In this document: piece after piece, positions 1 through 64,000 of the stretch
Layout of the letters: each line of letters opens with the position of its first letter
How positions within the stretch are numbered: position 1 is the stretch's first letter
Source: Leucobacter chironomi DSM 19883
Lineage (GTDB): Bacteria; Actinomycetota; Actinomycetes; Actinomycetales; Microbacteriaceae
Assembly (NCBI RefSeq): GCF_000421845.1
Contig: NZ_ATXU01000003.1
Coordinates: forward strand, 62,001-126,000
Length of the DNA: 64,000 nucleotides
Reading direction: 5' to 3'
Made by a program: the position numbers and the translations under genes
The notes under the pieces: model-generated
Told to the model about the DNA's origin: nothing
What the model saw: the letters and a program-made list of their open reading frames with translations, nothing else
Databases searched by the model: none

Positions 1-67
1 TGTTATCTTTCTAGACATCGGCCCACCAGGGCCCGGTTCGACAACGACGTTGAGGAGCATCGCCCCC

Positions 68-1168
<1,101 letters not shown>

Positions 1169-1248
1169 TCGCCGACCCGGATCACGGATCCGGATCCGCC
1201 CGGCCACCCCGAACCTCCAGCACCACCACTCACTACAAAGGAGTACTG

Positions 1249-2427
1249 ATGAACAAGAAACTGCTCGCCCCCGCAGCCCTGCTGGCTGCCGTGGGCCTCG
1301 CACTCTCCGGCTGCGCGAGCAGCGACGCCGGCGGCGACACCGCCGGCGGCCTGCAGATCGACGTGCCCGACGTCCCCATGATGGAGAAGCTCGGCGACAT
1401 GGAGAACGAGGTGAACATCCTCGCCTGGTCGGGCTTCGTCGAGCCGGCCTGGGCCGATCAGTTCACCGCCGACACCGGCTGCAAGGTCAACCGCAAGGTC
1501 TTCGCGACGAGCGACGAGGCCGTGCAGCTCATGCGCACCGGCGAGTACGATCTCGTCTCCGCCTCGGGCGACGCGAGCCTTCGCCTCATCGTCGACGGCA
1601 ACGTGCAGCCGCTCAACACCGAGCTCATCCCCAACTTCGGCGACGACATCGTCGAGGGCATGAAGGGCCAGCTCTACGACACGCTCAACGGCAACGTCTA
1701 CGGCATCCCGATCGGCCGCGGCGCCAACATCCTCGAGTACAACAGCGAGGTCGTCACCGAAGCGCCCACCAGCTGGGACGTGGTGTGGGAGGCCGACAGC
1801 CCCTACGCCGGCAAGATCGCCGCCTACGACAGCCCCATCTACATCGCCGACGCCGCCATCTACCTGATGGAGCACGAGCCGGACCTCGGCATCACGAACC
1901 CCTACGCGCTCGACGAGGATCAGCTCGCCGCCGCCACCGAGCTGCTCAAGCAGCAGAACAAGATGGTGTCGGAGTACTGGTCGCCCGCCACGAACGTGAC
2001 GTCGTTCACCGGCGGCAACTCCGTCGTCGGCACCTCGTGGGAGGTGCTGCGCAAGGCGACGCAGGACGAGAAGTTCAAGAGCGTGCTGCCCGAGGAAGGC
2101 TCGACCGGCTGGTCGGACGCGTGGATGCTCGCCGCCGAGGCCAAGAACCCGAACTGCGGCTACGCCTGGATGGATTACACCAGCGCACCCGACGTCAACG
2201 GCCAGATCGCGATGAACTTCGGCATGGCCCCCGCGAACGCCGCGTTCTGCGAGACCAGCGACGAGGCCAAGGAACACTGCGACTACTACAACGCCACCGA
2301 CGAGGACTACTACTCGAACGTGTGGTTCTGGACCACCCCCATCGACCAGTGCCTCGACGGCCGCAAGGACGTGCAGTGCACCAACTACCAGGACTGGACC
2401 AGCGCCTGGGCCACGGTGAAGGGCTGA
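1249..2427 (+). CDS. potD: PotD-type solute-binding lipoprotein
   Basis: This is the extracellular binding protein of the importer. The N-terminus is a lipoprotein signal (charged MNKK, hydrophobic core, lipobox LSGC with Cys at about residue 22), so it should be tethered to the outer face of the membrane. The body (NILAWSGFVEPAW near residue 60, and the Cys-rich C-terminal third) fits the PotD/PotF spermidine-binding family, and 392 residues is slightly long for it. AAAGGAG sits just before the ATG. The gap after it contains a 13-bp perfect hairpin, which may give this gene more message than the permeases. Polyamine specificity is inferred. Confidence 0.88.
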   Translation: MNKKLLAPAALLAAVGLALSGCASSDAGGDTAGGLQIDVPDVPMMEKLGDMENEVNILAWSGFVEPAWADQFTADTGCKVNRKVFATSDEAVQLMRTGEYDLVSASGDASLRLIVDGNVQPLNTELIPNFGDDIVEGMKGQLYDTLNGNVYGIPIGRGANILEYNSEVVTEAPTSWDVVWEADSPYAGKIAAYDSPIYIADAAIYLMEHEPDLGITNPYALDEDQLAAATELLKQQNKMVSEYWSPATNVTSFTGGNSVVGTSWEVLRKATQDEKFKSVLPEEGSTGWSDAWMLAAEAKNPNCGYAWMDYTSAPDVNGQIAMNFGMAPANAAFCETSDEAKEHCDYYNATDEDYYSNVWFWTTPIDQCLDGRKDVQCTNYQDWTSAWATVKG

Positions 2428-2465
2428 CCCCCTCCGCCGTCCGCGGATCCTGACGATCCGCCACC

Positions 2466-2497
2466 GCCGGTCGGGCGACGCCCCTCGCCCGACCGGC
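2466..2497 (+). terminator. hairpin between potD and potB
   Basis: A perfect 13-bp stem (GCCGGTCGGGCGA and its complement) with a 6-nt loop, without a T-run. In the middle of an operon such a hairpin often protects the 3' end of the binding-protein message or causes partial termination; which applies here is not shown. Confidence 0.55.
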
Positions 2498-2530
2498 GAA
2501 CCCCTCCAACGATCCGCGATCCCATCGCTC

Positions 2531-2562
2531 CAGCTCCACCCCAGCTCCACCCCAGCTCCACC
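2531..2562 (+). repeat. 11-bp tandem repeat, about three copies
   Basis: Units CAGCTCCACCC at 2531, 2542 and 2553, directly upstream of the potB ribosome binding site. Probably a slippage tract; its copy number could alter spacing ahead of potB. Confidence 0.7.
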
Positions 2563-2578
2563 GTCAGCGAGGACCCCC

Positions 2579-3463
2579 ATGAGCTCCCAGAACCTGCTCG
2601 AACGCCGCCCCAAGCCGATCTCGACTGCGCTCTACCGGCACCCCAAAGGCCGGCTGGCCTCGCTGCTGACCCTGCCGATGACCTGGCTCATCGGGGTCTA
2701 CATCCTGTCGCTCGCGCTGCTGCTCGTCACCGCGTTCTGGACGACGGACCCCTTCACGTCTCGCGTCAAGCCCGGCTTCACGCTCGAGAACTTCCAGCAG
2801 GTCGTCACGGTGCCGGCTTTCCGCGACACCGCCCTGCGCACGCTCGGCATCGCCCTCGCCGTGACCGCGATCTGCGCGCTCTTCTCGGTGCCGCTCGCGG
2901 TGTTCATGGCGAAGGTTGCCGGGCCGCGACTGCGCGCCGTGCTCGCGGTGCTCGTCACGCTGCCGCTGTGGGCCGGCTACCTCGTGAAGATCATCGGCAT
3001 GCGCCTCGTGTGGACCGAGAACGGCTTCTTCAACTGGTCGCTCTCGCCGCTCGGGATCGAGGGGCCCGGCCTCGGGGTTCTCACGGTGATCCTCACGCTG
3101 GTCTATCTCTGGTTCCCGTACATGGCGATCCCGGTCTACGCGGCCGTCGCGCAGATCCCCACGAACCTCTTCGACGCCTCGTCGGATCTCGGGGCCGGCG
3201 GCTTCCGCACGATCCGCACCGTCGTCGCGCCGCTGCTGCTGCCCTCGCTCATCGCGGGCTCCATCTTCACCTTCTCGCTCAGCCTCGGCGACTACATCGC
3301 CGCCATGTACGTGGGCGGGTCCACGCAGATGATCGGCAGCATCATCGCGCAGAACATCAACCTCAACCCGCCGCTCGCCGCGGCCTTCTCGGTCGTGCCG
3401 ATCGTGCTGGTCGTCATCTACCTCGCCGCCGTGCGCCGCACGGGCGCCCTCAACAACCTGTAG
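2579..3463 (+). CDS. potB: Pot-type ABC transporter permease 1
   Basis: Membrane permease of the binding-protein-dependent family, 294 residues, normal for PotB. About six hydrophobic segments are visible, the first at roughly residues 35-60. The EAA-type cytoplasmic loop appears as DASSDLGAGGFRTIRTVVAPLLLPS near residue 205, which contacts the ATPase. It begins with ATG after GAGGA and is followed 30 nt later by the second permease. The C-terminus LNNL is short, with no extra domain. Confidence 0.88.
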   Translation: MSSQNLLERRPKPISTALYRHPKGRLASLLTLPMTWLIGVYILSLALLLVTAFWTTDPFTSRVKPGFTLENFQQVVTVPAFRDTALRTLGIALAVTAICALFSVPLAVFMAKVAGPRLRAVLAVLVTLPLWAGYLVKIIGMRLVWTENGFFNWSLSPLGIEGPGLGVLTVILTLVYLWFPYMAIPVYAAVAQIPTNLFDASSDLGAGGFRTIRTVVAPLLLPSLIAGSIFTFSLSLGDYIAAMYVGGSTQMIGSIIAQNINLNPPLAAAFSVVPIVLVVIYLAAVRRTGALNNL

Positions 3464-3493
3464 ACGCCCGAGAAGGATCCAAGGAGAACCGCC

Positions 3494-4303
3494 ATGCTTC
3501 GCCTCAGTCGCGGCACCAAGATCGCCCTCGCGATCATCACGCTCATCGTCATGGGCTTCATGTACATCCCGCTGTTCGTGATCGTCATGAACTCGTTCAA
3601 CTCCGGCCGGGTCGCCGGCTGGCCGATCCCGGGCTTCTCGCTCGAGTGGTGGGGGAAGGCGCTCAGCAACCCGGCCGTGCACGCAGCACTGCTGAACTCG
3701 GTGGTGGTGGCGTCCATCGCAACGGCCTTCGCGCTGCTGCTCGGCACGCTCGCCGCCTTCGCGCTGCAGCGCTTCAAGTTCTTCGGGCAGCACACGGTCA
3801 ACCTGCTGATCGTGCTGCCGATCACGCTGCCCGGCATCGTCACCGGTGTCGCGCTCTCGAACACCTTCCACCAGGTGCTCAAGCCGATGGGAATCCACGT
3901 CGGCTACTGGGGCATGATCATCGCGCACGCCACCTTCTGCGTGGTGATGGTCTTCAACAACGTGATCGCGCGACTGCGCCGCATGAATCCGAACCTCGAG
4001 GAGGCGTCGATGGATCTCGGCGCCGGCATCGCCCAGACGTTCCGGCTCGTGACCTTCCCGCAGTTCCGCAGCGCCTTCATCGCGGGCGGTCTGCTCGCCT
4101 TCGCGCTGTCGTTCGACGAGATCGTGGTGACGATCTTCACGGCCCCGCCCGGCGTCGAGACGCTGCCGCTGTGGATCATGAACCAGATGGCGCGCCCCAA
4201 CGAGGTGAACCAGGTGAACGTGGTCGCCACCGTGATGATCCTGCTGTCGCTCATCCCCGTCTACTTCTCCCAGAAGGCATCGGCCGCGGGCGACGCGAAG
4301 TAG
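3494..4303 (+). CDS. potC: Pot-type ABC transporter permease 2
   Basis: Second membrane permease, 269 residues, pairing with the gene before it. An N-terminal membrane segment is followed by the MNSFN motif common in PotC proteins, and the EAA loop reads LEEASMDLGAGIAQTFRLVTFPQ near residue 175. The ribosome binding site is AAGGAG. A strong hairpin follows the stop, so the operon ends here. Confidence 0.88.
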   Translation: MLRLSRGTKIALAIITLIVMGFMYIPLFVIVMNSFNSGRVAGWPIPGFSLEWWGKALSNPAVHAALLNSVVVASIATAFALLLGTLAAFALQRFKFFGQHTVNLLIVLPITLPGIVTGVALSNTFHQVLKPMGIHVGYWGMIIAHATFCVVMVFNNVIARLRRMNPNLEEASMDLGAGIAQTFRLVTFPQFRSAFIAGGLLAFALSFDEIVVTIFTAPPGVETLPLWIMNQMARPNEVNQVNVVATVMILLSLIPVYFSQKASAAGDAK

Positions 4304-4328
4304 CGGGGCGGATCCGCACGCCCTCGGG

Positions 4329-4372
4329 CACACCGCGGCGGGGCGGCCTTCGGGCCGTCCCGCCGCGGTGTT
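4329..4372 (+). terminator. terminator after the pot operon
   Basis: CACCGCGGCGGG pairs perfectly with CCCGCCGCGGTG across a smaller GGCC/GGCC inner stem and TTC loop, 25 nt after the potC stop. It is GC-rich with only a weak T-run, as is usual in actinobacteria. Confidence 0.75.
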
Positions 4373-4409
4373 GTGCGGGCCGGTTCTGCGTTGTGCGGGC
4401 CGGTTCCAC
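4370..4409. repeat. 20-bp near-perfect tandem duplication
   Basis: GTTGTGCGGGCCGGTTCT appears at 4370 and again at 4390, between the pot terminator and the tRNA terminator. No function is evident. Confidence 0.7.
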
Positions 4410-4447
4410 TCGGAGCCCGACGGGGGAATGATCCGCCATGAAAAGCG

Positions 4448-4476
4448 AAAACCCCACTGCATGGCAGTGGGGTTTT
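4448..4476 (-). terminator. intrinsic terminator of tRNA-Ser
   Basis: Perfect 13-bp stem (AAAACCCCACTGC on the plus strand with GCAGTGGGGTTTT) and ATG loop. On the minus strand it runs into TTTTCGCTTTT. Its edge touches the encoded CCA end of the tRNA. Confidence 0.85.
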
Positions 4477-4563
4477 GGCGGAGGATGGGGGATTTGAACC
4501 CCCGAGGGCGTGAACCCAACACGCGTTCCAGGCGTGCGCCATAGGCCGCTAGGCGAATCCTCC
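4476..4563 (-). tRNA. tRNA-Ser (GGA)
   Basis: Reading the minus strand gives an 88-nt class II tRNA. The acceptor stem is GGAGGAT with ATCCTCC, the discriminator is G and CCA is encoded. The anticodon loop CTGGAAC gives anticodon GGA, and a long variable arm and the T-loop GGTTCAAATCC follow. G73 and the long variable arm support serine identity; it reads UCC and UCU codons. Confidence 0.95.
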
Positions 4564-4666
4564 TCGTCGACCGAAACGATCAACGTCCTCCAGTCTAGCG
4601 GGTTCCCGTCGCGCATCCGAAACCGGCCGTTCGGCGGCGAAACTGGGAGCGTTCTCAGACCCGCAC

Positions 4667-4695
4667 TTGAAAGTAACGGATTGGTAACGCATACT
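4667..4695 (+). promoter_or_regulatory. promoter with GTAACG direct repeat
   Basis: A -35 TTGAAA at 4667 and -10 CATACT at 4690 are separated by 17 bp. The spacer is filled by two GTAACG hexamers at 4673 and 4684, an 11-bp period, so one helical turn apart. This layout is typical of an OmpR-type response-regulator site. Direct repeats of this kind are known for MtrA, which controls cell-wall hydrolases in actinobacteria; the MtrA assignment is inference. Confidence 0.6.
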
Positions 4696-4702
4696 GGATG
4701 AG

Positions 4703-4730
4703 GCGTTCGGGCCACCGCCCGGCGCTTTTT
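4703..4730 (+). terminator. terminator-like hairpin in the 5' leader
   Basis: A GC stem (CGGGC with GCCCG, extended by GCG with CGC around a small bulge) is followed immediately by five T residues, about 25 nt upstream of the next gene's start. It lies only a few bases after the predicted transcription start and could attenuate expression. Confidence 0.45.
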
Positions 4731-4756
4731 GTTTGGACAATCCCTGGAGTACACGC

Positions 4757-5395
4757 GTGAGAGTATCCGCCAAGGCATTCGTAGTCGGCCTGGTCTCATC
4801 CGTCACGTTCGCCTTCGGCGCCGCGCCGGCCGTCGCGACCGCTCCCATCGAGGACTTCTCCGTCGCCGCGGTGCAGCCCGCCGCCGCACAGATCTCCCAG
4901 ACGCTCGACACCACGAACGATGACGTGCTCGCAGGCGCATCGATCGAGGCCGTCGTGGCGCTCGAGGAGGTCGCGACCGTCCCCCACAACTTCGACGTGG
5001 CCGCCACGATCGCCCTCGCCGAGAGCGAGATCGGCACGAGCCGGGCCACGGGCTGGAGCGCTCCCGGCGAGTGCATCATGTCGGCGCAGCGCTGGATCAG
5101 GGCCGGCGGCGGCAACTGGGGCGGCGGCGGAAACCCCGTCTCGAACTACGACAACGCGACCCGCGTCACCCTCGCCACCGCGGCTCCGGGCGACGTCATC
5201 CAGTACGAGAACATCGACTCCCCCACCTCGTGGGTGACGGGTGTGCACACGGTGCTCATCACCGAGGTGCACGACGACGGCACCTTCACCATCATCGAGT
5301 CGAACAACCCCGGAGGCTCCGGCCTCGTCAGTAAGAACGAGAGCTGGACGCCCGCGCCCCCGGCCGGCTTCCAGGCCGCCGTCTGGCGCTTCTAG
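4757..5395 (+). CDS. secreted CHAP/NlpC-like amidase domain protein
   Basis: A secreted protein of 212 residues. The GTG at 4757 is chosen because GGAG sits seven bases upstream and because it gives a clean signal peptide (MRVSAKAFVV, hydrophobic core, cleavage near AVA at residue 27). The mature part from about residue 100 has the layout of a papain-fold cell-wall hydrolase: a Cys in GECIMSAQRW (CHAP proteins use a CxxxA/C..W segment), GDVIQY, and a late His in GVHTVLITEV followed by the Asn/Glu-rich IIESNNP. The likely role is peptidoglycan peptide cleavage at the cell surface. Its promoter carries a candidate MtrA-type repeat, consistent with that. Exact bond specificity is unknown. Confidence 0.75.
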   Translation: MRVSAKAFVVGLVSSVTFAFGAAPAVATAPIEDFSVAAVQPAAAQISQTLDTTNDDVLAGASIEAVVALEEVATVPHNFDVAATIALAESEIGTSRATGWSAPGECIMSAQRWIRAGGGNWGGGGNPVSNYDNATRVTLATAAPGDVIQYENIDSPTSWVTGVHTVLITEVHDDGTFTIIESNNPGGSGLVSKNESWTPAPPAGFQAAVWRF

Positions 5396-6424
5396 ACCCG
5401 CGCGGGCCCCACTGGCGCCCACCCCCGCCGAAAGGCGGATTTCGCACGCCTCACGAGACCTTCTCCTGCGTTTTCCGCCTCTCGACGCCGCCTCTCGCCG
5501 CAGCGCCCCGGCCCGTTCAGCGGCGTACGCAGCAGCGGACCACCGGCGGCCACCCTCGCGGAGCGGGCGCTCGAGTACGTTCCACGGCTGCGCCCGGGTG
5601 ACAGATTCAGCCACGCCACGGCGCTCGCCCTCCTCGGATGCCCGATCAGTGTGGCGAAGGGAGCCCCCGTCGATGTCTCCTCTCCTGCCAGGTCTGCCCG
5701 CGTCAACTGCGCGGGAGCGGCAGGCCACCGGCACTCTCCCGACACCACGGAGTATCTCTGCGCCCTGCCCGATCAGCCCGACTGGATCCCGACCTCGGCC
5801 CCCCTGCGCGCGGTGCTGCAGGCCGCCTCGACGCTGCCGTTCAGAGAGCTCGTCGTCGCCCTCGACTACCTCCTGCGATACGACGCCCACCGCTACGACC
5901 CTTCTCTGCACGTATCGCTCGACGAGCTGCGTCGTTTCGCTCAGGCCGCGACCGGTCGTGGGGTGGTGCGGTTTCGCGCAGCCGCGGCGCTCGCCAGAGT
6001 TGGCTCGGAATCGCTCATGGAGACGCTGATGCGGCTGGCCAATGCGCGGGCGGGGATGCCGGAGCTGGAGCTGCAATTCGAACTGCACGATGAGCTTGGC
6101 CATTGGATCGGGCGTTTCGACGGAGCCGATGTGAAAAGCCGCAGCCTTTTCGAGTTCGACGGCGAGCAGCACTTGCGCCTGCTCAGCCAACGCAAGCGGG
6201 ACGCTCGCAAACACCAGGACGCCCGCGACGCCGGCTGGCGAATCCTCGTGTTCTACAGAGAAGACCTGCTCGGCGGGCTGCTTCCGGCCGGGCGCCGCAT
6301 GCTCTCCTTCAGCGGGTACACTGCCAGGCGCGTCGCCCCGGGCCTCGCACGGCTTCTCGACGAGACCGCCGCGGGCGAGGCCGAATCAGCGATCCCTGTT
6401 CACCGGCCTTCCTCGCCGGCTTAG
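5396..6424 (+). pseudogene. DUF559-like nuclease-fold protein, 5' end missing
   Basis: The frame is open from just after the previous stop to 6424. It reads as continuous protein-like sequence (ATLAERALEYVPRLRPGDRF, then SHATALALLGCPI) well upstream of the first possible start, a GTG at 5651. No ATG, GTG or TTG exists in frame before that. The C-terminal half has a PD-(D/E)xK-type core as in DUF559/Vsr-like proteins: GADVKSRSLFEFDGEQHLR, then RDARKHQDARDAGWRILVFYRE. I infer a gene that has lost its N-terminus, or one started from 5651 that lacks its N-terminal winged-helix-like part (257 residues). Inverted repeats flank it. No toxin, antitoxin or restriction partner is next to it. Confidence 0.55.
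5420..5446 (-). repeat. 27-bp repeat, copy A (inverted relative to copy B)
   Basis: On the minus strand this begins TGCGAAATCCGCCTTTCGGC and ends GGGGGTG. A copy with one mismatch lies in the opposite orientation at 6469-6495, so the pair brackets the nuclease-like frame between them. Confidence 0.7.
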
Positions 6425-6425
6425 G

Positions 6426-6495
6426 CCCGGCGAAAGGTGCATTTCGCAGGCGGATCCGCGGGCGGAGCTGCGAAATCCGCCTCTCGGCGGGGGTG
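6426..6495. repeat. 27-bp repeat copy B with degenerate inverted copy C
   Basis: Copy B (6469-6495, plus strand) matches copy A at 5420-5446 in 26 of 27 bases. A degenerate inverted copy at about 6426-6447 (GGCGAAAGGTGCATTTCGCA) pairs with B to form an imperfect hairpin. This is a REP-like palindromic unit just after the nuclease-like frame. Confidence 0.65.
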
Positions 6496-6533
6496 CGGGG
6501 GTGCGGGGGGAGGGAGGAGGCAGGAGGCAGGCA

Positions 6534-6556
6534 GGGAGGGGCAAGAAGCCCCTCCC
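6534..6556 (-). terminator. terminator of the cytochrome c biogenesis operon
   Basis: Perfect 9-bp stem GGGAGGGGC / GCCCCTCCC with a 5-nt loop, 15 nt beyond the resB stop. The flanking 6490-6540 is a G-rich, slippage-prone tract. Confidence 0.6.
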
Positions 6557-6570
6557 CGGAAGCTCCCGCC

Positions 6571-8235
6571 CTACAGCAGCTCGCGGTGGCGCTCCCGCAG
6601 TTCCTCGACCGCGCGCTCCAGGGCGGGGTCGTCGCCGCGGGCGAGGCCCGCGTACTGCAGCACGATGCCGTCCTCGCTCGGCACGGCCTTCACCCACATA
6701 CGCCGGCGCGGCACGAAGAGCGACCACAGCAGCCCGCCGAGGGCGAGCAGCGCGAAGATCAGCACCCACTCCTGCGCGGGGTTCTGCATGACGTCGAACG
6801 ACGCGTAGCGGGGCACCGAGTCGAGCGAGATCGTGCCGAGGCCGTTCGGCAGCTCGACGGTGTCGCCCGGCCGCAGCTCCAGCGAGTCGCGGTCGACGGC
6901 TCGGCCGGTCAGCTGCTCCATGCCGTCGGTGTCGAGCACGTACACCGACTGCGGCACCCCGCTGTCGAGGCCGAGGTCGCCGGTGAACACGTCGAGCGTG
7001 AGCACGGGGTTCTCGAGGTCGGGATAGTTCGAGCTGTAGGCGCCCGAGTCGAGCTCGGTCTGCGTGGGGTAGAAGAAGCCGCGGAGGCCGAGCTGGGTCT
7101 GCGCCCCGGAGGTGTCGACCAGGCCGTGCGGCACCTTCACCACGCCGAGCGACGTCATGTTGAGGTTGTCCTGGGGGATGAACGGCATCGCCTCGCTGTA
7201 CACGACCGTGCCCTCGGCGTTGCGGATCGTGATCTGCGGCGCGTAGCCGTTCGCGATGAGGTAGATGGGCGAGCCGTGCACGCGCAGCGGGTGGTTGACG
7301 CGGATCGTGTGCTCGCTCTCCGCCCCCTCGCCCTCGGTGAGCGTCACGTTCGCGACGTAGTCCTTCACCAGGCCGATCGCGTCGACGTTGCCGTCGTCGG
7401 GGGTGTTGTAGGAGACGTCGAGCGAGTCGAGGCGCAGGCTGAACGGTTCGAGGCTCGAGCTGTCGAACGAGCGGCCCGAAGTGGCGGTGTCGTAGTCGAT
7501 CAGCTGGTTGACGAGGGTTTCGCCCTCGATGACCACCTTCTGGCCGTTGAAGGTGAAGACTCCGCCGACGCCGACGCTGATGAGCACGCCGAGCAGCGAC
7601 ACGTGGAAGATGAGGTTGCCCGTCTCGCGCAGGTAGCCGCGCTCCGCGGAGACCGAGATCTCCTCGGTGCCGCGGCGGGAGGCGCGCTGCACCTGCACCC
7701 GGTAGCGCAGCTTCTTCAGCACGCGGGCCGCCTCGGAGACGGCGCGCTCCGCGAAGGCTGCGCGATCCGCCTCGCTCGCCTCCGGGTTGGAGACGCGGAT
7801 CTCGGTGTACCCGGCCATGCGCTGCAGGCGGGCGGGGGTCTTCGGCGGCTGACCCCGCCACGCCCTCCAGTGGTGGGCGATGCGGGGCAGCACGCAGCCG
7901 ATCAGCGAGATGAACAGCAGCAGGTAGATCGCCGAGAACCACGCCGAGCCGTACACGTCGAAGGCCTGGATGGGGAAGGCGTCGAGGATGGGGAACAGCT
8001 CGGGGTGGTCCTGCTTGTACTGGATCACGCCGTTCGGGTCGGCGCTGCGCTGCGGCACGAGGGAGCCGGGGATCGCGGCGACCGCGAGCAGCAGCAGCAG
8101 GATGAGGGCGACCCGCATGCTCGTGAGCTGACGCCAGAACCAGCGCAGCCAGCCCTTGAAGCCGATCTCGGGCGACTCGGCCCGCAGCGAGCCGCCGGCG
8201 CCGGATCCGTCATCGTAGTCAGAGGGGCGTGACAT
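6571..8235 (-). CDS. resB: cytochrome c biogenesis protein ResB
   Basis: ResB/Ccs1 subunit of the system II cytochrome c heme ligation complex, 554 residues. Hydrophobic segments lie near residues 40-60, 90-110 and 180-200 (LIFHVSLLGVLISVGVGG). A large extracytoplasmic domain follows, and a final membrane helix near residue 490 (WVLIFALLALGGLLWSLFV). The start overlaps the end of ccdA by 17 nt, so the genes are coupled. In this system ResB works with CcsA/ResC, which binds the WWD-type heme site; no such gene follows, since the operon terminates right after resB. The partner must be elsewhere or absent. Confidence 0.9.
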   Translation of the reverse strand: MSRPSDYDDGSGAGGSLRAESPEIGFKGWLRWFWRQLTSMRVALILLLLLAVAAIPGSLVPQRSADPNGVIQYKQDHPELFPILDAFPIQAFDVYGSAWFSAIYLLLFISLIGCVLPRIAHHWRAWRGQPPKTPARLQRMAGYTEIRVSNPEASEADRAAFAERAVSEAARVLKKLRYRVQVQRASRRGTEEISVSAERGYLRETGNLIFHVSLLGVLISVGVGGVFTFNGQKVVIEGETLVNQLIDYDTATSGRSFDSSSLEPFSLRLDSLDVSYNTPDDGNVDAIGLVKDYVANVTLTEGEGAESEHTIRVNHPLRVHGSPIYLIANGYAPQITIRNAEGTVVYSEAMPFIPQDNLNMTSLGVVKVPHGLVDTSGAQTQLGLRGFFYPTQTELDSGAYSSNYPDLENPVLTLDVFTGDLGLDSGVPQSVYVLDTDGMEQLTGRAVDRDSLELRPGDTVELPNGLGTISLDSVPRYASFDVMQNPAQEWVLIFALLALGGLLWSLFVPRRRMWVKAVPSEDGIVLQYAGLARGDDPALERAVEELRERHRELL

Positions 8236-8962
8236 ATCCGCCGATCACCGCCTGCAGTGCGTACATCATCCGGCTCCAGAGTCCGGTCACCATGAGGAGA
8301 CCGATGAGGATCAGCAGCGCGCCGCCGATCAGGTTCACGGCACGGATGTGCCGTTTGAAGAACGTCATGGTCTGCGTCATCCATCCGAAGCCGAAAGCGG
8401 CGATGACGAACGGCAGGCCGAGGCCGAGGCAGTAGGCGAGCGCGAGGATCACGGATCGGCCGACCGACCCCTGCTGCAGGCTCAGGCCCATGATCACGGT
8501 GAGCGTGGGCCCCATGCAGGGCGTCCAGCCGATGGCGAACACGGCGCCGAGCAGCGGGGCGCCGACCAGGCCGAACTTCGGCTTGATCCGCAGTTTCTTC
8601 GTGTTCTGCATCGCCCCGAACAGCCCGATGAACACGAGCCCCATCACGATCACGAAGACGCCCATGATGCGGGTGATGAGCTGCTCCCACTCGAGCAGCC
8701 ACACGCCCACAGTGCCCGCCGCGGCGAGGAACGCGACGAGCACGGCCGTGAACCCAGCGACGAAGAGCAGCGACCCGATCACCATGCGGCCGCGCGCGGG
8801 CCGCTCGCCGGGCGCCGACCCTGCCGTCGACCCTACGTAGGCAAGGTAGCCGGGCACGAGCGGCAGCACGCACGGCGACAGGAACGAGAGCAGGCCCGCA
8901 GCGATCGCGATCAGCGATGCGACGAGCAGCTGCCCGTCGGCTACAAGGTGCTGCAGATCCAC
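8219..8962 (-). CDS. ccdA: thiol-disulfide membrane reductase CcdA
   Basis: A membrane protein of 247 residues that carries reducing equivalents from cytoplasmic thioredoxin to extracytoplasmic thiol proteins. The two conserved Cys are visible in FLSPCVLPLVPGYLAYVGS (helix 1) and IGWTPCMGPTL (helix 4), with about six hydrophobic segments. The GTG at 8962 is chosen because it begins two bases beyond the tlpA stop and gives a normal N-terminus; the frame is open further upstream but that part is a shadow of tlpA. It should reduce the TlpA-like protein encoded just before it. Confidence 0.9.
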   Translation of the reverse strand: MDLQHLVADGQLLVASLIAIAAGLLSFLSPCVLPLVPGYLAYVGSTAGSAPGERPARGRMVIGSLLFVAGFTAVLVAFLAAAGTVGVWLLEWEQLITRIMGVFVIVMGLVFIGLFGAMQNTKKLRIKPKFGLVGAPLLGAVFAIGWTPCMGPTLTVIMGLSLQQGSVGRSVILALAYCLGLGLPFVIAAFGFGWMTQTMTFFKRHIRAVNLIGGALLILIGLLMVTGLWSRMMYALQAVIGGYVTPL

Positions 8963-8964
8963 CG

Positions 8965-9603
8965 CTACTGCTCGCCGGGCTTCGCGTCGCCGGTCTCGGC
9001 CAGGGTCTCGGAGATGAGGGTGCGCAGCTGCGACTCCCCCGCGAGTTGTCCGAGCACGCGGTGCGCGACGCGCCCCTCGGCGTCGAGCACGAGCGTGGTG
9101 GGCACCGCGTTGAGGGGCACCTGGCCCGCGAACGCGCGCTGCACCTCGCGGCCGCCCGCATTGTCCATGATCGAGGGGTACTCGATGCCGAACTGCTCGG
9201 AGAACTGCTGCGCCTGCGCGACCTGGTCGCGGGTGTTGACGCCCACGAACTGCACGCCCTGCGGCCCGAACTCCTCGTAGGCCGCCACGAGGTCGGGGGC
9301 CTCGGCACGGCACGGCGCGCAGCCGGCGTACCAGAAGTTGACCACGGTGACGCTGCCGAGGGTATCGGCGGAGCCGAAGGTGCCGCCGGTCTCGGTCTCG
9401 CCCGAGTACTCGACGGGTTCGGTGCGCTCGGAGGGGGCGATGCTCAGCGACGAACCGTCTCCCGACACGTAGTTCTTGCCGTTCGAATCCTCCCACTGCT
9501 GCGCGAGATTCTCACCGCTGCCGCAGCCGGTGAGCAGCAGCGCCCCCGCGAGCGGCACGGCGAGCGCCGCGAGACGGATGCGGCCCTTGACGCGCGCGCT
9601 CAT
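8965..9603 (-). CDS. TlpA/ResA-family thioredoxin-like lipoprotein
   Basis: An extracytoplasmic thiol-disulfide protein of 212 residues. A lipoprotein signal with lipobox LLTGC is at about residue 22. The thioredoxin domain holds WYAGCAPCRAEAPDL, a CxxC active site, near residue 100. In system II operons this protein keeps apocytochrome c thiols reduced for heme attachment. Start ATG at 9603 overlaps the upstream phosphatase stop as ATGA; the longer open frame upstream is not used. Confidence 0.9.
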   Translation of the reverse strand: MSARVKGRIRLAALAVPLAGALLLTGCGSGENLAQQWEDSNGKNYVSGDGSSLSIAPSERTEPVEYSGETETGGTFGSADTLGSVTVVNFWYAGCAPCRAEAPDLVAAYEEFGPQGVQFVGVNTRDQVAQAQQFSEQFGIEYPSIMDNAGGREVQRAFAGQVPLNAVPTTLVLDAEGRVAHRVLGQLAGESQLRTLISETLAETGDAKPGEQ

Positions 9604-10244
9604 ACGGCCCCCACGTCGACGGCCCCGTCGGTGAGCCCGGCGGCCGGCGTGCGGTAGTCGACCTCGAACCAGCGCTCGCCGCGCTTCTCGAAGGTGGTGA
9701 TGCTCGACAGCTCGCAGCGGCGCTTCGCCGGATTGTGGGCGAGCGGCTTGCCGGTCACGTCGAGGTGCGCGACCCAGATGGGGGCCTGATGGGAGACCAT
9801 CACGATGTCTCCGCCGCGGGTCGTCTCCCACGCCTCGTCCATGGCCTCGCGCATGCGGGAGGCGATATCGCGGAAGGGCTCCCCCCAGCTGGGGCGCAGC
9901 GGGTTCGCGAAGCGGTACCAGTAGCGCGGGTTCTTGAAGACCGACTTCTCGCCCGACTTCACCATGCCCTCGAAGACGTTGGTCGGCTCGATGATGCGCT
10001 CATCGGTGACGATCTCGAGGCCGAGCGCGCTGGCGATGGGCCGCGCTGACTGCTGGGCCCGCTCGAGCGGCGAGGCGAACAGCTTCACGGCGAGGCGGTC
10101 GCTGCCGGCCAGTTCGAGCGCCGCAGCCTCGGCCATGCGGTGCCCGAGTTCGGACAGGCGGAAGCCGGGGATGCGGCCGTACAGCACTCGGTCGGGGTTG
10201 TGCACCTCGGCGTGGCGCACCAGATGCAGCAGTTTGTCGCTCAC
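9600..10244 (-). CDS. histidine phosphatase family protein
   Basis: Phosphoglycerate-mutase-fold phosphatase, 214 residues. The phospho-accepting histidine is in LVRHAEVHN near residue 9. The second arginine region is in FASPLERAQQSA, and the late catalytic His in IVMVSHQAP near residue 150. It heads the cytochrome c biogenesis operon, an arrangement common in actinobacteria, but its substrate there is not established. Its stop overlaps the tlpA start. Confidence 0.85.
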   Translation of the reverse strand: MSDKLLHLVRHAEVHNPDRVLYGRIPGFRLSELGHRMAEAAALELAGSDRLAVKLFASPLERAQQSARPIASALGLEIVTDERIIEPTNVFEGMVKSGEKSVFKNPRYWYRFANPLRPSWGEPFRDIASRMREAMDEAWETTRGGDIVMVSHQAPIWVAHLDVTGKPLAHNPAKRRCELSSITTFEKRGERWFEVDYRTPAAGLTDGAVDVGAV

Positions 10245-10337
10245 GGCTCCATTCTACGTTCGCCGTGTCTGGGAGTTCCCGGGCCGGTGGGCGGCCGCGC
10301 CCCGCTTCGGACGCCGCCGGGGGCGCGCCCGGCCCGG

Positions 10338-10349
10338 TAGACTGTGCGG
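10338..10349 (+). promoter_or_regulatory. -10 element of aspS, leaderless arrangement
   Basis: TAGACT at 10338-10343 ends six bases before the GTG at 10350. Transcription would therefore start at or next to the start codon, and no Shine-Dalgarno sequence is present. This favours the GTG at 10350 over the one at 10344. Confidence 0.6.
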
Positions 10350-11693
10350 GTGACTGAGCGTGTATTGATCAAGGATCTGGCCGCCCGTGAAGACGGCCCC
10401 GTGCGTGTTTCCGGCTGGGTCGAGAAGGTGCGCGACCAGCGGTACGTGCAGTTCGTCGTGCTGCGCGACGAGAGCGGCGCGGTGCAGCTGGTGAACGGCG
10501 GCGTGCTGCGCGAGCCGGATCCCGAGAACCCGCGCTCCGACATCCTCGTGCCGCGCACCACCACGATCAGCGAACTCACCCACGGCAGCTTCATCACCGT
10601 CGAGGGCGAGCTGCAGCACAACGAGCGCGTGAAGCTCGGCGGCGTCGAGATCCAGATCGATCAGATCGAGGTCGTCGCGAAGGCGCTGCCCGACAACCCG
10701 ATCGCCGCCGACAGCGGCATCGACGTGCGCCTCGACTGGCGCTTCCTCGATCTGCGCCGCCCCGAGCAGAACCTCGTCTTCCGCGTGCAGACCACGTTCC
10801 TGCACGCGCTGCGCCAGGTGTGGGTCGATCGCGGCTTCATCGAGATCCAGACCCCGAAGCTCATGGCATCGGCGTCCGAGTCGCGGGCCGAGCTGTTCGA
10901 GGTCGAGTACTTCGAGGGCAAGGCGTTCCTCGCGCAGAGCCCCCAGTTCTTCAAGCAGATGGCGCAGGCCGCCGGCTTCGGCGGCATCTTCGAGGTGGGC
11001 CCGGCGTTCCGCGCCGATCCCTCGTTCACCTCGCGCCACGCGACCGAGTTCACCTCGATCGACACCGAGCTGAGCTGGATCGATTCGCACGAAGACGTCA
11101 TGGAGCTGCACGAGGAGCTCATCGTCGCGGGCCTCTCCGCCGTCAAGGAGAAGCACGGCGAGGAGATCCAGAAGCTCTTCGGCATCGAGCTCGAGGTGCC
11201 GTCGCGCCCCTTCCCGCGCATCCCCCTCGCCGAGGCGAAGGAGATCGTGAAGGCCGAGGGCTACGAGATCCCCCGCGCCGACGCCGACATGGATCCCGAG
11301 GGCGAGCGCCGCATCGCCGCGCACGTCAAGAAGACGTACGGTCACGACTTCGTGTTCCTCACCGACTACGCGTGGTCGATCCGCCCGTTCTACCACATGC
11401 GCCACGAGGGCGACGGCGAGCTCACCAACAGCTACGACCTCATCTACCGCGGCACCGAGATCTCCACGGGCGCGCAGCGCGAGCACCGCATCGAGGTGCT
11501 CGAAGCGCAGGCCGTCGAGAAGGGCATGGACCCGAAGGAGCTCGACTTCTACCTCGACTTCTTCCGCTACGGCGTTCCCCCGCACGGCGGCTTCGGCATG
11601 GGTCTGAACCGCGTGCTCATGCTCATGCTGCAGCAGTCGTCGATCCGCGAGGTGACCTACCTCTTCCGCGGCCCGAACCGCCTGCTGCCGTAG
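10350..11693 (+). CDS. aspS: aspartate--tRNA ligase, archaeal-type
   Basis: Class II aminoacyl-tRNA synthetase of 447 residues. An N-terminal OB-fold anticodon domain (VRVSGWVEKVRDQRYVQFVVLRD) is followed by the catalytic core. Motif 2 lies in FRADPSFTSRHATEFTSID and motif 3 in GGFGMGLNRVLMLML at the end. Bacterial AspRS is about 590 residues with an inserted GAD domain; that is absent, so this is the short archaeal/eukaryal type, which is often non-discriminating and then needs GatCAB to finish Asn-tRNA. Discrimination status cannot be read from the sequence. The gene appears leaderless. Confidence 0.93.
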   Translation: MTERVLIKDLAAREDGPVRVSGWVEKVRDQRYVQFVVLRDESGAVQLVNGGVLREPDPENPRSDILVPRTTTISELTHGSFITVEGELQHNERVKLGGVEIQIDQIEVVAKALPDNPIAADSGIDVRLDWRFLDLRRPEQNLVFRVQTTFLHALRQVWVDRGFIEIQTPKLMASASESRAELFEVEYFEGKAFLAQSPQFFKQMAQAAGFGGIFEVGPAFRADPSFTSRHATEFTSIDTELSWIDSHEDVMELHEELIVAGLSAVKEKHGEEIQKLFGIELEVPSRPFPRIPLAEAKEIVKAEGYEIPRADADMDPEGERRIAAHVKKTYGHDFVFLTDYAWSIRPFYHMRHEGDGELTNSYDLIYRGTEISTGAQREHRIEVLEAQAVEKGMDPKELDFYLDFFRYGVPPHGGFGMGLNRVLMLMLQQSSIREVTYLFRGPNRLLP

Positions 11694-11753
11694 GCGGCCC
11701 GGACCGCCTGCCACCGTAGGCGGCCCGAACCGCCTGCCGCCGTAGGCGGCCCG
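11668..11753. repeat. 26-bp tandem repeat of the aspS 3' end
   Basis: The last 26 bases of aspS, including its TAG (11668-11693), recur at 11694-11719 and 11720-11745 with a few substitutions, and a partial fourth copy follows. The unit starts GCGGCCCGAACCGCCTGC and ends CCGTAG. Each copy carries its own stop codon in shifted frames. Confidence 0.85.
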
Positions 11754-11760
11754 GTCGTCG

Positions 11761-11796
11761 AGTAGCCCCGCACCCCCTCGGAGGTGCGGGGCTACT
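11761..11796 (+). terminator. terminator after aspS
   Basis: Perfect 14-bp stem AGTAGCCCCGCACC with its complement and an 8-nt loop, right after the 26-bp repeats. Confidence 0.75.
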
Positions 11797-11815
11797 GCGT
11801 TTCCCGGGGGCACTA

Positions 11816-11909
11816 CTGAGACCCGATCCACCCACCGCTGAGGCCCGCGAATCACCCCTCTGAGGTCTCGGAATATGCGTTTGGCCTGGGATTTTTCTGC
11901 TGTTAGTGT
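11816..11909 (+). promoter_or_regulatory. phased CTGAG repeats and promoter of the surface-protein operon
   Basis: CTGAG boxes begin at 11816, 11838 and 11860, exactly 22 bp apart, each followed by a related CCCGA/CCCGCGA/TCTCGGA tail. The next 21 bp lead to a -35 TTGGCC (11881), then a 17-bp spacer and -10 TAGTGT (11904). Two-helical-turn phasing up to the -35 suggests binding sites for an activator. The regulator is unknown. Confidence 0.5.
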
Positions 11910-12023
11910 GTGCTCACCGCAGCCGCTCCCGCGCTCTTCGCCGGACGGTTTCGGGTTCATCAGGAGCCCCGCGCGTCATCCGCGCGCGGGCCCGGCTCCA
12001 CCGCTTCAGGGGAGGGGACGACG

Positions 12024-12749
12024 TTGTCCACACATCACACACCGCCGCGGAAGATGCGGAACGCCCGGAACACCCGGAAGATCGCCGCTATCGCCGCCGG
12101 CGCCCTCGTGGTCGGCATCGGCGCCCCCTACACGCTCGCCACCTGGAACGACTCGGAGTGGGTCTGGGGCGGGGCCGGCGGCGTGCCGGGCGTGGGCACC
12201 GGCACCTTCGAGGTGCGGCAGAACACCACCTCGCCGTTCGCCGACGTGGCGCTCAACTGGGTCGACCGCGAGACCAACTCCGGCGGCGGGCTCACCTTCA
12301 CGGCCGGCGCGATCTCGCTGTCGCCCGGCGACACCGTCTACGCGCCGGTCGCGCTGCGCACGACGGCCGAGTCGTCGGCGGCCTCGGTCACCCTCCGCCA
12401 GGCGGTGCCGGCCAGCGGGGTCACGGTCGTGGACGACTACCAGGATCTCTGGAAGTCGATCCGCGTCACGGTCTACACCGAGAAGCGCACCACGCCCGCG
12501 GGGCCGACGAACACCTGCACCTCGGCGAGCGCGGCGAGCTGGGGCACCCCCCTGATCAGCGACGTCAGCCTCGACACCGCGGCTTCGACCACGCAGGCGC
12601 TCGATGCCGAAGCCGGGTCGACCCAGCACTACTGCTTCGCGCTGCACCTGCCGGCGACGCTCCAGGCGGGCCTCACCGTCACGACGATCGACGAACTGCA
12701 GGGGCGCACGATCGCACCGGCGTGGGAGTTCCGCTCGACCTCGGAGTGA
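12024..12749 (+). CDS. alternate-type signal peptide (SipW-dependent) surface protein
   Basis: A secreted protein of 241 residues. The TTG at 12024 follows GGAGGGG with six-base spacing; an ATG at 12054 is the alternative. The N-terminus has the features of the alternate signal class cut by SipW-like peptidases: RKIAAIAAGALVVGIGAP and then YTLATWNDSEW, the W-N-D element typical of these proteins. The remainder is Thr/Ser/Val-rich, predicted all-beta, with two Cys pairs near the end (NTCTS, HYCFAL). By analogy with TasA/TapA-type proteins it could form extracellular fibres, but that is inference. The peptidase gene follows 84 nt later. Confidence 0.75.
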   Translation: MSTHHTPPRKMRNARNTRKIAAIAAGALVVGIGAPYTLATWNDSEWVWGGAGGVPGVGTGTFEVRQNTTSPFADVALNWVDRETNSGGGLTFTAGAISLSPGDTVYAPVALRTTAESSAASVTLRQAVPASGVTVVDDYQDLWKSIRVTVYTEKRTTPAGPTNTCTSASAASWGTPLISDVSLDTAASTTQALDAEAGSTQHYCFALHLPATLQAGLTVTTIDELQGRTIAPAWEFRSTSE

Positions 12750-12833
12750 GAATTCGCGAGGCGCTGCTCGGCGGCGCCTCGCGAACACGGTCCACGGAGT
12801 ATCCGGATCGAGCCGCGGAAGGGGGTGACGGGC

Positions 12834-13505
12834 ATGATCGGCAGGGTTCTCGGCACCGCGGTCACGACGCTCCTCGTCGCGATCGCGGTCGGGCTCGCGA
12901 CGTGGTTCGCCTACTCCTCGGCGTCGGGGGCCACGCTCATCGCGTTCCGCACCGGGTCGATGACACCGACCATGCCGCAGGGCGCGATCGCGGTGACCGT
13001 GCCGGTGCGCGCCGCCGAGCTGCGCGTCGGCGACGTCGTCACGGTGCAGCGCGCGAACGAGGCCATGCCCGTCACGCATCGGATCATCGAGATCCGCGAC
13101 GTGTCGGAGCAGCCCGCCGGCGGGTTCGATGTGCGAGCGGCGGCGCCCGGCCGCACCCTGCCGGGTCGCGCCGATCCCGCAGCCCGCGAGATCGTCATGC
13201 AGGGCGACGCCAACCAGGTGCCGGACGCACTGCCCTACGTCGTGGCGGATGCGCGCCGCGTGGTGGCCGCCGTTCCGCATCTGGGCAGTGCGCTCATGCT
13301 GCTGCAGTCGCCGATCTCGATGGGGGCGCTCGTGATCAGCGTCGGCGCGCTCGTCACCTGGGCGTTCTGGCCGCGCCGCCGGACTCCGGATGCCGGCCCA
13401 CTCCCGGATGCCGGACCGGCGCCGGGCGCCGCGCCGGATGCCGCGCCGTCGCCCGCGGCCGGCGATCGGCCTCGCGGCCGGCATGCGGCGGGGGTGGGAG
13501 CATGA
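12834..13505 (+). CDS. sipW: signal peptidase I, SipW/ER-type
   Basis: Membrane signal peptidase of 223 residues. The catalytic Ser42 is in RTGSMTPTMPQG. Position 82 is His (MPVTHRII) where ordinary bacterial enzymes have Lys, and Asp125 is in MQGDANQVPD. The Ser-His-Asp set marks the archaeal/ER/SipW type. Membrane segments lie at about residues 8-30 and 155-180; the tail is Pro/Ala/Asp-rich. ATG at 12834 has GGAAGGGG upstream. It probably processes the alternate-signal proteins encoded on both sides. Its stop overlaps the next start as ATGA. Confidence 0.88.
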   Translation: MIGRVLGTAVTTLLVAIAVGLATWFAYSSASGATLIAFRTGSMTPTMPQGAIAVTVPVRAAELRVGDVVTVQRANEAMPVTHRIIEIRDVSEQPAGGFDVRAAAPGRTLPGRADPAAREIVMQGDANQVPDALPYVVADARRVVAAVPHLGSALMLLQSPISMGALVISVGALVTWAFWPRRRTPDAGPLPDAGPAPGAAPDAAPSPAAGDRPRGRHAAGVGA

Positions 13506-14257
13506 GCCCCCGTCGATCCGCCTCGGTCCTGCTGGTGCTGTTCATGGCGCTGAGCTGCGCGGGGGTGCTGCTCACCGCTTCGCGCGCCGCCGCGGTGTTC
13601 GAGGAGATCGCAGAGACCGGGCGCCCCGGCTTTCTGCGCCTGAGCGTGGACAGCGCGACGCCGCTGCGGGCCGAGCTCGCACCCGGCGATTCGACGCACT
13701 GGCTCATCGAGGCCGCTCTGCACGATGCCTCGCGCAGCACACTGGCGGTCGAGCTGGTGGCGGCGAGGGTGCCCGAGGAGCTGCGGGGCCTGACGGCGCG
13801 GGTGGACAGCTGCTCGGGCGTCTTCGAGCTCGGGCCCGCGAGCACCGGTGGCGTCGCCTGCTCGGGCGGTGCGGTGAGCGTGCTCGCCACGACGCCCCTC
13901 GAGGCGCTGCCGCGAGACGGTCGGCGCGTCGAGCTCGCGCAGCTGCGGGCTTCGGAGCCGCGCCAGCTGCTCGTGACGCTGTCGCTGCCGGCGATGGCGG
14001 ATCCCCTCGCGCTCACGGGGGAACCGGCCCGTGTGGGGCTCGGGGTGCACACCTCGGGCGAGCTGCCCGGTCCCGGCCCGGCCGGGCTCGATCCGGAGCC
14101 GCCACTCGTCGGCTCGTCGCACTCGGCGGACGGTTCTGCGCCGCCGCTGGCGCTGACCGGCGCCGATGCACTGCCCCTCGGGTCGCTGGCGGTGGGTGTG
14201 CTCGGTATCGGCGCGGTGCTCGCGCTGCGCCGGCGAGATGCGGGGGCCCGGCGGTGA
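13502..14257 (+). CDS. secreted LAxTG-anchored protein
   Basis: A protein of 251 residues with an N-terminal signal (RRSASVLLVLFMALSCAG, cleavage near SRAAA). The C-terminal sorting signal reads LALTG, then a hydrophobic helix (LPLGSLAVGVLGIGAVLAL) and RRRDAGARR. LAxTG is the motif preferred by class E sortases of actinobacteria, so cell-wall anchoring is likely; no sortase gene is in the window. The middle has no domain I recognise and two Cys (DSCSG, VACSG). It is translationally coupled to the peptidase upstream (ATGA) and to the next gene (GTGA). Confidence 0.8.
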   Translation: MSPRRSASVLLVLFMALSCAGVLLTASRAAAVFEEIAETGRPGFLRLSVDSATPLRAELAPGDSTHWLIEAALHDASRSTLAVELVAARVPEELRGLTARVDSCSGVFELGPASTGGVACSGGAVSVLATTPLEALPRDGRRVELAQLRASEPRQLLVTLSLPAMADPLALTGEPARVGLGVHTSGELPGPGPAGLDPEPPLVGSSHSADGSAPPLALTGADALPLGSLAVGVLGIGAVLALRRRDAGARR

Positions 14258-15923
14258 CCCGCGCTCTCCGGCAGCATCGCGGACGCGGGATGAGCGCGGC
14301 CGCCGCCGCGCTGCTCGTGTCTGCCGCGCTCGTGGCGCAGGGCGGGATCACCACCGACGCCACGTGGAACGACGCCGAGTGGGCGCACGCCGCCGCGGTC
14401 GGCACCGCGGACTGCTCGAGCTGCTCGCCGACAACAGCACCGGCGTGGTCGGCCAGTTCGGTCAGGCCCGCACCGACGGGCTGGCGCACGGGGCCGCGGG
14501 CTACGTCACGGATTCGGGCGGCATCGACCTCGCCGACGCGCAGACCGGCCAGTACCCGCATCTCGCCACGCTCAAGCTCTCGAATCTGCTGAACTCGCCG
14601 CTGCTCGGGAACGTGGGGCTCGGGAACACCCTCAGCGATGTCTCCGACCTGGAGGTGGAGGTGGGGGCGGTCGCCGGTGAAGCCGAGCTCGAGGCCTGTG
14701 CGGAGGCATGGGGCGCGGAGACGGCTCAGCAGGCGGTGGCCGCATCGACCGCGGAGGACATCGTCGCGGGTCTCGAACGCCGCTATCTGGCGGCCTCGGC
14801 CGATCTCACGTTCACCTCGCTGGCCGCGGGCGCCCTCGCGGAGGGGCTCGATACGCTGCTGGGGCAGGTGCAGAGCGTCACGAGCGGTCTCATCGGCCAG
14901 AACGGGGTGAAGGCGGGGGTCGAGTCGGGGGTGGCGGCGCTGCTCAACGGTCTGATCAGCACGCCGCTCCTGTCGCTGGGGTCGATCACGCTCAACACGC
15001 TCACCGCGACCATCGATCTGGCTCCCACCCGCGCGCTCGTCAACACGCCTTTCAGCGACAGCGGAGGCGTGGTGGCGATCGATGCCCGGCACGGCACCGT
15101 GTTGATCGACACCAGCGCGCTGCTGCAGCAGGCGTACCCGGAGGGCGTCGGCGAGGGGCTCAACGGTCTGCCGCCGAACACGAACCTGCTCGCCGACCCG
15201 GCGATCCTCACCGCGCTGACCCAGAGTCTCACGACAGCCCTCACCGAGTGGCTCGGCCACATCGAGACCAGCCTGGTGAGCGCCGTCGATCGCATCCAGA
15301 TCTCCTCGACCCTGTCGGTGAACCTGCGAGCACGGCTGCTCTCGATCACCCCGTTCATCGACGTGGGGCACATCGCCGTCACGGTCAGCGGCACGCTCGC
15401 CGACCTCCGCGTGAACACACCCGGCACGGTCACCGCCGAGCTGCAGCTGCTCGGAGGCCTCCTGAGCGGGCTCACCGACCTCCTCACGAAGGGCGTGCTC
15501 AAACCGGTGATCGATCTGCTGCTGGTCACGCTGGTGGGCGGTACGGGCGGCGTGATCGGCGGGGTCGTCACGGGAGTGCTCCCGGCCGTGACCGCCCTGC
15601 CCACCCGCTTCGCGGGTGTCACGGGCACGCTGCTCTCGCTGGTCTCCCGCCTCTACACCGGTCTCTTCCTGTCGAACATCGTGACGATCACGGTCAACGC
15701 GCAGAACGCCCCGGCCTCCGGCGGGCCGCCGCCCCCGGACTGGGCGCCCGGGCAGCCGACGGCGCCGCCCGCGGGGCGGTACGAGGTCGCCGCGATCCGG
15801 GTGGGCGTGCTCGACGGTCTCGGCCCGAACGGGGTGCGCCTCTATCTCGGCCGCGCCTCGGTGGGGCCGGGCTGCTCGGCAGCCCGGGCCGCGCAGCCCG
15901 GCAGCCCTTGCGCCGCCTACTGA
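14254..15923 (+). pseudogene. choice-of-anchor G family surface protein, frameshifted
   Basis: The GTG at 14254 overlaps the previous stop (GTGA). The first frame gives an alternate-type signal (AAAAALLVSAALVAQGG, then TTDATWNDAEWAH) and reaches GTADC, then turns to low-quality sequence ending at 14592. The rest of the protein is in another frame from about 14410 (LLELLADNSTGVVGQFGQ) to 15923, rich in Leu/Thr/Gly with GLNGLPPNTNLL, as in choice-of-anchor G proteins. From memory of the family, 60 or so residues normally separate these parts, so a deletion with frameshift is likely, perhaps between the CTGCTCGAG and CTGCTCGCC repeats. An assembly error is the alternative. The last 7 nt overlap the convergent gene. 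Confidence 0.65.
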
Positions 15924-17605
15924 GCGGGCGGGTGCGCGGCCGTGCGGGTCGCCACGACGACGGTGTCGTCGAGCAGCGAGGCTGAGCCGTCCGGGGCGGT
16001 GGCCGGCCGCGTGCGGGTCTCGGCGGTGATGCGCCACTGCTCGGCGTCGAGGTCGAGCAGCGCGAGTTCGCTCTCCGGGGTGGGAAAGGGCCCGGCGTGC
16101 CCCTGCGCCCAGGGCGGCGGCGCGCCGTGCGAGATCACCACGAGGCTGCCGCCCGGCGCAACACGCTCGGCTGCGGCGCGCAGGATGCGCTCGCGCGGGA
16201 GCTCGACGGGCGACGGGAGAAAACTCGCGGTGACGAGGTCGAAGCCGCGCTCCGAGCCGTCGATCGCGTCCGGCTCCTCGATCCAGTCGCCCAGGTCGGC
16301 CGTGGTGAAGCGAGCGCCGGTGAGGCCCCGCTCGCGGGCGGCTGCGGCGGCGCGCGCGACGGCGGTCTCCGAGAGGTCGACACCGGTGGCCTGCCAGCCC
16401 CGCTCGGCGAGCCACAGCACGTCACCGCCCTCGCCGCAGCCGAGGTCGAGCGAGCGGCCAGGCGCCCACTCGGCGACGATGTCGGCGAGCGAGCGGTTCA
16501 CGCGCCCCGACCAGATGGGGCCGGCGCTGCCGTAGCGCCGCTCCCAGAACGCCACCGGATCCTCGTCGGGGTCGGCGTGCGGGTGGCCGGCGTCGCCGCC
16601 GTGGGCGGCTCCGCGGTGGCCGGAGGCGATGGGCGGATCGGGGTCTGCGGGGTCTGCGGCTGGGGCACCGCCGGCGACGGCGAGCGCGAAGTCGTCGTCG
16701 ACGAGCGCCGCGTTCGCCGCGGCCCCGGCGAGCGTTCCCGCGCCCATCACGATGGGCACCGAGGCGGCGGGGTTCACGACGTTGCCCGCGGCCCAGACAC
16801 GGGGGTGGCTCGTGCGCCCCGTCGGATCGACCGCGATGAACGAGCCCATCGGGGTCTCCGATCGGTCGAGCCCGAGCTCGGCGAGGAAACCGTCGTGCGG
16901 CACGAGCTCGCCAGAGGTGAAGACCGCGTCGACGGCGACCTCGCCGCGGGCGGTGCGCACGGCCGTGATGCGGGATCCATCGCCGACGATCTCGGTGACC
17001 GGGTCGGCGACGAGGTGCACACCGCGCGCCTCGAAGTCGCGGCGCGCCTCGGACGTCAGATCGCCGAGCCCGGCGGTGAAGACGGTGAGGCTGTCGGTCC
17101 ACTGCCGCAGCAGTCGCGCCTGGTGCATCGCCAGCGGCGAGGCGGCCACGACGGCGAGGCGCTGCCCGCGCACCTCCCAGCCGTGGCAGTACGGGCAGTG
17201 CAGGGCGCGCTCGCCCCAGTGCTCGGCGAGGCCGGGGATGGCGGGCAGGGCGTCGGTGACACCCGTCGCGACGACCACGGAGCGGGCCTCGATCGTGTCG
17301 CCGCCGTCGAGCACGAGCTGCAGGGCGCCCCGCGATCCGCCGCCGTCGTCGCGCACCGCTAGCACCGATGCCGCACAGAACTCGACCCCGTAGCGCTCGG
17401 CCTCGACTCGCCCGCGGGCGAGCAGTTCGAGGGGCGGGGTGCCGTCGAGGCCGAGCACGTTGTGCATGTGCGAGGCGAAGCGGTTGCGGGGGCTGCCGGC
17501 GTCGATGACGAGGGTGCGGCGCAGCGAGCGGCCGAGCGCCTGCGCCGCGCTGAGCCCCGCAGCGCCGCCGCCGATCACGATGGTGTCCCAGATTCGATCG
17601 TTCAT
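15917..17605 (-). CDS. thioredoxin-reductase-like FAD oxidoreductase fused to SAM methyltransferase
   Basis: A fusion of 562 residues. Residues 1-310 form a thioredoxin-reductase-type module: FAD motif GGGAAG at 12-17, redox pair C137-P-Y-C140 in HCPYCHGWEV, and a C-terminal GNVVNPAASVP. After a His/Asp-rich linker, a class I methyltransferase follows with the SAM motif LDLGCGEGGD and the acidic GVDLSE. The start ATG at 17605 has GGAGG upstream. The acceptor of electrons and the methyl acceptor are unknown; such fusions occur in other actinobacteria as far as I recall. It is divergent from an XRE-cupin regulator and is probably controlled by it. Confidence 0.85.
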   Translation of the reverse strand: MNDRIWDTIVIGGGAAGLSAAQALGRSLRRTLVIDAGSPRNRFASHMHNVLGLDGTPPLELLARGRVEAERYGVEFCAASVLAVRDDGGGSRGALQLVLDGGDTIEARSVVVATGVTDALPAIPGLAEHWGERALHCPYCHGWEVRGQRLAVVAASPLAMHQARLLRQWTDSLTVFTAGLGDLTSEARRDFEARGVHLVADPVTEIVGDGSRITAVRTARGEVAVDAVFTSGELVPHDGFLAELGLDRSETPMGSFIAVDPTGRTSHPRVWAAGNVVNPAASVPIVMGAGTLAGAAANAALVDDDFALAVAGGAPAADPADPDPPIASGHRGAAHGGDAGHPHADPDEDPVAFWERRYGSAGPIWSGRVNRSLADIVAEWAPGRSLDLGCGEGGDVLWLAERGWQATGVDLSETAVARAAAAARERGLTGARFTTADLGDWIEEPDAIDGSERGFDLVTASFLPSPVELPRERILRAAAERVAPGGSLVVISHGAPPPWAQGHAGPFPTPESELALLDLDAEQWRITAETRTRPATAPDGSASLLDDTVVVATRTAAHPPAQ

Positions 17606-17624
17606 GCCACCAGCCTCCGCCAAC

Positions 17625-17664
17625 CATGCAATACTTGCAATTGAGTTTGCAGAAATGGCAAGGA
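17625..17664. promoter_or_regulatory. divergent promoter/operator region
   Basis: The 68-bp gap between divergent starts is AT-rich for this genome. It holds repeated TTGCA elements (GCAATACTTGCAATTG, then GTTTGCAG). These are candidate sites for the adjacent XRE regulator; neither promoter can be placed precisely. Confidence 0.4.
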
Positions 17665-17673
17665 TGGTGCGCG

Positions 17674-18237
17674 ATGGACGAACTGCGCCGACTCGGCCCC
17701 CGCCTGCGCGCGGCCCGGCAGGAGCGCGGATGGACCCTCGACGAACTCGCCGCGCGCGCCGGCATGTCGGCGAGCACCCTCTCCCGCCTCGAATCGGGCA
17801 AGCGGCAGGCGAGCCTCGAACTGCTGCTCCCCCTCACGCGACAGCTCGGGATCCGCGTCGACGACCTGCTCGAACCGCGCGACCGCGACCCCCGCGTGCA
17901 CCGCAGCGCGATCCGCCGGGAGGGGATGACCATCGCACCGCTCACCCGTGAGGAATCCGAGGTGCGCGCCTTCAAGATCACCTACCACCCGGATGCACCC
18001 GAGCGGGCTCCCCAGACCCACCCCGGCCACGAATGGCTCTACGTGATGTCGGGCCGACTGCAGCTCACCCTCGGCGAGCAAGAGCTGGTGCTCGGCCGCG
18101 GCGAGGCCGCCGAGTTCGACACCGCCGTGCCCCACCGCATGCGCGCCGCAGGCGCCCGGCCCGCCGAGGTCATCAGCATCTTCAACAGCGTCGGCGAGCG
18201 CCTGCACCTGCACACGAGCGAGGCCGAGGCCGAGTAG
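17674..18237 (+). CDS. XRE-family regulator with cupin domain
   Basis: A cytoplasmic transcription factor of 187 residues. The N-terminal helix-turn-helix reads LRAARQERGWTLDELAARAGMSASTLSRLE. The C-terminal cupin_2 barrel (THPGHEWLYVMSGRLQLTLG, and AEFDTAVPHRM) probably binds a small ligand. The ATG at 17674 has AAGGA nine bases upstream; the frame is open from 17626 but without a better site. Divergent placement suggests control of the oxidoreductase-methyltransferase fusion. Confidence 0.88.
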   Translation: MDELRRLGPRLRAARQERGWTLDELAARAGMSASTLSRLESGKRQASLELLLPLTRQLGIRVDDLLEPRDRDPRVHRSAIRREGMTIAPLTREESEVRAFKITYHPDAPERAPQTHPGHEWLYVMSGRLQLTLGEQELVLGRGEAAEFDTAVPHRMRAAGARPAEVISIFNSVGERLHLHTSEAEAE

Positions 18238-18250
18238 CGGCGGCGCGCGC

Positions 18251-18754
18251 TCACCCCTCGAAGGTCTTGGCCCACTCGCGCACGCGGGCGACGCTCTCCT
18301 CCTCGGAGAGATCCTCGACCCGGGTCATCACCGACCAGCGCACACCGAAAGGGTCGCGGATGCTCGCGAAGCGGTCGCCCGACACGAAGTCGGACGGGGC
18401 CTCGCGCACCGTGGCGCCCGCGGCGACCGCCCGCTCGACGACCGCGTCGACATCGGGCACGTACAGCCCCATCGAGTAGCAGTCGTCATCGCCGGCAGGG
18501 GCCGCGACGAGGTGGTAGTCGGGCATCGGCTCGCCCAGCTGCAGATGGCCCGTGCCGAAGTCGAGGTCGGCGTGCACCACGGCCCCGCCCATCTCGGTGG
18601 CGTCGATCACGCGCGCGCCGAAGACGTCGCGGTAGAACTCGATCGCCTCGGCGGCCTTGGGGATCGCGAGGAAGGGCGTGAGGCTCGTCGCGCCGTGGGG
18701 CATGCCTGCGGTGGTGTGGGCGCCGTTCGCGGCGCGCGTCTCGTGTGCGTTCAT
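18251..18754 (-). CDS. VOC family protein
   Basis: A glyoxalase/bleomycin-resistance-fold protein of 167 residues in two beta-alpha-beta-beta-beta modules. The N-terminal module reads TPFLAIPKAAEAIEFYRDVFGARV and the C-terminal one ends in DPFGVRWSVMTRVEDLS, which matches the PhnB-like branch. ATG at 18754 follows GAGGG. Members of this branch are usually of unknown function. It stands alone, between a regulator pointing toward it and an AraC gene pointing away. Confidence 0.8.
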   Translation of the reverse strand: MNAHETRAANGAHTTAGMPHGATSLTPFLAIPKAAEAIEFYRDVFGARVIDATEMGGAVVHADLDFGTGHLQLGEPMPDYHLVAAPAGDDDCYSMGLYVPDVDAVVERAVAAGATVREAPSDFVSGDRFASIRDPFGVRWSVMTRVEDLSEEESVARVREWAKTFEG

Positions 18755-18848
18755 GCCCTCAGCGTAGGATCGGCCCCGAAGGCGCGGCTTGCAGATTCGC
18801 GCCAGCTTCTCGCGGCGGCACGCGCCGCCGCAGCCGACGGGGGATGCC

Positions 18849-19649
18849 ATGAACGAGGATCGGCGCGGCGTGCTCTTCCCGCGGCGCCTGCCCGACTTCC
18901 ACCGGCTGCCGCCGTCGCCCGGCCTCGAGCACGCCGTGCGCTGGTGCTGGATCCCCGAGTGGGACCTGCCCGCCGGCGAGGAGTCGCGGCAGGTGCTGCT
19001 GCCGTTCCCCGCTTGCAACCTGGTCGTCGAGCCGTCCGGCGTCATCGCCGCGGGTCCCGCCACGCGGCGCTCCGAACGAGTGCTGACGGGCCGCGGCTGG
19101 GCCGTCGGAGCCCTGCTGCGACCGGCGGCCGTGCCAGCGCTCGTCCCCGACCCCACCTCGATCCGCGACGCCGCGCGCCCCGTCGACGACTCGCGGCTGC
19201 ACGCCGCCGTGACCCGCGCCATCACCGACACCGCCTCGCCCGGGGACGAACGGCGCGCCCGGGCCGCCGCGCTGCTCTCGGAATGGATCGCGGCGCGCGT
19301 GCCGGAGCCCGGTTCGCCCGAGGATCGCGACGGGGCGCTCGCGAACCGTCTCGCCGACGCACTCGCCCATCCCGGTGTCGTGCGCGTCGACCAGCTGCCG
19401 GAGCGTTTGCACGCTTCGACGCGCACACTGCAACGGTTAGCGGATCGCTGCTTCGGATTGTCGCTGCACTCGATGATCCGCCGCCGGCGCATCCAGGAGG
19501 GCGCCGAGCTGCTGCGCGAGCACGCGGACCTCACGATCGCGGCGCTCGCGAGCGAACTCGGCTACGCCGACCACGCCCACTTCACGACCGACTTCAAGCG
19601 ACTGCTCGGGGTCACCCCGAGCGAGTACCGGGAGCGCGCGGCAGACTGA
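18849..19649 (+). CDS. AraC-family transcriptional regulator
   Basis: A protein of 266 residues. The N-terminal half resembles the DUF6597-type domain (AVRWCWIPEWDLP, VLLPFPACNLVVEP). The C-terminal AraC DNA-binding domain has two helix-turn-helix units: LPERLHASTRTLQRLADRCFGLS and IAALASELGYADHAHFTTDFKRLLGVTPSEYR. The ATG at 18849 is the first in-frame start after a GGGGG tract. It is adjacent to and divergent from the VOC protein gene (95 nt between starts), which is its most likely target. Confidence 0.85.
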   Translation: MNEDRRGVLFPRRLPDFHRLPPSPGLEHAVRWCWIPEWDLPAGEESRQVLLPFPACNLVVEPSGVIAAGPATRRSERVLTGRGWAVGALLRPAAVPALVPDPTSIRDAARPVDDSRLHAAVTRAITDTASPGDERRARAAALLSEWIAARVPEPGSPEDRDGALANRLADALAHPGVVRVDQLPERLHASTRTLQRLADRCFGLSLHSMIRRRRIQEGAELLREHADLTIAALASELGYADHAHFTTDFKRLLGVTPSEYRERAAD

Positions 19650-19655
19650 GCCCCC

Positions 19656-20354
19656 TCAGTAGGAGGCGTCGGCGGCCTCCGGACGCTCGTCGTCGTCCCA
19701 CGACGCGAGAATGCTCGCAGTCGCGGAGACGCCGAACCGCGTCGCGCCCGCAGCCCAGAGCTCGCGGGCGACCGCCGCGCTGCGGATCCCGCCGGAGGCC
19801 TTCACACCGAGGCGGCCTCCCACCGTCTGCGCCATCAGCCGCACCGCATGCAGGCTCGCGCCGCCGGCGGGGTGGAACCCGGTCGAGGTCTTCACCATGT
19901 CCGCGCCGGCGGCCTCCGCGGCCCGGCAGCCCGCCACGATCTCGTCGTCGCTCAGCGCCGCCGTTTCGAGGATCACCTTGAGCACCAGCCCGGGGCAGGC
20001 CTCGCGCACCGCGCGCAGATCCGCCTCGACGGCGCGCCAGTCGCCGGACCGTACGAGGCCCAGGTTCACCACGACGTCGATTTCGTCGGCGCCGTCGGCC
20101 ACCGCCCGGCGCGTCTCCGCCGCCTTCACCTCGCTCGCGTGCGCCCCCGTCGGGAAGCCGACCACCGTCACGATCTCACGACCCCGCTTCTCGACGGGCA
20201 GCAGCGAGGGCAGCACGCAGACGCGCTTCACACCCAGCGCCTCGGCGCCGGCGATGAAGCCGGCCAGCTGCTCGGCGGTCGTGTCGCTCGCGAGCAGGGT
20301 GTGGTCGGCGTGGTCGAGGAACTCCCCTGCGGTGAGTCCGGTCTGATCGCTCAT
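19656..20354 (-). CDS. deoC: deoxyribose-phosphate aldolase
   Basis: Cytoplasmic aldolase, 232 residues, splitting 2-deoxyribose 5-phosphate to glyceraldehyde 3-phosphate and acetaldehyde in deoxynucleoside catabolism. Seen: DHTLL near the N-terminus, [26 protein letters not shown] carrying one active-site Lys, and MVKTSTGF with the Schiff-base Lys, then KASGGIR. It is seven bases upstream of a Dabb-domain gene start region on the same strand and may share a transcript with it. Confidence 0.93.
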
Positions 20355-20361
20355 CCGCCGC

Positions 20362-20664
20362 TCAGACGGTGAAGTCGCTTGCGGCGCGGGCCGCGGTGAC
20401 GGTCTTCATGTAGGCGACCACGGGCAGGTGCTCGGGGTGCTCGGCGTACTCGGCCAGGCCCTCGGCGTCATCGAAATCGGCGATGAGCGTCAGGTCGTAG
20501 TTGGCGCCGTCGAACAGCTCGTTGCGGTGCAGGGTGAGCGCGCGCACCGAGGCCACCCGCTCGCGCAGCGGTGCGATGCGGGCGATCGCCTCCGCCGCCT
20601 GGGCGTCGCGCTCCTCGCGGGTCTCTCCGGCGAACTTCCAGCTCACGATGTGGCGCAGGGTCAT
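20362..20664 (-). CDS. Dabb (stress-responsive A/B barrel) domain protein
   Basis: A protein of 100 residues with the dimeric alpha-beta-barrel layout: [11 protein letters not shown] at the start, [24 protein letters not shown] in the middle, and V..Y at the end. AAGGAG lies four bases before the ATG at 20664. Dabb proteins act as small enzymes or heme/aromatic binders; here the function is unknown. It is adjacent to deoC. Confidence 0.8.
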
Positions 20665-20692
20665 GGGGCTCCTTCGGGTGGGTGGGGCGTGG

Positions 20693-20983
20693 TCAGGTCC
20701 GCGAGAACAGTCGCGGGCCGCGCGCGGCCTTCTCGACTGCGGCGGCGAGCCGGGCCGGGTCGACCCGCCAGATCGCGTGGCGGCGCCCGTTGATCCGCAC
20801 CACCGGGATCTCCTCGGCGTGGCGGCGCGCGAGCTCTTCATCCTGCAGGATGTCGAGCTCGGTGAGCTCGGTGCGGATCCCGCGCTGCCCCAGCTCCTCG
20901 CACACCGCCGCGATGACGCCGCGGGCGTCGTCGCAGAGGTGGCAGCCGGGCTTGCCGATGAGGGTGAGCTGCACGGTCGTCAC
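20693..20983 (-). CDS. glutaredoxin-like thioredoxin-fold protein
   Basis: A protein of 96 residues: TLIGKPGCHLCDDARGVI carries a CxxC redox pair at residues 14-17, and IPVVRINGRR contains the cis-Pro. It matches the DUF836/glutaredoxin-like family common in actinobacteria. Probably a cytoplasmic thiol-disulfide protein with unknown partner. Confidence 0.85.
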   Translation of the reverse strand: MTTVQLTLIGKPGCHLCDDARGVIAAVCEELGQRGIRTELTELDILQDEELARRHAEEIPVVRINGRRHAIWRVDPARLAAAVEKAARGPRLFSRT

Positions 20984-21011
20984 GATCGACCAGTGTAGCC
21001 CGCCGGAATGA

Positions 21012-21047
21012 CGGGAGGGCGTCGAGCCTCGGCCCGACGCCCTCCCG
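21012..21047 (-). terminator. terminator of the bS22 gene
   Basis: Perfect 13-bp stem CGGGAGGGCGTCG with its complement and a 10-nt loop, about 45 nt downstream of the bS22 stop and just upstream of the glutaredoxin-like gene. Confidence 0.7.
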
Positions 21048-21092
21048 CGTCTCGCAATTCCGGTGACGCCGCGAACGGCGCCCTCGGCGCGA

Positions 21093-21191
21093 TTACTTCT
21101 TGTTGCGACGCTGGTGACGCGTCTTGCGCAGCAGTTTGCGGTGCTTCTTCTTGGACATGCGCTTGCGGCGCTTCTTGATTACTGAACCCAC
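21093..21191 (-). CDS. 30S ribosomal protein bS22 (AURKAIP1/COX24-like)
   Basis: A 32-residue, very basic protein starting [20 protein letters not shown] and ending HQRRNKK. It begins with GTG at 21191, preceded by GAGG five bases upstream. The sequence is characteristic of the small actinobacterial ribosomal protein bS22, which binds the 30S subunit near the decoding centre in mycobacteria. It is transcribed alone and ends at a strong hairpin. Confidence 0.93.
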
Positions 21192-21304
21192 GGTTACCTC
21201 ACAACGTCTCTCGGGCCGAAGGTATCGCGGCCCACAAAACACTTATATTACTCGCTCTCGGCGACGAGCGCGAAACGGGAGCGAAGCGGATCGCGGAAAT
21301 CGTG

Positions 21305-21787
21305 CTACGTGCGCAGCTTGAACCGGGCCACCAGTTCCTTCACCCGGTGCTCGGCGCGCGCCGCGGCACGGCCGATCCGCTCGGCGGCGGCGGCGGTCTC
21401 CTCGGAGAGCACTTCGTCGTCTTCGAGCGGGTTGCCGAAGGGGTCGTCGCCGTCGGGGCCCGGCACCCGATCGCCGTCCTCGGAGAGGTACTCGACCGTC
21501 ACCTCCGTGTCGAAGCCGGCCGAGAGGAACGGGATCACGAAGTCCTCGACCATCTCGAGCGGTTCCGGATCGAGCGCGTAGAACCGGTGCTGCCCCTCCT
21601 CGCGCACGGTCACCAGTTCGGCCTCGCGCAGCACCTTCAGGTGCTTCGACACCGTGGGCTGGCTGATCTCGAGCTGCCCGACGATCTCGGAGACGCTCAT
21701 CTCGGCGTCCTGCTGGTGACGCTCGAGCAGCACGCGGAGAATGTCGCGTCGGGTCGCGTCGGCGATGACCCCGAAAATATCTGGCAT
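21305..21787 (-). CDS. ArsR/HTH_20-type winged-helix regulator
   Basis: A protein of 160 residues. The DNA-binding domain covers about residues 1-85 (MPDIFGVIADATRRDILRVL, then VSEIVGQLEISQPTVSKHLKVLREAELV). The C-terminus is an acidic linker (residues 95-125) and a helical tail (AAAAERIGRAAARAEHRVKELV). No metal-binding Cys motif is present, so a metal-sensing role is unlikely. ATG at 21787 is used; the frame extends upstream to 21826 with weaker similarity to the family. It is divergent from ktrB (136 nt). Confidence 0.8.
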   Translation of the reverse strand: MPDIFGVIADATRRDILRVLLERHQQDAEMSVSEIVGQLEISQPTVSKHLKVLREAELVTVREEGQHRFYALDPEPLEMVEDFVIPFLSAGFDTEVTVEYLSEDGDRVPGPDGDDPFGNPLEDDEVLSEETAAAAERIGRAAARAEHRVKELVARFKLRT

Positions 21788-21922
21788 GCTCTCAAGGTTA
21801 GTCGGCCGACGCGTTTCTCGCCCCACCGCCCGTCGTGCCTGATCCGCTCCGCGTGTGTAGCATGACTGCTATCGAGCGAACCGGGCCTCCGGTCTCGCAC
21901 TGCCGCAGGGGAAGAAGGAGCC

Positions 21923-23362
21923 GTGAGGGCACGCGCCGTGAGCCGTCGGGCCTCCGCCCCGCTCTCAGGGAAATCGTGGATCAACGCCATGATCCACTCC
22001 TCCCCGCCGCGCTTCGCCCTGCTCGTCTTCACCAGCCTGATCCTGCTGTGGACCGCGCTGCTCTCACTCCCGTTCGCGAGCACCTCCGGCAATGTGACCC
22101 CGCTGGCCGACGCGCTCTTCACGGCGGTCTCGGCGATCTGCGTGACCGGGCTGTCGACCGTCGACATGTCGGCGCACTGGTCGCTGTTCGGCGAACTGGT
22201 GATCCTCGCCGGCCTGCAGATCGGCGGCATCGGCGTGCTCACCCTCGCCAGCATCCTGGGTCTCACCGTCACCCGCCGCCTGGGGCTGCGGCAGCGCCTG
22301 CTCGCCGCGGGCGACACCAATCCCATGCGCATGGGCCGCGACGTGTCGGAGAGCCAGGCCGTGGGCCTCGGCGAGATCGGCGGCCTGCTCGTGGCCGTGG
22401 CGACGAGTCTCGTGGTCATCGAGGTCGCGCTCACCGCGCTCATCACCCCCCGGCTCATGGCCGCCGGCTACGACTTCTGGCACGCCCTCTGGAACGGCTT
22501 CTACCTCGCCGCATCGGCGTTCACCAACACCGGCTTCGTACCGCTGCCGGGCGGGCTCGAGCCCTTCAACACCGACCTCTACCTGCTGAGCGTGCTCGCG
22601 GTCGGCGTGTTCCTCGGCGCCATCGGCTTCCCCGTCATCTTCGCGCTCTACCGCTACGTCACGGGCGGCGGCTGGCGCGCGCACAAGCGCCTCGGCCTGC
22701 ACGCGAAGCTCACCCTCTCCACGACCCTCATCTTCGTGGTCGTGGGCTGGGTCGCCATCGCCGGGCTCGAGTTCGCCAACCCGGCGACGCTCGGCGGCCA
22801 GGGCTTCTGGGAGACGCTGCTGAGCTCGGGGTACATGTCGGTGATGACCCGCTCGGGCGGGCTCGGAATCATCGACCCCATCGACATGAACGGCTCGACC
22901 CTGCTGGTCATGGACATGCTCATGTTCGTGGGCGGCGGATCGGCGTCGACGGCGGGCGGCATCAAAGTCACCACGCTCGCCGTGCTCTTCCTCGCCGCCT
23001 ACGCCGAGGCTCGCGGCTACCGCGACATCCAGGTGTTCGACCGGCGCATCCCGAACGAGGTGCTGCGCGTGTCGGTGTCGATCCTCATCTGGGGTGCGAC
23101 GATCGTGCTGGTCGCGACGGTCGCGCTGCTGCAGCTGACGGGCCGCCCCCTCGACGTCGTGCTCTTCGAAGTGATCTCGGCGTTCGGCACCTGCGGGCTG
23201 TCGACCGGGCTGTCGAGCGAGGTCTCCGACCCCGGGAAGTACATTCTCGCGGCCACCATGTGGGCGGGCCGTGTAGGCACGGTGACGCTGGCCGCAGCCG
23301 TCGCGGCGTCGAGCCGGTCCCGCCTCTTCAAACTCCCCGAGGAGAGGCCGATCGTTGGCTGA
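21923..23362 (+). CDS. ktrB: potassium uptake channel subunit KtrB/TrkH
   Basis: A membrane protein of 479 residues importing K+ (with Na+). Four selectivity-filter loops are visible: SAICVTGLSTVD, SAFTNTGFVPLP, SVMTRSGGLGII and SAFGTCGLSTGLS. Between them are the paired helices of four M1-P-M2 repeats. The GTG at 21923 follows AAGAAGGAG. Its stop codon overlaps the first of three repeats that precede ktrA. With the NAD-binding KtrA subunit it forms the gated channel. Confidence 0.93.
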   Translation: MRARAVSRRASAPLSGKSWINAMIHSSPPRFALLVFTSLILLWTALLSLPFASTSGNVTPLADALFTAVSAICVTGLSTVDMSAHWSLFGELVILAGLQIGGIGVLTLASILGLTVTRRLGLRQRLLAAGDTNPMRMGRDVSESQAVGLGEIGGLLVAVATSLVVIEVALTALITPRLMAAGYDFWHALWNGFYLAASAFTNTGFVPLPGGLEPFNTDLYLLSVLAVGVFLGAIGFPVIFALYRYVTGGGWRAHKRLGLHAKLTLSTTLIFVVVGWVAIAGLEFANPATLGGQGFWETLLSSGYMSVMTRSGGLGIIDPIDMNGSTLLVMDMLMFVGGGSASTAGGIKVTTLAVLFLAAYAEARGYRDIQVFDRRIPNEVLRVSVSILIWGATIVLVATVALLQLTGRPLDVVLFEVISAFGTCGLSTGLSSEVSDPGKYILAATMWAGRVGTVTLAAAVAASSRSRLFKLPEERPIVG

Positions 23363-23426
23363 TACTCGCGCAGGGATTGCCGCCGCCCCATCGACGACGC
23401 CTCGAGGAAGGCAGATCATTGGTTGA
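23355..23426 (+). CDS. micro-ORF 1 resembling the KtrA N-terminus
   Basis: TTG-started 23-codon frame, MADTRAGIAAAPSTTPRGRQ then IIG. Its start overlaps the ktrB stop (TTGGCTGA) and its own stop overlaps the next micro-ORF start (TTGGTTGA). It has the same first residues as KtrA. Whether it is translated is unknown. Confidence 0.4.
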   Translation: MADTRAGIAAAPSTTPRGRQIIG

Positions 23427-23478
23427 TATTCGCGTTGAGATCACCGCCGCACCGGTGACAGCACCTCACGAAAGGTAG
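23419..23478 (+). CDS. micro-ORF 2 resembling the KtrA N-terminus
   Basis: TTG-started 19-codon frame, MVDIRVEITAAPVTAPHER, ending TAG four bases before the ktrA TTG. It shares the MVDIR start with KtrA and the AAPxTxP pattern with micro-ORF 1. Likely a duplicated start region; translation could couple ktrB to ktrA. Confidence 0.4.
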   Translation: MVDIRVEITAAPVTAPHER

Positions 23479-23482
23479 ATCG

Positions 23483-24148
23483 TTGGTTGATATTCGCAGT
23501 GACGCTCCGGTGATCGTGATCGGCCTCGGCCGGTTCGGCGCCGCGACCGCAGGACAGCTCGACCGCCAGGACCGCGAGGTGCTGGTGGTCGACACCGACC
23601 CCCAGCTCGTGCAGAAGTGGGCGGATCGCGTGACCCACGCCGTACAGGCCGACGCCCGCTCGATGGAGGCGCTGCGCCAGATCGGCGCCGACGAGTTCCA
23701 GATCGCGGTCGTCGCGACCGGCGCCTCGATCGAGTCGAGCGTGCTCATCGCGGCGAACCTCGTCGATCTCGGCATCCCCCAGATCTGGGCGAAGGCGATC
23801 TCGCTCTCGCACGGCAAGATCCTCGAGCGAATCGGCGTGAACCACGTCATCTACCCCGAGCGGGAGGCGGGCGAGCGCGTCGCCCACCTGCTGAGCGGCA
23901 GCATGCTCGACTTCATCCAGTTCGACGACAACTACGTCATCGCGAAGATGTACCCGCCGCGCTCGATCCGGGGTCGCTCCCTCTCGGACAGCGGCGTGCG
24001 CACCCGGTACCGCGTCACCGTGGTCGGCGTGAAGACCCCCGGTCAGCCGTTCACGCACGCCACGCAGGACACCGTCGTGTCACCGCACGATCTCATCATC
24101 GTGAGCGGCACCGCGGCCGATGTGGAGCGCTTCGCCGCGATCGGCTGA
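23483..24148 (+). CDS. ktrA: potassium channel regulatory subunit KtrA/TrkA
   Basis: A cytoplasmic RCK protein of 221 residues. The N-terminal Rossmann domain binds nucleotide (VIVIGLGRFGAATAGQL near residues 8-25, VVDTDPQL). The C-terminal RCK_C domain runs from about residue 140 (MYPPRSIRGRSLSDSGV, ..DLIIVSGT). It gates KtrB in response to nucleotide, and in several bacteria to c-di-AMP. TTG at 23483 is the start, in the third 64-bp repeat, with GAAAGG upstream. Confidence 0.92.
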   Translation: MVDIRSDAPVIVIGLGRFGAATAGQLDRQDREVLVVDTDPQLVQKWADRVTHAVQADARSMEALRQIGADEFQIAVVATGASIESSVLIAANLVDLGIPQIWAKAISLSHGKILERIGVNHVIYPEREAGERVAHLLSGSMLDFIQFDDNYVIAKMYPPRSIRGRSLSDSGVRTRYRVTVVGVKTPGQPFTHATQDTVVSPHDLIIVSGTAADVERFAAIG

Positions 24149-24181
24149 GCTCGGGATCGCGGGCGCGGATCGACGGCGCCG

Positions 24182-27100
24182 TCAGCCGGCCACGGCCGCG
24201 GCGACCTCGGCGAAGACCCCCGCCGCCCAGTCGCGCGCCGCCTCGGCGGCCGGAATCGAGCCGCCGGCGTCGTGCCGCCCGTACTCTCCCACCCGCGTCG
24301 CGCCGCACGCCTGCAGCGCCTCGTCGACGAGCTCGCTGCCTCGCGAGTAGGTGCGCTCGTAGCTGCGGTCGCCCATGCCGAAGACGGCGTAGCGCACGCC
24401 CGCGAGCCTCGGCCGCTCGTCCGTCAGCTGCCGCACGAAGGGCTGCGCCGCGCTCGGCACCTCGCCGTCGCCGTAGGTGGAGCAGATCACGAGGTGCATG
24501 CGCGACGGGTCGAGGTCGGCCGCGCGCACCTCGGCGAGATCGCGCACCACCAGGTCCGCTGCCTCGCCGAACGCGCGGGCGAGCTCGTCGGCCACGAGCT
24601 CGGCCCCGCCGGACTCGGTGCCGAAGAGGATCGTGGTGGGCGCCGCCGGGCCGATGCCCGACGCCGTCCCCGTCTCGAGCGGCGGCAGTTCGAGGCCGGT
24701 GTCGGCTGCGGCCTCGAGCTGCGCCTCGCGAGTGGGCAGCTTCGCGCGTTCGCGACCGGGCGCGGCTGTCAGGCGCTCGCGCAGGTCGATGCGGCGCCAG
24801 CCGTCGAAGTCGGTCTCGCCAGCGATCGGGGGCAGCCCGGCGGCCGACACGGTCACCGCTCCCGACTGGAGGTCGGCCGCGATGATGCGGGCGAGATCGC
24901 GGGCGTCGGCGCGCTGGTCCGGGATCGTGCCCCGCGGGCCGCGGCGCAGCCACCCCGCCGCGTAGAGGCCGGGCTCCACCCGTCCGTCGGGGTGCGCCCC
25001 CGGCTCGAGCGGGCTGTTCTCGTCGGCCGCGAAGCCGATCGCCGTGATGACGTCGTCGACGACGATCCTCGTCTCGCCTTCACCGCTCCGGAACACCGCG
25101 GTCTCTACGCGCCCCTCGCCCTCGAGGCGCTCGGGCGCGAGCCCGAACCACCACTCGATCGTGATGCGCGGCTCGGCTTCGCCCGCGGGTGCCCCGGGTC
25201 CCGCGGCACCCGCGCCGCCAGCGCCGCCCGCACCCGCGCCCCGCGCGGCGAGCGCCCGCACGGCGTCGATGCGCGCGTCGCGGCCGTCGTCGGCGAGCTC
25301 GCCCGCCCCGTGCACGACGTGCCGCACGCCCGCCAGGCCCGCGAGCTCACGCACCATGACCGGGTCGAAGCGCGCGGTCGCCGGACCGCTGCGGCCCACC
25401 ACGTGCACGGTGCGCACGCGCTCGGTGAAGCGCCGGTGCGAGGCGTCGTCGATGTCGGATCCCTCGAAGCCTGCGGCGTCGCGCGCGATGAGCCGCACGA
25501 TGTCCATGGCCACGTTGCCGTGGCCGATGACGGCGACGCGCTCCCCGAGCGGATCGGGCACGGGCTCGTCGGGGTGGCAGTTGAGGAAGCGGGTCACCGC
25601 GCCCGCCCCGCGCACGCCGACGAGGTCTGCGCCGGGAACGGGGAGCCGCGCGTCGCGGTGCATGCCGGTCGCGAGCACCACCGCGTCGTACGCTCCGCGC
25701 AGGTCTTCGAGCGAGACGTCGGCGCCGACGCGGCAGCTGCCGCGGAATCGCACGCCCTCCTCGGCGAAGAGCCGATCGAACTGCCGGGCCACGGCCTTCG
25801 TGCCCTGATGATCGGCGGCGACCCCGTAGCGCACGAGACCGTAGGGCGTGGGCAGCTCGTCGAACACCTCGACCGGCGCGGCGGGGAAGCTGCGCCGCAG
25901 CGCCTGGGCGGTGAAGCTGCCCGCGGGGCCGGATCCGACGATCGCGACGCGCGGCGCCGGCGGCGCCTCGCCCGCTGCGGCAGCAGCGGGGCGGGACGAG
26001 CGGCGGCCGTTCCAGGCGACGGGCAGCTTCGTCATGCCCCGGAACACCCACCCGCCGATCTCGGCCGGATCGTCTTCCACGAGCGAGAGGCCGTCGAGCG
26101 ATGAGAAGAGAAGCGGCAGCGCGACCTCGGCGACCTCGGCCCGGGCGGCCCAGGCGCCGAGGCACACGTGCACTCCTTTGCCGAAGGCGAGGTGCGGCTT
26201 GGACTCGCGGCGGATGTCGAACGATGCGGGATCGTCCCAGACCCGCTCGTCGCGGTTGGCGGAGAGGATGCAGATGCCGAGGCGGGCGCCCGCGGGCAGC
26301 CGCACGCCGACGAGGTCGGTGTCGCGCGTCACCTGGCGCGAGTAGAGGCCGATGGGCGCCACCCACCGGATCGTCTCGTCGAAGACGGCCTGCCACAGCG
26401 AGGGGTCGCTCTCGACGGCGGCGCGCTGATCGGGGTGGGTGAGCAGCCCCCAGGCGGCGACGCCGAGGGCGTCGCGGGGCTCGTTGAGGCCGCCGCCGAT
26501 CGTCATCTTCACGTTGGCCCGGATGCGGTCGAGCGGCATCTCGTAGTCGGGAATGCGCAGCAGCTGCGAGAGCAGCGACTCGTTCGGGTTGGCGGCGTGC
26601 CACGCGAGCATCTCGTCGAGCGCTGCGTCGACCTCGTCGAACGACTGCTTGCCGAGCGCCCACACCTCGGGGTCGTCGGCGTAGTTGCCGGTGGCGTCGA
26701 TCATCGTCTGCGACCAGCGCTGCAGATCCTGCTGGGTGGCGTTGTGCAGACCGATGAGCTCGCGCAGGCTCTCTGCGGCGAAGGGGGCCGAGAAGTCCCA
26801 GATCAGGTCTGCGCCTGGGCCCTTCGCGATGAACTCCTCGAGGTAGCGCTCGGCATTGCGCTGGAATTTCGACTTCCAGACTCGCTGCACGGCGCCCGGG
26901 CGCAGCGCCGGCTGCCAGGCCTTTCGCTCGATGTAGTGCTCGGGGTCGTCCCTGCGCAGCATCGAGTGGCCCATCGCGCGGATCTGCAGCGACCCCTGCT
27001 CATCGGCCGAGAAGATCTGCTGGTCGAGCTCGGTCTCGTGCACGGCCTCGTATGAGGTGATGAGGTAGCGGCCGACCTGCGGCAACCAGTGCACGCCGCC

Positions 27101-27193
27101 CTCGGCGCGCAGCCGCTCGTAGATGGGGAATGGATCGCGATAGAGATCGGGAATGGTCACCCAGTCTGCGACCGGAGCCTCGTTGCTCGTCAT
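24182..27193 (-). CDS. cytochrome P450 - ferredoxin reductase (FprA type) - flavodoxin fusion
   Basis: A 1003-residue cytoplasmic monooxygenase with its own electron chain. Residues 1-400: P450, with ETIR at 273-276 and heme-binding FGKGVHVCLG (Cys344). The I-helix reads GGGLNEPRD at 233-241, so the usual acid-alcohol pair is replaced by Glu-Pro, as in the GcoA/CYP255-type aromatic O-demethylases. Residues 412-810: adrenodoxin-reductase/FprA module, FAD motif GSGPAG at 420-425 and NADPH motif GHGNVA at 557-562, with a Gly/Ala-rich insert at 652-672. Residues 853-1003: flavodoxin, FMN loop TESGG, then STYGDGEVP. Electrons would pass NADPH-FAD-FMN-heme in one chain. The substrate is unknown; an aryl ether is a guess from the P450 type. 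The start ATG at 27193 is well placed. A HtaA-domain gene and LysR regulator lie divergently. Confidence 0.9.
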   Translation of the reverse strand: MTSNEAPVADWVTIPDLYRDPFPIYERLRAEGGVHWLPQVGRYLITSYEAVHETELDQQIFSADEQGSLQIRAMGHSMLRRDDPEHYIERKAWQPALRPGAVQRVWKSKFQRNAERYLEEFIAKGPGADLIWDFSAPFAAESLRELIGLHNATQQDLQRWSQTMIDATGNYADDPEVWALGKQSFDEVDAALDEMLAWHAANPNESLLSQLLRIPDYEMPLDRIRANVKMTIGGGLNEPRDALGVAAWGLLTHPDQRAAVESDPSLWQAVFDETIRWVAPIGLYSRQVTRDTDLVGVRLPAGARLGICILSANRDERVWDDPASFDIRRESKPHLAFGKGVHVCLGAWAARAEVAEVALPLLFSSLDGLSLVEDDPAEIGGWVFRGMTKLPVAWNGRRSSRPAAAAAGEAPPAPRVAIVGSGPAGSFTAQALRRSFPAAPVEVFDELPTPYGLVRYGVAADHQGTKAVARQFDRLFAEEGVRFRGSCRVGADVSLEDLRGAYDAVVLATGMHRDARLPVPGADLVGVRGAGAVTRFLNCHPDEPVPDPLGERVAVIGHGNVAMDIVRLIARDAAGFEGSDIDDASHRRFTERVRTVHVVGRSGPATARFDPVMVRELAGLAGVRHVVHGAGELADDGRDARIDAVRALAARGAGAGGAGGAGAAGPGAPAGEAEPRITIEWWFGLAPERLEGEGRVETAVFRSGEGETRIVVDDVITAIGFAADENSPLEPGAHPDGRVEPGLYAAGWLRRGPRGTIPDQRADARDLARIIAADLQSGAVTVSAAGLPPIAGETDFDGWRRIDLRERLTAAPGRERAKLPTREAQLEAAADTGLELPPLETGTASGIGPAAPTTILFGTESGGAELVADELARAFGEAADLVVRDLAEVRAADLDPSRMHLVICSTYGDGEVPSAAQPFVRQLTDERPRLAGVRYAVFGMGDRSYERTYSRGSELVDEALQACGATRVGEYGRHDAGGSIPAAEAARDWAAGVFAEVAAAVAG

Positions 27194-27272
27194 GGCGCAC
27201 CTCGTCGTTCTGAACTGCCGTACGCCTTCGAGTATGCTCGGCGCATAAACGAAACAAAAGCGGAATTATCTG

Positions 27273-27301
27273 CATTGTTTATTCGACGACGTGCAACAAT
27301 G
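27273..27301. promoter_or_regulatory. inverted repeat in the P450/HtaA divergent region
   Basis: CATTGTT at 27273-27279 and AACAATG at 27295-27301 form a perfect 7-bp inverted repeat with a 15-bp spacer, containing a TTGTT...AACAA LysR-like core. The surrounding 27230-27300 is distinctly AT-rich. It overlaps the probable start region of the HtaA gene. Confidence 0.5.
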
Positions 27302-27307
27302 GGCGGC

Positions 27308-27808
27308 ATGATCCGCACGCCGTCCGAAGGCCCCGCGCTCGAGTGGGGCATCAAGCGATCCCTCGTGCAGTACGTGATCGGCATGCCCGACGGCTCGGCC
27401 AGCGTGCTCCCTCCCGCACGGGTGGCCCGCGAGGGGTTCCGCTTCCCGGCGGCGGACCCCGCTCGGACCACCGATCCCCGTGCCGCCGGCGTCTCCGACC
27501 GAACGCTCCGCTTCGCCGGAACGGTGACGCTCAGCGGGCACAGCGGCATGCTGAGGCTCGTGTTCGAGGACCCCTGGCTGGTGCCCGGCGCAGGCCGCGG
27601 CCAGGCGTGGGAGCTCACGATCGCAGACCCCTACGAACCGGGATCGCGCCTGACCTTCGCCGCCATCGAGCGCCTCGAACTCGACGCTGCCGGCGGCGGC
27701 GCAGCGAACGGCACCCGCCTCACCGCGGCGGGTGCCGACCTCTTCGCCTCGGGTCCCTACGCCGACGGCACCGAGCTCGACGACCCGGTGGTGGTAGCGC
27801 GTGGCTGA
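27308..27808 (+). CDS. HtaA-domain protein, cytosolic single-domain
   Basis: A protein of 166 residues with the hallmarks of the HtaA domain: LEWGIKRSLVQYVIGMPDG near residue 11 (family pattern WGVKxSFxxYV), F.F after 50 residues, and FAGTVTLSGHSGMLRLVFEDPWL. HtaA domains bind heme in the Corynebacterium uptake proteins HtaA/HtaB, which are secreted and anchored. Here there is no signal peptide, anchor or second domain, so it would be cytosolic. It lies between a P450 gene and a LysR gene, and its stop overlaps the LysR start by 8 nt. A heme delivery or sensing role is inference. An ATG at 27299 is an alternative start. Confidence 0.7.
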   Translation: MIRTPSEGPALEWGIKRSLVQYVIGMPDGSASVLPPARVAREGFRFPAADPARTTDPRAAGVSDRTLRFAGTVTLSGHSGMLRLVFEDPWLVPGAGRGQAWELTIADPYEPGSRLTFAAIERLELDAAGGGAANGTRLTAAGADLFASGPYADGTELDDPVVVARG

Positions 27809-28724
27809 ACCGCTCGACGCGCCCCTGCCCGGCTTCACCCTGCGCCAGCTGGCCTACTTCGTCGCGGCCGCCGACGAGGGCACCATTACGGCCGCCGCCG
27901 AGGTGCTGCGCGTCTCACCCTCGGCGATGTCCGACGCCATCACCGAGCTCGAATCGGTCATGCGCGAGCGGCTGTGCGTGCGCCGCCGGGCCCACGGGCT
28001 CACACTCACACCCGCGGGGGCTCAGCTCGTGCGCCACGCGCGGCTCATGCTCGCCGAGGCCGAGGAGCTGCGCCGCTCCATCGGGGGCGGCGGGCAGCTG
28101 TCCGGCCCCGTCGTAATCGGCTGCTATCCGACGCTCGCGCCGACCGTCCTGCCGCCGCTGCTGCAGGACTTCGCCGAGCTGCACCCGCACATCGAGCTCT
28201 CGATCCGCGAGGCGACGCAAGATCGGCTGGCCGAGGATCTCGCGTCGGGCCGCATCGACGTGGCATTCGTCTACGACATGCTGGTGCCCGGCGATACCGA
28301 GCGCGCCAGGCTCTACGAGCTGCAGGCGCACGCGCTGCTCGCCGCCGACCACCCGCTCGCGGGGCGGGCGAGCGTGCGGCTCGACGAGCTCGTGGGCGAC
28401 GACCTGATCCTGCTCGATGCGCCGCCCTCGAGCGAGCACACCCTCTCCGTGTTCGCCGAGCGCGGTCTGCACCCGCGCATCAGGCATCGCACGGCGAGCT
28501 ACGAGGTGGTGCGCACGCTCGTGGCCCGCGGCCTCGGGTACGGCGTCCTGGTGACGCGGGTCGCCAACCCCGAGAGCTACGAGGGCCTGCCGCTCGTCAC
28601 GAAGACGATCGTTCCGCCGGTGCGCCCGGTCGCGATCGACATGATCTGGGCTCCGGACCGGCCGGTCCCCGCGCGAACCCGGGCCCTGATCGAGTTCGCG
28701 CGGGGCGTCCCCTGGCCCTCGTGA
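27801..28724 (+). CDS. LysR-family transcriptional regulator
   Basis: A protein of 307 residues. The N-terminal winged helix-turn-helix (LRQLAYFVAAADEGTITAAAEVLRVSPSAMSDAITELE) begins about residue 14, and the periplasmic-binding-type effector domain from residue 95 (GPVVIGCYPTLAPTVLPPLL) is complete. GTG at 27801 overlaps the HtaA gene stop, so the two are coupled. It probably controls the divergent P450 fusion. The C-terminal domain should bind a small inducer. Confidence 0.9.
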   Translation: MAEPLDAPLPGFTLRQLAYFVAAADEGTITAAAEVLRVSPSAMSDAITELESVMRERLCVRRRAHGLTLTPAGAQLVRHARLMLAEAEELRRSIGGGGQLSGPVVIGCYPTLAPTVLPPLLQDFAELHPHIELSIREATQDRLAEDLASGRIDVAFVYDMLVPGDTERARLYELQAHALLAADHPLAGRASVRLDELVGDDLILLDAPPSSEHTLSVFAERGLHPRIRHRTASYEVVRTLVARGLGYGVLVTRVANPESYEGLPLVTKTIVPPVRPVAIDMIWAPDRPVPARTRALIEFARGVPWPS

Positions 28725-28889
28725 GCGCAGCGGTTCAGACCGCGGCGTCTCCCTTGTCCGTGGTGAGAGGTGCGGCCCGCACCTCCTCGGCGCGGGCCGC
28801 ACACATCATCGGCCATCAGCTGCACACGGATCAAACGGATTGAACCGCATATCGATACTGCGAAACCGGAGAATCGGGAGGCTGCCGGC

Positions 28890-29744
28890 CTATTCGCCCC
28901 GCTCCAACTCCTCCGATCGCCGCACGTTCGCGGCGAGCGCCCGGTCGAAGAGGTCGCCCCAGTCTGCCGCCTGCAGCACCTCGACGGCCCGCTCGGTGGT
29001 GCCCTTCGGGCTCGTCACGTTGCGGCGCAGCTGCTCGGGCTCATCGTCGCTGCGCACCATCAACTCGGCCGCGCCCGCGATCGTCTGCTGCACGAGCAGG
29101 CGGGCCTGATCCGCGTCGAAACCGAGCCTCCGGGCCGCCGCGATCATGTGCTCGGCGTAGAGGTAGACGTAGGCCGGGCCAGATCCCGAGACGGCGGCGA
29201 CGTCGTTGATCTGATCCTCGCGCACCTCCAGCACCTCGCCGACGGTCTCGAACAGGCGCCGCACCGTGTCGACGGCCTCCTCGCCCGCCGAGGCCCCGCC
29301 GGCGATGCCGGTCACCCCGCGCCCGATGTGCGACGGGGTGTTCGGCATCGCCCGCACGACCGCGACGCCCTCGGGGAGCTCGGCCTCGATCGCACTGCTC
29401 GGCACGCCCGCGGCGACGCTCACGACGATCGCCCCCGGCTCGAGGGCGTCGGCGATCCCCCGCGCCGCCTCGGCGACCGTCCACGGCTTCACCGCGAGGA
29501 TCACGAGCCCGGCGCCGCGCACCGCGTGGCGGTTGGCGTCGGGATCGCTCTCGCCCGCGTAGGCGACCACGTCATCGGCGCCGTCGAACGCCGCGGCGCT
29601 CGAGACCGACCGGGTGGTGACCGCGATCGGGAGCTCGATTTCCACCTCGGGGGCGCGCAGCCCCGCCAGGATCGCGCCGCCCATGGAGCCGACGCCGATC
29701 ATGGCGGTGCGCGGAAGTGCTGCTGACTGCGTTGAGTTGCTCAT
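28890..29744 (-). CDS. proC: pyrroline-5-carboxylate reductase
   Basis: A cytoplasmic enzyme of 284 residues, last step of proline synthesis (NAD(P)H reduction of pyrroline-5-carboxylate). Rossmann motif GVGSMGGAILAGL at residues 17-29, VILAVKPW, and the C-terminal dimer domain with AVSGSGPAYVYLYAEHM. ATG at 29744. It is monocistronic here; the 165 bp beyond its stop, up to the LysR gene, show nothing I can assign. Confidence 0.93.
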   Translation of the reverse strand: MSNSTQSAALPRTAMIGVGSMGGAILAGLRAPEVEIELPIAVTTRSVSSAAAFDGADDVVAYAGESDPDANRHAVRGAGLVILAVKPWTVAEAARGIADALEPGAIVVSVAAGVPSSAIEAELPEGVAVVRAMPNTPSHIGRGVTGIAGGASAGEEAVDTVRRLFETVGEVLEVREDQINDVAAVSGSGPAYVYLYAEHMIAAARRLGFDADQARLLVQQTIAGAAELMVRSDDEPEQLRRNVTSPKGTTERAVEVLQAADWGDLFDRALAANVRRSEELERGE

Positions 29745-29774
29745 GCTTCCCCAGTGTAGGTACTCCCCCGGGGA

Positions 29775-31178
29775 TCAGACCGTGATGACCTTCGGGGCGG
29801 CGACGGCCTTCAGACCGTGCGCGCCGAACTCGAGCCCGTAGCCCGAGGCCTTGACCCCTCCGAACGGCACCATCGGGTTGAGCGTGCCGTGCTGGTTGAT
29901 CCAGACCGTGCCGGCCTCGATGCGCTCCGCCACTCGACGCGCCTCCCCCGGATCCCCCCAGACCGAGGCCCCGAGACCCTGCTCGGAGGCGTTGGCGCGG
30001 GCGATCGCGTCGTCGAGATCGGAGTAGCGGATCACCGGGATCACCGGGCCGAACTGTTCCTCGTCGACGAGGGCCGCGCCGTCCTCGATGTCGGTGACGA
30101 TCGTCGCGCGGTAGAACTGCGCGCCGAGCTCCTCCGCGGGCTCGCCGCCGGTCACGATCCTCGCCCCCCGGGCGCGCGCGTCGTCGACGAGGCGTGCGAC
30201 GATCTCGAACTGCTGCGGCGTCGTCAGCGGACCGAGCAGGCTGCCCTCATCCGTCCCGGGCCCCATCGGGATCGACTCCGCCAGCTCGGCGAGCGCGGCG
30301 ACCACCTCGTCGTGCACGGAGTCGTGCACGTACAGGCGCTTCAGCGCGGCGCACGTCTGGCCGGTGTTGATGAAGATGCCCCAGAAGAGCCCCTCGGCGA
30401 TGGCCCGCGCATCGGCTCCGGGGAGCACGATCCCCGGGTCGTTGCCGCCCAGCTCGAGCGTGAGTCTCGCAAGGTTGTCGGCCGAGCTGCGCACGATCTC
30501 CCGGCCCGTCTCGGTCGACCCGGTGAACATCACCTTGTCGATGCCGGGGTGGCTCGCGATGCGCGCCCCCACCTCCCGGTTGCCCGAGACGACGGTCAGC
30601 ACCCCCTCCGGCAGGTGCCGGTTCATGAGCTCGACGACGGCGAGCACGCTGAGCGGGGTGTAGCTGCTCGGCTTCACCACCACCGCGTTCCCCATGCGCA
30701 GTGACGGGGCGATCTGCCAGATGCCGATCAGCGCGGGCCAGTTCCACGGCCCGATCGCGGCCACCACGCCGAGCGGCACGTAGTGCAGCTCGGAGCGGGT
30801 GCCCTCCGCCTCGAACAGCACCTCGGGCTCGATCGCGGTGTCGGCCGCGCTGCGCACCCAGACGGCGCAGCCGCCGGCCTCGAACCGCGCCCCGGCGCCG
30901 TTCAACGGCTTGCCCTGCTCCCGCGCGATGATCCGCGCGAGGTCCTCGGCGTTCGCCTCGATCTCGTCGGCGGCGAGCCGCAGCAGCCGCGCGCGCTCCT
31001 CGTGCCCGAGGCCGGCCCACGCGGGCTGGGCTGCCCGCGCCGCCTCCACCGCGGCGTCGAGATCGGCCGTCGTGTGCACCGGCGCGTAGCCCATGGTCTC
31101 GCCCGTGGCGGCGTCCGGAATCGGGCGCCCCTCCTCCTGCGTCGCGGAGATCGCGTCCAGCAGCGTGTTGTCGGTCAT
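29775..31178 (-). CDS. NAD(P)-dependent aldehyde dehydrogenase
   Basis: Soluble enzyme of 467 residues that oxidises an aldehyde to its acid. Seen: GPWNWPALIGIWQIAPSL, the NAD loop FTGSTETGREI, the catalytic Glu in LELGGNDPGI and the catalytic Cys in NTGQTCAALKR. Start ATG at 31178 with GGAAGACTGAG upstream; an upstream start would overlap the dctP stop. It is the last gene of the TRAP cluster, so the transported compound or a product of it is probably oxidised through an aldehyde. The aldehyde is not identified. Confidence 0.9.
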   Translation of the reverse strand: MTDNTLLDAISATQEEGRPIPDAATGETMGYAPVHTTADLDAAVEAARAAQPAWAGLGHEERARLLRLAADEIEANAEDLARIIAREQGKPLNGAGARFEAGGCAVWVRSAADTAIEPEVLFEAEGTRSELHYVPLGVVAAIGPWNWPALIGIWQIAPSLRMGNAVVVKPSSYTPLSVLAVVELMNRHLPEGVLTVVSGNREVGARIASHPGIDKVMFTGSTETGREIVRSSADNLARLTLELGGNDPGIVLPGADARAIAEGLFWGIFINTGQTCAALKRLYVHDSVHDEVVAALAELAESIPMGPGTDEGSLLGPLTTPQQFEIVARLVDDARARGARIVTGGEPAEELGAQFYRATIVTDIEDGAALVDEEQFGPVIPVIRYSDLDDAIARANASEQGLGASVWGDPGEARRVAERIEAGTVWINQHGTLNPMVPFGGVKASGYGLEFGAHGLKAVAAPKVITV

Positions 31179-31213
31179 CTCAGTCTTCCTCTCGTCTCGT
31201 ACCGGCGCACCAC

Positions 31214-32374
31214 TCAACGGTCGCCGAAGGAGGCCACGCAGGCGCTCGTCGCATCGTCGTAGGCCACGTCGTCGTAGCTCTCCAGCCCGGCGAGGTACTG
31301 CTCGAGCACGCCCTCAGCGTCCTCGAGCCCCTGCTCGGTGGCGAGCTCGATCCACATCTCCTGACCCGAGTCGCCGAGCGCGTCCTTCCAAGCCTGGGTG
31401 TCCTGCTCGGCCCACGCCGTGAGCGATTTCACGGTCGGGGCATCCTTCATCTGCTGGCACTGACCGGCCGCGACCTCGTTGAACGCCGCGGTGCCCTCAC
31501 CGGTGTTCAGCTCCTCGGCCACCTGGTCGAACTGCTCGCGCAGGTCGTCGGGGAGCGCGTTGTAGGCGTCCGCGTTCACCCACATGCCGAAGGTCGAGTA
31601 CTGGCCGATGCCCGGGTCGGTCCAATCGGGCAGCAGTTCCATCAGCCCGTAGTTCACCGGGAAGTCGATGGCGCCGCCGATCGTGGAGACGACCCCGCGC
31701 TCGACCGCCTCGTAGGTCTCCGGCGCCGTGACGGCGACGATGTTCGCGCCCTCGTTGCCGATGGCCTGCTGGATGATCGGGCCCGAGACGCGCACCTGGG
31801 CGCCCTGGAACTGGGCGACGCTCGTGATCGGCTCGTGCCCGCCGATCAGGAAGCGGCCGACCGGCCACGTCGCGACGTGGTGCAGGCCGTTGCGCTCCAT
31901 GATCGCCTTCGCGGGATCGTAGTCCTCGTGCAGGTCGTAGATGGACTGCATCGCGGCCTGAGCGTTCTGACTGAGGAACGGGATGCTCACCATGCTGGTG
32001 GAGGGGAAGTACTGGGGCGTGTAGTCGGGCACCGTGACGCCGATCTGGGCGCGGCCGTCGCGCACGCAGTCGGCGACCTCGGGCGCCTTGCAGAGCGCCT
32101 CGGTGGCGGTGCGCTCGAAGGCGATGCGGCCCTCGGTGACCTCCTCGACGCGGTCGAGGAACCAGTTCTGCACGGCCGCGTTCGGGGTGTCGGCCTGAGC
32201 GCCGGTCACGAGCGTCCAGGTGACCGATTCCCCGCCGTCTCCGCCGTCTCCGCCCGACGACGCATTGTTGATGCCGGAGCAGCCGGCGAGCACGAGGCCC
32301 GCGACCGCGATGAGGCCGATCGAGGCGGCGGTGCGGCCGACCCGACGGGGGTGCTGGTGGGTGGAGAACATCAT
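31214..32374 (-). CDS. dctP: TRAP transporter substrate-binding lipoprotein (DctP)
   Basis: Extracellular solute receptor of 386 residues. A lipoprotein signal is cut at VLAGC, Cys32 of the ATGATG start (an ATG three bases later is equivalent). The body fits DctP/SBP_bac_7: VTWTLVTGAQADTPN, the VRDGRAQIGVTVPDYTP segment, and QVRVSGPIIQQAIGNEGANIV with the substrate-carboxylate Arg in RVSG. The ribosome binding site is GAAAGGAC. It pairs with the M and Q subunits upstream. Confidence 0.88.
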   Translation of the reverse strand: MMFSTHQHPRRVGRTAASIGLIAVAGLVLAGCSGINNASSGGDGGDGGESVTWTLVTGAQADTPNAAVQNWFLDRVEEVTEGRIAFERTATEALCKAPEVADCVRDGRAQIGVTVPDYTPQYFPSTSMVSIPFLSQNAQAAMQSIYDLHEDYDPAKAIMERNGLHHVATWPVGRFLIGGHEPITSVAQFQGAQVRVSGPIIQQAIGNEGANIVAVTAPETYEAVERGVVSTIGGAIDFPVNYGLMELLPDWTDPGIGQYSTFGMWVNADAYNALPDDLREQFDQVAEELNTGEGTAAFNEVAAGQCQQMKDAPTVKSLTAWAEQDTQAWKDALGDSGQEMWIELATEQGLEDAEGVLEQYLAGLESYDDVAYDDATSACVASFGDR

Positions 32375-32492
32375 TGTCCTTTCATGGGTGTCCCGCTGCC
32401 GTGCGGAGCGAGGTTGACTTCATTGTTCAGCGGTGCGCAGGCACTGTCTTTGGCAGGCGGCGCAGACGGATGAGGCGTTCGCGCAAGGAGTC

Positions 32493-33950
32493 TCAGCCGG
32501 CGCTCTGAGCGACGAGCGACGGCAGGAAGAGCGTGATCGCGGGCACGAAGAAGAGGATCGCCGAGACCACGAGATCCATCAGCATGAGCGGCAGCACGCC
32601 CTTGAACACCGTCTCGGTGCGCAAGCCCGTGGCCCCGGAGACGACGAAGCACGTCATGCCGACCGGTGGCGTCACCATGCCGATCGCCGTGAGCTTCACG
32701 ATCATGAGGCCGAGCCAGATGCCGTCGAAGCCGAGCTCCATCGCGATCGGATAGATGATCGGGATCGTGATGATGAGCACCGAGATCTCGTCGAGGGCGG
32801 TGCCGAGCGGCAGCAGGAGCAGCAGGAGCAGCCCGATCGTCAGCAGCGGCGGTACGTCGAGCCCCGCGACCCAGTTGGTCACGGTGTCGGGTACGTGGGC
32901 TGCGATGAGGAACGTCGAGAACACGCTCGAGCCGACGAGGATCATGAACACCATCGACGTGGTCTGCGCAGTGTCGAGCAGCGCGCCCTTCACGTTGCCC
33001 CACATGGTGCTCCAGCCGTCGCGGCGGAACTCCCAGAGCAGGATGAGGAGCGCTACGAACGCGGCGATCGCGGCCGACTCGGTCGAGGTGAAGACGCCGG
33101 AGAACATGCCTCCGAGGATGATCAGGAAGATCACGCTCAGGCGCACAAGCCCCCGCCACGGCAGGGTGCGCAGCGTGCGGCCGTAGACCTGCTGCACGGC
33201 CTCCGTGTCCGGGGTGCCCGGAGGCAGCGCGGCGGCGGTCGCGGTCGGCTCCGCGGTGCGGGTGCGGCTCGCGCCGCGCGCCTCGGCGGCGTCGGAGTGC
33301 GCGACCGCGACCGCATCGGCGAGCGTCGCCTCGGGCCGCACGATCTGCCGGTGCCCGACGACCAGGATGTACACGATGTAGCCGAGAGCCGAGAGCACGC
33401 CCGGGATGATGCCCGCGGCGAGGATCTGCGCGACCGACTCGCCCGTCATGATCGCGTACAGCACGAGGAAGGTGCTCGGCGGGATCACGACGCCCAGGGT
33501 GCCGGCGATGGCCACGATGCCCGTCGCGAGCGCCGCGGGGTAGCCGTAGGCCCGCATCTGCCCGACTGACAGCTTCGACATGGTGGCGGCCGTGCCGATG
33601 CTCGAACCTGAGACTGCCGAGAAGCCCGCGCACGCCATGACGGTGGCGACGCCGAGGCCTCCCGGGAAGCGGCTGACCATGTGGTTCGCGACCGCGAACA
33701 CGTGCTCCGCGATCCGGGCCCGCATGGCGAACATGCCCATGAGTATGAACATGGGGATGATCGTCAACGAGAAGCTCGCGGTCGCACTGAAGGGCACGGA
33801 GCCGAGCACGTTCGTGGTGTAGCCGGTGCCCTGCAGGATGCCGAGGCCCAGCGCACCCGAGAGGGCGAGCGAAAGGGCGACCGGCATACGCAGCATCAGC
33901 AGCACGAGCAGCAGCACGACGATCGTGAGCACGATCACTGTGACGAGCAT
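32493..33950 (-). CDS. dctM: TRAP transporter large permease (DctM)
   Basis: Membrane subunit of 485 residues with about twelve hydrophobic segments and the family features PFSATASFSLTIIPMFILMGMF and FSAVSGSSIGTAATMSK in the first half, and AALPPGTPD in a central cytoplasmic insert (residues about 225-270) that is unusually long and acidic. It moves the substrate using a Na+ gradient. Start ATG at 33950, 39 nt after the dctQ stop. Confidence 0.92.
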   Translation of the reverse strand: MLVTVIVLTIVVLLLVLLMLRMPVALSLALSGALGLGILQGTGYTTNVLGSVPFSATASFSLTIIPMFILMGMFAMRARIAEHVFAVANHMVSRFPGGLGVATVMACAGFSAVSGSSIGTAATMSKLSVGQMRAYGYPAALATGIVAIAGTLGVVIPPSTFLVLYAIMTGESVAQILAAGIIPGVLSALGYIVYILVVGHRQIVRPEATLADAVAVAHSDAAEARGASRTRTAEPTATAAALPPGTPDTEAVQQVYGRTLRTLPWRGLVRLSVIFLIILGGMFSGVFTSTESAAIAAFVALLILLWEFRRDGWSTMWGNVKGALLDTAQTTSMVFMILVGSSVFSTFLIAAHVPDTVTNWVAGLDVPPLLTIGLLLLLLLPLGTALDEISVLIITIPIIYPIAMELGFDGIWLGLMIVKLTAIGMVTPPVGMTCFVVSGATGLRTETVFKGVLPLMLMDLVVSAILFFVPAITLFLPSLVAQSAG

Positions 33951-33989
33951 GACGGGTCTCCTGTCCGAGGTGTGGAACGGGGGCGGGCG

Positions 33990-34535
33990 CTACGCATCGA
34001 GCACCACCTCCGCGTCTTCTCCGTAGGCGGTGCGGCCGCGGATCACGCGCACCAGGTTGACGAGCGCGACGATCGCCCAGAACAGCACGCCGGCCGCGAT
34101 GATCCAGCGCAGCGGCCAGATCGGCCACTGCACGAGGCCGAAGCGGGTCTCGCTCATGCTCGTCGACTGCACTGCGCGCGCGAGGAGGGCGGCGGTCATC
34201 CAGCCGAGGATCACGGCGTTGAGCGCCCAGATGAGCACCGACGCCGCCCGCGCGAGGCCGGGCTTCAGGCGGTCGGTGACGATGGTGACGGCTACGTGGC
34301 CGCCCTGGATCGAGGTCCACGCGAGGCCGAGGAACACCGACGCGACGAGCGCCGTCTCGGCGATCTCCATCATGCCGGGCAGGCTCGCGCGGGTGGTCCA
34401 GCGCACGAGCACGTCGATCACGGTCGCGAGCATGAGCACCACGAGGGCACCCGCCGCGATGACGCCGAGCGCGGCGCTGCACCGCTTCAGCCAGCGGTCG
34501 AAGGCCGATCCGCCGGGTTCTGCCGAGGTCTCCAT
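33990..34535 (-). CDS. dctQ: TRAP transporter small permease (DctQ)
   Basis: Membrane protein of 181 residues with four hydrophobic segments and the family motif VFLGLAWTSIQGGHVAVTIV. An N-terminal cytoplasmic stretch precedes. Its stop-start spacing with dctM is 39 nt and its start is eight bases after the dehydrogenase stop. Confidence 0.88.
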   Translation of the reverse strand: METSAEPGGSAFDRWLKRCSAALGVIAAGALVVLMLATVIDVLVRWTTRASLPGMMEIAETALVASVFLGLAWTSIQGGHVAVTIVTDRLKPGLARAASVLIWALNAVILGWMTAALLARAVQSTSMSETRFGLVQWPIWPLRWIIAAGVLFWAIVALVNLVRVIRGRTAYGEDAEVVLDA

Positions 34536-34543
34536 GGCGCGTC

Positions 34544-35431
34544 CTAGCGGTCCCGCCAGAACTCGAAGGCGCGCGTGTGGTCCACGTTGCCGAGGGCATC
34601 CAGCGCCTCGCCCATGACGCGGGTCACGGCGTCGCAGACGGGCGCCTCGCGGCCGGCGGCCTGCTGCACCCGCTGCGCGATCCTCACGTCCTTCGTGAAG
34701 AGCGGCAGCGCGAAGCCGCTCGCGTACTGCTCGCCCACGACGTGCGCGGGCAGCACATGGGTGGTGACGAAGCTCTGCCCGGTCGAGGCGTTGAACACCT
34801 CGACCATCACTTCGGGGTCGAGGCCGAAGTCGGCGCCCGCTGCGAGCGCCTCGGAGGCCGCGGTGAACGCCGCCGCGGCCACGAAGTTGTTGAGGGCCTT
34901 CATCGCGTGCCCGGTGCCCAGCCTGCCGGTGCGGAAGATGCGCGAGCTCATCGTCTCGATCACGGGGATCGCCCGCTCGGCCGCGGCGTCGTCGTCGGCG
35001 CCGAGCATGATCGAGAGGGTCCCGTCGACCGCTCGTTCCCGCGCACCCGACACGGGGGCGTCGACCAGCGCGTAGCCCGCGCGGTGCAGCGCCTCGCCCG
35101 TCTCCACGGTCTCGGTCGGATCCGATGAGCTCATGTCGACGAAGACCGTGCCGGGGCGGGCCGGGATGCGGGGGGCGCCGTCGCCGTCGAGCAGTGCCTC
35201 GCGCACGATGGCGCTGGTCGGCAGCATCAAGACGATCACCTCGCGATCGGCGAGGTCCGCGACGCGCTCCACGGCCGACGCGCCGACGCGGCCCGCGAGC
35301 TCTCGCGCACGGTTGTGATCGACGTCGAACAGGGCCAGGTCGAACTCCCCCGACGCCGCGATGTTGCTGGACATGGGGTCGCCCATCGTGCCCAGACCGA
35401 TGAAGCCGACCCGTGTGATCCGCTCGTTCAT
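34544..35431 (-). CDS. beta-hydroxyacid dehydrogenase (HIBADH/GarR family)
   Basis: A cytoplasmic NAD(P) enzyme of 295 residues. N-terminal GFIGLGTMGDPMSSNI, FVDMSSSDP, DAPVSGARERAVDGTLSIM and catalytic Lys in TGHAMKALNNFV are all in place. The family includes 3-hydroxyisobutyrate and tartronate-semialdehyde reductases; which one this is cannot be decided. Being in the TRAP cluster suggests it acts on a beta-hydroxy acid from the imported compound. Confidence 0.88.
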   Translation of the reverse strand: MNERITRVGFIGLGTMGDPMSSNIAASGEFDLALFDVDHNRARELAGRVGASAVERVADLADREVIVLMLPTSAIVREALLDGDGAPRIPARPGTVFVDMSSSDPTETVETGEALHRAGYALVDAPVSGARERAVDGTLSIMLGADDDAAAERAIPVIETMSSRIFRTGRLGTGHAMKALNNFVAAAAFTAASEALAAGADFGLDPEVMVEVFNASTGQSFVTTHVLPAHVVGEQYASGFALPLFTKDVRIAQRVQQAAGREAPVCDAVTRVMGEALDALGNVDHTRAFEFWRDR

Positions 35432-35455
35432 GTCGTTGCTCCTCTCCCGCGCCCG

Positions 35456-35869
35456 CTAGGGGCGCTCCGCTTCCCCGTCGAGATCCAGCGCGATACCCCG
35501 CTCCTCGAGGATCTCCTCGAGCGCGCGCAGCCCCTCGACCGCGGCGGGGATGCCGCAGTAGAGGATCGAGTGCACAACGACCTCGCGCAGCTCGATCGGG
35601 GAGACGCCATTGGCCAGCGCACCGCGCGCGTGCACCCGCAGCTCATGCGACTTGCCCTGCGCGATCAGCATCGCGAACGTGACGCGGCTGCGCTCGGCGT
35701 ACGAGAGCCCGTCGCGCTGCCAGATGTCGCCGAAGCAGTACCGGGTGACGAAGTCCTGCAGCTTGTCGTTGAGGTCGGTGGTGTGCTCCACCTGGCCCTC
35801 CGCCCCCTCGGGCCCGAACATGGTGCGTCGCTGACGCAGGCCGACGTCGTACAGCTCGTCTCGGATCAC
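35456..35869 (-). CDS. carboxymuconolactone decarboxylase family protein
   Basis: A protein of 137 residues of the CMD/AhpD fold. It contains FVTRYCFGDIWQRDGLSYAERSRVTFAMLIAQGKSHELRVH and ELREVVVHSILYCGIPAAVEG. The typical CxxC of AhpD is absent, which fits the PcaC-like branch (4-carboxymuconolactone decarboxylase, protocatechuate pathway) but does not prove it. It is the first gene of the TRAP cluster and is divergent from the AraC regulator. Confidence 0.85.
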   Translation of the reverse strand: MIRDELYDVGLRQRRTMFGPEGAEGQVEHTTDLNDKLQDFVTRYCFGDIWQRDGLSYAERSRVTFAMLIAQGKSHELRVHARGALANGVSPIELREVVVHSILYCGIPAAVEGLRALEEILEERGIALDLDGEAERP

Positions 35870-36081
35870 GATCCACTCCTTCGAAGATTCGCCGCGGCCG
35901 CGTCGCCGCGCTGCTCATCAGTGTGCCCGAGGCGGCGGGCACGCCACTTGTCCGCTGCCGCAGTCCCGCTGGCAGATCGCGCAGCCCGTCGCGCAGCCAG
36001 CCGCCCGGGCTGGAAGCGGCGGCCGGTTGGTCGTACTCTTGCACACGGACGATGATGTTCAACGGGCAAGGAGGCATGCCG

Positions 36082-37050
36082 ATGTCGGCGCACGATCCCC
36101 AATATTCGATGGAGTCGCACGAGTCGGTCGGATTCGACGAATGGGTGCGACTGGTCGGCAACCGCTTCGTACCGCTCGCACTGTCGACCGGCTCGCCCGA
36201 GACCTTCACGGGCACGATCCGCACCCGCACCATCGGCGGCATCTGCGTCACCGACATCGCCGCGTCCTCGCACAGCGTGCACCGGCTTTCGAACGCCATC
36301 CGCCGCGACAAGAACGACCACCTCAAGCTGAGCATGCAGCTCGAGGGCACCGGTCTCGTGATGCAGGACGGTCGCAGCGCCCACCTCAACCCTGGCGACG
36401 CCGCCATCTACGACACGTCGCGCCCCTACACCCTCGAGTACGGCGGGCCCATGCGATCGCTCGTCATGCTCTTTCCCCACTCCATGCTGGGGCTCTCGGC
36501 GAGCATGGTGCACACGGTCACCGCGGCGCGACTCGCGGGCGACACGGGGATCGGCCGCGTGATCTGCCCCTTCATGCAGCACATGGCCGAGAACCTCGAC
36601 CAGCTCGAGGGCGTGAACGGCTCGCGCATCATGCACAGCGCCTTCGAGCTCATCACGGCGCTGCTCTCGTCCGAGATCCAGGCGACGTCGACGCGCGACG
36701 AGCACGGCGTGGCGTTCGAGTCGGTGCGCATGCACATCGATTCGCACCTCTGCGATCCCGATCTCAACACCGACTCCATCGCGAAGACCCACTTCATCTC
36801 CACCCGTCAGCTGCAGTACCTGTTCCAGGAGGAGGGGCTCACCGTCTCCGGCTACATCCGGTCGCGGCGCCTCGAGCGCTGCCGCATCGACCTCGAGGAC
36901 TCCGCGCTGCAGGAGCGCACGGTGCTGCAGATCGCGCAGGCCGGGGGCTTCGTCGACCTCAGCCACTTCAGCAAGCTCTTCAAGTCGACTTACGGTCGCA
37001 CGCCGCGCGAGCACCGACTCGCGCATCTCCGCGCAGTCGCGCTTCTATGA
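36082..37050 (+). CDS. AraC-family regulator of the TRAP cluster
   Basis: A protein of 322 residues. The N-terminal AraC_binding_2-type sensor has KNDHLKLSMQLEGTGLVMQDGR and ...PGDAAIYDTSRPYTLEY. The C-terminal DNA-binding domain has DSIAKTHFISTRQLQYLFQEEGLTVSGYIRSRRLERC and VLQIAQAGGFVDLSHFSKLFKSTYGRTPREHR. ATG at 36082 is chosen because AAGGAGG (36068-36074) is seven bases away; the ATG at 36076 is too close. It is divergent from the CMD-like gene and probably activates the TRAP-ALDH operon. Confidence 0.88.
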   Translation: MSAHDPQYSMESHESVGFDEWVRLVGNRFVPLALSTGSPETFTGTIRTRTIGGICVTDIAASSHSVHRLSNAIRRDKNDHLKLSMQLEGTGLVMQDGRSAHLNPGDAAIYDTSRPYTLEYGGPMRSLVMLFPHSMLGLSASMVHTVTAARLAGDTGIGRVICPFMQHMAENLDQLEGVNGSRIMHSAFELITALLSSEIQATSTRDEHGVAFESVRMHIDSHLCDPDLNTDSIAKTHFISTRQLQYLFQEEGLTVSGYIRSRRLERCRIDLEDSALQERTVLQIAQAGGFVDLSHFSKLFKSTYGRTPREHRLAHLRAVALL

Positions 37051-37103
37051 CCCGATCCGGAGGCCTCCCCCGTAGAATGTGGGCAAGCGACGAAGGGATC
37101 GAG

Positions 37104-37406
37104 ATGACCGCGGGTAGCGAGCACCGGGCACACATCGAAGAGGCGCTGCTGGACGGCGCGAGGATCTCCCGGGTGATCAGCCTCGACCTCGGAGAGGCCG
37201 ACGGCGAACTCATGGTCGCGGCGAAGGTGGACCTCGATCCCGATCTCACGATGCGCGAGGTCTCGTTCGTGCTGCACCAGGCCAAGCGCCGGGTGCAGGC
37301 CGCGGTCGCCGAGGTCGCCGTGATCTACCTCGAGCCCGACGTCTACCTCGACCCGAACGCGGCGACGCCGTCGACCAGCTCCATCGTCACGCTGTCGTAC
37401 GACTGA
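37104..37406 (+). CDS. free-standing cation-efflux-like cytosolic domain
   Basis: A protein of 100 residues with start ATG at 37104 after AAGGG. ISLDLGEADGELMVAAKVDLDPDLTMREVSFVLHQAKRRVQAAV followed by IYLEPDVYLDP resembles the cytosolic ferredoxin-like domain of CDF metal exporters, which normally follows six membrane helices. No such helices precede it. A -10-like TAGAAT at 37072 may drive it. Function unknown; metal sensing is a guess. Confidence 0.65.
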   Translation: MTAGSEHRAHIEEALLDGARISRVISLDLGEADGELMVAAKVDLDPDLTMREVSFVLHQAKRRVQAAVAEVAVIYLEPDVYLDPNAATPSTSSIVTLSYD

Positions 37407-37489
37407 CCCATCGCGCACCGAGAGTTCACCGGCGCGTCACGCGCCGAGCCCCACGAGGACATCCGCGCTCCCTAGCGTGGTGTCGGATC

Positions 37490-37510
37490 GGCACCGCCCC
37501 GGGCGGTGCC
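37490..37510. terminator. palindrome before the second ABC operon
   Basis: GGCACCGCCC and GGGCGGTGCC are perfect inverted 10-mers around a single C, 50 nt upstream of the binding-protein start. It could end the previous transcript or be an operator. Confidence 0.45.
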
Positions 37511-37559
37511 GCGAGCGCCGACCCGGCGATCCGCACCCACGTCACGAAAGGGAATCCAC

Positions 37560-38699
37560 GTGAATTCTCGCGCACTCCTGCGCTCCGCAGCCCTGGTCAC
37601 CACCGCCCTCCTGCTGGGCGGCACCCTCGCGGCCTGCTCCTCGAACGGCGGCGACGACACCGCTTCGGGGAACGTCGTCGACGCCTCGACCTCCACCAGC
37701 GCAGCCGATCTCGGCGGCTTCGACGCGCTCGTCGCGGCCGCTCAGGCCGAGGGCGAGCTCAACGTGATCGCGCTGCCCGAGGACTGGGCCAACTACGGCG
37801 CGATCATCGCCGGCTTCGAGGAGGAGTACGGCATCACGGTCAACTCCGCGTCGCCCGACGCGTCGAGCGCCGAGGAGATCCAGGCCGCCGAGAACCTCAA
37901 GGGCCAGGACACCGCCCCCGACGTCTTCGACCTCGGCGCGGCCGTCGCGCTCGAGAACACCGACAAGTTCGCGCCCTACAAGGTCGAGACCTGGGACGAC
38001 ATCCCCGACGAGAACAAGCACCCCGAAGGGCTGTGGGTGAACAACTACTCGGGCGTCATGTCGATCGGCTACGACAGCGACAAACTGCCCGAGCCCACCT
38101 CGCTCGACGATCTGCTGAGCGACGACTACCGCGGTGCGGTCGCGCTGAACGGCGACCCGACGCAGGCCGGTGCGGCGTTCGCCGCGGTGGGCTGGATCGC
38201 GGCGCTGAACGGCGGCGGCGTCGACGACTTCGGCCCCGGCATCGACTTCGTGGGGCAGCTGCGCGGAGCGGGGAACTTCCTCACCCTCGACCCCACTCCC
38301 GCGACCATCGCGTCGGGCGAGACCCCGGCCGTGTTCGACTGGTCGTTCAACAACGTCGCGGCCGCGGCCGACAAGCCGAGCTGGAAGACCACGGTCATCC
38401 CCGGCGCCGCGTACGTCAGCTTCTACAACGAGGCCATCAATGCCGACGCCCCGCACCCGGCGGCCGCCCGCCTCTGGCAGGAGTGGATCTTCTCTGACGA
38501 GGCGCAGGCCCTGTTCCTCGAGGGGAACGCCGTGCCCGTGCGCGTCGACGCCCTGAAGGCCTCGGGCGCCGCCGACGAGGGTCTCATCGAGGCCGCGACC
38601 TTCGGAACGGAGGGCGACGACTGGATCTCGCCCGACCAGGCGCAGACCGAGGCCGCGAACGCGGTGCTCGCCGAGCGCTGGGCCGCGACGATCAAGTGA
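37560..38699 (+). CDS. ABC transporter substrate-binding lipoprotein (Fe/polyamine-type)
   Basis: Extracellular binding protein of 379 residues. A lipoprotein signal is cut at LAAC with Cys near residue 24, followed by an Asp/Ser/Thr-rich linker. The mature part (AQAEGELNVIALPEDWANYGAIIAGFEEEYGI, DVFDLGAAVAL) matches the Fe3+/polyamine/thiamine binding-protein superfamily. GTG at 37560 has AAAGGGAA upstream. The ligand is not apparent. Its stop overlaps the permease start as GTGA. Confidence 0.85.
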   Translation: MNSRALLRSAALVTTALLLGGTLAACSSNGGDDTASGNVVDASTSTSAADLGGFDALVAAAQAEGELNVIALPEDWANYGAIIAGFEEEYGITVNSASPDASSAEEIQAAENLKGQDTAPDVFDLGAAVALENTDKFAPYKVETWDDIPDENKHPEGLWVNNYSGVMSIGYDSDKLPEPTSLDDLLSDDYRGAVALNGDPTQAGAAFAAVGWIAALNGGGVDDFGPGIDFVGQLRGAGNFLTLDPTPATIASGETPAVFDWSFNNVAAAADKPSWKTTVIPGAAYVSFYNEAINADAPHPAAARLWQEWIFSDEAQALFLEGNAVPVRVDALKASGAADEGLIEAATFGTEGDDWISPDQAQTEAANAVLAERWAATIK

Positions 38700-39613
38700 C
38701 GGCTCGCGGCGCCCCGCACCTCCCGGTCGAGCCGGGTCGCGCGGGGCGCCGCTCCGCTTCCCTCATGAAGTCGCTCATCCTCCCGGCACTCGGGCTCGCC
38801 CCGTTCGCGGCCTACGTGCTGCTGTTCCTCGCCGTGCCCACGCTGCTCGCCATCGGCAGCGGGTTCTTCGACGACGAGGGGTTCACCCTCGACAACCTGG
38901 GCGCGCTGCTCGCCCCCGCCACGCTCGAGGCGTTCGGCGCCAGCATCTGGGTGAGCGCCCTCACCGCCGCCATCGGCGCGGTCGTGGGAGCGGTGCTCTG
39001 CTGGGCCCTCGCGGCTCTGCCCGAGACGGGGCCGCTGCGCCGGGTCGTCGACTCCGCCAGCTCCGTGCTGGCGCAGTTCGGCGGCGTCATGCTCGCGTTC
39101 GCGTTCATCGCGACCATCGGCATCCAGGGCATCGTCACGGTGCTGCTGCGCGAGCGGGGCGGGGTCGACATCTATTCGGGCGGCGTCTGGCTCTACGAGT
39201 TGCCCGGCCTCATCCTGCCCTATCTCTACTTCCAGGTGCCCCTCATGGTCATCACCTTCCTGCCCGCCGTCAGCGCACTGCGGCCGGGTTGGGCGGAGGC
39301 GGTCGCCACCCTGGGCGGATCGAGCGGCGCGTACTGGCTGCGGGTCGGCCTGCCGGTGCTCGCGCCCGCGTTCCTCGGCTCGCTGCTGCTGCTGTTCGCC
39401 AACGCGTTCTCGTCGTACGCGACCGCGGCGGCGCTCATCAGCCAGGGCTCGCAGATCGTGCCGCTGCAGATCCGCGCCGCCCTCATCGGCGAGACCGGCG
39501 GCAGCAGCGCGAGCACGGCGGGCGCCCTCGCGCTCGGCATGATCGTCGTGATGACCGCGGTGATGCTCGTCTACGGGCGGCTTATGGCGCGCGCCGCGAG
39601 GTGGCAGCGATGA
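38696..39613 (+). CDS. ABC transporter permease 1
   Basis: Membrane permease of 305 residues, with EAA-loop WAEAVATLGGSSGAYWLRVGLPVLAP near residue 200. GTG at 38696 overlaps the preceding stop (GTGA) and is taken as start; ATG at 38765 (MKSLILP) would give a more typical N-terminus, and the first 23 residues look non-membrane. Coupling favours the first. Confidence 0.85.
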   Translation: MTARGAPHLPVEPGRAGRRSASLMKSLILPALGLAPFAAYVLLFLAVPTLLAIGSGFFDDEGFTLDNLGALLAPATLEAFGASIWVSALTAAIGAVVGAVLCWALAALPETGPLRRVVDSASSVLAQFGGVMLAFAFIATIGIQGIVTVLLRERGGVDIYSGGVWLYELPGLILPYLYFQVPLMVITFLPAVSALRPGWAEAVATLGGSSGAYWLRVGLPVLAPAFLGSLLLLFANAFSSYATAAALISQGSQIVPLQIRAALIGETGGSSASTAGALALGMIVVMTAVMLVYGRLMARAARWQR

Positions 39614-40500
39614 GCGCGCGAGTGCCCGGGCGCCCCTCGCCCGTCGCCGCCCGCATCGTCGTCGCGGTCGTCGGCGGCCTCTTCCTGATCCCGCTGGTCG
39701 CCATGCTCGAGTTCACCCTGCGGCAGACCGCCGGCGGCTACGGCCTCGAGCACTGGGCGGCGCTGTTCGATCCCGAGAACGCGCGCAGGTACCGCACGCT
39801 GTTTCAGGGCATCGGCAACTCCTTCGCGCTCGCAGCCATCGCACTCATGATCGTGCTCGTGCTGTTCTTCCCCACGATCGTGCTGGTGCACCTGCGCTTC
39901 CCGCGCCTCGAGCGCGCGCTCGACCTGCTCACCGTGCTGCCGATCGCGATCCCCGCGATCGTGCTCGTCGTGGGTTTCGCACCCGTCTACCGGGTGATCG
40001 GGCAGCTGCTCGGGTCGGGGGTCTGGACGCTGGGCCTCGCCTACGGCGTGCTCGTGCTGCCGTTCGCGTACCGCGCCATCGTGGCCGATCTGCAGGGCAT
40101 GGACGCCCGCACCCGCGCCGAGGCCGCGCGGTCGCTCGGCGCGGGCTGGGGCACCGTGCTCGTGCGGGTCATCGCGCCGGGGGTGCGGCGAGGCCTGCTC
40201 GCGGCATCGCTGCTCACCATCGCGATCGTGCTCGGCGAGTTCACCGTCTCGTCGCTGCTCAACCGCACGACCCTGCAGGTCGCGCTGCTGCAGGTGTCGA
40301 AGTCCGACCCGTTCGCGGCCGTCATCGTCTCGCTGCTCTCGCTCATCGGCGCCTTCGCCGTGCTGCTCGCGGTGAGCAGCACCGGCTCGGCGACGCGGCG
40401 ACGCGCGCGACGCGTCGGCGGCCCCGTCGCGGGCGCGCTCGCCGCACCCGGCGCCCTGGCCGCGCCAGCCCCAGTTTCCGCCACCGCCAAGGAGTCCTGA
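39610..40500 (+). CDS. ABC transporter permease 2
   Basis: Membrane permease of 296 residues, ATG at 39610 overlapping the previous stop (ATGA). Its EAA loop reads RAEAARSLGAGWGTVLVRVIAPG. The last 30 residues are Ala/Pro-rich and probably disordered. Confidence 0.87.
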   Translation: MSARVPGRPSPVAARIVVAVVGGLFLIPLVAMLEFTLRQTAGGYGLEHWAALFDPENARRYRTLFQGIGNSFALAAIALMIVLVLFFPTIVLVHLRFPRLERALDLLTVLPIAIPAIVLVVGFAPVYRVIGQLLGSGVWTLGLAYGVLVLPFAYRAIVADLQGMDARTRAEAARSLGAGWGTVLVRVIAPGVRRGLLAASLLTIAIVLGEFTVSSLLNRTTLQVALLQVSKSDPFAAVIVSLLSLIGAFAVLLAVSSTGSATRRRARRVGGPVAGALAAPGALAAPAPVSATAKES

Positions 40501-40501
40501 C

Positions 40502-41572
40502 GTGCCCACCGATCCCTCGAACACCGGTTCCTCGGTCCGCCTGGAGCGGGTCGCCAAGTCCTACGGTTCCACCACGGTGCTGCACGGCGTCGACCTCGAG
40601 CTCGCCCCCGGCGAGCTGATCTGCCTGCTCGGCCCCTCGGGCTGCGGCAAGACGACCGCGCTTCGCTGCATCGCCGGGCTCGAGTCGGTCTCGGGCGGCC
40701 GTGTGCTCATCGGCGACGACGACGTCACGGGGGTGCCCGTGAACCGCCGCGACATCGGCATGGTCTTCCAGCAGTACTCGCTCTTCCCCCACCTCACGGT
40801 GGCGCGCAACGTCGAATTCGGCCTTGAGATGCGGCGCGTACCGAGGGCCGAGCGGTCGGCGCGCAGCGCCGACATGCTCGACATCGTGGGCCTCTCGCAC
40901 CTCGCCGAGCGCTTTCCGCATGAGCTGTCGGGCGGCCAGCAGCAGCGCGTGGCGCTCGCCCGCGCACTCGTCACCCGGCCGCGGGCCCTGCTGCTCGATG
41001 AGCCGCTCTCGGCGCTCGACGCCAAGGTGCGCGTGCGGCTGCGCGAGCAGATCCGGCTCATCCAGACCGAGCTCGGCATCACGACCGTGTTCGTCACCCA
41101 CGATCAGGAGGAGGCGCTCGCCGTCTCGGACCGGGTCGCCGTGATGGAGGGCGGTCGGATCGCGCAGCTCGGCACGCCCGAAGAGCTCTACCGCCGCCCC
41201 GCGTCGCCCTTCGTGGCCGACTTCGTGGGGCTCTCGAACCAGGTCGACGGCCGGCTCGAGGGCGACCGGGTGATCGTGCGCGGCGCCGAACTCCCCGTCG
41301 TGGGGACGCCCGCGACCGGCGGCGCCGAGGTGCGGGTCTACGTGCGCCCGGAGCACGTGCGGCTCGGGGCCGGCTCCCAGCGGGGCGCGGGGCAGCTCGA
41401 CGCAGTGGTGGTGTCGAGCGGATTCCTCGGGCCGATCCGCCGCACCATCGTGCAGTTCGCAGACGGTGACACGCTCGCAGTGCAGCACGGCGCCGAGGCG
41501 GCCTACGGGGCGGGCGACCGGGTGCGGGTGTCGTTCGCCGCGGAGCCCGTGACGGTGGCGCCGCGGAGCTGA
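40502..41572 (+). CDS. ABC transporter ATP-binding protein (PotA-like)
   Basis: ATPase of 356 residues with Walker A GPSGCGKT, signature [14 protein letters not shown], Walker B LLLDEPLSALD and H-loop THDQEEAL. Residues 260-350 form a TOBE domain (GAELPVVGTPATGG, VYVRPEHVRLG). GTG at 40502 with AAGGAG upstream. It energises the importer formed with the three genes before it. Confidence 0.9.
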   Translation: MPTDPSNTGSSVRLERVAKSYGSTTVLHGVDLELAPGELICLLGPSGCGKTTALRCIAGLESVSGGRVLIGDDDVTGVPVNRRDIGMVFQQYSLFPHLTVARNVEFGLEMRRVPRAERSARSADMLDIVGLSHLAERFPHELSGGQQQRVALARALVTRPRALLLDEPLSALDAKVRVRLREQIRLIQTELGITTVFVTHDQEEALAVSDRVAVMEGGRIAQLGTPEELYRRPASPFVADFVGLSNQVDGRLEGDRVIVRGAELPVVGTPATGGAEVRVYVRPEHVRLGAGSQRGAGQLDAVVVSSGFLGPIRRTIVQFADGDTLAVQHGAEAAYGAGDRVRVSFAAEPVTVAPRS

Positions 41573-41603
41573 TCGATGCGCCGCGCGCCCGCGGTGCGGG
41601 TGC

Positions 41604-41645
41604 GGCTCCGGTGCGACCTCGGAACTCCGCGGTCGCACCGGAGCC
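41604..41645. terminator. bidirectional terminator
   Basis: Perfect 15-bp stem GGCTCCGGTGCGACC with its complement, 12-nt loop, between convergent operons. Confidence 0.8.
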
Positions 41646-41652
41646 GGATCCC

Positions 41653-42126
41653 TCACCGGCGCTGCTCGAAGAAGCCGCGCAGCAGCGCGACGCTCTGCTC
41701 GGCCCGTACCCCCGCGACAACCTCCGGCACCGGGTGCGGCAGGCGGCCGTCGCGCAGCAGATCGTAGACGCTGCCCGCGGCGCCCGCCTTCTCGTCCCAC
41801 GCGCCGAACACGACGCGCGGCACGCGCGCGGCGAGGATCACGCCCGCGCACATCGCGCAGGGTTCGAGCGTGACCACGAGCGTGCAGCCGTCGAGCATCC
41901 GGTCGCCGCGCAGGCGCGCGGCCTCGCGGATGGCAATGATCTCGGCGTGGCCCGTCGGATCCGGATCGCTCTCGCGGGCGTTGCGGCCCGTGGCGAGCAC
42001 CGCGCCGTCCGCGTCCAGCACCACCGCTCCCACCGGGATCTCGCCGGCGTCGGCCGCGCGCCGCGCCTCGGCGAGCGCGAGATCCATCGTGGCGACGTCG
42101 CGCTGTGATGGAGGGATGGTGGTCAC
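41653..42126 (-). CDS. tadA: tRNA-specific adenosine deaminase
   Basis: A cytoplasmic enzyme of 157 residues that makes inosine at position 34 of tRNA-Arg(ACG). The zinc site is present: GHAEIIAIREA (His and catalytic Glu) and TLEPCAMCAGVIL (two Cys). ATG at 42126 lies only 17 bases from the start of the divergent upp gene, so both must use a very compact promoter region. Confidence 0.93.
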   Translation of the reverse strand: MTTIPPSQRDVATMDLALAEARRAADAGEIPVGAVVLDADGAVLATGRNARESDPDPTGHAEIIAIREAARLRGDRMLDGCTLVVTLEPCAMCAGVILAARVPRVVFGAWDEKAGAAGSVYDLLRDGRLPHPVPEVVAGVRAEQSVALLRGFFEQRR

Positions 42127-42131
42127 GGCAA

Positions 42132-42143
42132 TAGAATAGGCGC
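42132..42143 (+). promoter_or_regulatory. -10 element of upp, leaderless arrangement
   Basis: TAGAAT at 42132-42137 ends six bases before the upp ATG at 42144. Transcription would start on the start codon. Confidence 0.6.
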
Positions 42144-42782
42144 ATGCGAGTCTTCGTTGCGGACCACCCCCTGATCACCCACAAGCTGACGGTGCTGCGC
42201 GACAAGAACACTCCGCAGCCCACCTTCCGGCTGCTCATCGAGGAGCTGATGACGCTGCTCGCGTACGAGGCGACCCGCGAGGTGCGCGTCGAACCGCACG
42301 CGATCGAGACCCCCGTCTCCCCGACCACGGGCGTGCGCCTCAGCGAGCCGCTACCTCTCATCGTGCCCATCCTGCGCGCCGGCCTCGGCATGCTCGAGGG
42401 CATGGTGAAGCTCGTGCCCACGGCCGAAGTCGGCTTCCTAGGCATGGTGCGCGATGAGCAGACGCTCGAGCCCACCACCTACGCCGAGCGCCTGCCCGAG
42501 TCGCTCGCGGGCCGCCAGTGCTTCGTGCTCGATCCCATGCTGGCGACGGGCGGATCGCTCGCCGCCGCGATCGAGTTCCTGTTCGAGCGCGGCGCCGACG
42601 ATGTGACGGCGATCTGCGTGCTCGGCACCCCCGAGGGGGTCGAGGTGATCCGCAAGGCCGCGGGCGACCGTCAGGTGACGCTCGTGCTGGGCGCACTCGA
42701 CGAGGGCCTCGATGAGCACGCCTACATCGTGCCCGGTCTCGGCGACGCCGGTGACCGCCTCTACGGCACCGTCGACCACTAG
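42144..42782 (+). CDS. upp: uracil phosphoribosyltransferase
   Basis: A pyrimidine salvage enzyme of 212 residues making UMP from uracil and PRPP. PRPP-binding loop [17 protein letters not shown] near residue 132, uracil-site region ending [11 protein letters not shown], and [10 protein letters not shown] in the first half. Length is typical. No ribosome binding site is seen, consistent with a leaderless mRNA. Confidence 0.95.
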
Positions 42783-42872
42783 CGGGTCGGTGGCGCGGCC
42801 GGTTCGGCCGCTACCCGGATCCGGCCCCGCGCACCAACAGCATCAGCCCGCGCGACCGCGCAACCGGGGCGC

Positions 42873-44239
42873 TCAGTCGACTGCAGCTTCGGGGCGCCGC
42901 ACGAGCTCGATCACGAGCAGCACGGCGAGCCCGCCGACGAGCGCAGCGACGACGACTCCGGTCGTGAGCGGGCGCACCAGGCACACGACGAGCCCGGCGG
43001 CCAGCGCCACACCCCAGCGCAGCGCCTGCTGCCAGCGCTCGACCCAGACCCCGAACCGCCCCGTGGTGAGGGCGTGACGGGCAGCGACGCCGCGCGCCGC
43101 CCCCGCGCCGGAGACGGCGAGCCCCCGCAGCTTCGTCGGCAGGCCGCCCGGACCGGCGAACCAGCTCACGACGATGAGCGAGATCGCGACCGTGAGCACC
43201 GCGACGGCGATCTGGGAGATCGGATCGAGGACGGCGGTCACTACCGCGCCGACCGCACCCGACGACAGCTCGGTCGCCGCGGGGAGGAGCACCCCCGTTG
43301 CACCGAAGCCGGTGAGGAGGACGCCCATGCCGATCGTGAGCCCGAGTGCCGCGCCGAGCACCGCGCGGCGCCGGTTGCGGGCGACGAGCACCCCGGTTGC
43401 GAGCAGTGCGATGGCCGCCCAGGGCAGCCAGGCGGTGCCGGTGACCGCAGCGCGATAGCCGAGTTGGGCGTTGCGGAGGTCGACGTCGGCGGCGATCGGC
43501 ACGACCACGTCCACCTCCGGGATCTGCGCCGCGAGCGAGAAGCCCTGGGCGAGCAGCGCGCGCTTCACCTCGGCGAGCACGGGCGCGAGATGCACGCCGA
43601 GCGATCCGTCGCGCCCGATGGTGAGCGACGCTCCCTCCTCGCCGGCGAGGGTCCTGACGAGTTCGGAGTGGGTGAGGCGCAGCGCCGAACGCCAGAGGTT
43701 GATGAAGGCCTGCGACTCGACGAGGTCAGTCACCGTGGTGCGCACCAGGTTCGAGAGCCCCGCGTTGATCGGTGCTTCGAACAGGCGCAGCGCCGCGACA
43801 GCTCGGTCGTTCACGTCGAGCGACGCGATGCCGTCGATGAGCGAGGCGGTCAGCGCCGGGATGTCGATCTCGCGCTCGATCGCCGCCACGAGCTGGTCGG
43901 TGACGAGCGCCTGCACTTCGGGGTCCTCGGCGAGCGGTGCGTACCTGGCGACGAAGACCTCGGTGTCGGTGAGCTGCGCGTGCGCGGAGGCGCCGACCAC
44001 CGCGATCGGCGCGAGGATCGCGGCGATGACGATGAGGAGCCCGAGACGAAGGCGCGCCAGAAGCGAGCGGTGCGCGGCGGTGCCGCTTCGGCCGCAGCGG
44101 TGCCGCTGGCGGCATCGGCAGGGTGCTCGGCAACGTGCTCCGCCGCGTCGAGTCGCGCGCGGAGCGCCCGGTTCTCGGCCTCCGCCGCCGCGAGCTGCTG
44201 CAGCAGCCCGGAGTCCGTCCGCTCGGTCTTGTCGGCCAT
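42873..44239 (-). pseudogene. multi-pass membrane protein, apparent frameshift
   Basis: Two frames join into one plausible protein. The first starts at ATG 44239 (MADKTERTDSGLLQQLAAAEAENRALRARL, a coiled coil) and reads to ARFWRAFVSG. The second, open from 44000 and before, continues LLIVIAAILAPIAVVGASAHAQL and on to 42873. One missing base in the short G run at 44040-44042 (CCC on the plus strand) would restore RAFVSGLLIVIAAI. The whole would have an N-terminal coiled coil, one helix, an extracellular domain, then about four helices (from LPWAAIALLATGVLV). Function unknown. If the break is real, the remnant starts at the GTG at 44000 and lacks its first helix. Confidence 0.6.
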
Positions 44240-44500
44240 GGCTCTGCTCCCTGCGCTGCGGTCACATCGTCGTGCCGCCCGGCGTCGCGAGCCCGGTCGT
44301 CTCGCGATCGCGCTGGCACCGCGCATCTACGATATCGCTATGCGGGCGGCGGGCACGCGGGATGCCGCACCCGTGCCCGGTCTCGGAGACTGCGACCTCG
44401 GTATATTGATGAGCAGATCCCCGCACGGCTGCACTCCGGCGCCGCGGCCGGAACGAAGGGATAGAGCATTGCGGTCCAACTCTCTCGGAGCGCTGCACGC

Positions 44501-46003
44501 ATGAGCGCGCTGGCAATCGCGACCACGGCGTTCGTCATCGTCGAGTACATCGTGAAGGTCGTCGCCATCGGCGTCGTGCCCACGAACCGGAAGCCGTCCT
44601 CCTCGACCGCGTGGCTGCTGCTCATCCTCTTCGTGCCGCTCGTTGGCGTGCCGCTCTTCCTCATCATCGGCAGCCCGTACGTCGGCGGCCGCCGGGCCCG
44701 CATCCAGGCCCAGGCCAATCTGCTCCTCGCCGAGGGCACCGAGCGCGTGCCGCGCGTGCCGGAGTCGGCGACGGTCTCGGAGCCGCTCGCCGCAGTCGTC
44801 GAGCTTTCGCGCGTGCTCACCGCGCTGCCGATGGTCACCGGCGTAAACCACGGCGTGCTCACGGACTACCGGGAGAGCATCGACCGCATGACCGACCTCG
44901 TCGAGTCGGCGACGGAATCGGTGCACGTCGAGATCTACATCATGGCGCGGGACGAGACGACGGAGGGGTTCTTCCGCGCACTCGAAGCCGCCGCTGCGCG
45001 AGGCGTGCAGGTGCGGGTGCTCCTCGACCACATCGGTTCCCGGAAGTACGCCGGCTTCCGCCGCATGCTCGCCCGCATGACCGAGGCCGGCATCGAGTGG
45101 CACCTCATGCTGCCCTTCCTCCCGCTCGAACGGCGGATGCGGCGCATCGACCTCCGCAACCACCGCAAGCTGCTCGTCGTCGACGGCGTCAGGGCCGTCA
45201 TGGGCTCGCAGAACATGATCGAGGCGCACTACGGCTCGCCGAAGAACCTCGCCGCCGGGCGGCTCTGGCACGACATCACCGTCGAGCTCAGCGGGGAGAT
45301 CGTGTCGTCGCTCGAAGCGGTGTTCGCGGTCGACTGGTACACGGAGAGCGGCGAGTACATCGAGGTGCACGCCTACCGCGGCGCCCACGACGCCACGCAT
45401 CCGCGACTCCTCCCCTCCGTGCACGAGACCGCGGGCGAGATCGGCGGCCCGGTGAACGCGGTGCAGCTCGTCCCCTCGGGGCCGGGCTTCCGCACCGAGC
45501 CGAACCTCCGCGTCTTCACCTCGCTCATGTACCTCGCGAAGCGCAGACTCGCGATCGTCAGCCCGTACTTCGTGCCCGACGAATCGCTGCTCGCCGCGAT
45601 CACCACGGCCGCGCAGCGCGGCGTCGACGTCGAGCTCTACGTCAGCGAGGCCGCCGATCAGTTCATGGTGGATCGCGCGCAGTCGTCGTACTACGCCACC
45701 CTCCTCGACGCCGGCGTGCGGATCCTCCGCTACCCGGCCCCGGCGGTGCTCCACACGAAGTGCTTCCTCGTCGACGACGAGTGCGCCGTGCTCGGCTCGT
45801 CGAACATGGACATGCGCTCCTTCGGGCTGAACTACGAGATCAGCCTGCTCGCGACCGGCGGCGACCTTGTCACGCAGGTTCGCGATCTCATCGACGGCTA
45901 CGCCGCCCAGAGCACCGAGCTCGACCTCGAGAGCTGGGGCTCGCGCTCGCTCGCGAGACGCTACACCGAGTCCGCGATGCGACTCACCTCGGCGCTGCAG
46001 TAG
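44501..46003 (+). CDS. cls: cardiolipin synthase
   Basis: Membrane enzyme of 500 residues with two phospholipase-D domains. Two N-terminal helices (residues 1-25 and 38-60) precede HKD motifs HRKLLVVDG near residue 222 and HTKCFLVDD near 422, each of the form HxKx4D. It condenses two phosphatidylglycerols into cardiolipin. ATG at 44501 has GGAG upstream. The 261-bp gap before it carries a TATATT box near 44401 and nothing else clear. It is transcribed divergently from the broken membrane gene. Confidence 0.93.
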   Translation: MSALAIATTAFVIVEYIVKVVAIGVVPTNRKPSSSTAWLLLILFVPLVGVPLFLIIGSPYVGGRRARIQAQANLLLAEGTERVPRVPESATVSEPLAAVVELSRVLTALPMVTGVNHGVLTDYRESIDRMTDLVESATESVHVEIYIMARDETTEGFFRALEAAAARGVQVRVLLDHIGSRKYAGFRRMLARMTEAGIEWHLMLPFLPLERRMRRIDLRNHRKLLVVDGVRAVMGSQNMIEAHYGSPKNLAAGRLWHDITVELSGEIVSSLEAVFAVDWYTESGEYIEVHAYRGAHDATHPRLLPSVHETAGEIGGPVNAVQLVPSGPGFRTEPNLRVFTSLMYLAKRRLAIVSPYFVPDESLLAAITTAAQRGVDVELYVSEAADQFMVDRAQSSYYATLLDAGVRILRYPAPAVLHTKCFLVDDECAVLGSSNMDMRSFGLNYEISLLATGGDLVTQVRDLIDGYAAQSTELDLESWGSRSLARRYTESAMRLTSALQ

Positions 46004-46090
46004 CGGCGACCGCGCGAGTCCCGACAGGGCCGCGCGGTCGCTTCGCACTCCGTGCGCCACCGAATGTCTCCCGTAACCTGGCGTCATGTC

Positions 46091-46120
46091 TTGACACACA
46101 GGGTCGCACTTTGCTTAACT
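46091..46120 (+). promoter_or_regulatory. strong sigma-70-type promoter
   Basis: Perfect -35 TTGACA (46091-46096), 18-bp spacer, -10 TTAACT (46115-46120). The -10 ends seven bases before an ATG at 46128, so the transcript probably begins with that codon. The best-matching promoter in the window. Confidence 0.75.
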
Positions 46121-46127
46121 GTGCCTC

Positions 46128-46232
46128 ATGCATGAGACCATTCGCACCCAGTCCGCCTTCGAGGTGAACTTTGGGCTGACCGGCATGATGATGGCCGGTC
46201 GCGGTGTCATGCGCTGTCGAATGTGCATGTGA
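46128..46232 (+). CDS. leaderless small ORF, Cys-containing peptide
   Basis: A 34-codon frame beginning at the predicted transcript start: MHETIRTQSAFEVNFGLTG at the front, then MMMAGRGVMRCRMCM at the end. It is Met-rich (nine Met) with two Cys close to the C-terminus. Position and size fit an attenuator-type leader peptide, but the next gene (226 nt away) is a winged-helix regulator and not a biosynthetic gene. The untranslated stretch 46233-46457 has no other obvious structure. Real translation is inferred from the promoter alone. Confidence 0.45.
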   Translation: MHETIRTQSAFEVNFGLTGMMMAGRGVMRCRMCM

Positions 46233-46457
46233 ACGACTGCTGAACCTCGTTCGCCCCGCCGGTCCGTCCGGCACCCGCGTGAATCCACGAGCCCCGCGTC
46301 GATCCCCGGATCCGCTGCTCGATTCGCACCCCGCGAGCACCGCGCCCCACGGCCGGCTCGCAGCATCGCACCTCGCGGCCCACGGGCCGCACCGCCGCGC
46401 TCCACTCCCGAGCACCGCTCACCCGCGCGCGGCACGACAGCCTCGAAGGACATCATC

Positions 46458-47156
46458 ATGAACGCCACCACCGCCCAGACCCTCCGCTCGGCCCGCCCCG
46501 ATCTCACCGCCGACCTCCCCGTGCAGGCCGCGCCCGAGCGCAACGTGCCCGAGGGCACCGAGGTGCGGGGCTTCGCCCTGTACGTGGGCCTCGCTGACGA
46601 CAAGATCGCCGACGGCGATCCCCGGCTCGGCGCCATCGTCACCCGCATCAAGCAGCTCGTCGCCGAGCTCGCCCCGGCGGCCGACACCTACGCCGCGGTG
46701 GCGCTCGCACCCGTGGGCACGGGCGGCCGCGACGTCGACGTGGTGCGGCTCGCCCTGGGCGATCCGGCCGCGCACGCCCGCCAGAAGCAGCACGAGGCCG
46801 ACACCGAGGACCGCGTCGCCGCCGGCGTCGTGCTCGATCTCTCCCGCAAGCGGGTGCTGCTCGACAACGTGCCCGCCGCCCTCACCTTCCGCGAGTTCGA
46901 GCTGCTGCAGTACCTTGTGCTGCGCGAAGGCCGCACCATCAGCCGCGAGGAGCTCATCACCGGACTCTGGAGCGACGCCCCCGCCGCCGAGGTGCCGAGC
47001 GAGCGCACCATCGACGTGCACGTGCGGCGCCTGCGGGTGAAGCTGGCTCAGTACCAGGACATCGTGCGCACGGTGCGCGGCACCGGCTACCGCTTCGACC
47101 GTCACGCGGACGTCTCGATCCTGCACACCGCGGCGCCGAGCCCCGACGCGTTCTGA
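46458..47156 (+). CDS. winged-helix (OmpR-type) transcriptional regulator without receiver
   Basis: A protein of 232 residues. The C-terminal Trans_reg_C domain covers about 125-215: LDLSRKRVLLDNVPAALTFREFELLQYLVL, GRTISREELITGLW, and the recognition region ERTIDVHVRRLRVKL..IVRTVRGTGYRF. The N-terminal 115 residues (GFALYVGLADDKIADGD, YAAVALAPVG) are not a receiver domain: the phospho-Asp pattern is missing. It may sense something else. ATG at 46458 after AAGGACATC. Confidence 0.85.
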   Translation: MNATTAQTLRSARPDLTADLPVQAAPERNVPEGTEVRGFALYVGLADDKIADGDPRLGAIVTRIKQLVAELAPAADTYAAVALAPVGTGGRDVDVVRLALGDPAAHARQKQHEADTEDRVAAGVVLDLSRKRVLLDNVPAALTFREFELLQYLVLREGRTISREELITGLWSDAPAAEVPSERTIDVHVRRLRVKLAQYQDIVRTVRGTGYRFDRHADVSILHTAAPSPDAF

Positions 47157-47298
47157 GCCCGGCGCGAGCCGCCAAGGCCCCTGAAAGCCCGCTGCCGATC
47201 GCGAGACCCGCACGCATCCGCGCGCTCCGATGCTTCCCGCCGCGGGTCGGCCTGCGGTAACGTCGTTACACACCCGCAGTTCGAAGGAGAAACCGACT

Positions 47299-47919
47299 AT
47301 GTCCACGCTTCCTCCCGAAGGTCAGGGCGAGCAGCCCACCGGCGGCGAACCCACGAGCATCCCGCCGACCGGCGCCCCGGGCGAGCCCCCGACGGCCCCG
47401 CCCGCACCCCCTGCGAACCCCGCCGAGTCGGCGTCGCCGCAGTACGAGGCGCCGCAGCCGCCTCCGGCGCCGCAGTACGCTCCGCCGCAGCCCCAGTACC
47501 AGGCACCGCCGGCAGCAGGTCAGGCACCGCCGCCCGGCGGCTACCAGCAGCCGGGCCCGGCTTATCAGCAGCCGGTCGCGGATCCGCTGAACAACGTCAC
47601 GCTGAACTACTGGCTGTCGGTGTTCTTCACCTGGATCCCGGCGCTCATCTTCTTCCTCATCGAGAAGGACAAGGGCGATGCGAAGGCTTACGCGTTCCAC
47701 CGCGACAACCTGAACTTCTCGCTGATCCGCACCGGCATCTACGCCATCGCCATCATCTGCGCGTGGATCCCGTACCTGAACTTCATCGTGGTGCCGCTCG
47801 CGTGGATCGCGCAGATCGTGTTCTTCGTGTTCCACATCATCGCTGCGGCGAAGGCCCCCGAGGCCTACCGCCGCAACGAGCAGCCGCCGTTCATCTTCAA
47901 CATCGCATTCGTCAAGTAA
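47299..47919 (+). CDS. DUF4870 domain membrane protein
   Basis: A protein of 206 residues. Residues 1-95 are Pro/Gln/Ala-rich and disordered (many PPA/PQY repeats). From VTLNYWLSVFFTWIPALIFFLIEKDK onward there are three membrane segments with the DUF4870 pattern AYAFHRDNLNFSL. AAGGAG lies nine bases upstream of the ATG. Function unknown. Its stop overlaps the convergent gene by 8 nt. Confidence 0.85.
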   Translation: MSTLPPEGQGEQPTGGEPTSIPPTGAPGEPPTAPPAPPANPAESASPQYEAPQPPPAPQYAPPQPQYQAPPAAGQAPPPGGYQQPGPAYQQPVADPLNNVTLNYWLSVFFTWIPALIFFLIEKDKGDAKAYAFHRDNLNFSLIRTGIYAIAIICAWIPYLNFIVVPLAWIAQIVFFVFHIIAAAKAPEAYRRNEQPPFIFNIAFVK

Positions 47920-48301
47920 GCGGCGTCGCCTCGGAGGGCGGTCCACCGGATTCGCGGGCTTCGGCCTTGCGGGCCCGGCGGGCCGCCCTCCACGCGTTCC
48001 AGCGCTCCCAGAAGCGCGCGAGGGTCCTGCGCAGCCACCCGAGCAGTCGGCGCGCCCAGTGGTACTCGGTGCCGAGGATGGTGAGGCCGATGAACACGAT
48101 GAGCCAGCCGGGGCCGGGCAACGGCACGAGGATCAGTCCCACGATCACGACGAGCACGCCCAGCACGGTGACGATGACCTTGTAGGTGGTGTTCAGCCAG
48201 GGGTTACGGCGGATGATCGCGCGCCACCGCTCCATGAAGCGTCCGAAGCGCTTGCTCAGCCGTCTGGCGCGCTCCGCGTCGCCGGCGTAGGGGTCGGACA
48301 T
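47912..48301 (-). CDS. TIGR02611-type PGPGW membrane protein
   Basis: A protein of 129 residues. Two membrane helices (YKVIVTVLGVLVVIVGLILV and WLIVFIGLTILG) flank the signature PLPGPGW, and a basic C-terminal tail follows. ATG at 48301 is the start; the longer frame upstream runs across the opposite gene. Function unknown, family common in actinobacteria. Confidence 0.85.
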   Translation of the reverse strand: MSDPYAGDAERARRLSKRFGRFMERWRAIIRRNPWLNTTYKVIVTVLGVLVVIVGLILVPLPGPGWLIVFIGLTILGTEYHWARRLLGWLRRTLARFWERWNAWRAARRARKAEARESGGPPSEATPLT

Positions 48302-48445
48302 ACCGAGAGAATACGGGTTCGGGCTGGCAGCCCGCCGAAGCCGGCTGCAGGGAAACCGTGCCCCGAGCGTCCCACCACCTCTGAATCTGCCGCGAGTCGG
48401 GCCCGCAGCGAGGCGACGGCCCGCGATCGCCAGTACTGTCGGAGC

Positions 48446-48835
48446 ATGAACTGCCCCAGCGACGGAACCACCCTGCTCATGAGCGAGCGTCAGGGCGTGG
48501 AGATCGACTACTGCCCCCAGTGCCGCGGGGTCTGGCTCGACCGCGGCGAGCTCGACAAGATCCTCGAGCGGGCGCAGGCCGAGGCCGAGGCGCTGCTCGC
48601 CTCGTCGGCGCCCGCTGCGGCACCGCAGCAGCCGGGGTATCCGCAGCAGCCTCAGGTCGCGCCGGATCCCGGATACGGTGCGCCCCGGCACGATGCACCG
48701 CGCTACGACGCGCCCCGCTACGACACCCCGCGCTACGACTCCTCGTACGGCGACCGTCGGGTCGACGACCGCCACCGCGATCCGCGCTACAAGAAGAAGA
48801 AGCCCTTCGACTTCCTCGGCGACATCTTCGACTGA
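48446..48835 (+). CDS. TFIIB-type zinc-ribbon protein
   Basis: A protein of 129 residues. The N-terminal zinc ribbon is NCPSDGTTL and DYCPQCRGVWLDRGELDKIL (zf-TFIIB family). The central part is Ala/Pro/Gln-rich, then tandem RYDAP/RYDTP-type repeats at about residues 78-95, ending in KKKKPFDFLGDIFD. ATG at 48446 with GGAG upstream. Function unknown. Confidence 0.85.
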   Translation: MNCPSDGTTLLMSERQGVEIDYCPQCRGVWLDRGELDKILERAQAEAEALLASSAPAAAPQQPGYPQQPQVAPDPGYGAPRHDAPRYDAPRYDTPRYDSSYGDRRVDDRHRDPRYKKKKPFDFLGDIFD

Positions 48836-48890
48836 GCGCACCCCTGCGCTGCAGCGCCCTGCGGCCCTGACCACGGCCGCAGCTCAGGGC

Positions 48891-48949
48891 GTGGATCGCA
48901 GCTCAGGCGGAGGAAATCACGGATTTCCTCCGCCTGAGCTGTGATCCAC
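48891..48949. repeat. 28-bp palindrome (one G-U pair)
   Basis: Left arm 48891-48918 and right arm 48922-48949 pair over 28 bp around an ACG loop, with one G-U mismatch. It starts GTGGATCGCAGCTCAGGCGG. It lies between convergent genes and may be a terminator or a REP-like unit. Confidence 0.8.
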
Positions 48950-48994
48950 GGTGTGAACTGCGCTGAACCGGGCCGCGGCGAAGCCTGCCGGCAG

Positions 48995-49654
48995 TCAGTC
49001 GGCGAAGAGTTCGCCGATCTGGCCGCCCAGCTCGCGCCACTGCTGAGCCGACGACGAGGCAGCGCCTGCGGCGTCGCCCGCGGCGATGAGATCGAGCAGC
49101 GCCACATGGTGGTGCACCGTATTCGGCGCGCCGAGGCGGGAGCTGAACTTGCGGAAGAGGATGCGCTGCACGTGCGGGTCGAGCTGCGACATCACGCGCA
49201 TGAGCACGGGGTTCTCGGCGTACTCGCGCAGGGCCTGGTGGAAGGTGACGTCGGCCTCGAGCACCGCTGCGGCCGACCCCGATCGGATGGCCTCCGCGAA
49301 GCGGTCGTTCATCCGCTGCAGTTCGGCGAGCTCGCCCGGCCCGATGTTCGCCACCGCCTGCTCGACGGCGAGCCGGTCGAGCGACTGCAGGATCTCGAGC
49401 GTGCGCTCGACCGATCGCGCCGTGAGCACGGTGACGCGCGTGTGCGCGCTCGGCTTCGATTCGGCGAGCCCGAGATCGACGAGACGGTTCACCGCTTCCC
49501 GCACCGGGGTGCGCGAGAGACCCAGCTGGGAGGCCAGTTCGGCGTCGCGGATGCGCGCGCCCGGAGGCAGGTCTTCGCGGATGATCGCGTCGAGCAGACG
49601 CTCGAAGGCCACGTCGCTCAGACGGCGGCGTTCGACGGTTCGCAACTGCTCCAT
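48995..49654 (-). CDS. GntR-family regulator (FCD type)
   Basis: A protein of 219 residues. The N-terminal winged helix reads RLSDVAFERLLDAIIREDLPPGARIRDAELASQLGLSRTPVREAVNRLVDLGL. The FCD sensor from about residue 88 has the expected Asp and His residues (ADVTFHQAL, VHHHVALLDLIAAGD), which usually bind a metal and an organic acid. It is divergent from the racemase-amidase-ABC operon and probably controls it through the palindrome at 49714. Confidence 0.9.
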   Translation of the reverse strand: MEQLRTVERRRLSDVAFERLLDAIIREDLPPGARIRDAELASQLGLSRTPVREAVNRLVDLGLAESKPSAHTRVTVLTARSVERTLEILQSLDRLAVEQAVANIGPGELAELQRMNDRFAEAIRSGSAAAVLEADVTFHQALREYAENPVLMRVMSQLDPHVQRILFRKFSSRLGAPNTVHHHVALLDLIAAGDAAGAASSSAQQWRELGGQIGELFAD

Positions 49655-49713
49655 GGTGCCTTAATGTAACGCAGTTCGCCCGCCCGCTTGCGACGACGCT
49701 CGGAGTCTGCCAA

Positions 49714-49731
49714 GATTCAATACATTGAATC
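49714..49731. promoter_or_regulatory. GATTCAAT palindrome, likely GntR operator
   Basis: GATTCAATACATTGAATC is a perfect 8-bp inverted repeat with AC centre, in the 113-bp gap between the divergent regulator and the racemase. A TATATT -10-like box is at 49735-49740. An overlapping operator and promoter suggests repression. Confidence 0.6.
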
Positions 49732-49767
49732 CGATATATTGGTTTCCGTGATCGCAAGGAGGCGAGC

Positions 49768-50511
49768 ATGACCAGTCGCACCTCCCCCGGCACCCCGACG
49801 CCGTCGGGCACCGGGCTCGTGGGCGTCATCGGCGGCATGGGGCCGCTCGCGACCGCCGACTTCTACCGGGACATCATCGCCGCGAGCCCGGCCTCGCGCG
49901 ACCAGGACCACCTGCCCCTCATCATCTGGGGCGACCCCCGCATCCCCGACCGCAGCGACGCCCTCACCGCCGGCGGGGCCGACCCGACCGAGGCGATCCG
50001 CTCCGCCGCGCTCGCCCTCGTCGCCGCGGGCGCCGAGCAGCTCGTGGTCGCCTGCAACACCGCGCACATCTTCCTTGACCGCGCCCTGGCGGGCATCGAC
50101 GTGCCCCTCCTCAGCCTCGTCGACGAAACCGTGCGCGTCGCCGCGGAGCGCGGAGTCGGAGGCGAGGGCGTCGCGATCCTCGCCACCGACGGCACCATCG
50201 CCTCCGGCGTCTACCAGGAGGCCTTCGCCGCCGCGGGCGTGCCCGCGTTCGTGCCGCCGGAGCCGGTGCAGCCGCGCATCATGCAGGCGATCCGCGCAGT
50301 GAAGGCCGGCGACCTCGACGCCGCGACCGCACTGCTCCTCGGCGCCGCGGCGGAGCTGCGCGAGACCGGCGCCGGAGCACTGCTCGCAGCCTGCACCGAG
50401 CTGCCCTCGGTGCTCGGCGCCGAGTTCGCGGGTCTGCCCGTGCTCGACCCGCTGACGCTCGCCGCCGAAGCCCTCGTCCGCAGCCATCAGGGGAGCCCGA
50501 TCCATGCGTGA
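49768..50511 (+). CDS. aspartate/glutamate racemase-family protein
   Basis: A cytoplasmic cofactor-independent racemase of 247 residues. The two catalytic Cys are in VVACNTAHIF and LLAACTELPSVL, and GVIGGMGPLATADFYRDII is the family start. Length matches YgeA-type aspartate/amino-acid racemases. It is the first gene of an amide-uptake operon and its stop overlaps the amidase start by 8 nt. The amino acid it acts on is not identified. Confidence 0.88.
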   Translation: MTSRTSPGTPTPSGTGLVGVIGGMGPLATADFYRDIIAASPASRDQDHLPLIIWGDPRIPDRSDALTAGGADPTEAIRSAALALVAAGAEQLVVACNTAHIFLDRALAGIDVPLLSLVDETVRVAAERGVGGEGVAILATDGTIASGVYQEAFAAAGVPAFVPPEPVQPRIMQAIRAVKAGDLDAATALLLGAAAELRETGAGALLAACTELPSVLGAEFAGLPVLDPLTLAAEALVRSHQGSPIHA

Positions 50512-51691
50512 CCTCGCCATCGCCCTGCCCGGCCAGCGCCGGGCTCCCGGCAACATGACCATCAGCGAACCGCCCCTCGCGAGCGGCGGGCTCGACCCGG
50601 CCGCAGACACCGAGCCGAGCGGCGCCCTCGCCGGCGCGCGCCTCGTCGTGAAGGACAACATCGACGTCGCCGGCTACATCACCACCTACGGCTCCCGCGC
50701 CTACGACCCCGCACCCGCTCCGACCAGCGCCTCCGTCGTCACGGCGCTCGTCGCGGCCGGAGCCCGCGTGGTGGGCAAGGCGAACCTCGACGAGTTCGCG
50801 TGGGGCGTCACGGGCGAGAACACGCACTGGGGCCGCATCGCGAACCCCGCGCATCCCGGGCTCACCACCGGCGGATCGAGCGGCGGCACCGCCGCCATGA
50901 TCGCCGCGGGCCTCGCCGACATCGGGCTCGGCACCGACACCGCCGGATCGATTCGCATCCCGGCCGCCTGCTGCGGCGTGGTGGGTCTGCGCCCGCGCAC
51001 CGGAACGGTGGCACGCGACGGCGTGCACCCGCTCGCCCCGTCGTTCGACGTGGTGGGACCGCTCGCCTGCGATACCCGGCTGCTGCGGCTGGCCTGGGAG
51101 GCGATGAGCGGCACCAGCGGCGGCGACCGGCTCGACGCCCCGCGCGTCGCAGCGATGCATCTGCCCCGCTGGAGCCCGCCCGCCACCCCCGCGCACTGGG
51201 GCCCCGTCGCTGAGATCGAAATCGATCGCGTGGCGCTCGACGCGTTCTGGACCGTCATGCACGCCGAGTCCTACCGCACCCACCGGGTGCGGTACGAGGC
51301 AGGGGCCGAGGGCTACGGGCCGGCGATCCGCGCGAAGCTCGCGACCGCCGCGGCCTCCGTCGGCGACACCGCGGTCGCGCGAGCCCGGCTCGCCGAGCAC
51401 CGCGACGTATTCGCGCGCACGCTCGACGCCTACGACGCCGTGCTCGCGCCCGCACTCGGCCGGAGCATTCCCGCCGCAGGAGTCGACGAAGCCTCGATCC
51501 GCGCCGAGCTCGGATGGCCCTCGGCCCTGTTCTCCGCGCTCGACGCCGCAGTCGCCTGCGTCGGCGGCCTGCAGATCGTGGCGCGCGACGAGGCGACCGC
51601 GCTGGAATGCGCCTCACAGTTCGAAGCCGCGCTCACGCGCGGGGCACACTCGCATGCGGCGTCGCCGCAGGCAGATCGGAGCGGATCATGA
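50504..51691 (+). CDS. amidase (amidase signature family)
   Basis: A hydrolase of 395 residues with the Ser-cisSer-Lys triad: Lys in [11 protein letters not shown], Ser in [11 protein letters not shown] and [14 protein letters not shown]. It hydrolyses an amide or similar, releasing ammonia. It starts inside the racemase coding end and its stop overlaps the ATPase start (ATGA), so it is tightly coupled to uptake. Substrate unknown. Confidence 0.9.
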
Positions 51692-52446
51692 CCGACGAAG
51701 CACCCGAGACGACGGCGCTCATCAGCCTGCGCGGCGTCGACACCTACTACGGCGACCACCACGTGCTCAAGCAGGTCGACCTGCAGCTCGCCCCCGGTGA
51801 GGTGGTGGTGGTCGTGGGCCCCTCCGGTTCGGGCAAGTCGACGCTCTGCCGGTCGATCAACCGTCTCGAACCGATCCGCGCCGGCGAGATCAGGATCGGC
51901 GGCGAGCTGCTCCCCGAGGAGGGGCGCGCCCTCACCCGGCTGCGAGCCCGGGTCGGCATGGTCTTCCAGCAGTTCAACCTCTTCGCGCACCAGACCGTCG
52001 AGGAGAACATCATGTTCGCCCCCACCCGGGTGCGCCGCGTGCCGCGCGCCGAGGCGCGGGCCACCGCCGAGCGGCTGCTCGAACGCGTCGGCCTCACCGC
52101 CCACGCGAAGAAGCACCCGCACCAGCTCTCGGGCGGGCAGCAGCAGCGCGTCGCGATCGCCCGCGCGCTCGCCATGCAGCCCGAGGCGCTGCTCTTCGAC
52201 GAGCCCACGAGCGCCCTCGACCCCGAGATGGTGCAGGAGGTGCTCGACGTGATGACCGAGCTCGCCCGTGAAGGCATGACCATGCTCGTGGTGACGCACG
52301 AGATGGGCTTCGCCCGCAAGGTGGCCGACCGCCTGCTCTTCATGGACGACGGGCGCATCGTCGAGGACACCACCCCCGAGTCGTTCTTCACCAGACCCGC
52401 ATCCGCACGCGGCAGGGAGTTCCTGTCGCGCGTGCTGCAGCACTGA
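51688..52446 (+). CDS. polar amino acid ABC transporter ATP-binding protein
   Basis: A GlnQ-type ATPase of 252 residues: Walker [10 protein letters not shown], signature [14 protein letters not shown], Walker [15 protein letters not shown]-loop [16 protein letters not shown] at 51688 overlaps the amidase stop. It serves the binding protein and two permeases that follow. Confidence 0.93.
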
Positions 52447-52490
52447 ACCACACCCCGTCAACAACCACACAGCATCAAAGGAGAACTGTC

Positions 52491-53393
52491 ATGTTGCACC
52501 GTACCCGTACCGCCGCGGCGCTCGCCGCTCTCGCAGCCGGCGCGCTGCTGCTCACCGCCTGCTCGGGCGGCGACTCCGGATCCGCCGCCGCAGAGGCGCC
52601 CGCCGTCGCGAGCTCCACCGACTTCCCCGAGGGCTCCACCATGGCGCGCCTCGCCGAGGCCGGCACCGTCACTATCGGCACCAAGTTCGACCAGCCGCTC
52701 TTCGGCCTGAAGGGGCTCGACAACCAGCCCACCGGCTTCGACGTCGAGATCGGCAAGATCATCGCCGGAGAGCTCGGCATCCCCGCCGACAAGATCAACT
52801 TCATCGAGACGAACACGAAGGTGCGCGACGAGGCCGTGATGTCGGGCAAGGCCGACATGGTCATCGCCACCTACATGATCACCGAGGAGCGCCAGGAGCG
52901 CGTCACCTTCGCGGGCCCCTACTACAACGCGGGCACGCTCACCATGGCCCTCGCCGACAACGACGCCATCACCGGTATCGAGTCGGTGGGCGACGCCTCG
53001 GTGAAGGTGTGCGGCGCCACCGGATCCGCCGACCTCGACGCCATCTCCGAGCACCTCGCCGACCCCGCCGCCCAGCTCGTGCTCTTCGACGTCTACTCGA
53101 AGTGCGCCGATGCGCTGCGCACCGGCCAGGTCGACGCGATCGCGGCCGACAGCACCATCCTGCTCGGCCTCGCCGACGAGGCCGACGGCGAGTTCAAGAT
53201 CGTGGGCGAGTCGTACCTCGACCAGCTCTTCGGCATCGGCATCACCAAGGGCGACGTCGAGTTCTGCGAGTTCATCGACGACACCCTCAACGCCGCGGTC
53301 GAGGACGGCCGCTTCGCCGAAGCCTGGAAGCGCACGGCCGGCACGGTCGTGCCGGAAGTGCCGTCGCTGCCCGAGTTCATCGCCTGCGCGTAA
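52491..53393 (+). CDS. polar amino acid-type binding lipoprotein
   Basis: An SBP_bac_3 protein of 300 residues. Lipobox LLTAC with Cys near residue 24. The mature part has TVTIGTKFDQPLFGLKG, GFDVEIGKIIAGELGI and DMVIATYMITEERQERVTFAGPYYNAG, characteristic of glutamate/cystine-type binding proteins. AAAGGAG upstream of the ATG. The ligand may be an amino-acid amide or similar, given the neighbours. Confidence 0.9.
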   Translation: MLHRTRTAAALAALAAGALLLTACSGGDSGSAAAEAPAVASSTDFPEGSTMARLAEAGTVTIGTKFDQPLFGLKGLDNQPTGFDVEIGKIIAGELGIPADKINFIETNTKVRDEAVMSGKADMVIATYMITEERQERVTFAGPYYNAGTLTMALADNDAITGIESVGDASVKVCGATGSADLDAISEHLADPAAQLVLFDVYSKCADALRTGQVDAIAADSTILLGLADEADGEFKIVGESYLDQLFGIGITKGDVEFCEFIDDTLNAAVEDGRFAEAWKRTAGTVVPEVPSLPEFIACA

Positions 53394-53442
53394 CGCTCCG
53401 CCGACGCGCGGACGACGCGCACTGATCTGAAGGGACCTCGAC

Positions 53443-54090
53443 GTGTCCGTCATCTTCGACAACCTGCCGCTCTTCGGCGAGGGGATGCTGCGTACGCTGA
53501 GCATCTGCCTGTGGGGCGGCCTCGGGGCGCTCGTGCTCGGATCGCTGCTCGCCGTCTGCTCGGTGACCCCGGTTCCGATCCTCAACCGGATCGGAACCGG
53601 GTGGGTCGCCACCATGCGCAACGTGCCGCTCGCCGTCGTGCTGTTCTTCTTCGCCTTCGGCCTGCCCGAGATCGGCGTGCGCGGTTCGTACTTCTGGTTC
53701 GGCACGAGCGCGCTCGCGGTCTACACGGCCGCCTTCGTCTGCGAGGCGCTGCGCAGCGGCATCAACGCGGTGCCGATCGGGCAGGCCGAGGCCGCCCGCG
53801 CGCTGGGGGTCGGCTTCGGCACGACGCTCTCGCAGATCCTGCTGCCGCAGGCGTTCCGCGCAGCCGTGCCACCGCTTGCGAACACCTCCATCGCCATGAT
53901 CAAGGACTCGGCGCTCGTCGGCGCGATCGGCGTGGGCGGCGACCTGTTCAGCGTGGCCGACACCCTTGCGGCCACGCGCGGTCTCGACGTCATCCCGGTG
54001 CTCGGCGGCGTCGTGATCGGCTACCTGCTCATCATCGCACCCACCAGTGCGCTGTTCTCGCTCGCAGAACGAAAGGCGGTCCTCCGATGA
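53443..54090 (+). CDS. amino acid ABC transporter permease 1
   Basis: A membrane permease of 215 residues, short as usual for HisM/GlnP types. Starts MSVIFDNLPLFGEGMLRTLSI; EAA loop AEAARALGVGFGTTLSQILLPQAFR. GTG start, and its stop overlaps the next start (ATGA). Confidence 0.88.
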   Translation: MSVIFDNLPLFGEGMLRTLSICLWGGLGALVLGSLLAVCSVTPVPILNRIGTGWVATMRNVPLAVVLFFFAFGLPEIGVRGSYFWFGTSALAVYTAAFVCEALRSGINAVPIGQAEAARALGVGFGTTLSQILLPQAFRAAVPPLANTSIAMIKDSALVGAIGVGGDLFSVADTLAATRGLDVIPVLGGVVIGYLLIIAPTSALFSLAERKAVLR

Positions 54091-54959
54091 CCGGTTCGCC
54101 CTCCGTGCTCTTCGACAGGCTCGGCCCGCGGGGCCGCCGCCGCACGCACATCATCACCGCCGTCGTGGGGGCCGCGCTGCTCTCGGTCGCCGCCTACGTG
54201 GGCGTGCGTCTGCAGCAGTCGGGGCAGCTCGAAGCCCGGCACTGGTCCCCTCTGTTCAACCCCTTCGACCCGCAGTTCACGACCGTCTGGAAGTTCCTGC
54301 TCGGCGGGCTCGGCAACACGGCCTCGGCCGGCGCGATCTCGATCGTGCTGGGCCTCGCCATCGGCACGGCGCTGGCGCTGCTGCGGGTGACCGCCCTGCC
54401 CTGGTACCGCTGGTGCATCGTGGGTGTCACCGAGTTCTTCCGCACCGTGCCCGTGGTGATCTCGATCTTCTTCGCCTCGCGGGCGCTGCCGGTGATCGGC
54501 GTCGACCTGCCGCTGCTGTGGTACCTCGTGATCGGGCTCACCATCTACAACTCGGTGGCGATCTCCGAGATCGTGCGCGCCGGCATCCACGCGGTGCCAC
54601 GGGGCCAGACCGAGTCTGCCCTCGCCCTCGGCCTGAGCCGCGGCCGCGCGCTGCGCAGCATCGTGCTGCCGCAGGCGTTCCGCATCATGCTGCCCTCGCT
54701 CATCGCGCAGCTCGTGATCGTGGTGAAGGACACCGCGCTCGGCTTCATCATCGGCTTCGAGGAGCTGCTGCGCCGCGGCGAGATCGCGGTGCAGTCGCTC
54801 GGCAACCCGCTGCAGATGTACCTGCTCATCGGCGCGATCTTCTTCGTCGTGAACGGACTGCTGTCGTGGCTCGCCCGCGCCACGGAAGCGCGCCTGCGGG
54901 GTGCAGCGCCTACTCGGCGACGAGCGCTCCCCCGGCGAGTCGCCGCACCACGCCCGTGA
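54087..54959 (+). CDS. amino acid ABC transporter permease 2
   Basis: A membrane permease of 290 residues with an extra N-terminal helix and the EAA loop TESALALGLSRGRALRSIVLPQAFR. ATG at 54087 overlaps the preceding stop. Its 3' end overlaps the convergent hydrolase gene by 50 nt. This is the last gene of the plus-strand amide/amino-acid operon. Confidence 0.88.
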   Translation: MTGSPSVLFDRLGPRGRRRTHIITAVVGAALLSVAAYVGVRLQQSGQLEARHWSPLFNPFDPQFTTVWKFLLGGLGNTASAGAISIVLGLAIGTALALLRVTALPWYRWCIVGVTEFFRTVPVVISIFFASRALPVIGVDLPLLWYLVIGLTIYNSVAISEIVRAGIHAVPRGQTESALALGLSRGRALRSIVLPQAFRIMLPSLIAQLVIVVKDTALGFIIGFEELLRRGEIAVQSLGNPLQMYLLIGAIFFVVNGLLSWLARATEARLRGAAPTRRRALPRRVAAPRP

Positions 54960-56184
54960 GGTGATCGACGCCCGCGAGCAGATCCTCGTCGCGGGTGAAC
55001 TCGTTCAGGTTGTGCGAGACGCCGTCGACGCTCGGCACGAAGAGCATGACGGTGGGCGCCTGATCCTTCATGTTGGTCGAGTCGTGCCCCGCCACGGTCA
55101 TCACCCGGTCGTGGGTGAGCCCCAGCTCCTGCGCCACCTCGCGGGCGAGTTCGAGCCCCGCTTCGGGGTACGGGTTCTGATCCCAGCTGTGCTCGGCCAC
55201 GATCTCGATCTGCACGCGGTCCTCGCGCTGCACGCGCTCGACGGTCTCCATGACTCTGTCGTAGGCGGCGCTCAGCACCTCGCTGCTCGGCGAGCGCAGA
55301 TCGAACAGCAGCTGCACCTCGCTCGCCACCACCACGGGTGAGTTCGGGTAGACGTTGATCTCGCCGCAGGCCGTGTGCAGCGCGCCCGGCTCGAACTCGT
55401 CGACCAGCTCGCGGGCGGCCACGATGAGGCGTGCCGCGCCGAGCAGCGCATCGCGGCGATCCGCCATGAGCGTCGACCCGCTGTGCGCCTGCTCGCCGGT
55501 GACCTTGAACTCGAACTTGCGCGCCCCCCAGGTGGCGTTCACGAGCCCGATGGTGACGCCGTCCTCCTCCATGCTGCGCCCCTGCTGCACGTGGATCTCG
55601 GCGTAGGAGGCGACCCGGGGCCCGTCGCCGCCAAACACCGCGGCGTCGCCGCGCTCCCCGATGGCGTCGAGCGCCTCCGCGACGGTCACGCCGTGCGGAT
55701 CGGGCGTCGTGAGCGCGTCGGCGAGCGGCAGCTTGCCGGTGAACACCGAGCTGCCCATCATCGAGGGTTTGAAGCGCGAACCCTCCTCGTTGAACCAGTT
55801 GACGACGGCGAGGTTGCAGCGCGGCGTCTCACCCGAGGCCCGCAGCTCGTCGGCCACGCGGAAGCACGCGTGCGCCGAGGCCATGACCCCGTAGGCACCG
55901 TCGAAGCGGCCGGCGGTGGGCTGCGAGTCCATGTGCGAGCCGGTGAGCACGTAGGGCGCGCCCGGCACGAGTTCGAGCAGGCCGAACTGGTTGCCGATCT
56001 CGTCGCGCCGCACCGTGAAGCCGTGTGATTCGAGCAGCTGCGCGAACCAGGCGCGCTGCTCGCCGTCGGCGGCGCTCGCGGCCTGGCGCTCGACGCCCCC
56101 GGTGCCCTCGACGGCGCCGAAGCGGGAGTGCACGGCCCAGTCGGCGAGGAACGCGTCGTGCTGCGTGGTGGGGTGCTCCGTCAT
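54910..56184 (-). CDS. M20 Zn-dependent hydrolase (hydantoinase/carbamoylase type)
   Basis: A metalloenzyme of 424 residues, hydantoinase/carbamoylase family (includes N-carbamoyl-L-amino-acid hydrolase and allantoate amidohydrolase). Metal residues appear in GSHMDSQPTAGRFDGAYGV, NWFNEEGSRFKPSMMGSSVF and EIHVQQGRSMEEDG. Start ATG at 56184. With a racemase and an amidase in the same island it suggests degradation of an N-carbamoyl or amide amino acid. Which one is open. Confidence 0.88.
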   Translation of the reverse strand: MTEHPTTQHDAFLADWAVHSRFGAVEGTGGVERQAASAADGEQRAWFAQLLESHGFTVRRDEIGNQFGLLELVPGAPYVLTGSHMDSQPTAGRFDGAYGVMASAHACFRVADELRASGETPRCNLAVVNWFNEEGSRFKPSMMGSSVFTGKLPLADALTTPDPHGVTVAEALDAIGERGDAAVFGGDGPRVASYAEIHVQQGRSMEEDGVTIGLVNATWGARKFEFKVTGEQAHSGSTLMADRRDALLGAARLIVAARELVDEFEPGALHTACGEINVYPNSPVVVASEVQLLFDLRSPSSEVLSAAYDRVMETVERVQREDRVQIEIVAEHSWDQNPYPEAGLELAREVAQELGLTHDRVMTVAGHDSTNMKDQAPTVMLFVPSVDGVSHNLNEFTRDEDLLAGVDHLTGVVRRLAGGALVAE

Positions 56185-56208
56185 GATGGTTCCTTTCGGG
56201 AGGGCGGA

Positions 56209-57858
56209 TCAGGATCGTGAGTCGAAGGTGAACTCGCCGCCGAGCACGGTGGCGACCACGTCGATCCGCGCGATGCTCGGTGCGGTGAGCGGCGAGTCCG
56301 AGAATACGGCGAAGTCGGCGAGCTTGCCGCGTTCGAGGGTGCCCTTGTCGGCGATCTGGCCGGTCGCCCGCGCCGCCCACTCGGTGTGCGTGCGCAGCGC
56401 CTCCTCGGGAGTGAGCGCCTCGGCGGCGCCGAGCGCGGCGCCGCTCTCGGTGAGACGGTCGACCGCGGACTGCATGCCGCGGCGCAGGTTGTTGTCGGCG
56501 ACCGGCAGGTCCGAGGATCCCGCGAGCACGACGCCGGCGTCGACCACGCTGCGACCGCGGTAGAGCCAGTCGGCGCGCTCGGGGCCCACGCGATCCGCCA
56601 TCTGATCTCCGATGGGGCCGATGAAGCCGGCCTGCGGCGTCACCGCGATGGCGAGCCGGCCGGCGCGCTCGACCTGATCGGGGCGGGCGATGCCGAAGTG
56701 CTCGATGCGGCAGGGGGCGGCGAGGCGCCCGTAGCGCTCCTGGGCCTCCTCGATGAGGTCGAGGGCGAGGTCGATGGCGGCGTCGCCGATGGCGTGCAGG
56801 GCCAGCGGCCAGCCGGCGCGGTAGGCGCCCAAGGCCCGCTCGCGGTAGCTCTCGGGCTCGTCGAGCAGGTAGCCGCGGTTGTGATCGTGGCCGCAGAAGT
56901 CTTCGGTGACGGCGGCGGTCGCGCCGAGCAGCGAGCCGTCGAGGAACACCTTGACGTGCCCGAAGCGCACGGCGTCGTCGCCGAAGCCGGAGCGGATGCC
57001 GAGGTCGAGCCCGCGGCCCCGGCCCTCGCCGTGGAAGTCGGCGGCGTGGCCCGCGATGGGGCGCAGCGCGTCGATCGCGGGCATGAGCTGGGCGCGGGCG
57101 TGCAGGCGGCCGCGCTCGGCGGCGGCCTGGTAGGCGGCGACCTCGACGGGGCTGTGGCCGATCCAGCCGCCGCCGACCCCGGCCTCGGAGAAGCTCGTGA
57201 TGCCTTCGGCGGCGTAGCGGCGGGTGGCCGCGTCGAGGGCCTCGACGAGGCGCTCGGTGGAGTAGGGCAGCAGCAGCGCCTGCACGAGGCCCTGCGCCGC
57301 CTCTTCGACCAGCCCCGTCGGAGCGCCCTCGGCGTCGCGCACTACGACGCCGCCCACCGGGTTCTCGAAGCCGGGTTCGAGCGCGCCGACGAGGCGCAGC
57401 GTGGCCGAGTTCGTGATCGACGCGTGGCCCGAGGTGTGCCGCAGGTAGAGGGGGCGCGCGCCGGTGATCTCGTCGAGGCGCGCGAGATCGGGGAACGCGC
57501 CGCCGTGGTGGGCCTGATTGAACCCGGTGCCGTGCACCCACGCCTCGGCGTCGCCGAGCTCGTCGAGCCGGGCGACCTCGGCCTCGATCAGCGCATAGAG
57601 CTCGTCGAGGCCGCGCGCACGGGCGAGGTCGATCGAGGCGAGGCCGAGACCCCACCAGGCGGTGTGGCAGTGGGCGTCGATGAGTCCGGGTGTGACGACG
57701 GCGTCGCCGAAGTCGACCCTGCGCTCGGCGTCGAGCCCGGCGATCTGCTCGTCGAAGCCGGCGATGCGGCCGCCGAGCACACCCACGGCGCGGGCGGTGG
57801 GACGCGCCGTGTCCATGGTGAGGATCTCGCGTGCGGTGAGGATCAGGTCGAGCTTCAT
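56209..57858 (-). CDS. YtcJ-type amidohydrolase
   Basis: A metal-dependent hydrolase of 549 residues, amidohydrolase_3/YtcJ family. N-terminal GRIAGFDEQIAGLDAER, the metal-binding PGLIDAHCHTAWWGLG with HxH, and the late DLPVADNNLRRGMQSAVDR region are present. It acts on C-N bonds in cyclic or acyl amides; the substrate is unknown. Start ATG at 57858, GGAG upstream. Confidence 0.87.
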   Translation of the reverse strand: MKLDLILTAREILTMDTARPTARAVGVLGGRIAGFDEQIAGLDAERRVDFGDAVVTPGLIDAHCHTAWWGLGLASIDLARARGLDELYALIEAEVARLDELGDAEAWVHGTGFNQAHHGGAFPDLARLDEITGARPLYLRHTSGHASITNSATLRLVGALEPGFENPVGGVVVRDAEGAPTGLVEEAAQGLVQALLLPYSTERLVEALDAATRRYAAEGITSFSEAGVGGGWIGHSPVEVAAYQAAAERGRLHARAQLMPAIDALRPIAGHAADFHGEGRGRGLDLGIRSGFGDDAVRFGHVKVFLDGSLLGATAAVTEDFCGHDHNRGYLLDEPESYRERALGAYRAGWPLALHAIGDAAIDLALDLIEEAQERYGRLAAPCRIEHFGIARPDQVERAGRLAIAVTPQAGFIGPIGDQMADRVGPERADWLYRGRSVVDAGVVLAGSSDLPVADNNLRRGMQSAVDRLTESGAALGAAEALTPEEALRTHTEWAARATGQIADKGTLERGKLADFAVFSDSPLTAPSIARIDVVATVLGGEFTFDSRS

Positions 57859-57910
57859 GGTGCGGGCTCCTTGGGCTGTCGAGCGGTCGGCGGGGCGGGA
57901 GGACGGGCCC

Positions 57911-59566
57911 TCAGCCCGCGATCTCGTCGGAGGCGGGCGGCATGACCTCGCTGCTGATGAGCACGTGGATCAGGGCCGGGGCGTCTGCCGCGAGGGCGCG
58001 GTCGAGGGCGGGAGCGAACTCCTCGGTGGTCTCGACGCGCTCGCCGTGCCCGCCGAAGGACTGCATCCACGCCGCGAAGTCGGGGTTGGCCATGCGGGTG
58101 CCGGAGGGGCGTCCCGGGTAGTGCTTCTCCTGGTGCTGCACGATCGTGCCGTAGATGCCGTTGTCGACCACGATCACGAGCGGCTTGCCGCCGTGCGCGA
58201 TCGCGGTGGCGATCTCCTGCCCGTTCATGAGGAAGTCGCCGTCGCCGCAGACGGCGACCGCGCGACGGTCGGGGAACGCGAGCGAGGCGGCGACCGCGCC
58301 CGGCACGGCGAGCCCCATCGCGCCGTTGCGGGCGCCGACGAGGCTGGCGGGCGCGAGGTGCCGCACGAAGCGGTGCGCCCAGATGGTCGCGTTGCCGGCG
58401 CCGAAGGCGAGGATCGCCTCGCCGTTCAGGCGCTCGTCGAGCTCGCCGAATGCGACGCCGAGATCGACCCCCGCGTCGGCGAGCGCGCCGGGCACGGAGG
58501 CGTCGGCGCGGGGCTCGGCGAAGCGGGCCTGCGCGGCGGCGCGGCCGGTGAGCCAGGCGTCGTCGCGGGCGCCGCGCGCAGCGGCCGGCTCGGTCGCCGT
58601 GAGCGCGCTCGTGAACGCGGCCGGGGTCGAGACGATCTGCTGGTCGATGCGGCCGGCGTGGGCCTTGCCCTCGGGATCTCCGGTGACCAGCACCGTCTGC
58701 GCGTCGAAGCCGAGCGTGTAGCCGTCGCTGAGCACGTCGGCGCGGCCGCAGCCCACGAAGACGAGCAGGTCGGCCTGCGCGTAGCCCTGCGCGACGGCGT
58801 CGGCGCGGCCGTAGCCGAGCCAGCCGGCCCAGGCCCCGCTGTCGTGGGGCACCGCGTCGTAGGCGCGCCAGTCGGCGAACACCGGCACCCCCGCCGCTGC
58901 GGCGTAGGCCGCCAGCTCGTCGCCGCAGCCCGACTGCCAGCCGTCGCCGCCGACCACGAAGGCGGGACGGGCGGCGCGGGCGAGGCGGTCGGTGAGCACC
59001 GCGATCTCCGATGCGGCGGGCGTCGGGGCGGGCGCGGTGGTCGGCCCCGCGACCGGGGCCTCGGTGAGCTCGACCAGCAGGTCTTCCGGCAGTCCCACCA
59101 CGACGGGGCCGGGCCGGCCGGCCGCGGCGATCCGCATCGCCTCGTCGACCAGCTCGCCCGCACGGTCAGGCGAGTCGATCGTGATCACGCGCTTGGCGGT
59201 CGTGCCGAACCAGCCCGCGAGGCTGAACTCCTGGAACGACTCGCGCTCGCGGTCGGCGACCGGGATGAGGCCGACGAAGAGCACGAGGGGCGTCGCATCC
59301 TGCCACGCGGTGTGGATCGCGATCATGGCGTTCGCGGCGCCGGGGCCGCGGGTGACCATCGCGATGCCCGGCCGCCCCGTGAGCCGCCCTTCGGCGAGCG
59401 CCATGAAGCCGGCGCCCCCCTCGTGGCGGCACACGACGGTCTCGATCACCGAGTCGTGCAGGCCGTCGAGCACGTCGAGGTAGCTCTCGCCGGGCACGGC
59501 GTAGACGCGCTCCACGCCGTGCGCTTCGAGTGTGCGCACGATCAGGTGTCCGGCGGACTGCGACAT
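57911..59566 (-). CDS. thiamine diphosphate-dependent enzyme
   Basis: A ThDP enzyme of 551 residues. Catalytic Glu in VYAVPGESYLDVLDG near residue 26; central domain; C-terminal ThDP/Mg site GDGDFLMNGQEIATAIAHGG..VVDNGIYGTI. The C-terminal half has GWLGYG in place of the usual acetolactate-synthase FAD contacts, so it is more likely a decarboxylase or carboligase than a biosynthetic AHAS. ATG at 59566; the frame stays open far upstream but that is antisense to the MFS gene. Role in this island is unknown. Confidence 0.85.
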   Translation of the reverse strand: MSQSAGHLIVRTLEAHGVERVYAVPGESYLDVLDGLHDSVIETVVCRHEGGAGFMALAEGRLTGRPGIAMVTRGPGAANAMIAIHTAWQDATPLVLFVGLIPVADRERESFQEFSLAGWFGTTAKRVITIDSPDRAGELVDEAMRIAAAGRPGPVVVGLPEDLLVELTEAPVAGPTTAPAPTPAASEIAVLTDRLARAARPAFVVGGDGWQSGCGDELAAYAAAAGVPVFADWRAYDAVPHDSGAWAGWLGYGRADAVAQGYAQADLLVFVGCGRADVLSDGYTLGFDAQTVLVTGDPEGKAHAGRIDQQIVSTPAAFTSALTATEPAAARGARDDAWLTGRAAAQARFAEPRADASVPGALADAGVDLGVAFGELDERLNGEAILAFGAGNATIWAHRFVRHLAPASLVGARNGAMGLAVPGAVAASLAFPDRRAVAVCGDGDFLMNGQEIATAIAHGGKPLVIVVDNGIYGTIVQHQEKHYPGRPSGTRMANPDFAAWMQSFGGHGERVETTEEFAPALDRALAADAPALIHVLISSEVMPPASDEIAG

Positions 59567-59619
59567 GGTTCGTTCCTCTCGGGGGACTGCAGGGATACGG
59601 GTGGGATGCGGGTGGCGGG

Positions 59620-60951
59620 TCAGTGCTTGAAGCCGGGAAGCTTCACGCTCAGGCCCGGGGCGATGGCGCCGGCGACGGCCGTGAACAGCGACAGGAAGGC
59701 GAGCATCGCCGCGGCGGGCCACCAGTGATCGCCCGCGGCCGCCACGAAACCGGTGGCGAGCAGCGGGATGAAGCCCGAGAGCATGCCTGCGGTGTTCTGC
59801 GCGAGGCCGACGCCGGTGTAGCGGGTCTTCGCGGGGAAGAGGCCGGTGAGCACGGTGCCCGAGGCGGCGTAGGGCAGCGAGAGCGCCGACACCGCGAGGG
59901 TCATCGCGATCACCACGAGCACGGGGTTGCCCGAGGAGAGCATCATGAAGGCGGGCACCGCGACCACGGCCGACAGCACGCCGCCCCACAGGATCACGCG
60001 GCTCGCACCGTACTTGGCGCCGAGGTTGCCGCCCCAGATGAGCACGAAGATCTCGACCGCTGCGGCGACCATCGAGCCGAGCAGCATCAGCGAGGAGTCG
60101 TAGCCGAGCACGTTGACGCCGTACCAGACGCAGAACGCCGTCACGAGGTAGAAGCCGCCGACGCCGAGCAGGGCCGCGGCCATGCCGACGATGATCTGCC
60201 GCCAGCTGTCGCGGAAGGTGGTGAGCACGGGGCTCTTGACGACCTCGCCCGACTCCTCCAGCTGGCGGAAGACGGGCGACTCCTCGAGCTTCGAGCGGAT
60301 GTAGACGGCCACGAGCAGCAGCGGCAGCGCGATGAGGAACGGGATGCGCCAGCCCCAGGCGTCGAAGTTCTGCTGAGAGAAGACCAGCGTCATGATGAAG
60401 AAGCCGCCGGACGAGAGGATCGTGCCGATCGGGGAGCCGATCTGCGGGATCGCCGCGTAGCGGGCGCGCAGGTGCAGCGGCGCGTTCTCGACCACGATGG
60501 TCATGGCGCCCGACCACTCGCCGCCGACGAAGAGGCCCTGCAGCACGCGCAGCAGCACGAGCAGGATCGGCGCGGCGATGCCGATGGCGGCATAGGTCGG
60601 GAGCATGCCGATGAGGCCGGTCACGAGACCGATGCCGACGATCGTGATCATCAGCACCTTGCGGCGGCCGATGCGGTCGCCCATGCGACCGAAGATGATG
60701 CCGCCGATGGGGCGGGCCGCGAGGCCGACGCCGAAGGTGGCGAATGAGGCGAGCGCCGCCGCGGTGGCGTTCTCGCTCGTGAAGTACTGGACGTTGAAGA
60801 CCAGCGCCGCTGCGGCACTGAACAGGAAGAAGTCGTACCACTCGAGTGCGGTGCCGATCAGAGCGCCGAGGGCGACCTTGTTGGCGTCCTTGATGCTCAG
60901 TTCCTGCGTGGCGTCGTACTCGATCGCCGACGTTCTGGTTGTCTCGCTCAT
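59620..60951 (-). CDS. MFS transporter, metabolite:H+ symporter family
   Basis: A membrane symporter of 443 residues with twelve helices. The MHS-family features are LEWYDFFLFSAAAALVF at the N-terminus and the loop motif GRMGDRIGRRK after helix 2; a second cytoplasmic loop is SKLEESPVF. Relatives carry proline-betaine, citrate, shikimate or benzoate-like acids. ATG at 60951, 150 nt from the divergent PucR gene start. It probably brings in the compound degraded by the enzymes after it. Confidence 0.9.
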   Translation of the reverse strand: MSETTRTSAIEYDATQELSIKDANKVALGALIGTALEWYDFFLFSAAAALVFNVQYFTSENATAAALASFATFGVGLAARPIGGIIFGRMGDRIGRRKVLMITIVGIGLVTGLIGMLPTYAAIGIAAPILLVLLRVLQGLFVGGEWSGAMTIVVENAPLHLRARYAAIPQIGSPIGTILSSGGFFIMTLVFSQQNFDAWGWRIPFLIALPLLLVAVYIRSKLEESPVFRQLEESGEVVKSPVLTTFRDSWRQIIVGMAAALLGVGGFYLVTAFCVWYGVNVLGYDSSLMLLGSMVAAAVEIFVLIWGGNLGAKYGASRVILWGGVLSAVVAVPAFMMLSSGNPVLVVIAMTLAVSALSLPYAASGTVLTGLFPAKTRYTGVGLAQNTAGMLSGFIPLLATGFVAAAGDHWWPAAAMLAFLSLFTAVAGAIAPGLSVKLPGFKH

Positions 60952-61075
60952 GCTCTCTCTCCGTCGAGGATGCGGATCCGGATGCGGGCGCCGGTCGCGG
61001 CGGCCTCGCGTTCCAGAATCTCAAGCATTTCGCACTGTTGCAGACACAAAATGCCCCCGGATTCCCGATCATTAT

Positions 61076-61095
61076 TGTGCATACGCACATATACT
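61076..61095 (+). promoter_or_regulatory. PucR promoter with near-palindrome
   Basis: TGTGCATACGCACA at 61076-61089 is a nearly perfect inverted repeat abutting the -10 TATACT (61090-61095). The -10 ends six bases before the GTG at 61102, so the regulator mRNA is probably leaderless and the repeat could be its operator. Confidence 0.6.
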
Positions 61096-61101
61096 GCCTG
61101 C

Positions 61102-62292
61102 GTGGCCCCCGAACCCATCGATCCGCTGAGAACCGCTCATGCGTTGAGCGACACCCCCGCCCCGGGAGACCGCGAGCGCTGGTTCCAGCTGCTCGACCGC
61201 CTCGACCCCGTCGAGCTCACCGAGACCTTCCTCGCGCTCGTGGGCAGCGTCTCCGGCTACGACCCCGCACCGATCCCCATCTCCGAGTTGCGCCGCACGG
61301 GCCGCCTCTCCTTCATGACCCTCATCGACGGCCTCCGCGCCGGCGGGCTCGACGCCCCCATCCCCACCGCCACCGACGTCGGCGTCTCGCGGGCGCGCGC
61401 CGGCATCCCGCTGCCCGCGCTCATGACCGCGATCCGGCACGACTTCACCGTGCTCTGGGAGGCGCTCACCCGTGTCGCCGACGCCGACGACGCCGAACTC
61501 ATCGTGCGTCACACGGGCATCGTGCTGCGCACGGTCGACGAGTACGTCGGCCAGACGCAGCGCGCCTACGCGGCGGAGCGGGAGCGCATGCGCGAGGAGC
61601 GGGCCTCCGTGCGACAGGGCCTCATCGCCTCGCTCTTCCAGGAGCCGCTGCCCGGCGGCCCGCAGCTGCAGCGCATCGCCGACGAACTCGACCTGCCCGT
61701 CGACGCCCCGCTCGTCGTACTCGCCGCCGTCGAGGAGGACATCGCTCCGCTGCGCGTCGCCGTGTCGGAGCTGGAGCGGGCGGGCGGGCGGGTCTTCACC
61801 CACCACCTCGGCGACACCCTCGTCGCCTTCGCCCGACGACTGGAGCTGCCGGGCTCGCGACTCGAAGAGCTCGGGCGCCGCCTGCTCGAGCTGCGCATCG
61901 GCGCGATGACCGCGACCGAGGGCCTCGCCGGACTCGGCCGCACCGCCGCCACCGTCCGCGAGCTCGCGCGGGTCTTCGAGCCCGGCGAAGACGGCGCCAT
62001 GACGTGGAACCGGGGGTGGGCGAGGATCGCAGCCCGCAGCCTGCTCGCGGCCGGGCGCCCCGTGCTCTCCGACGTGCACACGGCGCTCGCGGGCTGCGGC
62101 GAGGCCGAGCGAGTCCGCCTCGAGGAGGCGGCGCGCAGCTACCTCCGCACGGGCAGCATCGGCGACTCGGCCGCCGAGCTGTTCTGCCACCGCAACACGC
62201 TCGCGAACCGGCTGCGGCGCTTCGCGGAACTCACGGGAGTCGACCCGACGGTGCCCGAGCAGGCGGCCCGCCTCGTGGTCGGCTGGGCCTGA
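61102..62292 (+). CDS. PucR-family transcriptional regulator
   Basis: A regulator of 396 residues of the PucR/CdaR type. The C-terminal helix-turn-helix is RSYLRTGSIGDSAAELFCHRNTLANRLRRFAELTGVDP; the N-terminal half is helical and unassigned, with a GGDEF-like central domain. GTG at 61102 with no ribosome binding site, consistent with a leaderless mRNA; upstream in-frame residues are not protein-like. PucR relatives control purine and amino-acid catabolism. Its target is probably the divergent MFS-ThDP-amidohydrolase operon. Confidence 0.88.
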   Translation: MAPEPIDPLRTAHALSDTPAPGDRERWFQLLDRLDPVELTETFLALVGSVSGYDPAPIPISELRRTGRLSFMTLIDGLRAGGLDAPIPTATDVGVSRARAGIPLPALMTAIRHDFTVLWEALTRVADADDAELIVRHTGIVLRTVDEYVGQTQRAYAAERERMREERASVRQGLIASLFQEPLPGGPQLQRIADELDLPVDAPLVVLAAVEEDIAPLRVAVSELERAGGRVFTHHLGDTLVAFARRLELPGSRLEELGRRLLELRIGAMTATEGLAGLGRTAATVRELARVFEPGEDGAMTWNRGWARIAARSLLAAGRPVLSDVHTALAGCGEAERVRLEEAARSYLRTGSIGDSAAELFCHRNTLANRLRRFAELTGVDPTVPEQAARLVVGWA

Positions 62293-62325
62293 GGGCCTGA
62301 GGACCTGACGGACTGAGGGCCGCGC

Positions 62326-63711
62326 TCAGGCACGCGCAGGAGGCGAGGATGCGCGAGACGCGCCCGAACCGATGCGATCCGCGACGATGCTGCGCAGCGC
62401 CGCCATCGACAGCTCCACCGAGGTGACGTCGATGCGCTCGTCGTTGCCGTGCACGCCCTCGCGATACCGCTCGTAGCTCCAGCCCGGGGCGAGCAGGCCG
62501 AAGCCGTAGGCCGGGATCCCGAGCTCGCGCAGCACGCGCGCATCCGATCCGCCGGCCGCCATGATGGGCACCGTGGGCGCGTCGGCCACTTCGGCGATGG
62601 CGCGCATGATCGCCCCGAACAGCGGCGTGTGCGGGCTCGACCCGGTCGCCGCCCAGCCGTGCAGATGGCGGATCTCCACCTGCTCGGCGAGCGGCCCGAG
62701 CACGGCGACGAGCAGCTCGTCGACCTCCTCGTCGCTCGTGCCGGGCAGGGTGCGGATGTCGAGGTCGATCGACGCCGACCCCGGGATGACGTTGTGGACG
62801 GATCCGGCACGCACCACGGTGGGCGAGATCGTGATCCGCGAGACCGCGTGGGCATATCCCGCGATGCCGCCGAGCTGCGGCAGGGCGCCATCGAGGCGCA
62901 CGGGATCGCGCAGCCGCTCCGCGAGGACGGGGTCGTCGATGCGGGCGTCGACGAAGGCGTTCCACAGCTCGCCGAGCTGCGCCGCCGGCATCACCTCTTC
63001 GAAGCGCTGCAGCACCTCGCCCATGCGGTAGGCGGCGCTCGTCGCACCGAAGGGGATCGAGGCATGGCCGGGCTTGCCGCGCACCACGAGCCGACGTCCG
63101 GCGGATCCCTTCTCGGCGACCTCGATGGCGACGTGCCGGCCCATGCGCATGCCGCCCGACTCCGAGAGGGCCTCGGTGACGCGCACGGTCTCGGGGTGCT
63201 CGCGCACCAGCCAGTGCATGCCGAGGCTGCTGCCCGCCTCCTCATCGGCCACCGCGAGCAGCACGAGGTCGCCGCGGGGCGGCGTCGGGGCGAGCGCGAC
63301 CTCGCGCAGCACGCACGCGAACGCGGCGGTGAGGTAGAGCATGTCGACGGCGCCGCGACCCCAGATCTCGCCGTCGATGAGCTCGCCGCCGAAGGGGTTG
63401 CGGGTCCAGCCGTCGGGGTCGACGGGCACGACGTCGAGGTGGCCCAGCAGACCGAGCGCCGGGGCCGTCGGGTCGGTGCCGTGCACGCGCGCGATGAGGG
63501 AGGCGCGGCCGGGCGCAGATTCGAGCACGTGGGTCTCGATGCGACCCAGTGCGATCGCGTCGGCGAGGAAGCGCTGCAGCACGCGCACGCTGCGGATCTC
63601 CTGGCCGGACGCGGGGGTGCCGTCGTTCACGCACCCCTCGCGGATGAGCGCGCGCAGCAGCTCGATCGCCTCGTCGGCGCCGCCGGATCCGCTGATCCGC
63701 TCCTCCGTCAC
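62326..63711 (-). CDS. M20/M25/M40 family metallopeptidase
   Basis: A Zn-dependent peptidase or deacylase of 461 residues. Zn ligands appear in LLGHLDVVPVDPDGWTRNPFGG, IWGRGAVDM and VADEEAGSSLGMHW; the dimerisation domain is normal. Substrate unknown. ATG at 63711. It ends convergently with the PucR gene (33 bp apart) and is separate from the MFS operon. Confidence 0.88.
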   Translation of the reverse strand: MTEERISGSGGADEAIELLRALIREGCVNDGTPASGQEIRSVRVLQRFLADAIALGRIETHVLESAPGRASLIARVHGTDPTAPALGLLGHLDVVPVDPDGWTRNPFGGELIDGEIWGRGAVDMLYLTAAFACVLREVALAPTPPRGDLVLLAVADEEAGSSLGMHWLVREHPETVRVTEALSESGGMRMGRHVAIEVAEKGSAGRRLVVRGKPGHASIPFGATSAAYRMGEVLQRFEEVMPAAQLGELWNAFVDARIDDPVLAERLRDPVRLDGALPQLGGIAGYAHAVSRITISPTVVRAGSVHNVIPGSASIDLDIRTLPGTSDEEVDELLVAVLGPLAEQVEIRHLHGWAATGSSPHTPLFGAIMRAIAEVADAPTVPIMAAGGSDARVLRELGIPAYGFGLLAPGWSYERYREGVHGNDERIDVTSVELSMAALRSIVADRIGSGASRASSPPARA

Positions 63712-63823
63712 CGTCGCACCTCCGCTCGCATCGAGGATCGGGCCTCGACCCCTTCTACCCTAGCCCCGGCACCCCTCCGCTCCCGTTTTCAGGCGTCTGA
63801 GCGTGCGGAGGAGCCGTCCGTGC

Positions 63824-63889
63824 ATATGGGATCTGCCGTGAATATGGCGCAGGAGATGGGACCCGTCATATTTTCGGCAGAATCCATAT
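63824..63889. repeat. 23-bp imperfect inverted repeat
   Basis: Arms 63824-63846 (ATATGGGATCTGCC...) and 63867-63889 (...GGCAGAATCCATAT) match in 19 of 23 positions with a 20-nt loop. It is AT-rich for this genome. It lies upstream of the peptidase gene and downstream of the terminal gene on the minus strand; terminator or operator. Confidence 0.5.
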
Positions 63890-63927
63890 CGACGGGCCGG
63901 GCAGGATCGGGCAGGGGCCGAGCAGGA

Positions 63928-64000
63928 TCAGGCAGGGTTAGGCGGGGTCGCCGCCACGGCGTCGAGGATCGCCGCGATGCCCGCGCGGTAGACGGTCATG
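63928..64000 (-). CDS. C-terminal end of an unidentified protein (partial)
   Basis: The minus strand from the window edge reads MTVYRAGIAAILDAVAATPP then NPA and TGA at 63928-63930. It is open to the edge and codon use is like the neighbours. The ending recalls TetR regulators but too little is seen to name it. Confidence 0.5.
   Translation of the reverse strand, partial: MTVYRAGIAAILDAVAATPPNPA

Follow-up and report, generated by a model that had tools for sequence, protein, structure and literature searches.

Self-sufficient cytochromes P450 are prized biocatalysts, for which reviews list few natural layouts. P450BM3 (CYP102, class VIII) carries FAD, FMN and heme in one chain, with a CPR-type diflavin reductase whose FNR-family FAD module lies behind the FMN module. 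The CYP116B enzymes, such as P450RhF and CYP116B46 (class VII), are single chains with mid-chain electron entry and a C-terminal one-electron carrier; the accounts available to us describe a phthalate-dioxygenase-type FMN reductase and a 2Fe-2S ferredoxin. XplA (class VI, CYP177) is covalently linked to an N-terminal flavodoxin, and its cognate flavodoxin reductase XplB is separate, according to the accessible part of the source (PMC8081977). P450cin (class III, CYP176), cindoxin and cindoxin reductase are three separate proteins, and the available text gives NADPH, FAD, FMN and heme as their electron order (PMC9687028). The same text places CYP1232A24 of Arthrobacter sp. (PDB 6g71; Klenk et al. 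2019) in a gene cluster with a flavodoxin and a flavodoxin reductase, as separate genes (PMC9687028).

The Leucobacter chironomi DSM 19883 gene studied here joins a P450, a reductase and a flavodoxin in one chain. Within the window (the whole 64,000-nucleotide stretch of contig NZ_ATXU01000003.1 that was analysed), an open frame without internal stops runs on the minus strand from an ATG at 27193 to a stop codon at 24182–24184 (Table 1). Pfam recognised three families in total at E up to 0.001: p450 (residues 267–354), Pyr_redox_2 (415–565) and Flavodoxin_1 (855–977). Sequence searches of the PDB placed the heme part closest to 6g71 (E 1.4e-168), the middle part with adrenodoxin reductase 1cjc (E 4.9e-45) and FprA 1lqt (E 5.8e-40), and the C-terminus with cindoxin 4oxx (E 1.9e-22), the nearest solved flavodoxin. 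In an AlphaFold model (mean pLDDT 80, pTM 0.67), Foldseek ranked CYP1232A24 first and FprA/adrenodoxin reductase next. Confidence fell below 50 at both linkers and at five other stretches, including 333–343, 457–466 and 943–948, which lie close to the heme, FAD and FMN sites. A preliminary description, made from the sequence alone, had read this chain as a P450 followed by an FprA-type FAD module and a flavodoxin, and the open frame, Pfam and PDB matches agree with that reading.

Table 1. Features of the P450 locus (window positions; residue numbers refer to the three-domain protein)
Feature	Position	Strand	Evidence
Three-domain protein gene, 1003 aa plus stop	24182..27193	-	Open frame; 47 distinct intact relatives
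P450 heme domain, residues 1-398, CYP1232 type	26000..27193	-	6g71 E 1.4e-168, 62% identity, VIA Z 44.0
Heme-domain sites	Cys344 codon 26162-26164; Glu238-Pro239 codons 26477-26482	-	
Linker 1, residues 399-413	25955..25999	-	Between domain matches; pLDDT <50 at 399-409
FAD/NAD(P)H module, adrenodoxin reductase (FprA) type, residues about 414-830	24704..25954	-	1cjc, 1lqt, fold, motifs
FAD-module sites: GSGPAG 420-425; GHGNVA 557-562; Arg601-Ser602			
Linker 2, residues about 831-851	24641..24703	-	pLDDT <50 at 841-847
Flavodoxin module (FMN), residues about 852-1003	24185..24640	-	Flavodoxin_1 1.3e-22; cindoxin 4oxx 1.9e-22
Divergent promoter region	27194..27298	.	CGCTTT and CATACTC elements recurring upstream of P450 start
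Small HtaA-domain protein, 169 aa	27299..27808	+	PF04213 E 6.8e-11; match in own genome; overlaps LysR start
LysR-type regulator, divergent, probable switch of P450 gene	27801..28724	+	LysR Pfam; 44/46 fused loci, 12/12 lone-P450 loci

Set against the known classes, the layout differs from each. In contrast to class VI, the flavodoxin (855–977) and the reductase are both fused on the C-terminal side of the P450. The C-terminus is a flavodoxin and the middle a Pyr_redox_2/adrenodoxin reductase module, unlike class VII, and the FAD module is of the adrenodoxin reductase/FprA type and precedes the FMN module, unlike class VIII. These matches of the middle part rule out a CPR-type or phthalate-type reductase. 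Judged by sequence, the chain has the FAD reductase and FMN flavodoxin of class III, yet in one open frame rather than as separate polypeptides. Because its heme domain goes with CYP1232A24, whose flavodoxin and flavodoxin reductase reportedly come from genes of their own, we regard the chain as a fully fused class III P450, which would join the P450 to its own complete electron supply and make it self-sufficient. The preliminary description had called this domain order undescribed; in the accessible text it matches none of the ten redox classes that a 2024 review sets out (PMC11173547) and none of the fusions named in PMC9687028 and PMC9405906.

The fusion recurs in relatives. The fetched loci contained 60 stop-to-stop frames with all three domains, 47 of them distinct once identical heme domains were removed; this search for the same domain order had been suggested earlier. 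The intact fusions come from Leucobacter, Agrococcus, Microbacterium, Micrococcaceae and others, and 47 distinct copies rule out an assembly or frameshift artefact. Three exceptions were found: P450 and reductase sit in different frames in L046 (Leucobacter massiliensis), the chain is broken within the reductase in L034 (a MAG), and a contig end truncates the fusion in L033. The flavodoxin loops TESGG, TYGDGE and GMGDRSY are present. In a 31-row alignment, Cys344, Glu238-Pro239, TYGDGE (906–911) and flavodoxin residues G939, G941, D942, S944 and Y945 were invariant, so the heme and FMN motifs are intact, as first described, and decay of either site is ruled out.

The heme domain shares 61.9% identity with CYP1232A24 over 391 residues, but only 30.7% with GcoA over 411 columns. 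P450 naming uses thresholds of 40% identity for a family and 55% for a subfamily; the domain exceeds both for CYP1232 and falls below the family threshold for CYP255, which we take to be the family of GcoA and SyoA. A structural comparison (VIA) that covers the heme domain alone, which occupies all of its alignment rows, gave Z 44.0 to CYP1232A24 and 35.8 to 37.2 to GcoA and SyoA, a similarity of general fold. Identity to CYP1232A24 extends to two presumed substrate-recognition stretches, within assumed bounds, at 17/25 residues in one and 18/26 in the other. The P450 tree proposed earlier was run with one CYP255 sequence as the sole representative of the reference families suggested (CYP255, CYP177, CYP102 and CYP116); 6g71 grouped with 50 fused-type heme domains (SH-aLRT 99) and fell inside the fused rows, although its branch is long and its placement unsure. 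By identity and structural Z, the heme domain goes with CYP1232A24 and membership in CYP255 is rejected; the kinship with CYP255 first supposed is not supported. The I-helix stretch GGGLNEPRD does carry Glu-Pro where acid-Thr is usual, as the preliminary description noted. However, this pair is no mark of CYP255, because it occurs both here and in GcoA, which also differs in its redox partner, GcoB. A literature search by name found no paper naming CYP1232, and 6G71 gave unrelated matches only.

The middle module has both FprA/adrenodoxin reductase motifs, the GxGxxG of the FAD site (GSGPAG) and the G-x-GNVA of the nucleotide site (GHGNVA), which had both been named beforehand. The Arg-Arg pair of these reductases contacts the NADPH 2'-phosphate. 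Here, the Arg-Arg of 1cjc and 1lqt is replaced by Arg601-Ser602. Tallied per alignment column, all 47 distinct fusions have Arg-Ser, as do 15 of the 17 separate reductases in the fetched loci. The FprA type given in the preliminary description stands, while its NADPH is uncertain; a preference for NADPH may apply.

In the proposed route, which resembles that of P450cin, reduced nicotinamide would pass hydride to the FAD of the FprA-like domain, and FAD would pass single electrons to the FMN of the flavodoxin domain. The flavodoxin domain, swinging on its flexible linker, would then reach the N-terminal heme domain at its proximal face and reduce the heme twice per O2. We consider it likely, from sequence and gene context, that this class III P450 fused in one chain is self-sufficient and O-demethylates a methoxylated phenylacetate for ring cleavage by the homoprotocatechuate (hpa) pathway, with the LysR regulator probably inducing its gene. 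Homovanillate or 3,4-dimethoxyphenylacetate would be the best guesses for the substrate, giving homoprotocatechuate and formaldehyde, and the ring would then be cleaved by HpaD and the hpa pathway.

This substrate class is suggested by hpa genes near the fusions of relatives and in the organism's own genome. Of the fused loci, 26 extend 9 kb or more upstream; HpaD was found in 11 of these, HpaE in 12, HpaH in 11, HpaI in 11 and FAH-RraA in 13, versus 0/8 for each in lone-P450 loci of matching size. Agrococcus baldri (L022) is one relative in which hpa genes are linked to the fusion. NCBIfam models placed HpaD of L012 above its cut-off, and HpaE, HpaH and HpaI below theirs. The window neighbours examined were HtaA, LysR, proC, aldehyde dehydrogenase and TRAP transporter genes, with no hpa gene recognised among them; outside the window, the genome carries HpaD, HpaE, HpaH, HpaI, FAH-RraA and a GntR gene together, 60–85% identical to those of relatives. 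Across Leucobacter, HpaD exceeded its cut-off in 22/22 genomes with the fusion and 26/32 without, a weak co-occurrence (hypergeometric p about 0.035, calculated by hand and uncorrected for kinship).

The aromatic O-demethylase first guessed is plausible, with methoxylated phenylacetates better supported as substrates than guaiacol. An identity of 62% to CYP1232A24 does not fix the substrate, and the same electron chain might instead act on guaiacol, vanillate or a product of alkaloid breakdown, or catalyse an N- or S-dealkylation, which we hold to be a rather unlikely alternative. HpaD is absent from 15 of the 26 longer loci, aldehyde dehydrogenase and TRAP transporter genes are neighbours of the P450 in the window, and phenol-hydroxylase-like genes lie beside some relatives. 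Against this stand the hpa genes just described and the nearest characterised heme domain, since CYP1232A24, the enzyme of Klenk and colleagues, reportedly O-demethylates methoxylated phenylacetates. Yet the title of its source paper, as given in the available text, names the papaverine pathway (PMC9687028).

Electrons might also cross between chains, in a dimer where one chain's flavodoxin reduces the other chain's heme or through a reductase half that serves other P450s. The dimer of P450BM3 is called its active form in the accessible text (PMC9687028), the linkers appear flexible in the AlphaFold model, and a further P450 of this genome has its reductase and flavodoxin unfused (L056). We think such transfer unlikely, although the retention of all three domains in a single frame by 47 distinct copies bears little on the point. 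That the chain is a reductive enzyme like XplA, Glu-Pro having replaced acid-Thr, is highly improbable, since GcoA shares Glu-Pro and yet is an oxidative O-demethylase, and plasmid matches that we take to be XplA/XplB are only about 35–36% identical. XplA, for its part, is described in the available text as having lost the acid-Thr residues and as denitrating RDX by reduction (PMC8081977).

Upstream of the P450 start, 32 stretches were compared over 250 bases each: CGCTTT occurred in 26 and CATACTC in 19, and CGCTTT was followed by CATACT at 10–30 bases in 15, counted without a shuffled control. The palindrome TATGC-N5-GCATA of the window promoter is not claimed as an operator, because it is exact in only 4/32 stretches, the window included. 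The HtaA gene of the window has a start codon picked by comparison; HtaA lies near 32/46 fused loci versus 0/12 lone-P450 loci.

A 2Fe-2S ferredoxin and a putidaredoxin-type reductase accompany 12/12 lone P450s but 0/46 fused ones, so the fused lineage has redox partners unlike those of its sisters. Fused and separate flavodoxins are intermixed in their tree. With FastTree, the reductase group spanning all fused rows also includes the broken fusion L046 and the separate reductases L063 and L077; with IQ-TREE, the fused rows fall into two groups, and 12 separate reductases lie between them. An AU test did not reject one fused clade: the constrained tree scored better by 22.7 log units (p 0.854). 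A single origin is thus allowed but not proven. Searching 245 genomes of the family of genome G296 with 6g71 matched 15 at E up to 1e-150 (59–63% identical), the same 15 that carry the fusion, and yielded no direct unfused parent. Tentatively, and with considerable doubt, the chain may represent an unlisted P450 redox class: a natural, fully fused class III with a single origin in Actinomycetota, where a CYP1232-type demethylase would have swapped ferredoxin for flavodoxin. It would possibly accept NADH and have as fourth component, for heme loading or sensing, a cytosolic HtaA-domain heme protein of its own.

If the proposed reaction is correct, the gene would encode a single-gene aromatic O-demethylase of use in lignin funnelling, and the 47 distinct P450-adrenodoxin reductase-flavodoxin chains, linkers included, offer a natural set. 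The two sister P450 groups share a LysR neighbour and have ferredoxin partners in one group and fused flavodoxin in the other, a natural experiment in which the exchange of partners and their fusion can be followed directly. For the organism itself, methyl removal probably makes lignin-like aromatic acids usable as food.

Our results show that the three-domain fusion gene is genuine. Pfam placed p450, Pyr_redox_2 and Flavodoxin_1 in this order from the N- to the C-terminus, and part-wise searches of solved structures agreed: the heme part matched 6g71 (E 1.4e-168), the middle part adrenodoxin reductase (AdR) and FprA, and the C-terminal part cindoxin, the flavodoxin partner of P450cin. The preliminary description, which had read a P450, an AdR/FprA-type module and a flavodoxin in one chain and in that order, was thus correct. 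The AlphaFold model, for which 31 of 34 aligned rows were used (three near-copies were dropped), had a mean pLDDT of 80 and a pTM of 0.67. The pLDDT was below 50 at 399-409 and 841-847, which are both linkers, and at five further stretches, some close to cofactor sites. In a Foldseek search, the best match of this model was 6g71 ('Structure of CYP1232A24 from Arthrobacter sp.'), with FprA and adrenodoxin reductase next.

Features of the fusion locus (window coordinates)
Feature	Position	Strand	Remarks
Three-domain fusion gene	24182-27193	minus	One frame, 1003 codons, stop-free
CGCTTT and CATACTC elements	27194-27298		Upstream of the P450 start; also in relatives
Small HtaA-domain (PF04213) protein	27299-27808	plus	Also in loci L106-L110, L112-L115, L117 and others
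Aldehyde dehydrogenase, TRAP transporter (DctP, DctM, DctQ), HIBADH-like dehydrogenase, AraC regulator	29778-37050		Adjoins the fusion in Leucobacter; also in a Serinicoccus MAG, 36-70% identity (loci L009, L010, L013)

By sequence, the heme domain is of CYP1232 kind. It is 61.9% identical to CYP1232A24 versus 30.7% to GcoA, a CYP255 O-demethylase, and VIA-align Z scores were 44.0 against 6g71 but no more than 37.2 against GcoA entries. In the heme-domain tree, 50 fused-type domains (47 intact, three broken or cut) formed one group with 6g71 (SH-aLRT 99); 6g71 is on a long branch and its exact placement is unsure. The next branch outside (support 80) was L075, a lone P450 of the window's family, beyond which lay 13 lone P450s of Micrococcaceae. 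The I-helix Glu-Pro had been likened to CYP255; GcoA indeed has it, but so does CYP1232A24. At another locus (L059, G017:C1:1739000-1758500), the fusion lies side by side with a second, related P450 system. This P450 is ~44% identical to the group and is accompanied by LysR, ferredoxin and putidaredoxin-type reductase genes of its own and by an MHS transporter.

The fusion is widespread and conserved. Among the matches listed, ranked strongest first, it was found in 22 of the 54 Leucobacter genomes, including a copy with a break between domains (genome G029) and another truncated where its contig stops (G039), and in none of the remaining 46 of the 100 genomes. Even samples had it in 6/150 genomes of the family and 2/149 of the order (own genome counted). 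In the family of genome G296, presumably Micrococcaceae, it occurred in 15 of 245 genomes, and all 14 loci retrieved had the three parts. A pattern-based search of named genomes yielded 38 loci: 29 fusions, including broken or cut copies (L009-L035, L045, L046), and nine lone P450s (L036-L044). The sources of these fusions include Leucobacter, Agrococcus, Microbacterium, Serinicoccus, Labedella, Subtercola, Zimmermannella, Pseudoglutamicibacter and one Arthrobacter. The proposed search for the same domain order, run over all retrieved loci, found 60 three-domain frames, 47 of them distinct. In Leucobacter massiliensis (L046:11150-11340), a break separates P450 and reductase at a junction that appears to differ from those of relatives; it resembles what we take to be a sequencing-adaptor end, and the break is possibly an assembly fault.

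A P450, an AdR-type reductase and a flavodoxin in one chain are absent from the ten redox classes in the accessible part of PMC11173547 (2024). The order was likewise undescribed in the titles and abstract openings among the matches listed, a search of mainly open-access literature, so its novelty in print is provisional. An excerpt of PMC9405906 gives CYP116B3 as an example of a flavodoxin joined to both P450 and reductase. Since class VII, the Rhodococcus type, has a 2Fe-2S ferredoxin according to the same part of PMC11173547, we read this example as loose wording. A further fused layout, a ferredoxin-FAD-P450 chain from Paraburkholderia, appears in an excerpt of PMC9687028. Judged by sequence, the present chain can be classified as a fully fused class III P450 of CYP1232 kind.

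From the domain families and from the electron order given for P450cin (PMC9687028, in excerpt), electrons would pass from NAD(P)H to FAD in the middle domain, to FMN at the C-terminus and then to heme at the N-terminus. In topology the layout is like that of CYP116B, with entry mid-chain and a terminal carrier, but it is built from unrelated modules. FprA and AdR have Arg-Arg at the NADPH-phosphate site, where the fusion has Arg-Ser, a replacement that makes the earlier assignment of NADPH uncertain. Arg-Ser was present in 47/47 distinct fusions and also in 15 of the 17 unfused reductases from the loci, which makes it a trait of the wider reductase group, beyond the fusion alone.

Redox partners were compared among non-identical loci with P450 identity of at least 55% and at least 2.5 kb upstream, namely 46 fused (three broken or cut) and 12 lone. 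Upstream of the P450, 44 fused and all 12 lone loci have a LysR gene in divergent orientation. A putidaredoxin-type reductase gene together with one for a 2Fe-2S ferredoxin adjoined the P450 in 12/12 lone but 0/46 fused loci, which argues that the fused lineage is supplied with electrons differently from its sister P450s. L075, which the tree places closest among the lone P450s (51% identical; locus L128), also has LysR, ferredoxin and putidaredoxin-type reductase. Farther relatives, on plasmids of Agrobacterium leguminum, Rhodococcus opacus and Sinorhizobium americanum, belong to the ferredoxin type as well. Unfused P450, AdR-type reductase and flavodoxin genes occur in the same order on Rhodococcus pyridinivorans plasmid pA (L141), with a 4-base overlap between P450 and reductase genes, and at locus L065 of Leucobacter, where the reductase apparently begins at a GTG that overlaps the stop codon of the P450. 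Their P450s are distant (24 and 31%), so these arrays illustrate a possible route to the fusion, not its parent. The fused reductases may have arisen once, which the AU test (p 0.854) allows but does not prove.

An HtaA-domain gene was near the P450 in 32 of 46 fused and none of 12 lone-P450 loci, on the P450's strand in 10 and opposite in 22. Such a gene also adjoins unfused P450-reductase-flavodoxin genes (L057, L065), and L063 has a weak HtaA match at the reductase end. Across the own genome, PF04213 was matched four times. As a guess, the protein could be a cytosolic heme helper for P450s. Among 32 upstream stretches, raw counts without a shuffled control gave CGCTTT in 26, CATACTC in 19, and CGCTTT followed by CATACT at 10-30 bases in 15; the elements are perhaps a shared promoter.

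CYP1232A24 reportedly demethylates dimethoxyphenylacetate and homovanillate. The excerpt of PMC9687028 cites Klenk et al. (2019), whose title names papaverine metabolism, for two Arthrobacter P450s, the cluster having a flavodoxin and a flavodoxin reductase. HpaE, HpaD, HpaH, HpaI and FAH-RraA genes, the set of the meta-cleavage route of homoprotocatechuate, adjoin the fusion in Agrococcus, Microbacterium, Subtercola and strain 31B. Where the upstream sequence reached at least 9 kb, HpaD was present in 11 of 26 fused loci versus none of eight lone ones. At the fused locus L012 it exceeded its NCBIfam cut-off (440.9 vs 321.4 bits), while HpaE, HpaH and HpaI were the top matches of their genes yet under their own cut-offs. 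In the own genome, an HpaD that passes the cut-off lies at G000:C1:149869, surrounded by the other genes of the set. In the genus, HpaD was over cut-off in 22/22 fusion genomes and 26/32 others (fusion presence among the matches listed), a weak co-occurrence (p ~0.035, by hand, kinship ignored). Together, the hpa genes near the fusion and in the own genome, the cluster of Klenk et al. and the reported activity of CYP1232A24 favour methoxylated phenylacetates as our best guess for the substrate class, and the fusion is probably a methoxyphenylacetate O-demethylase.
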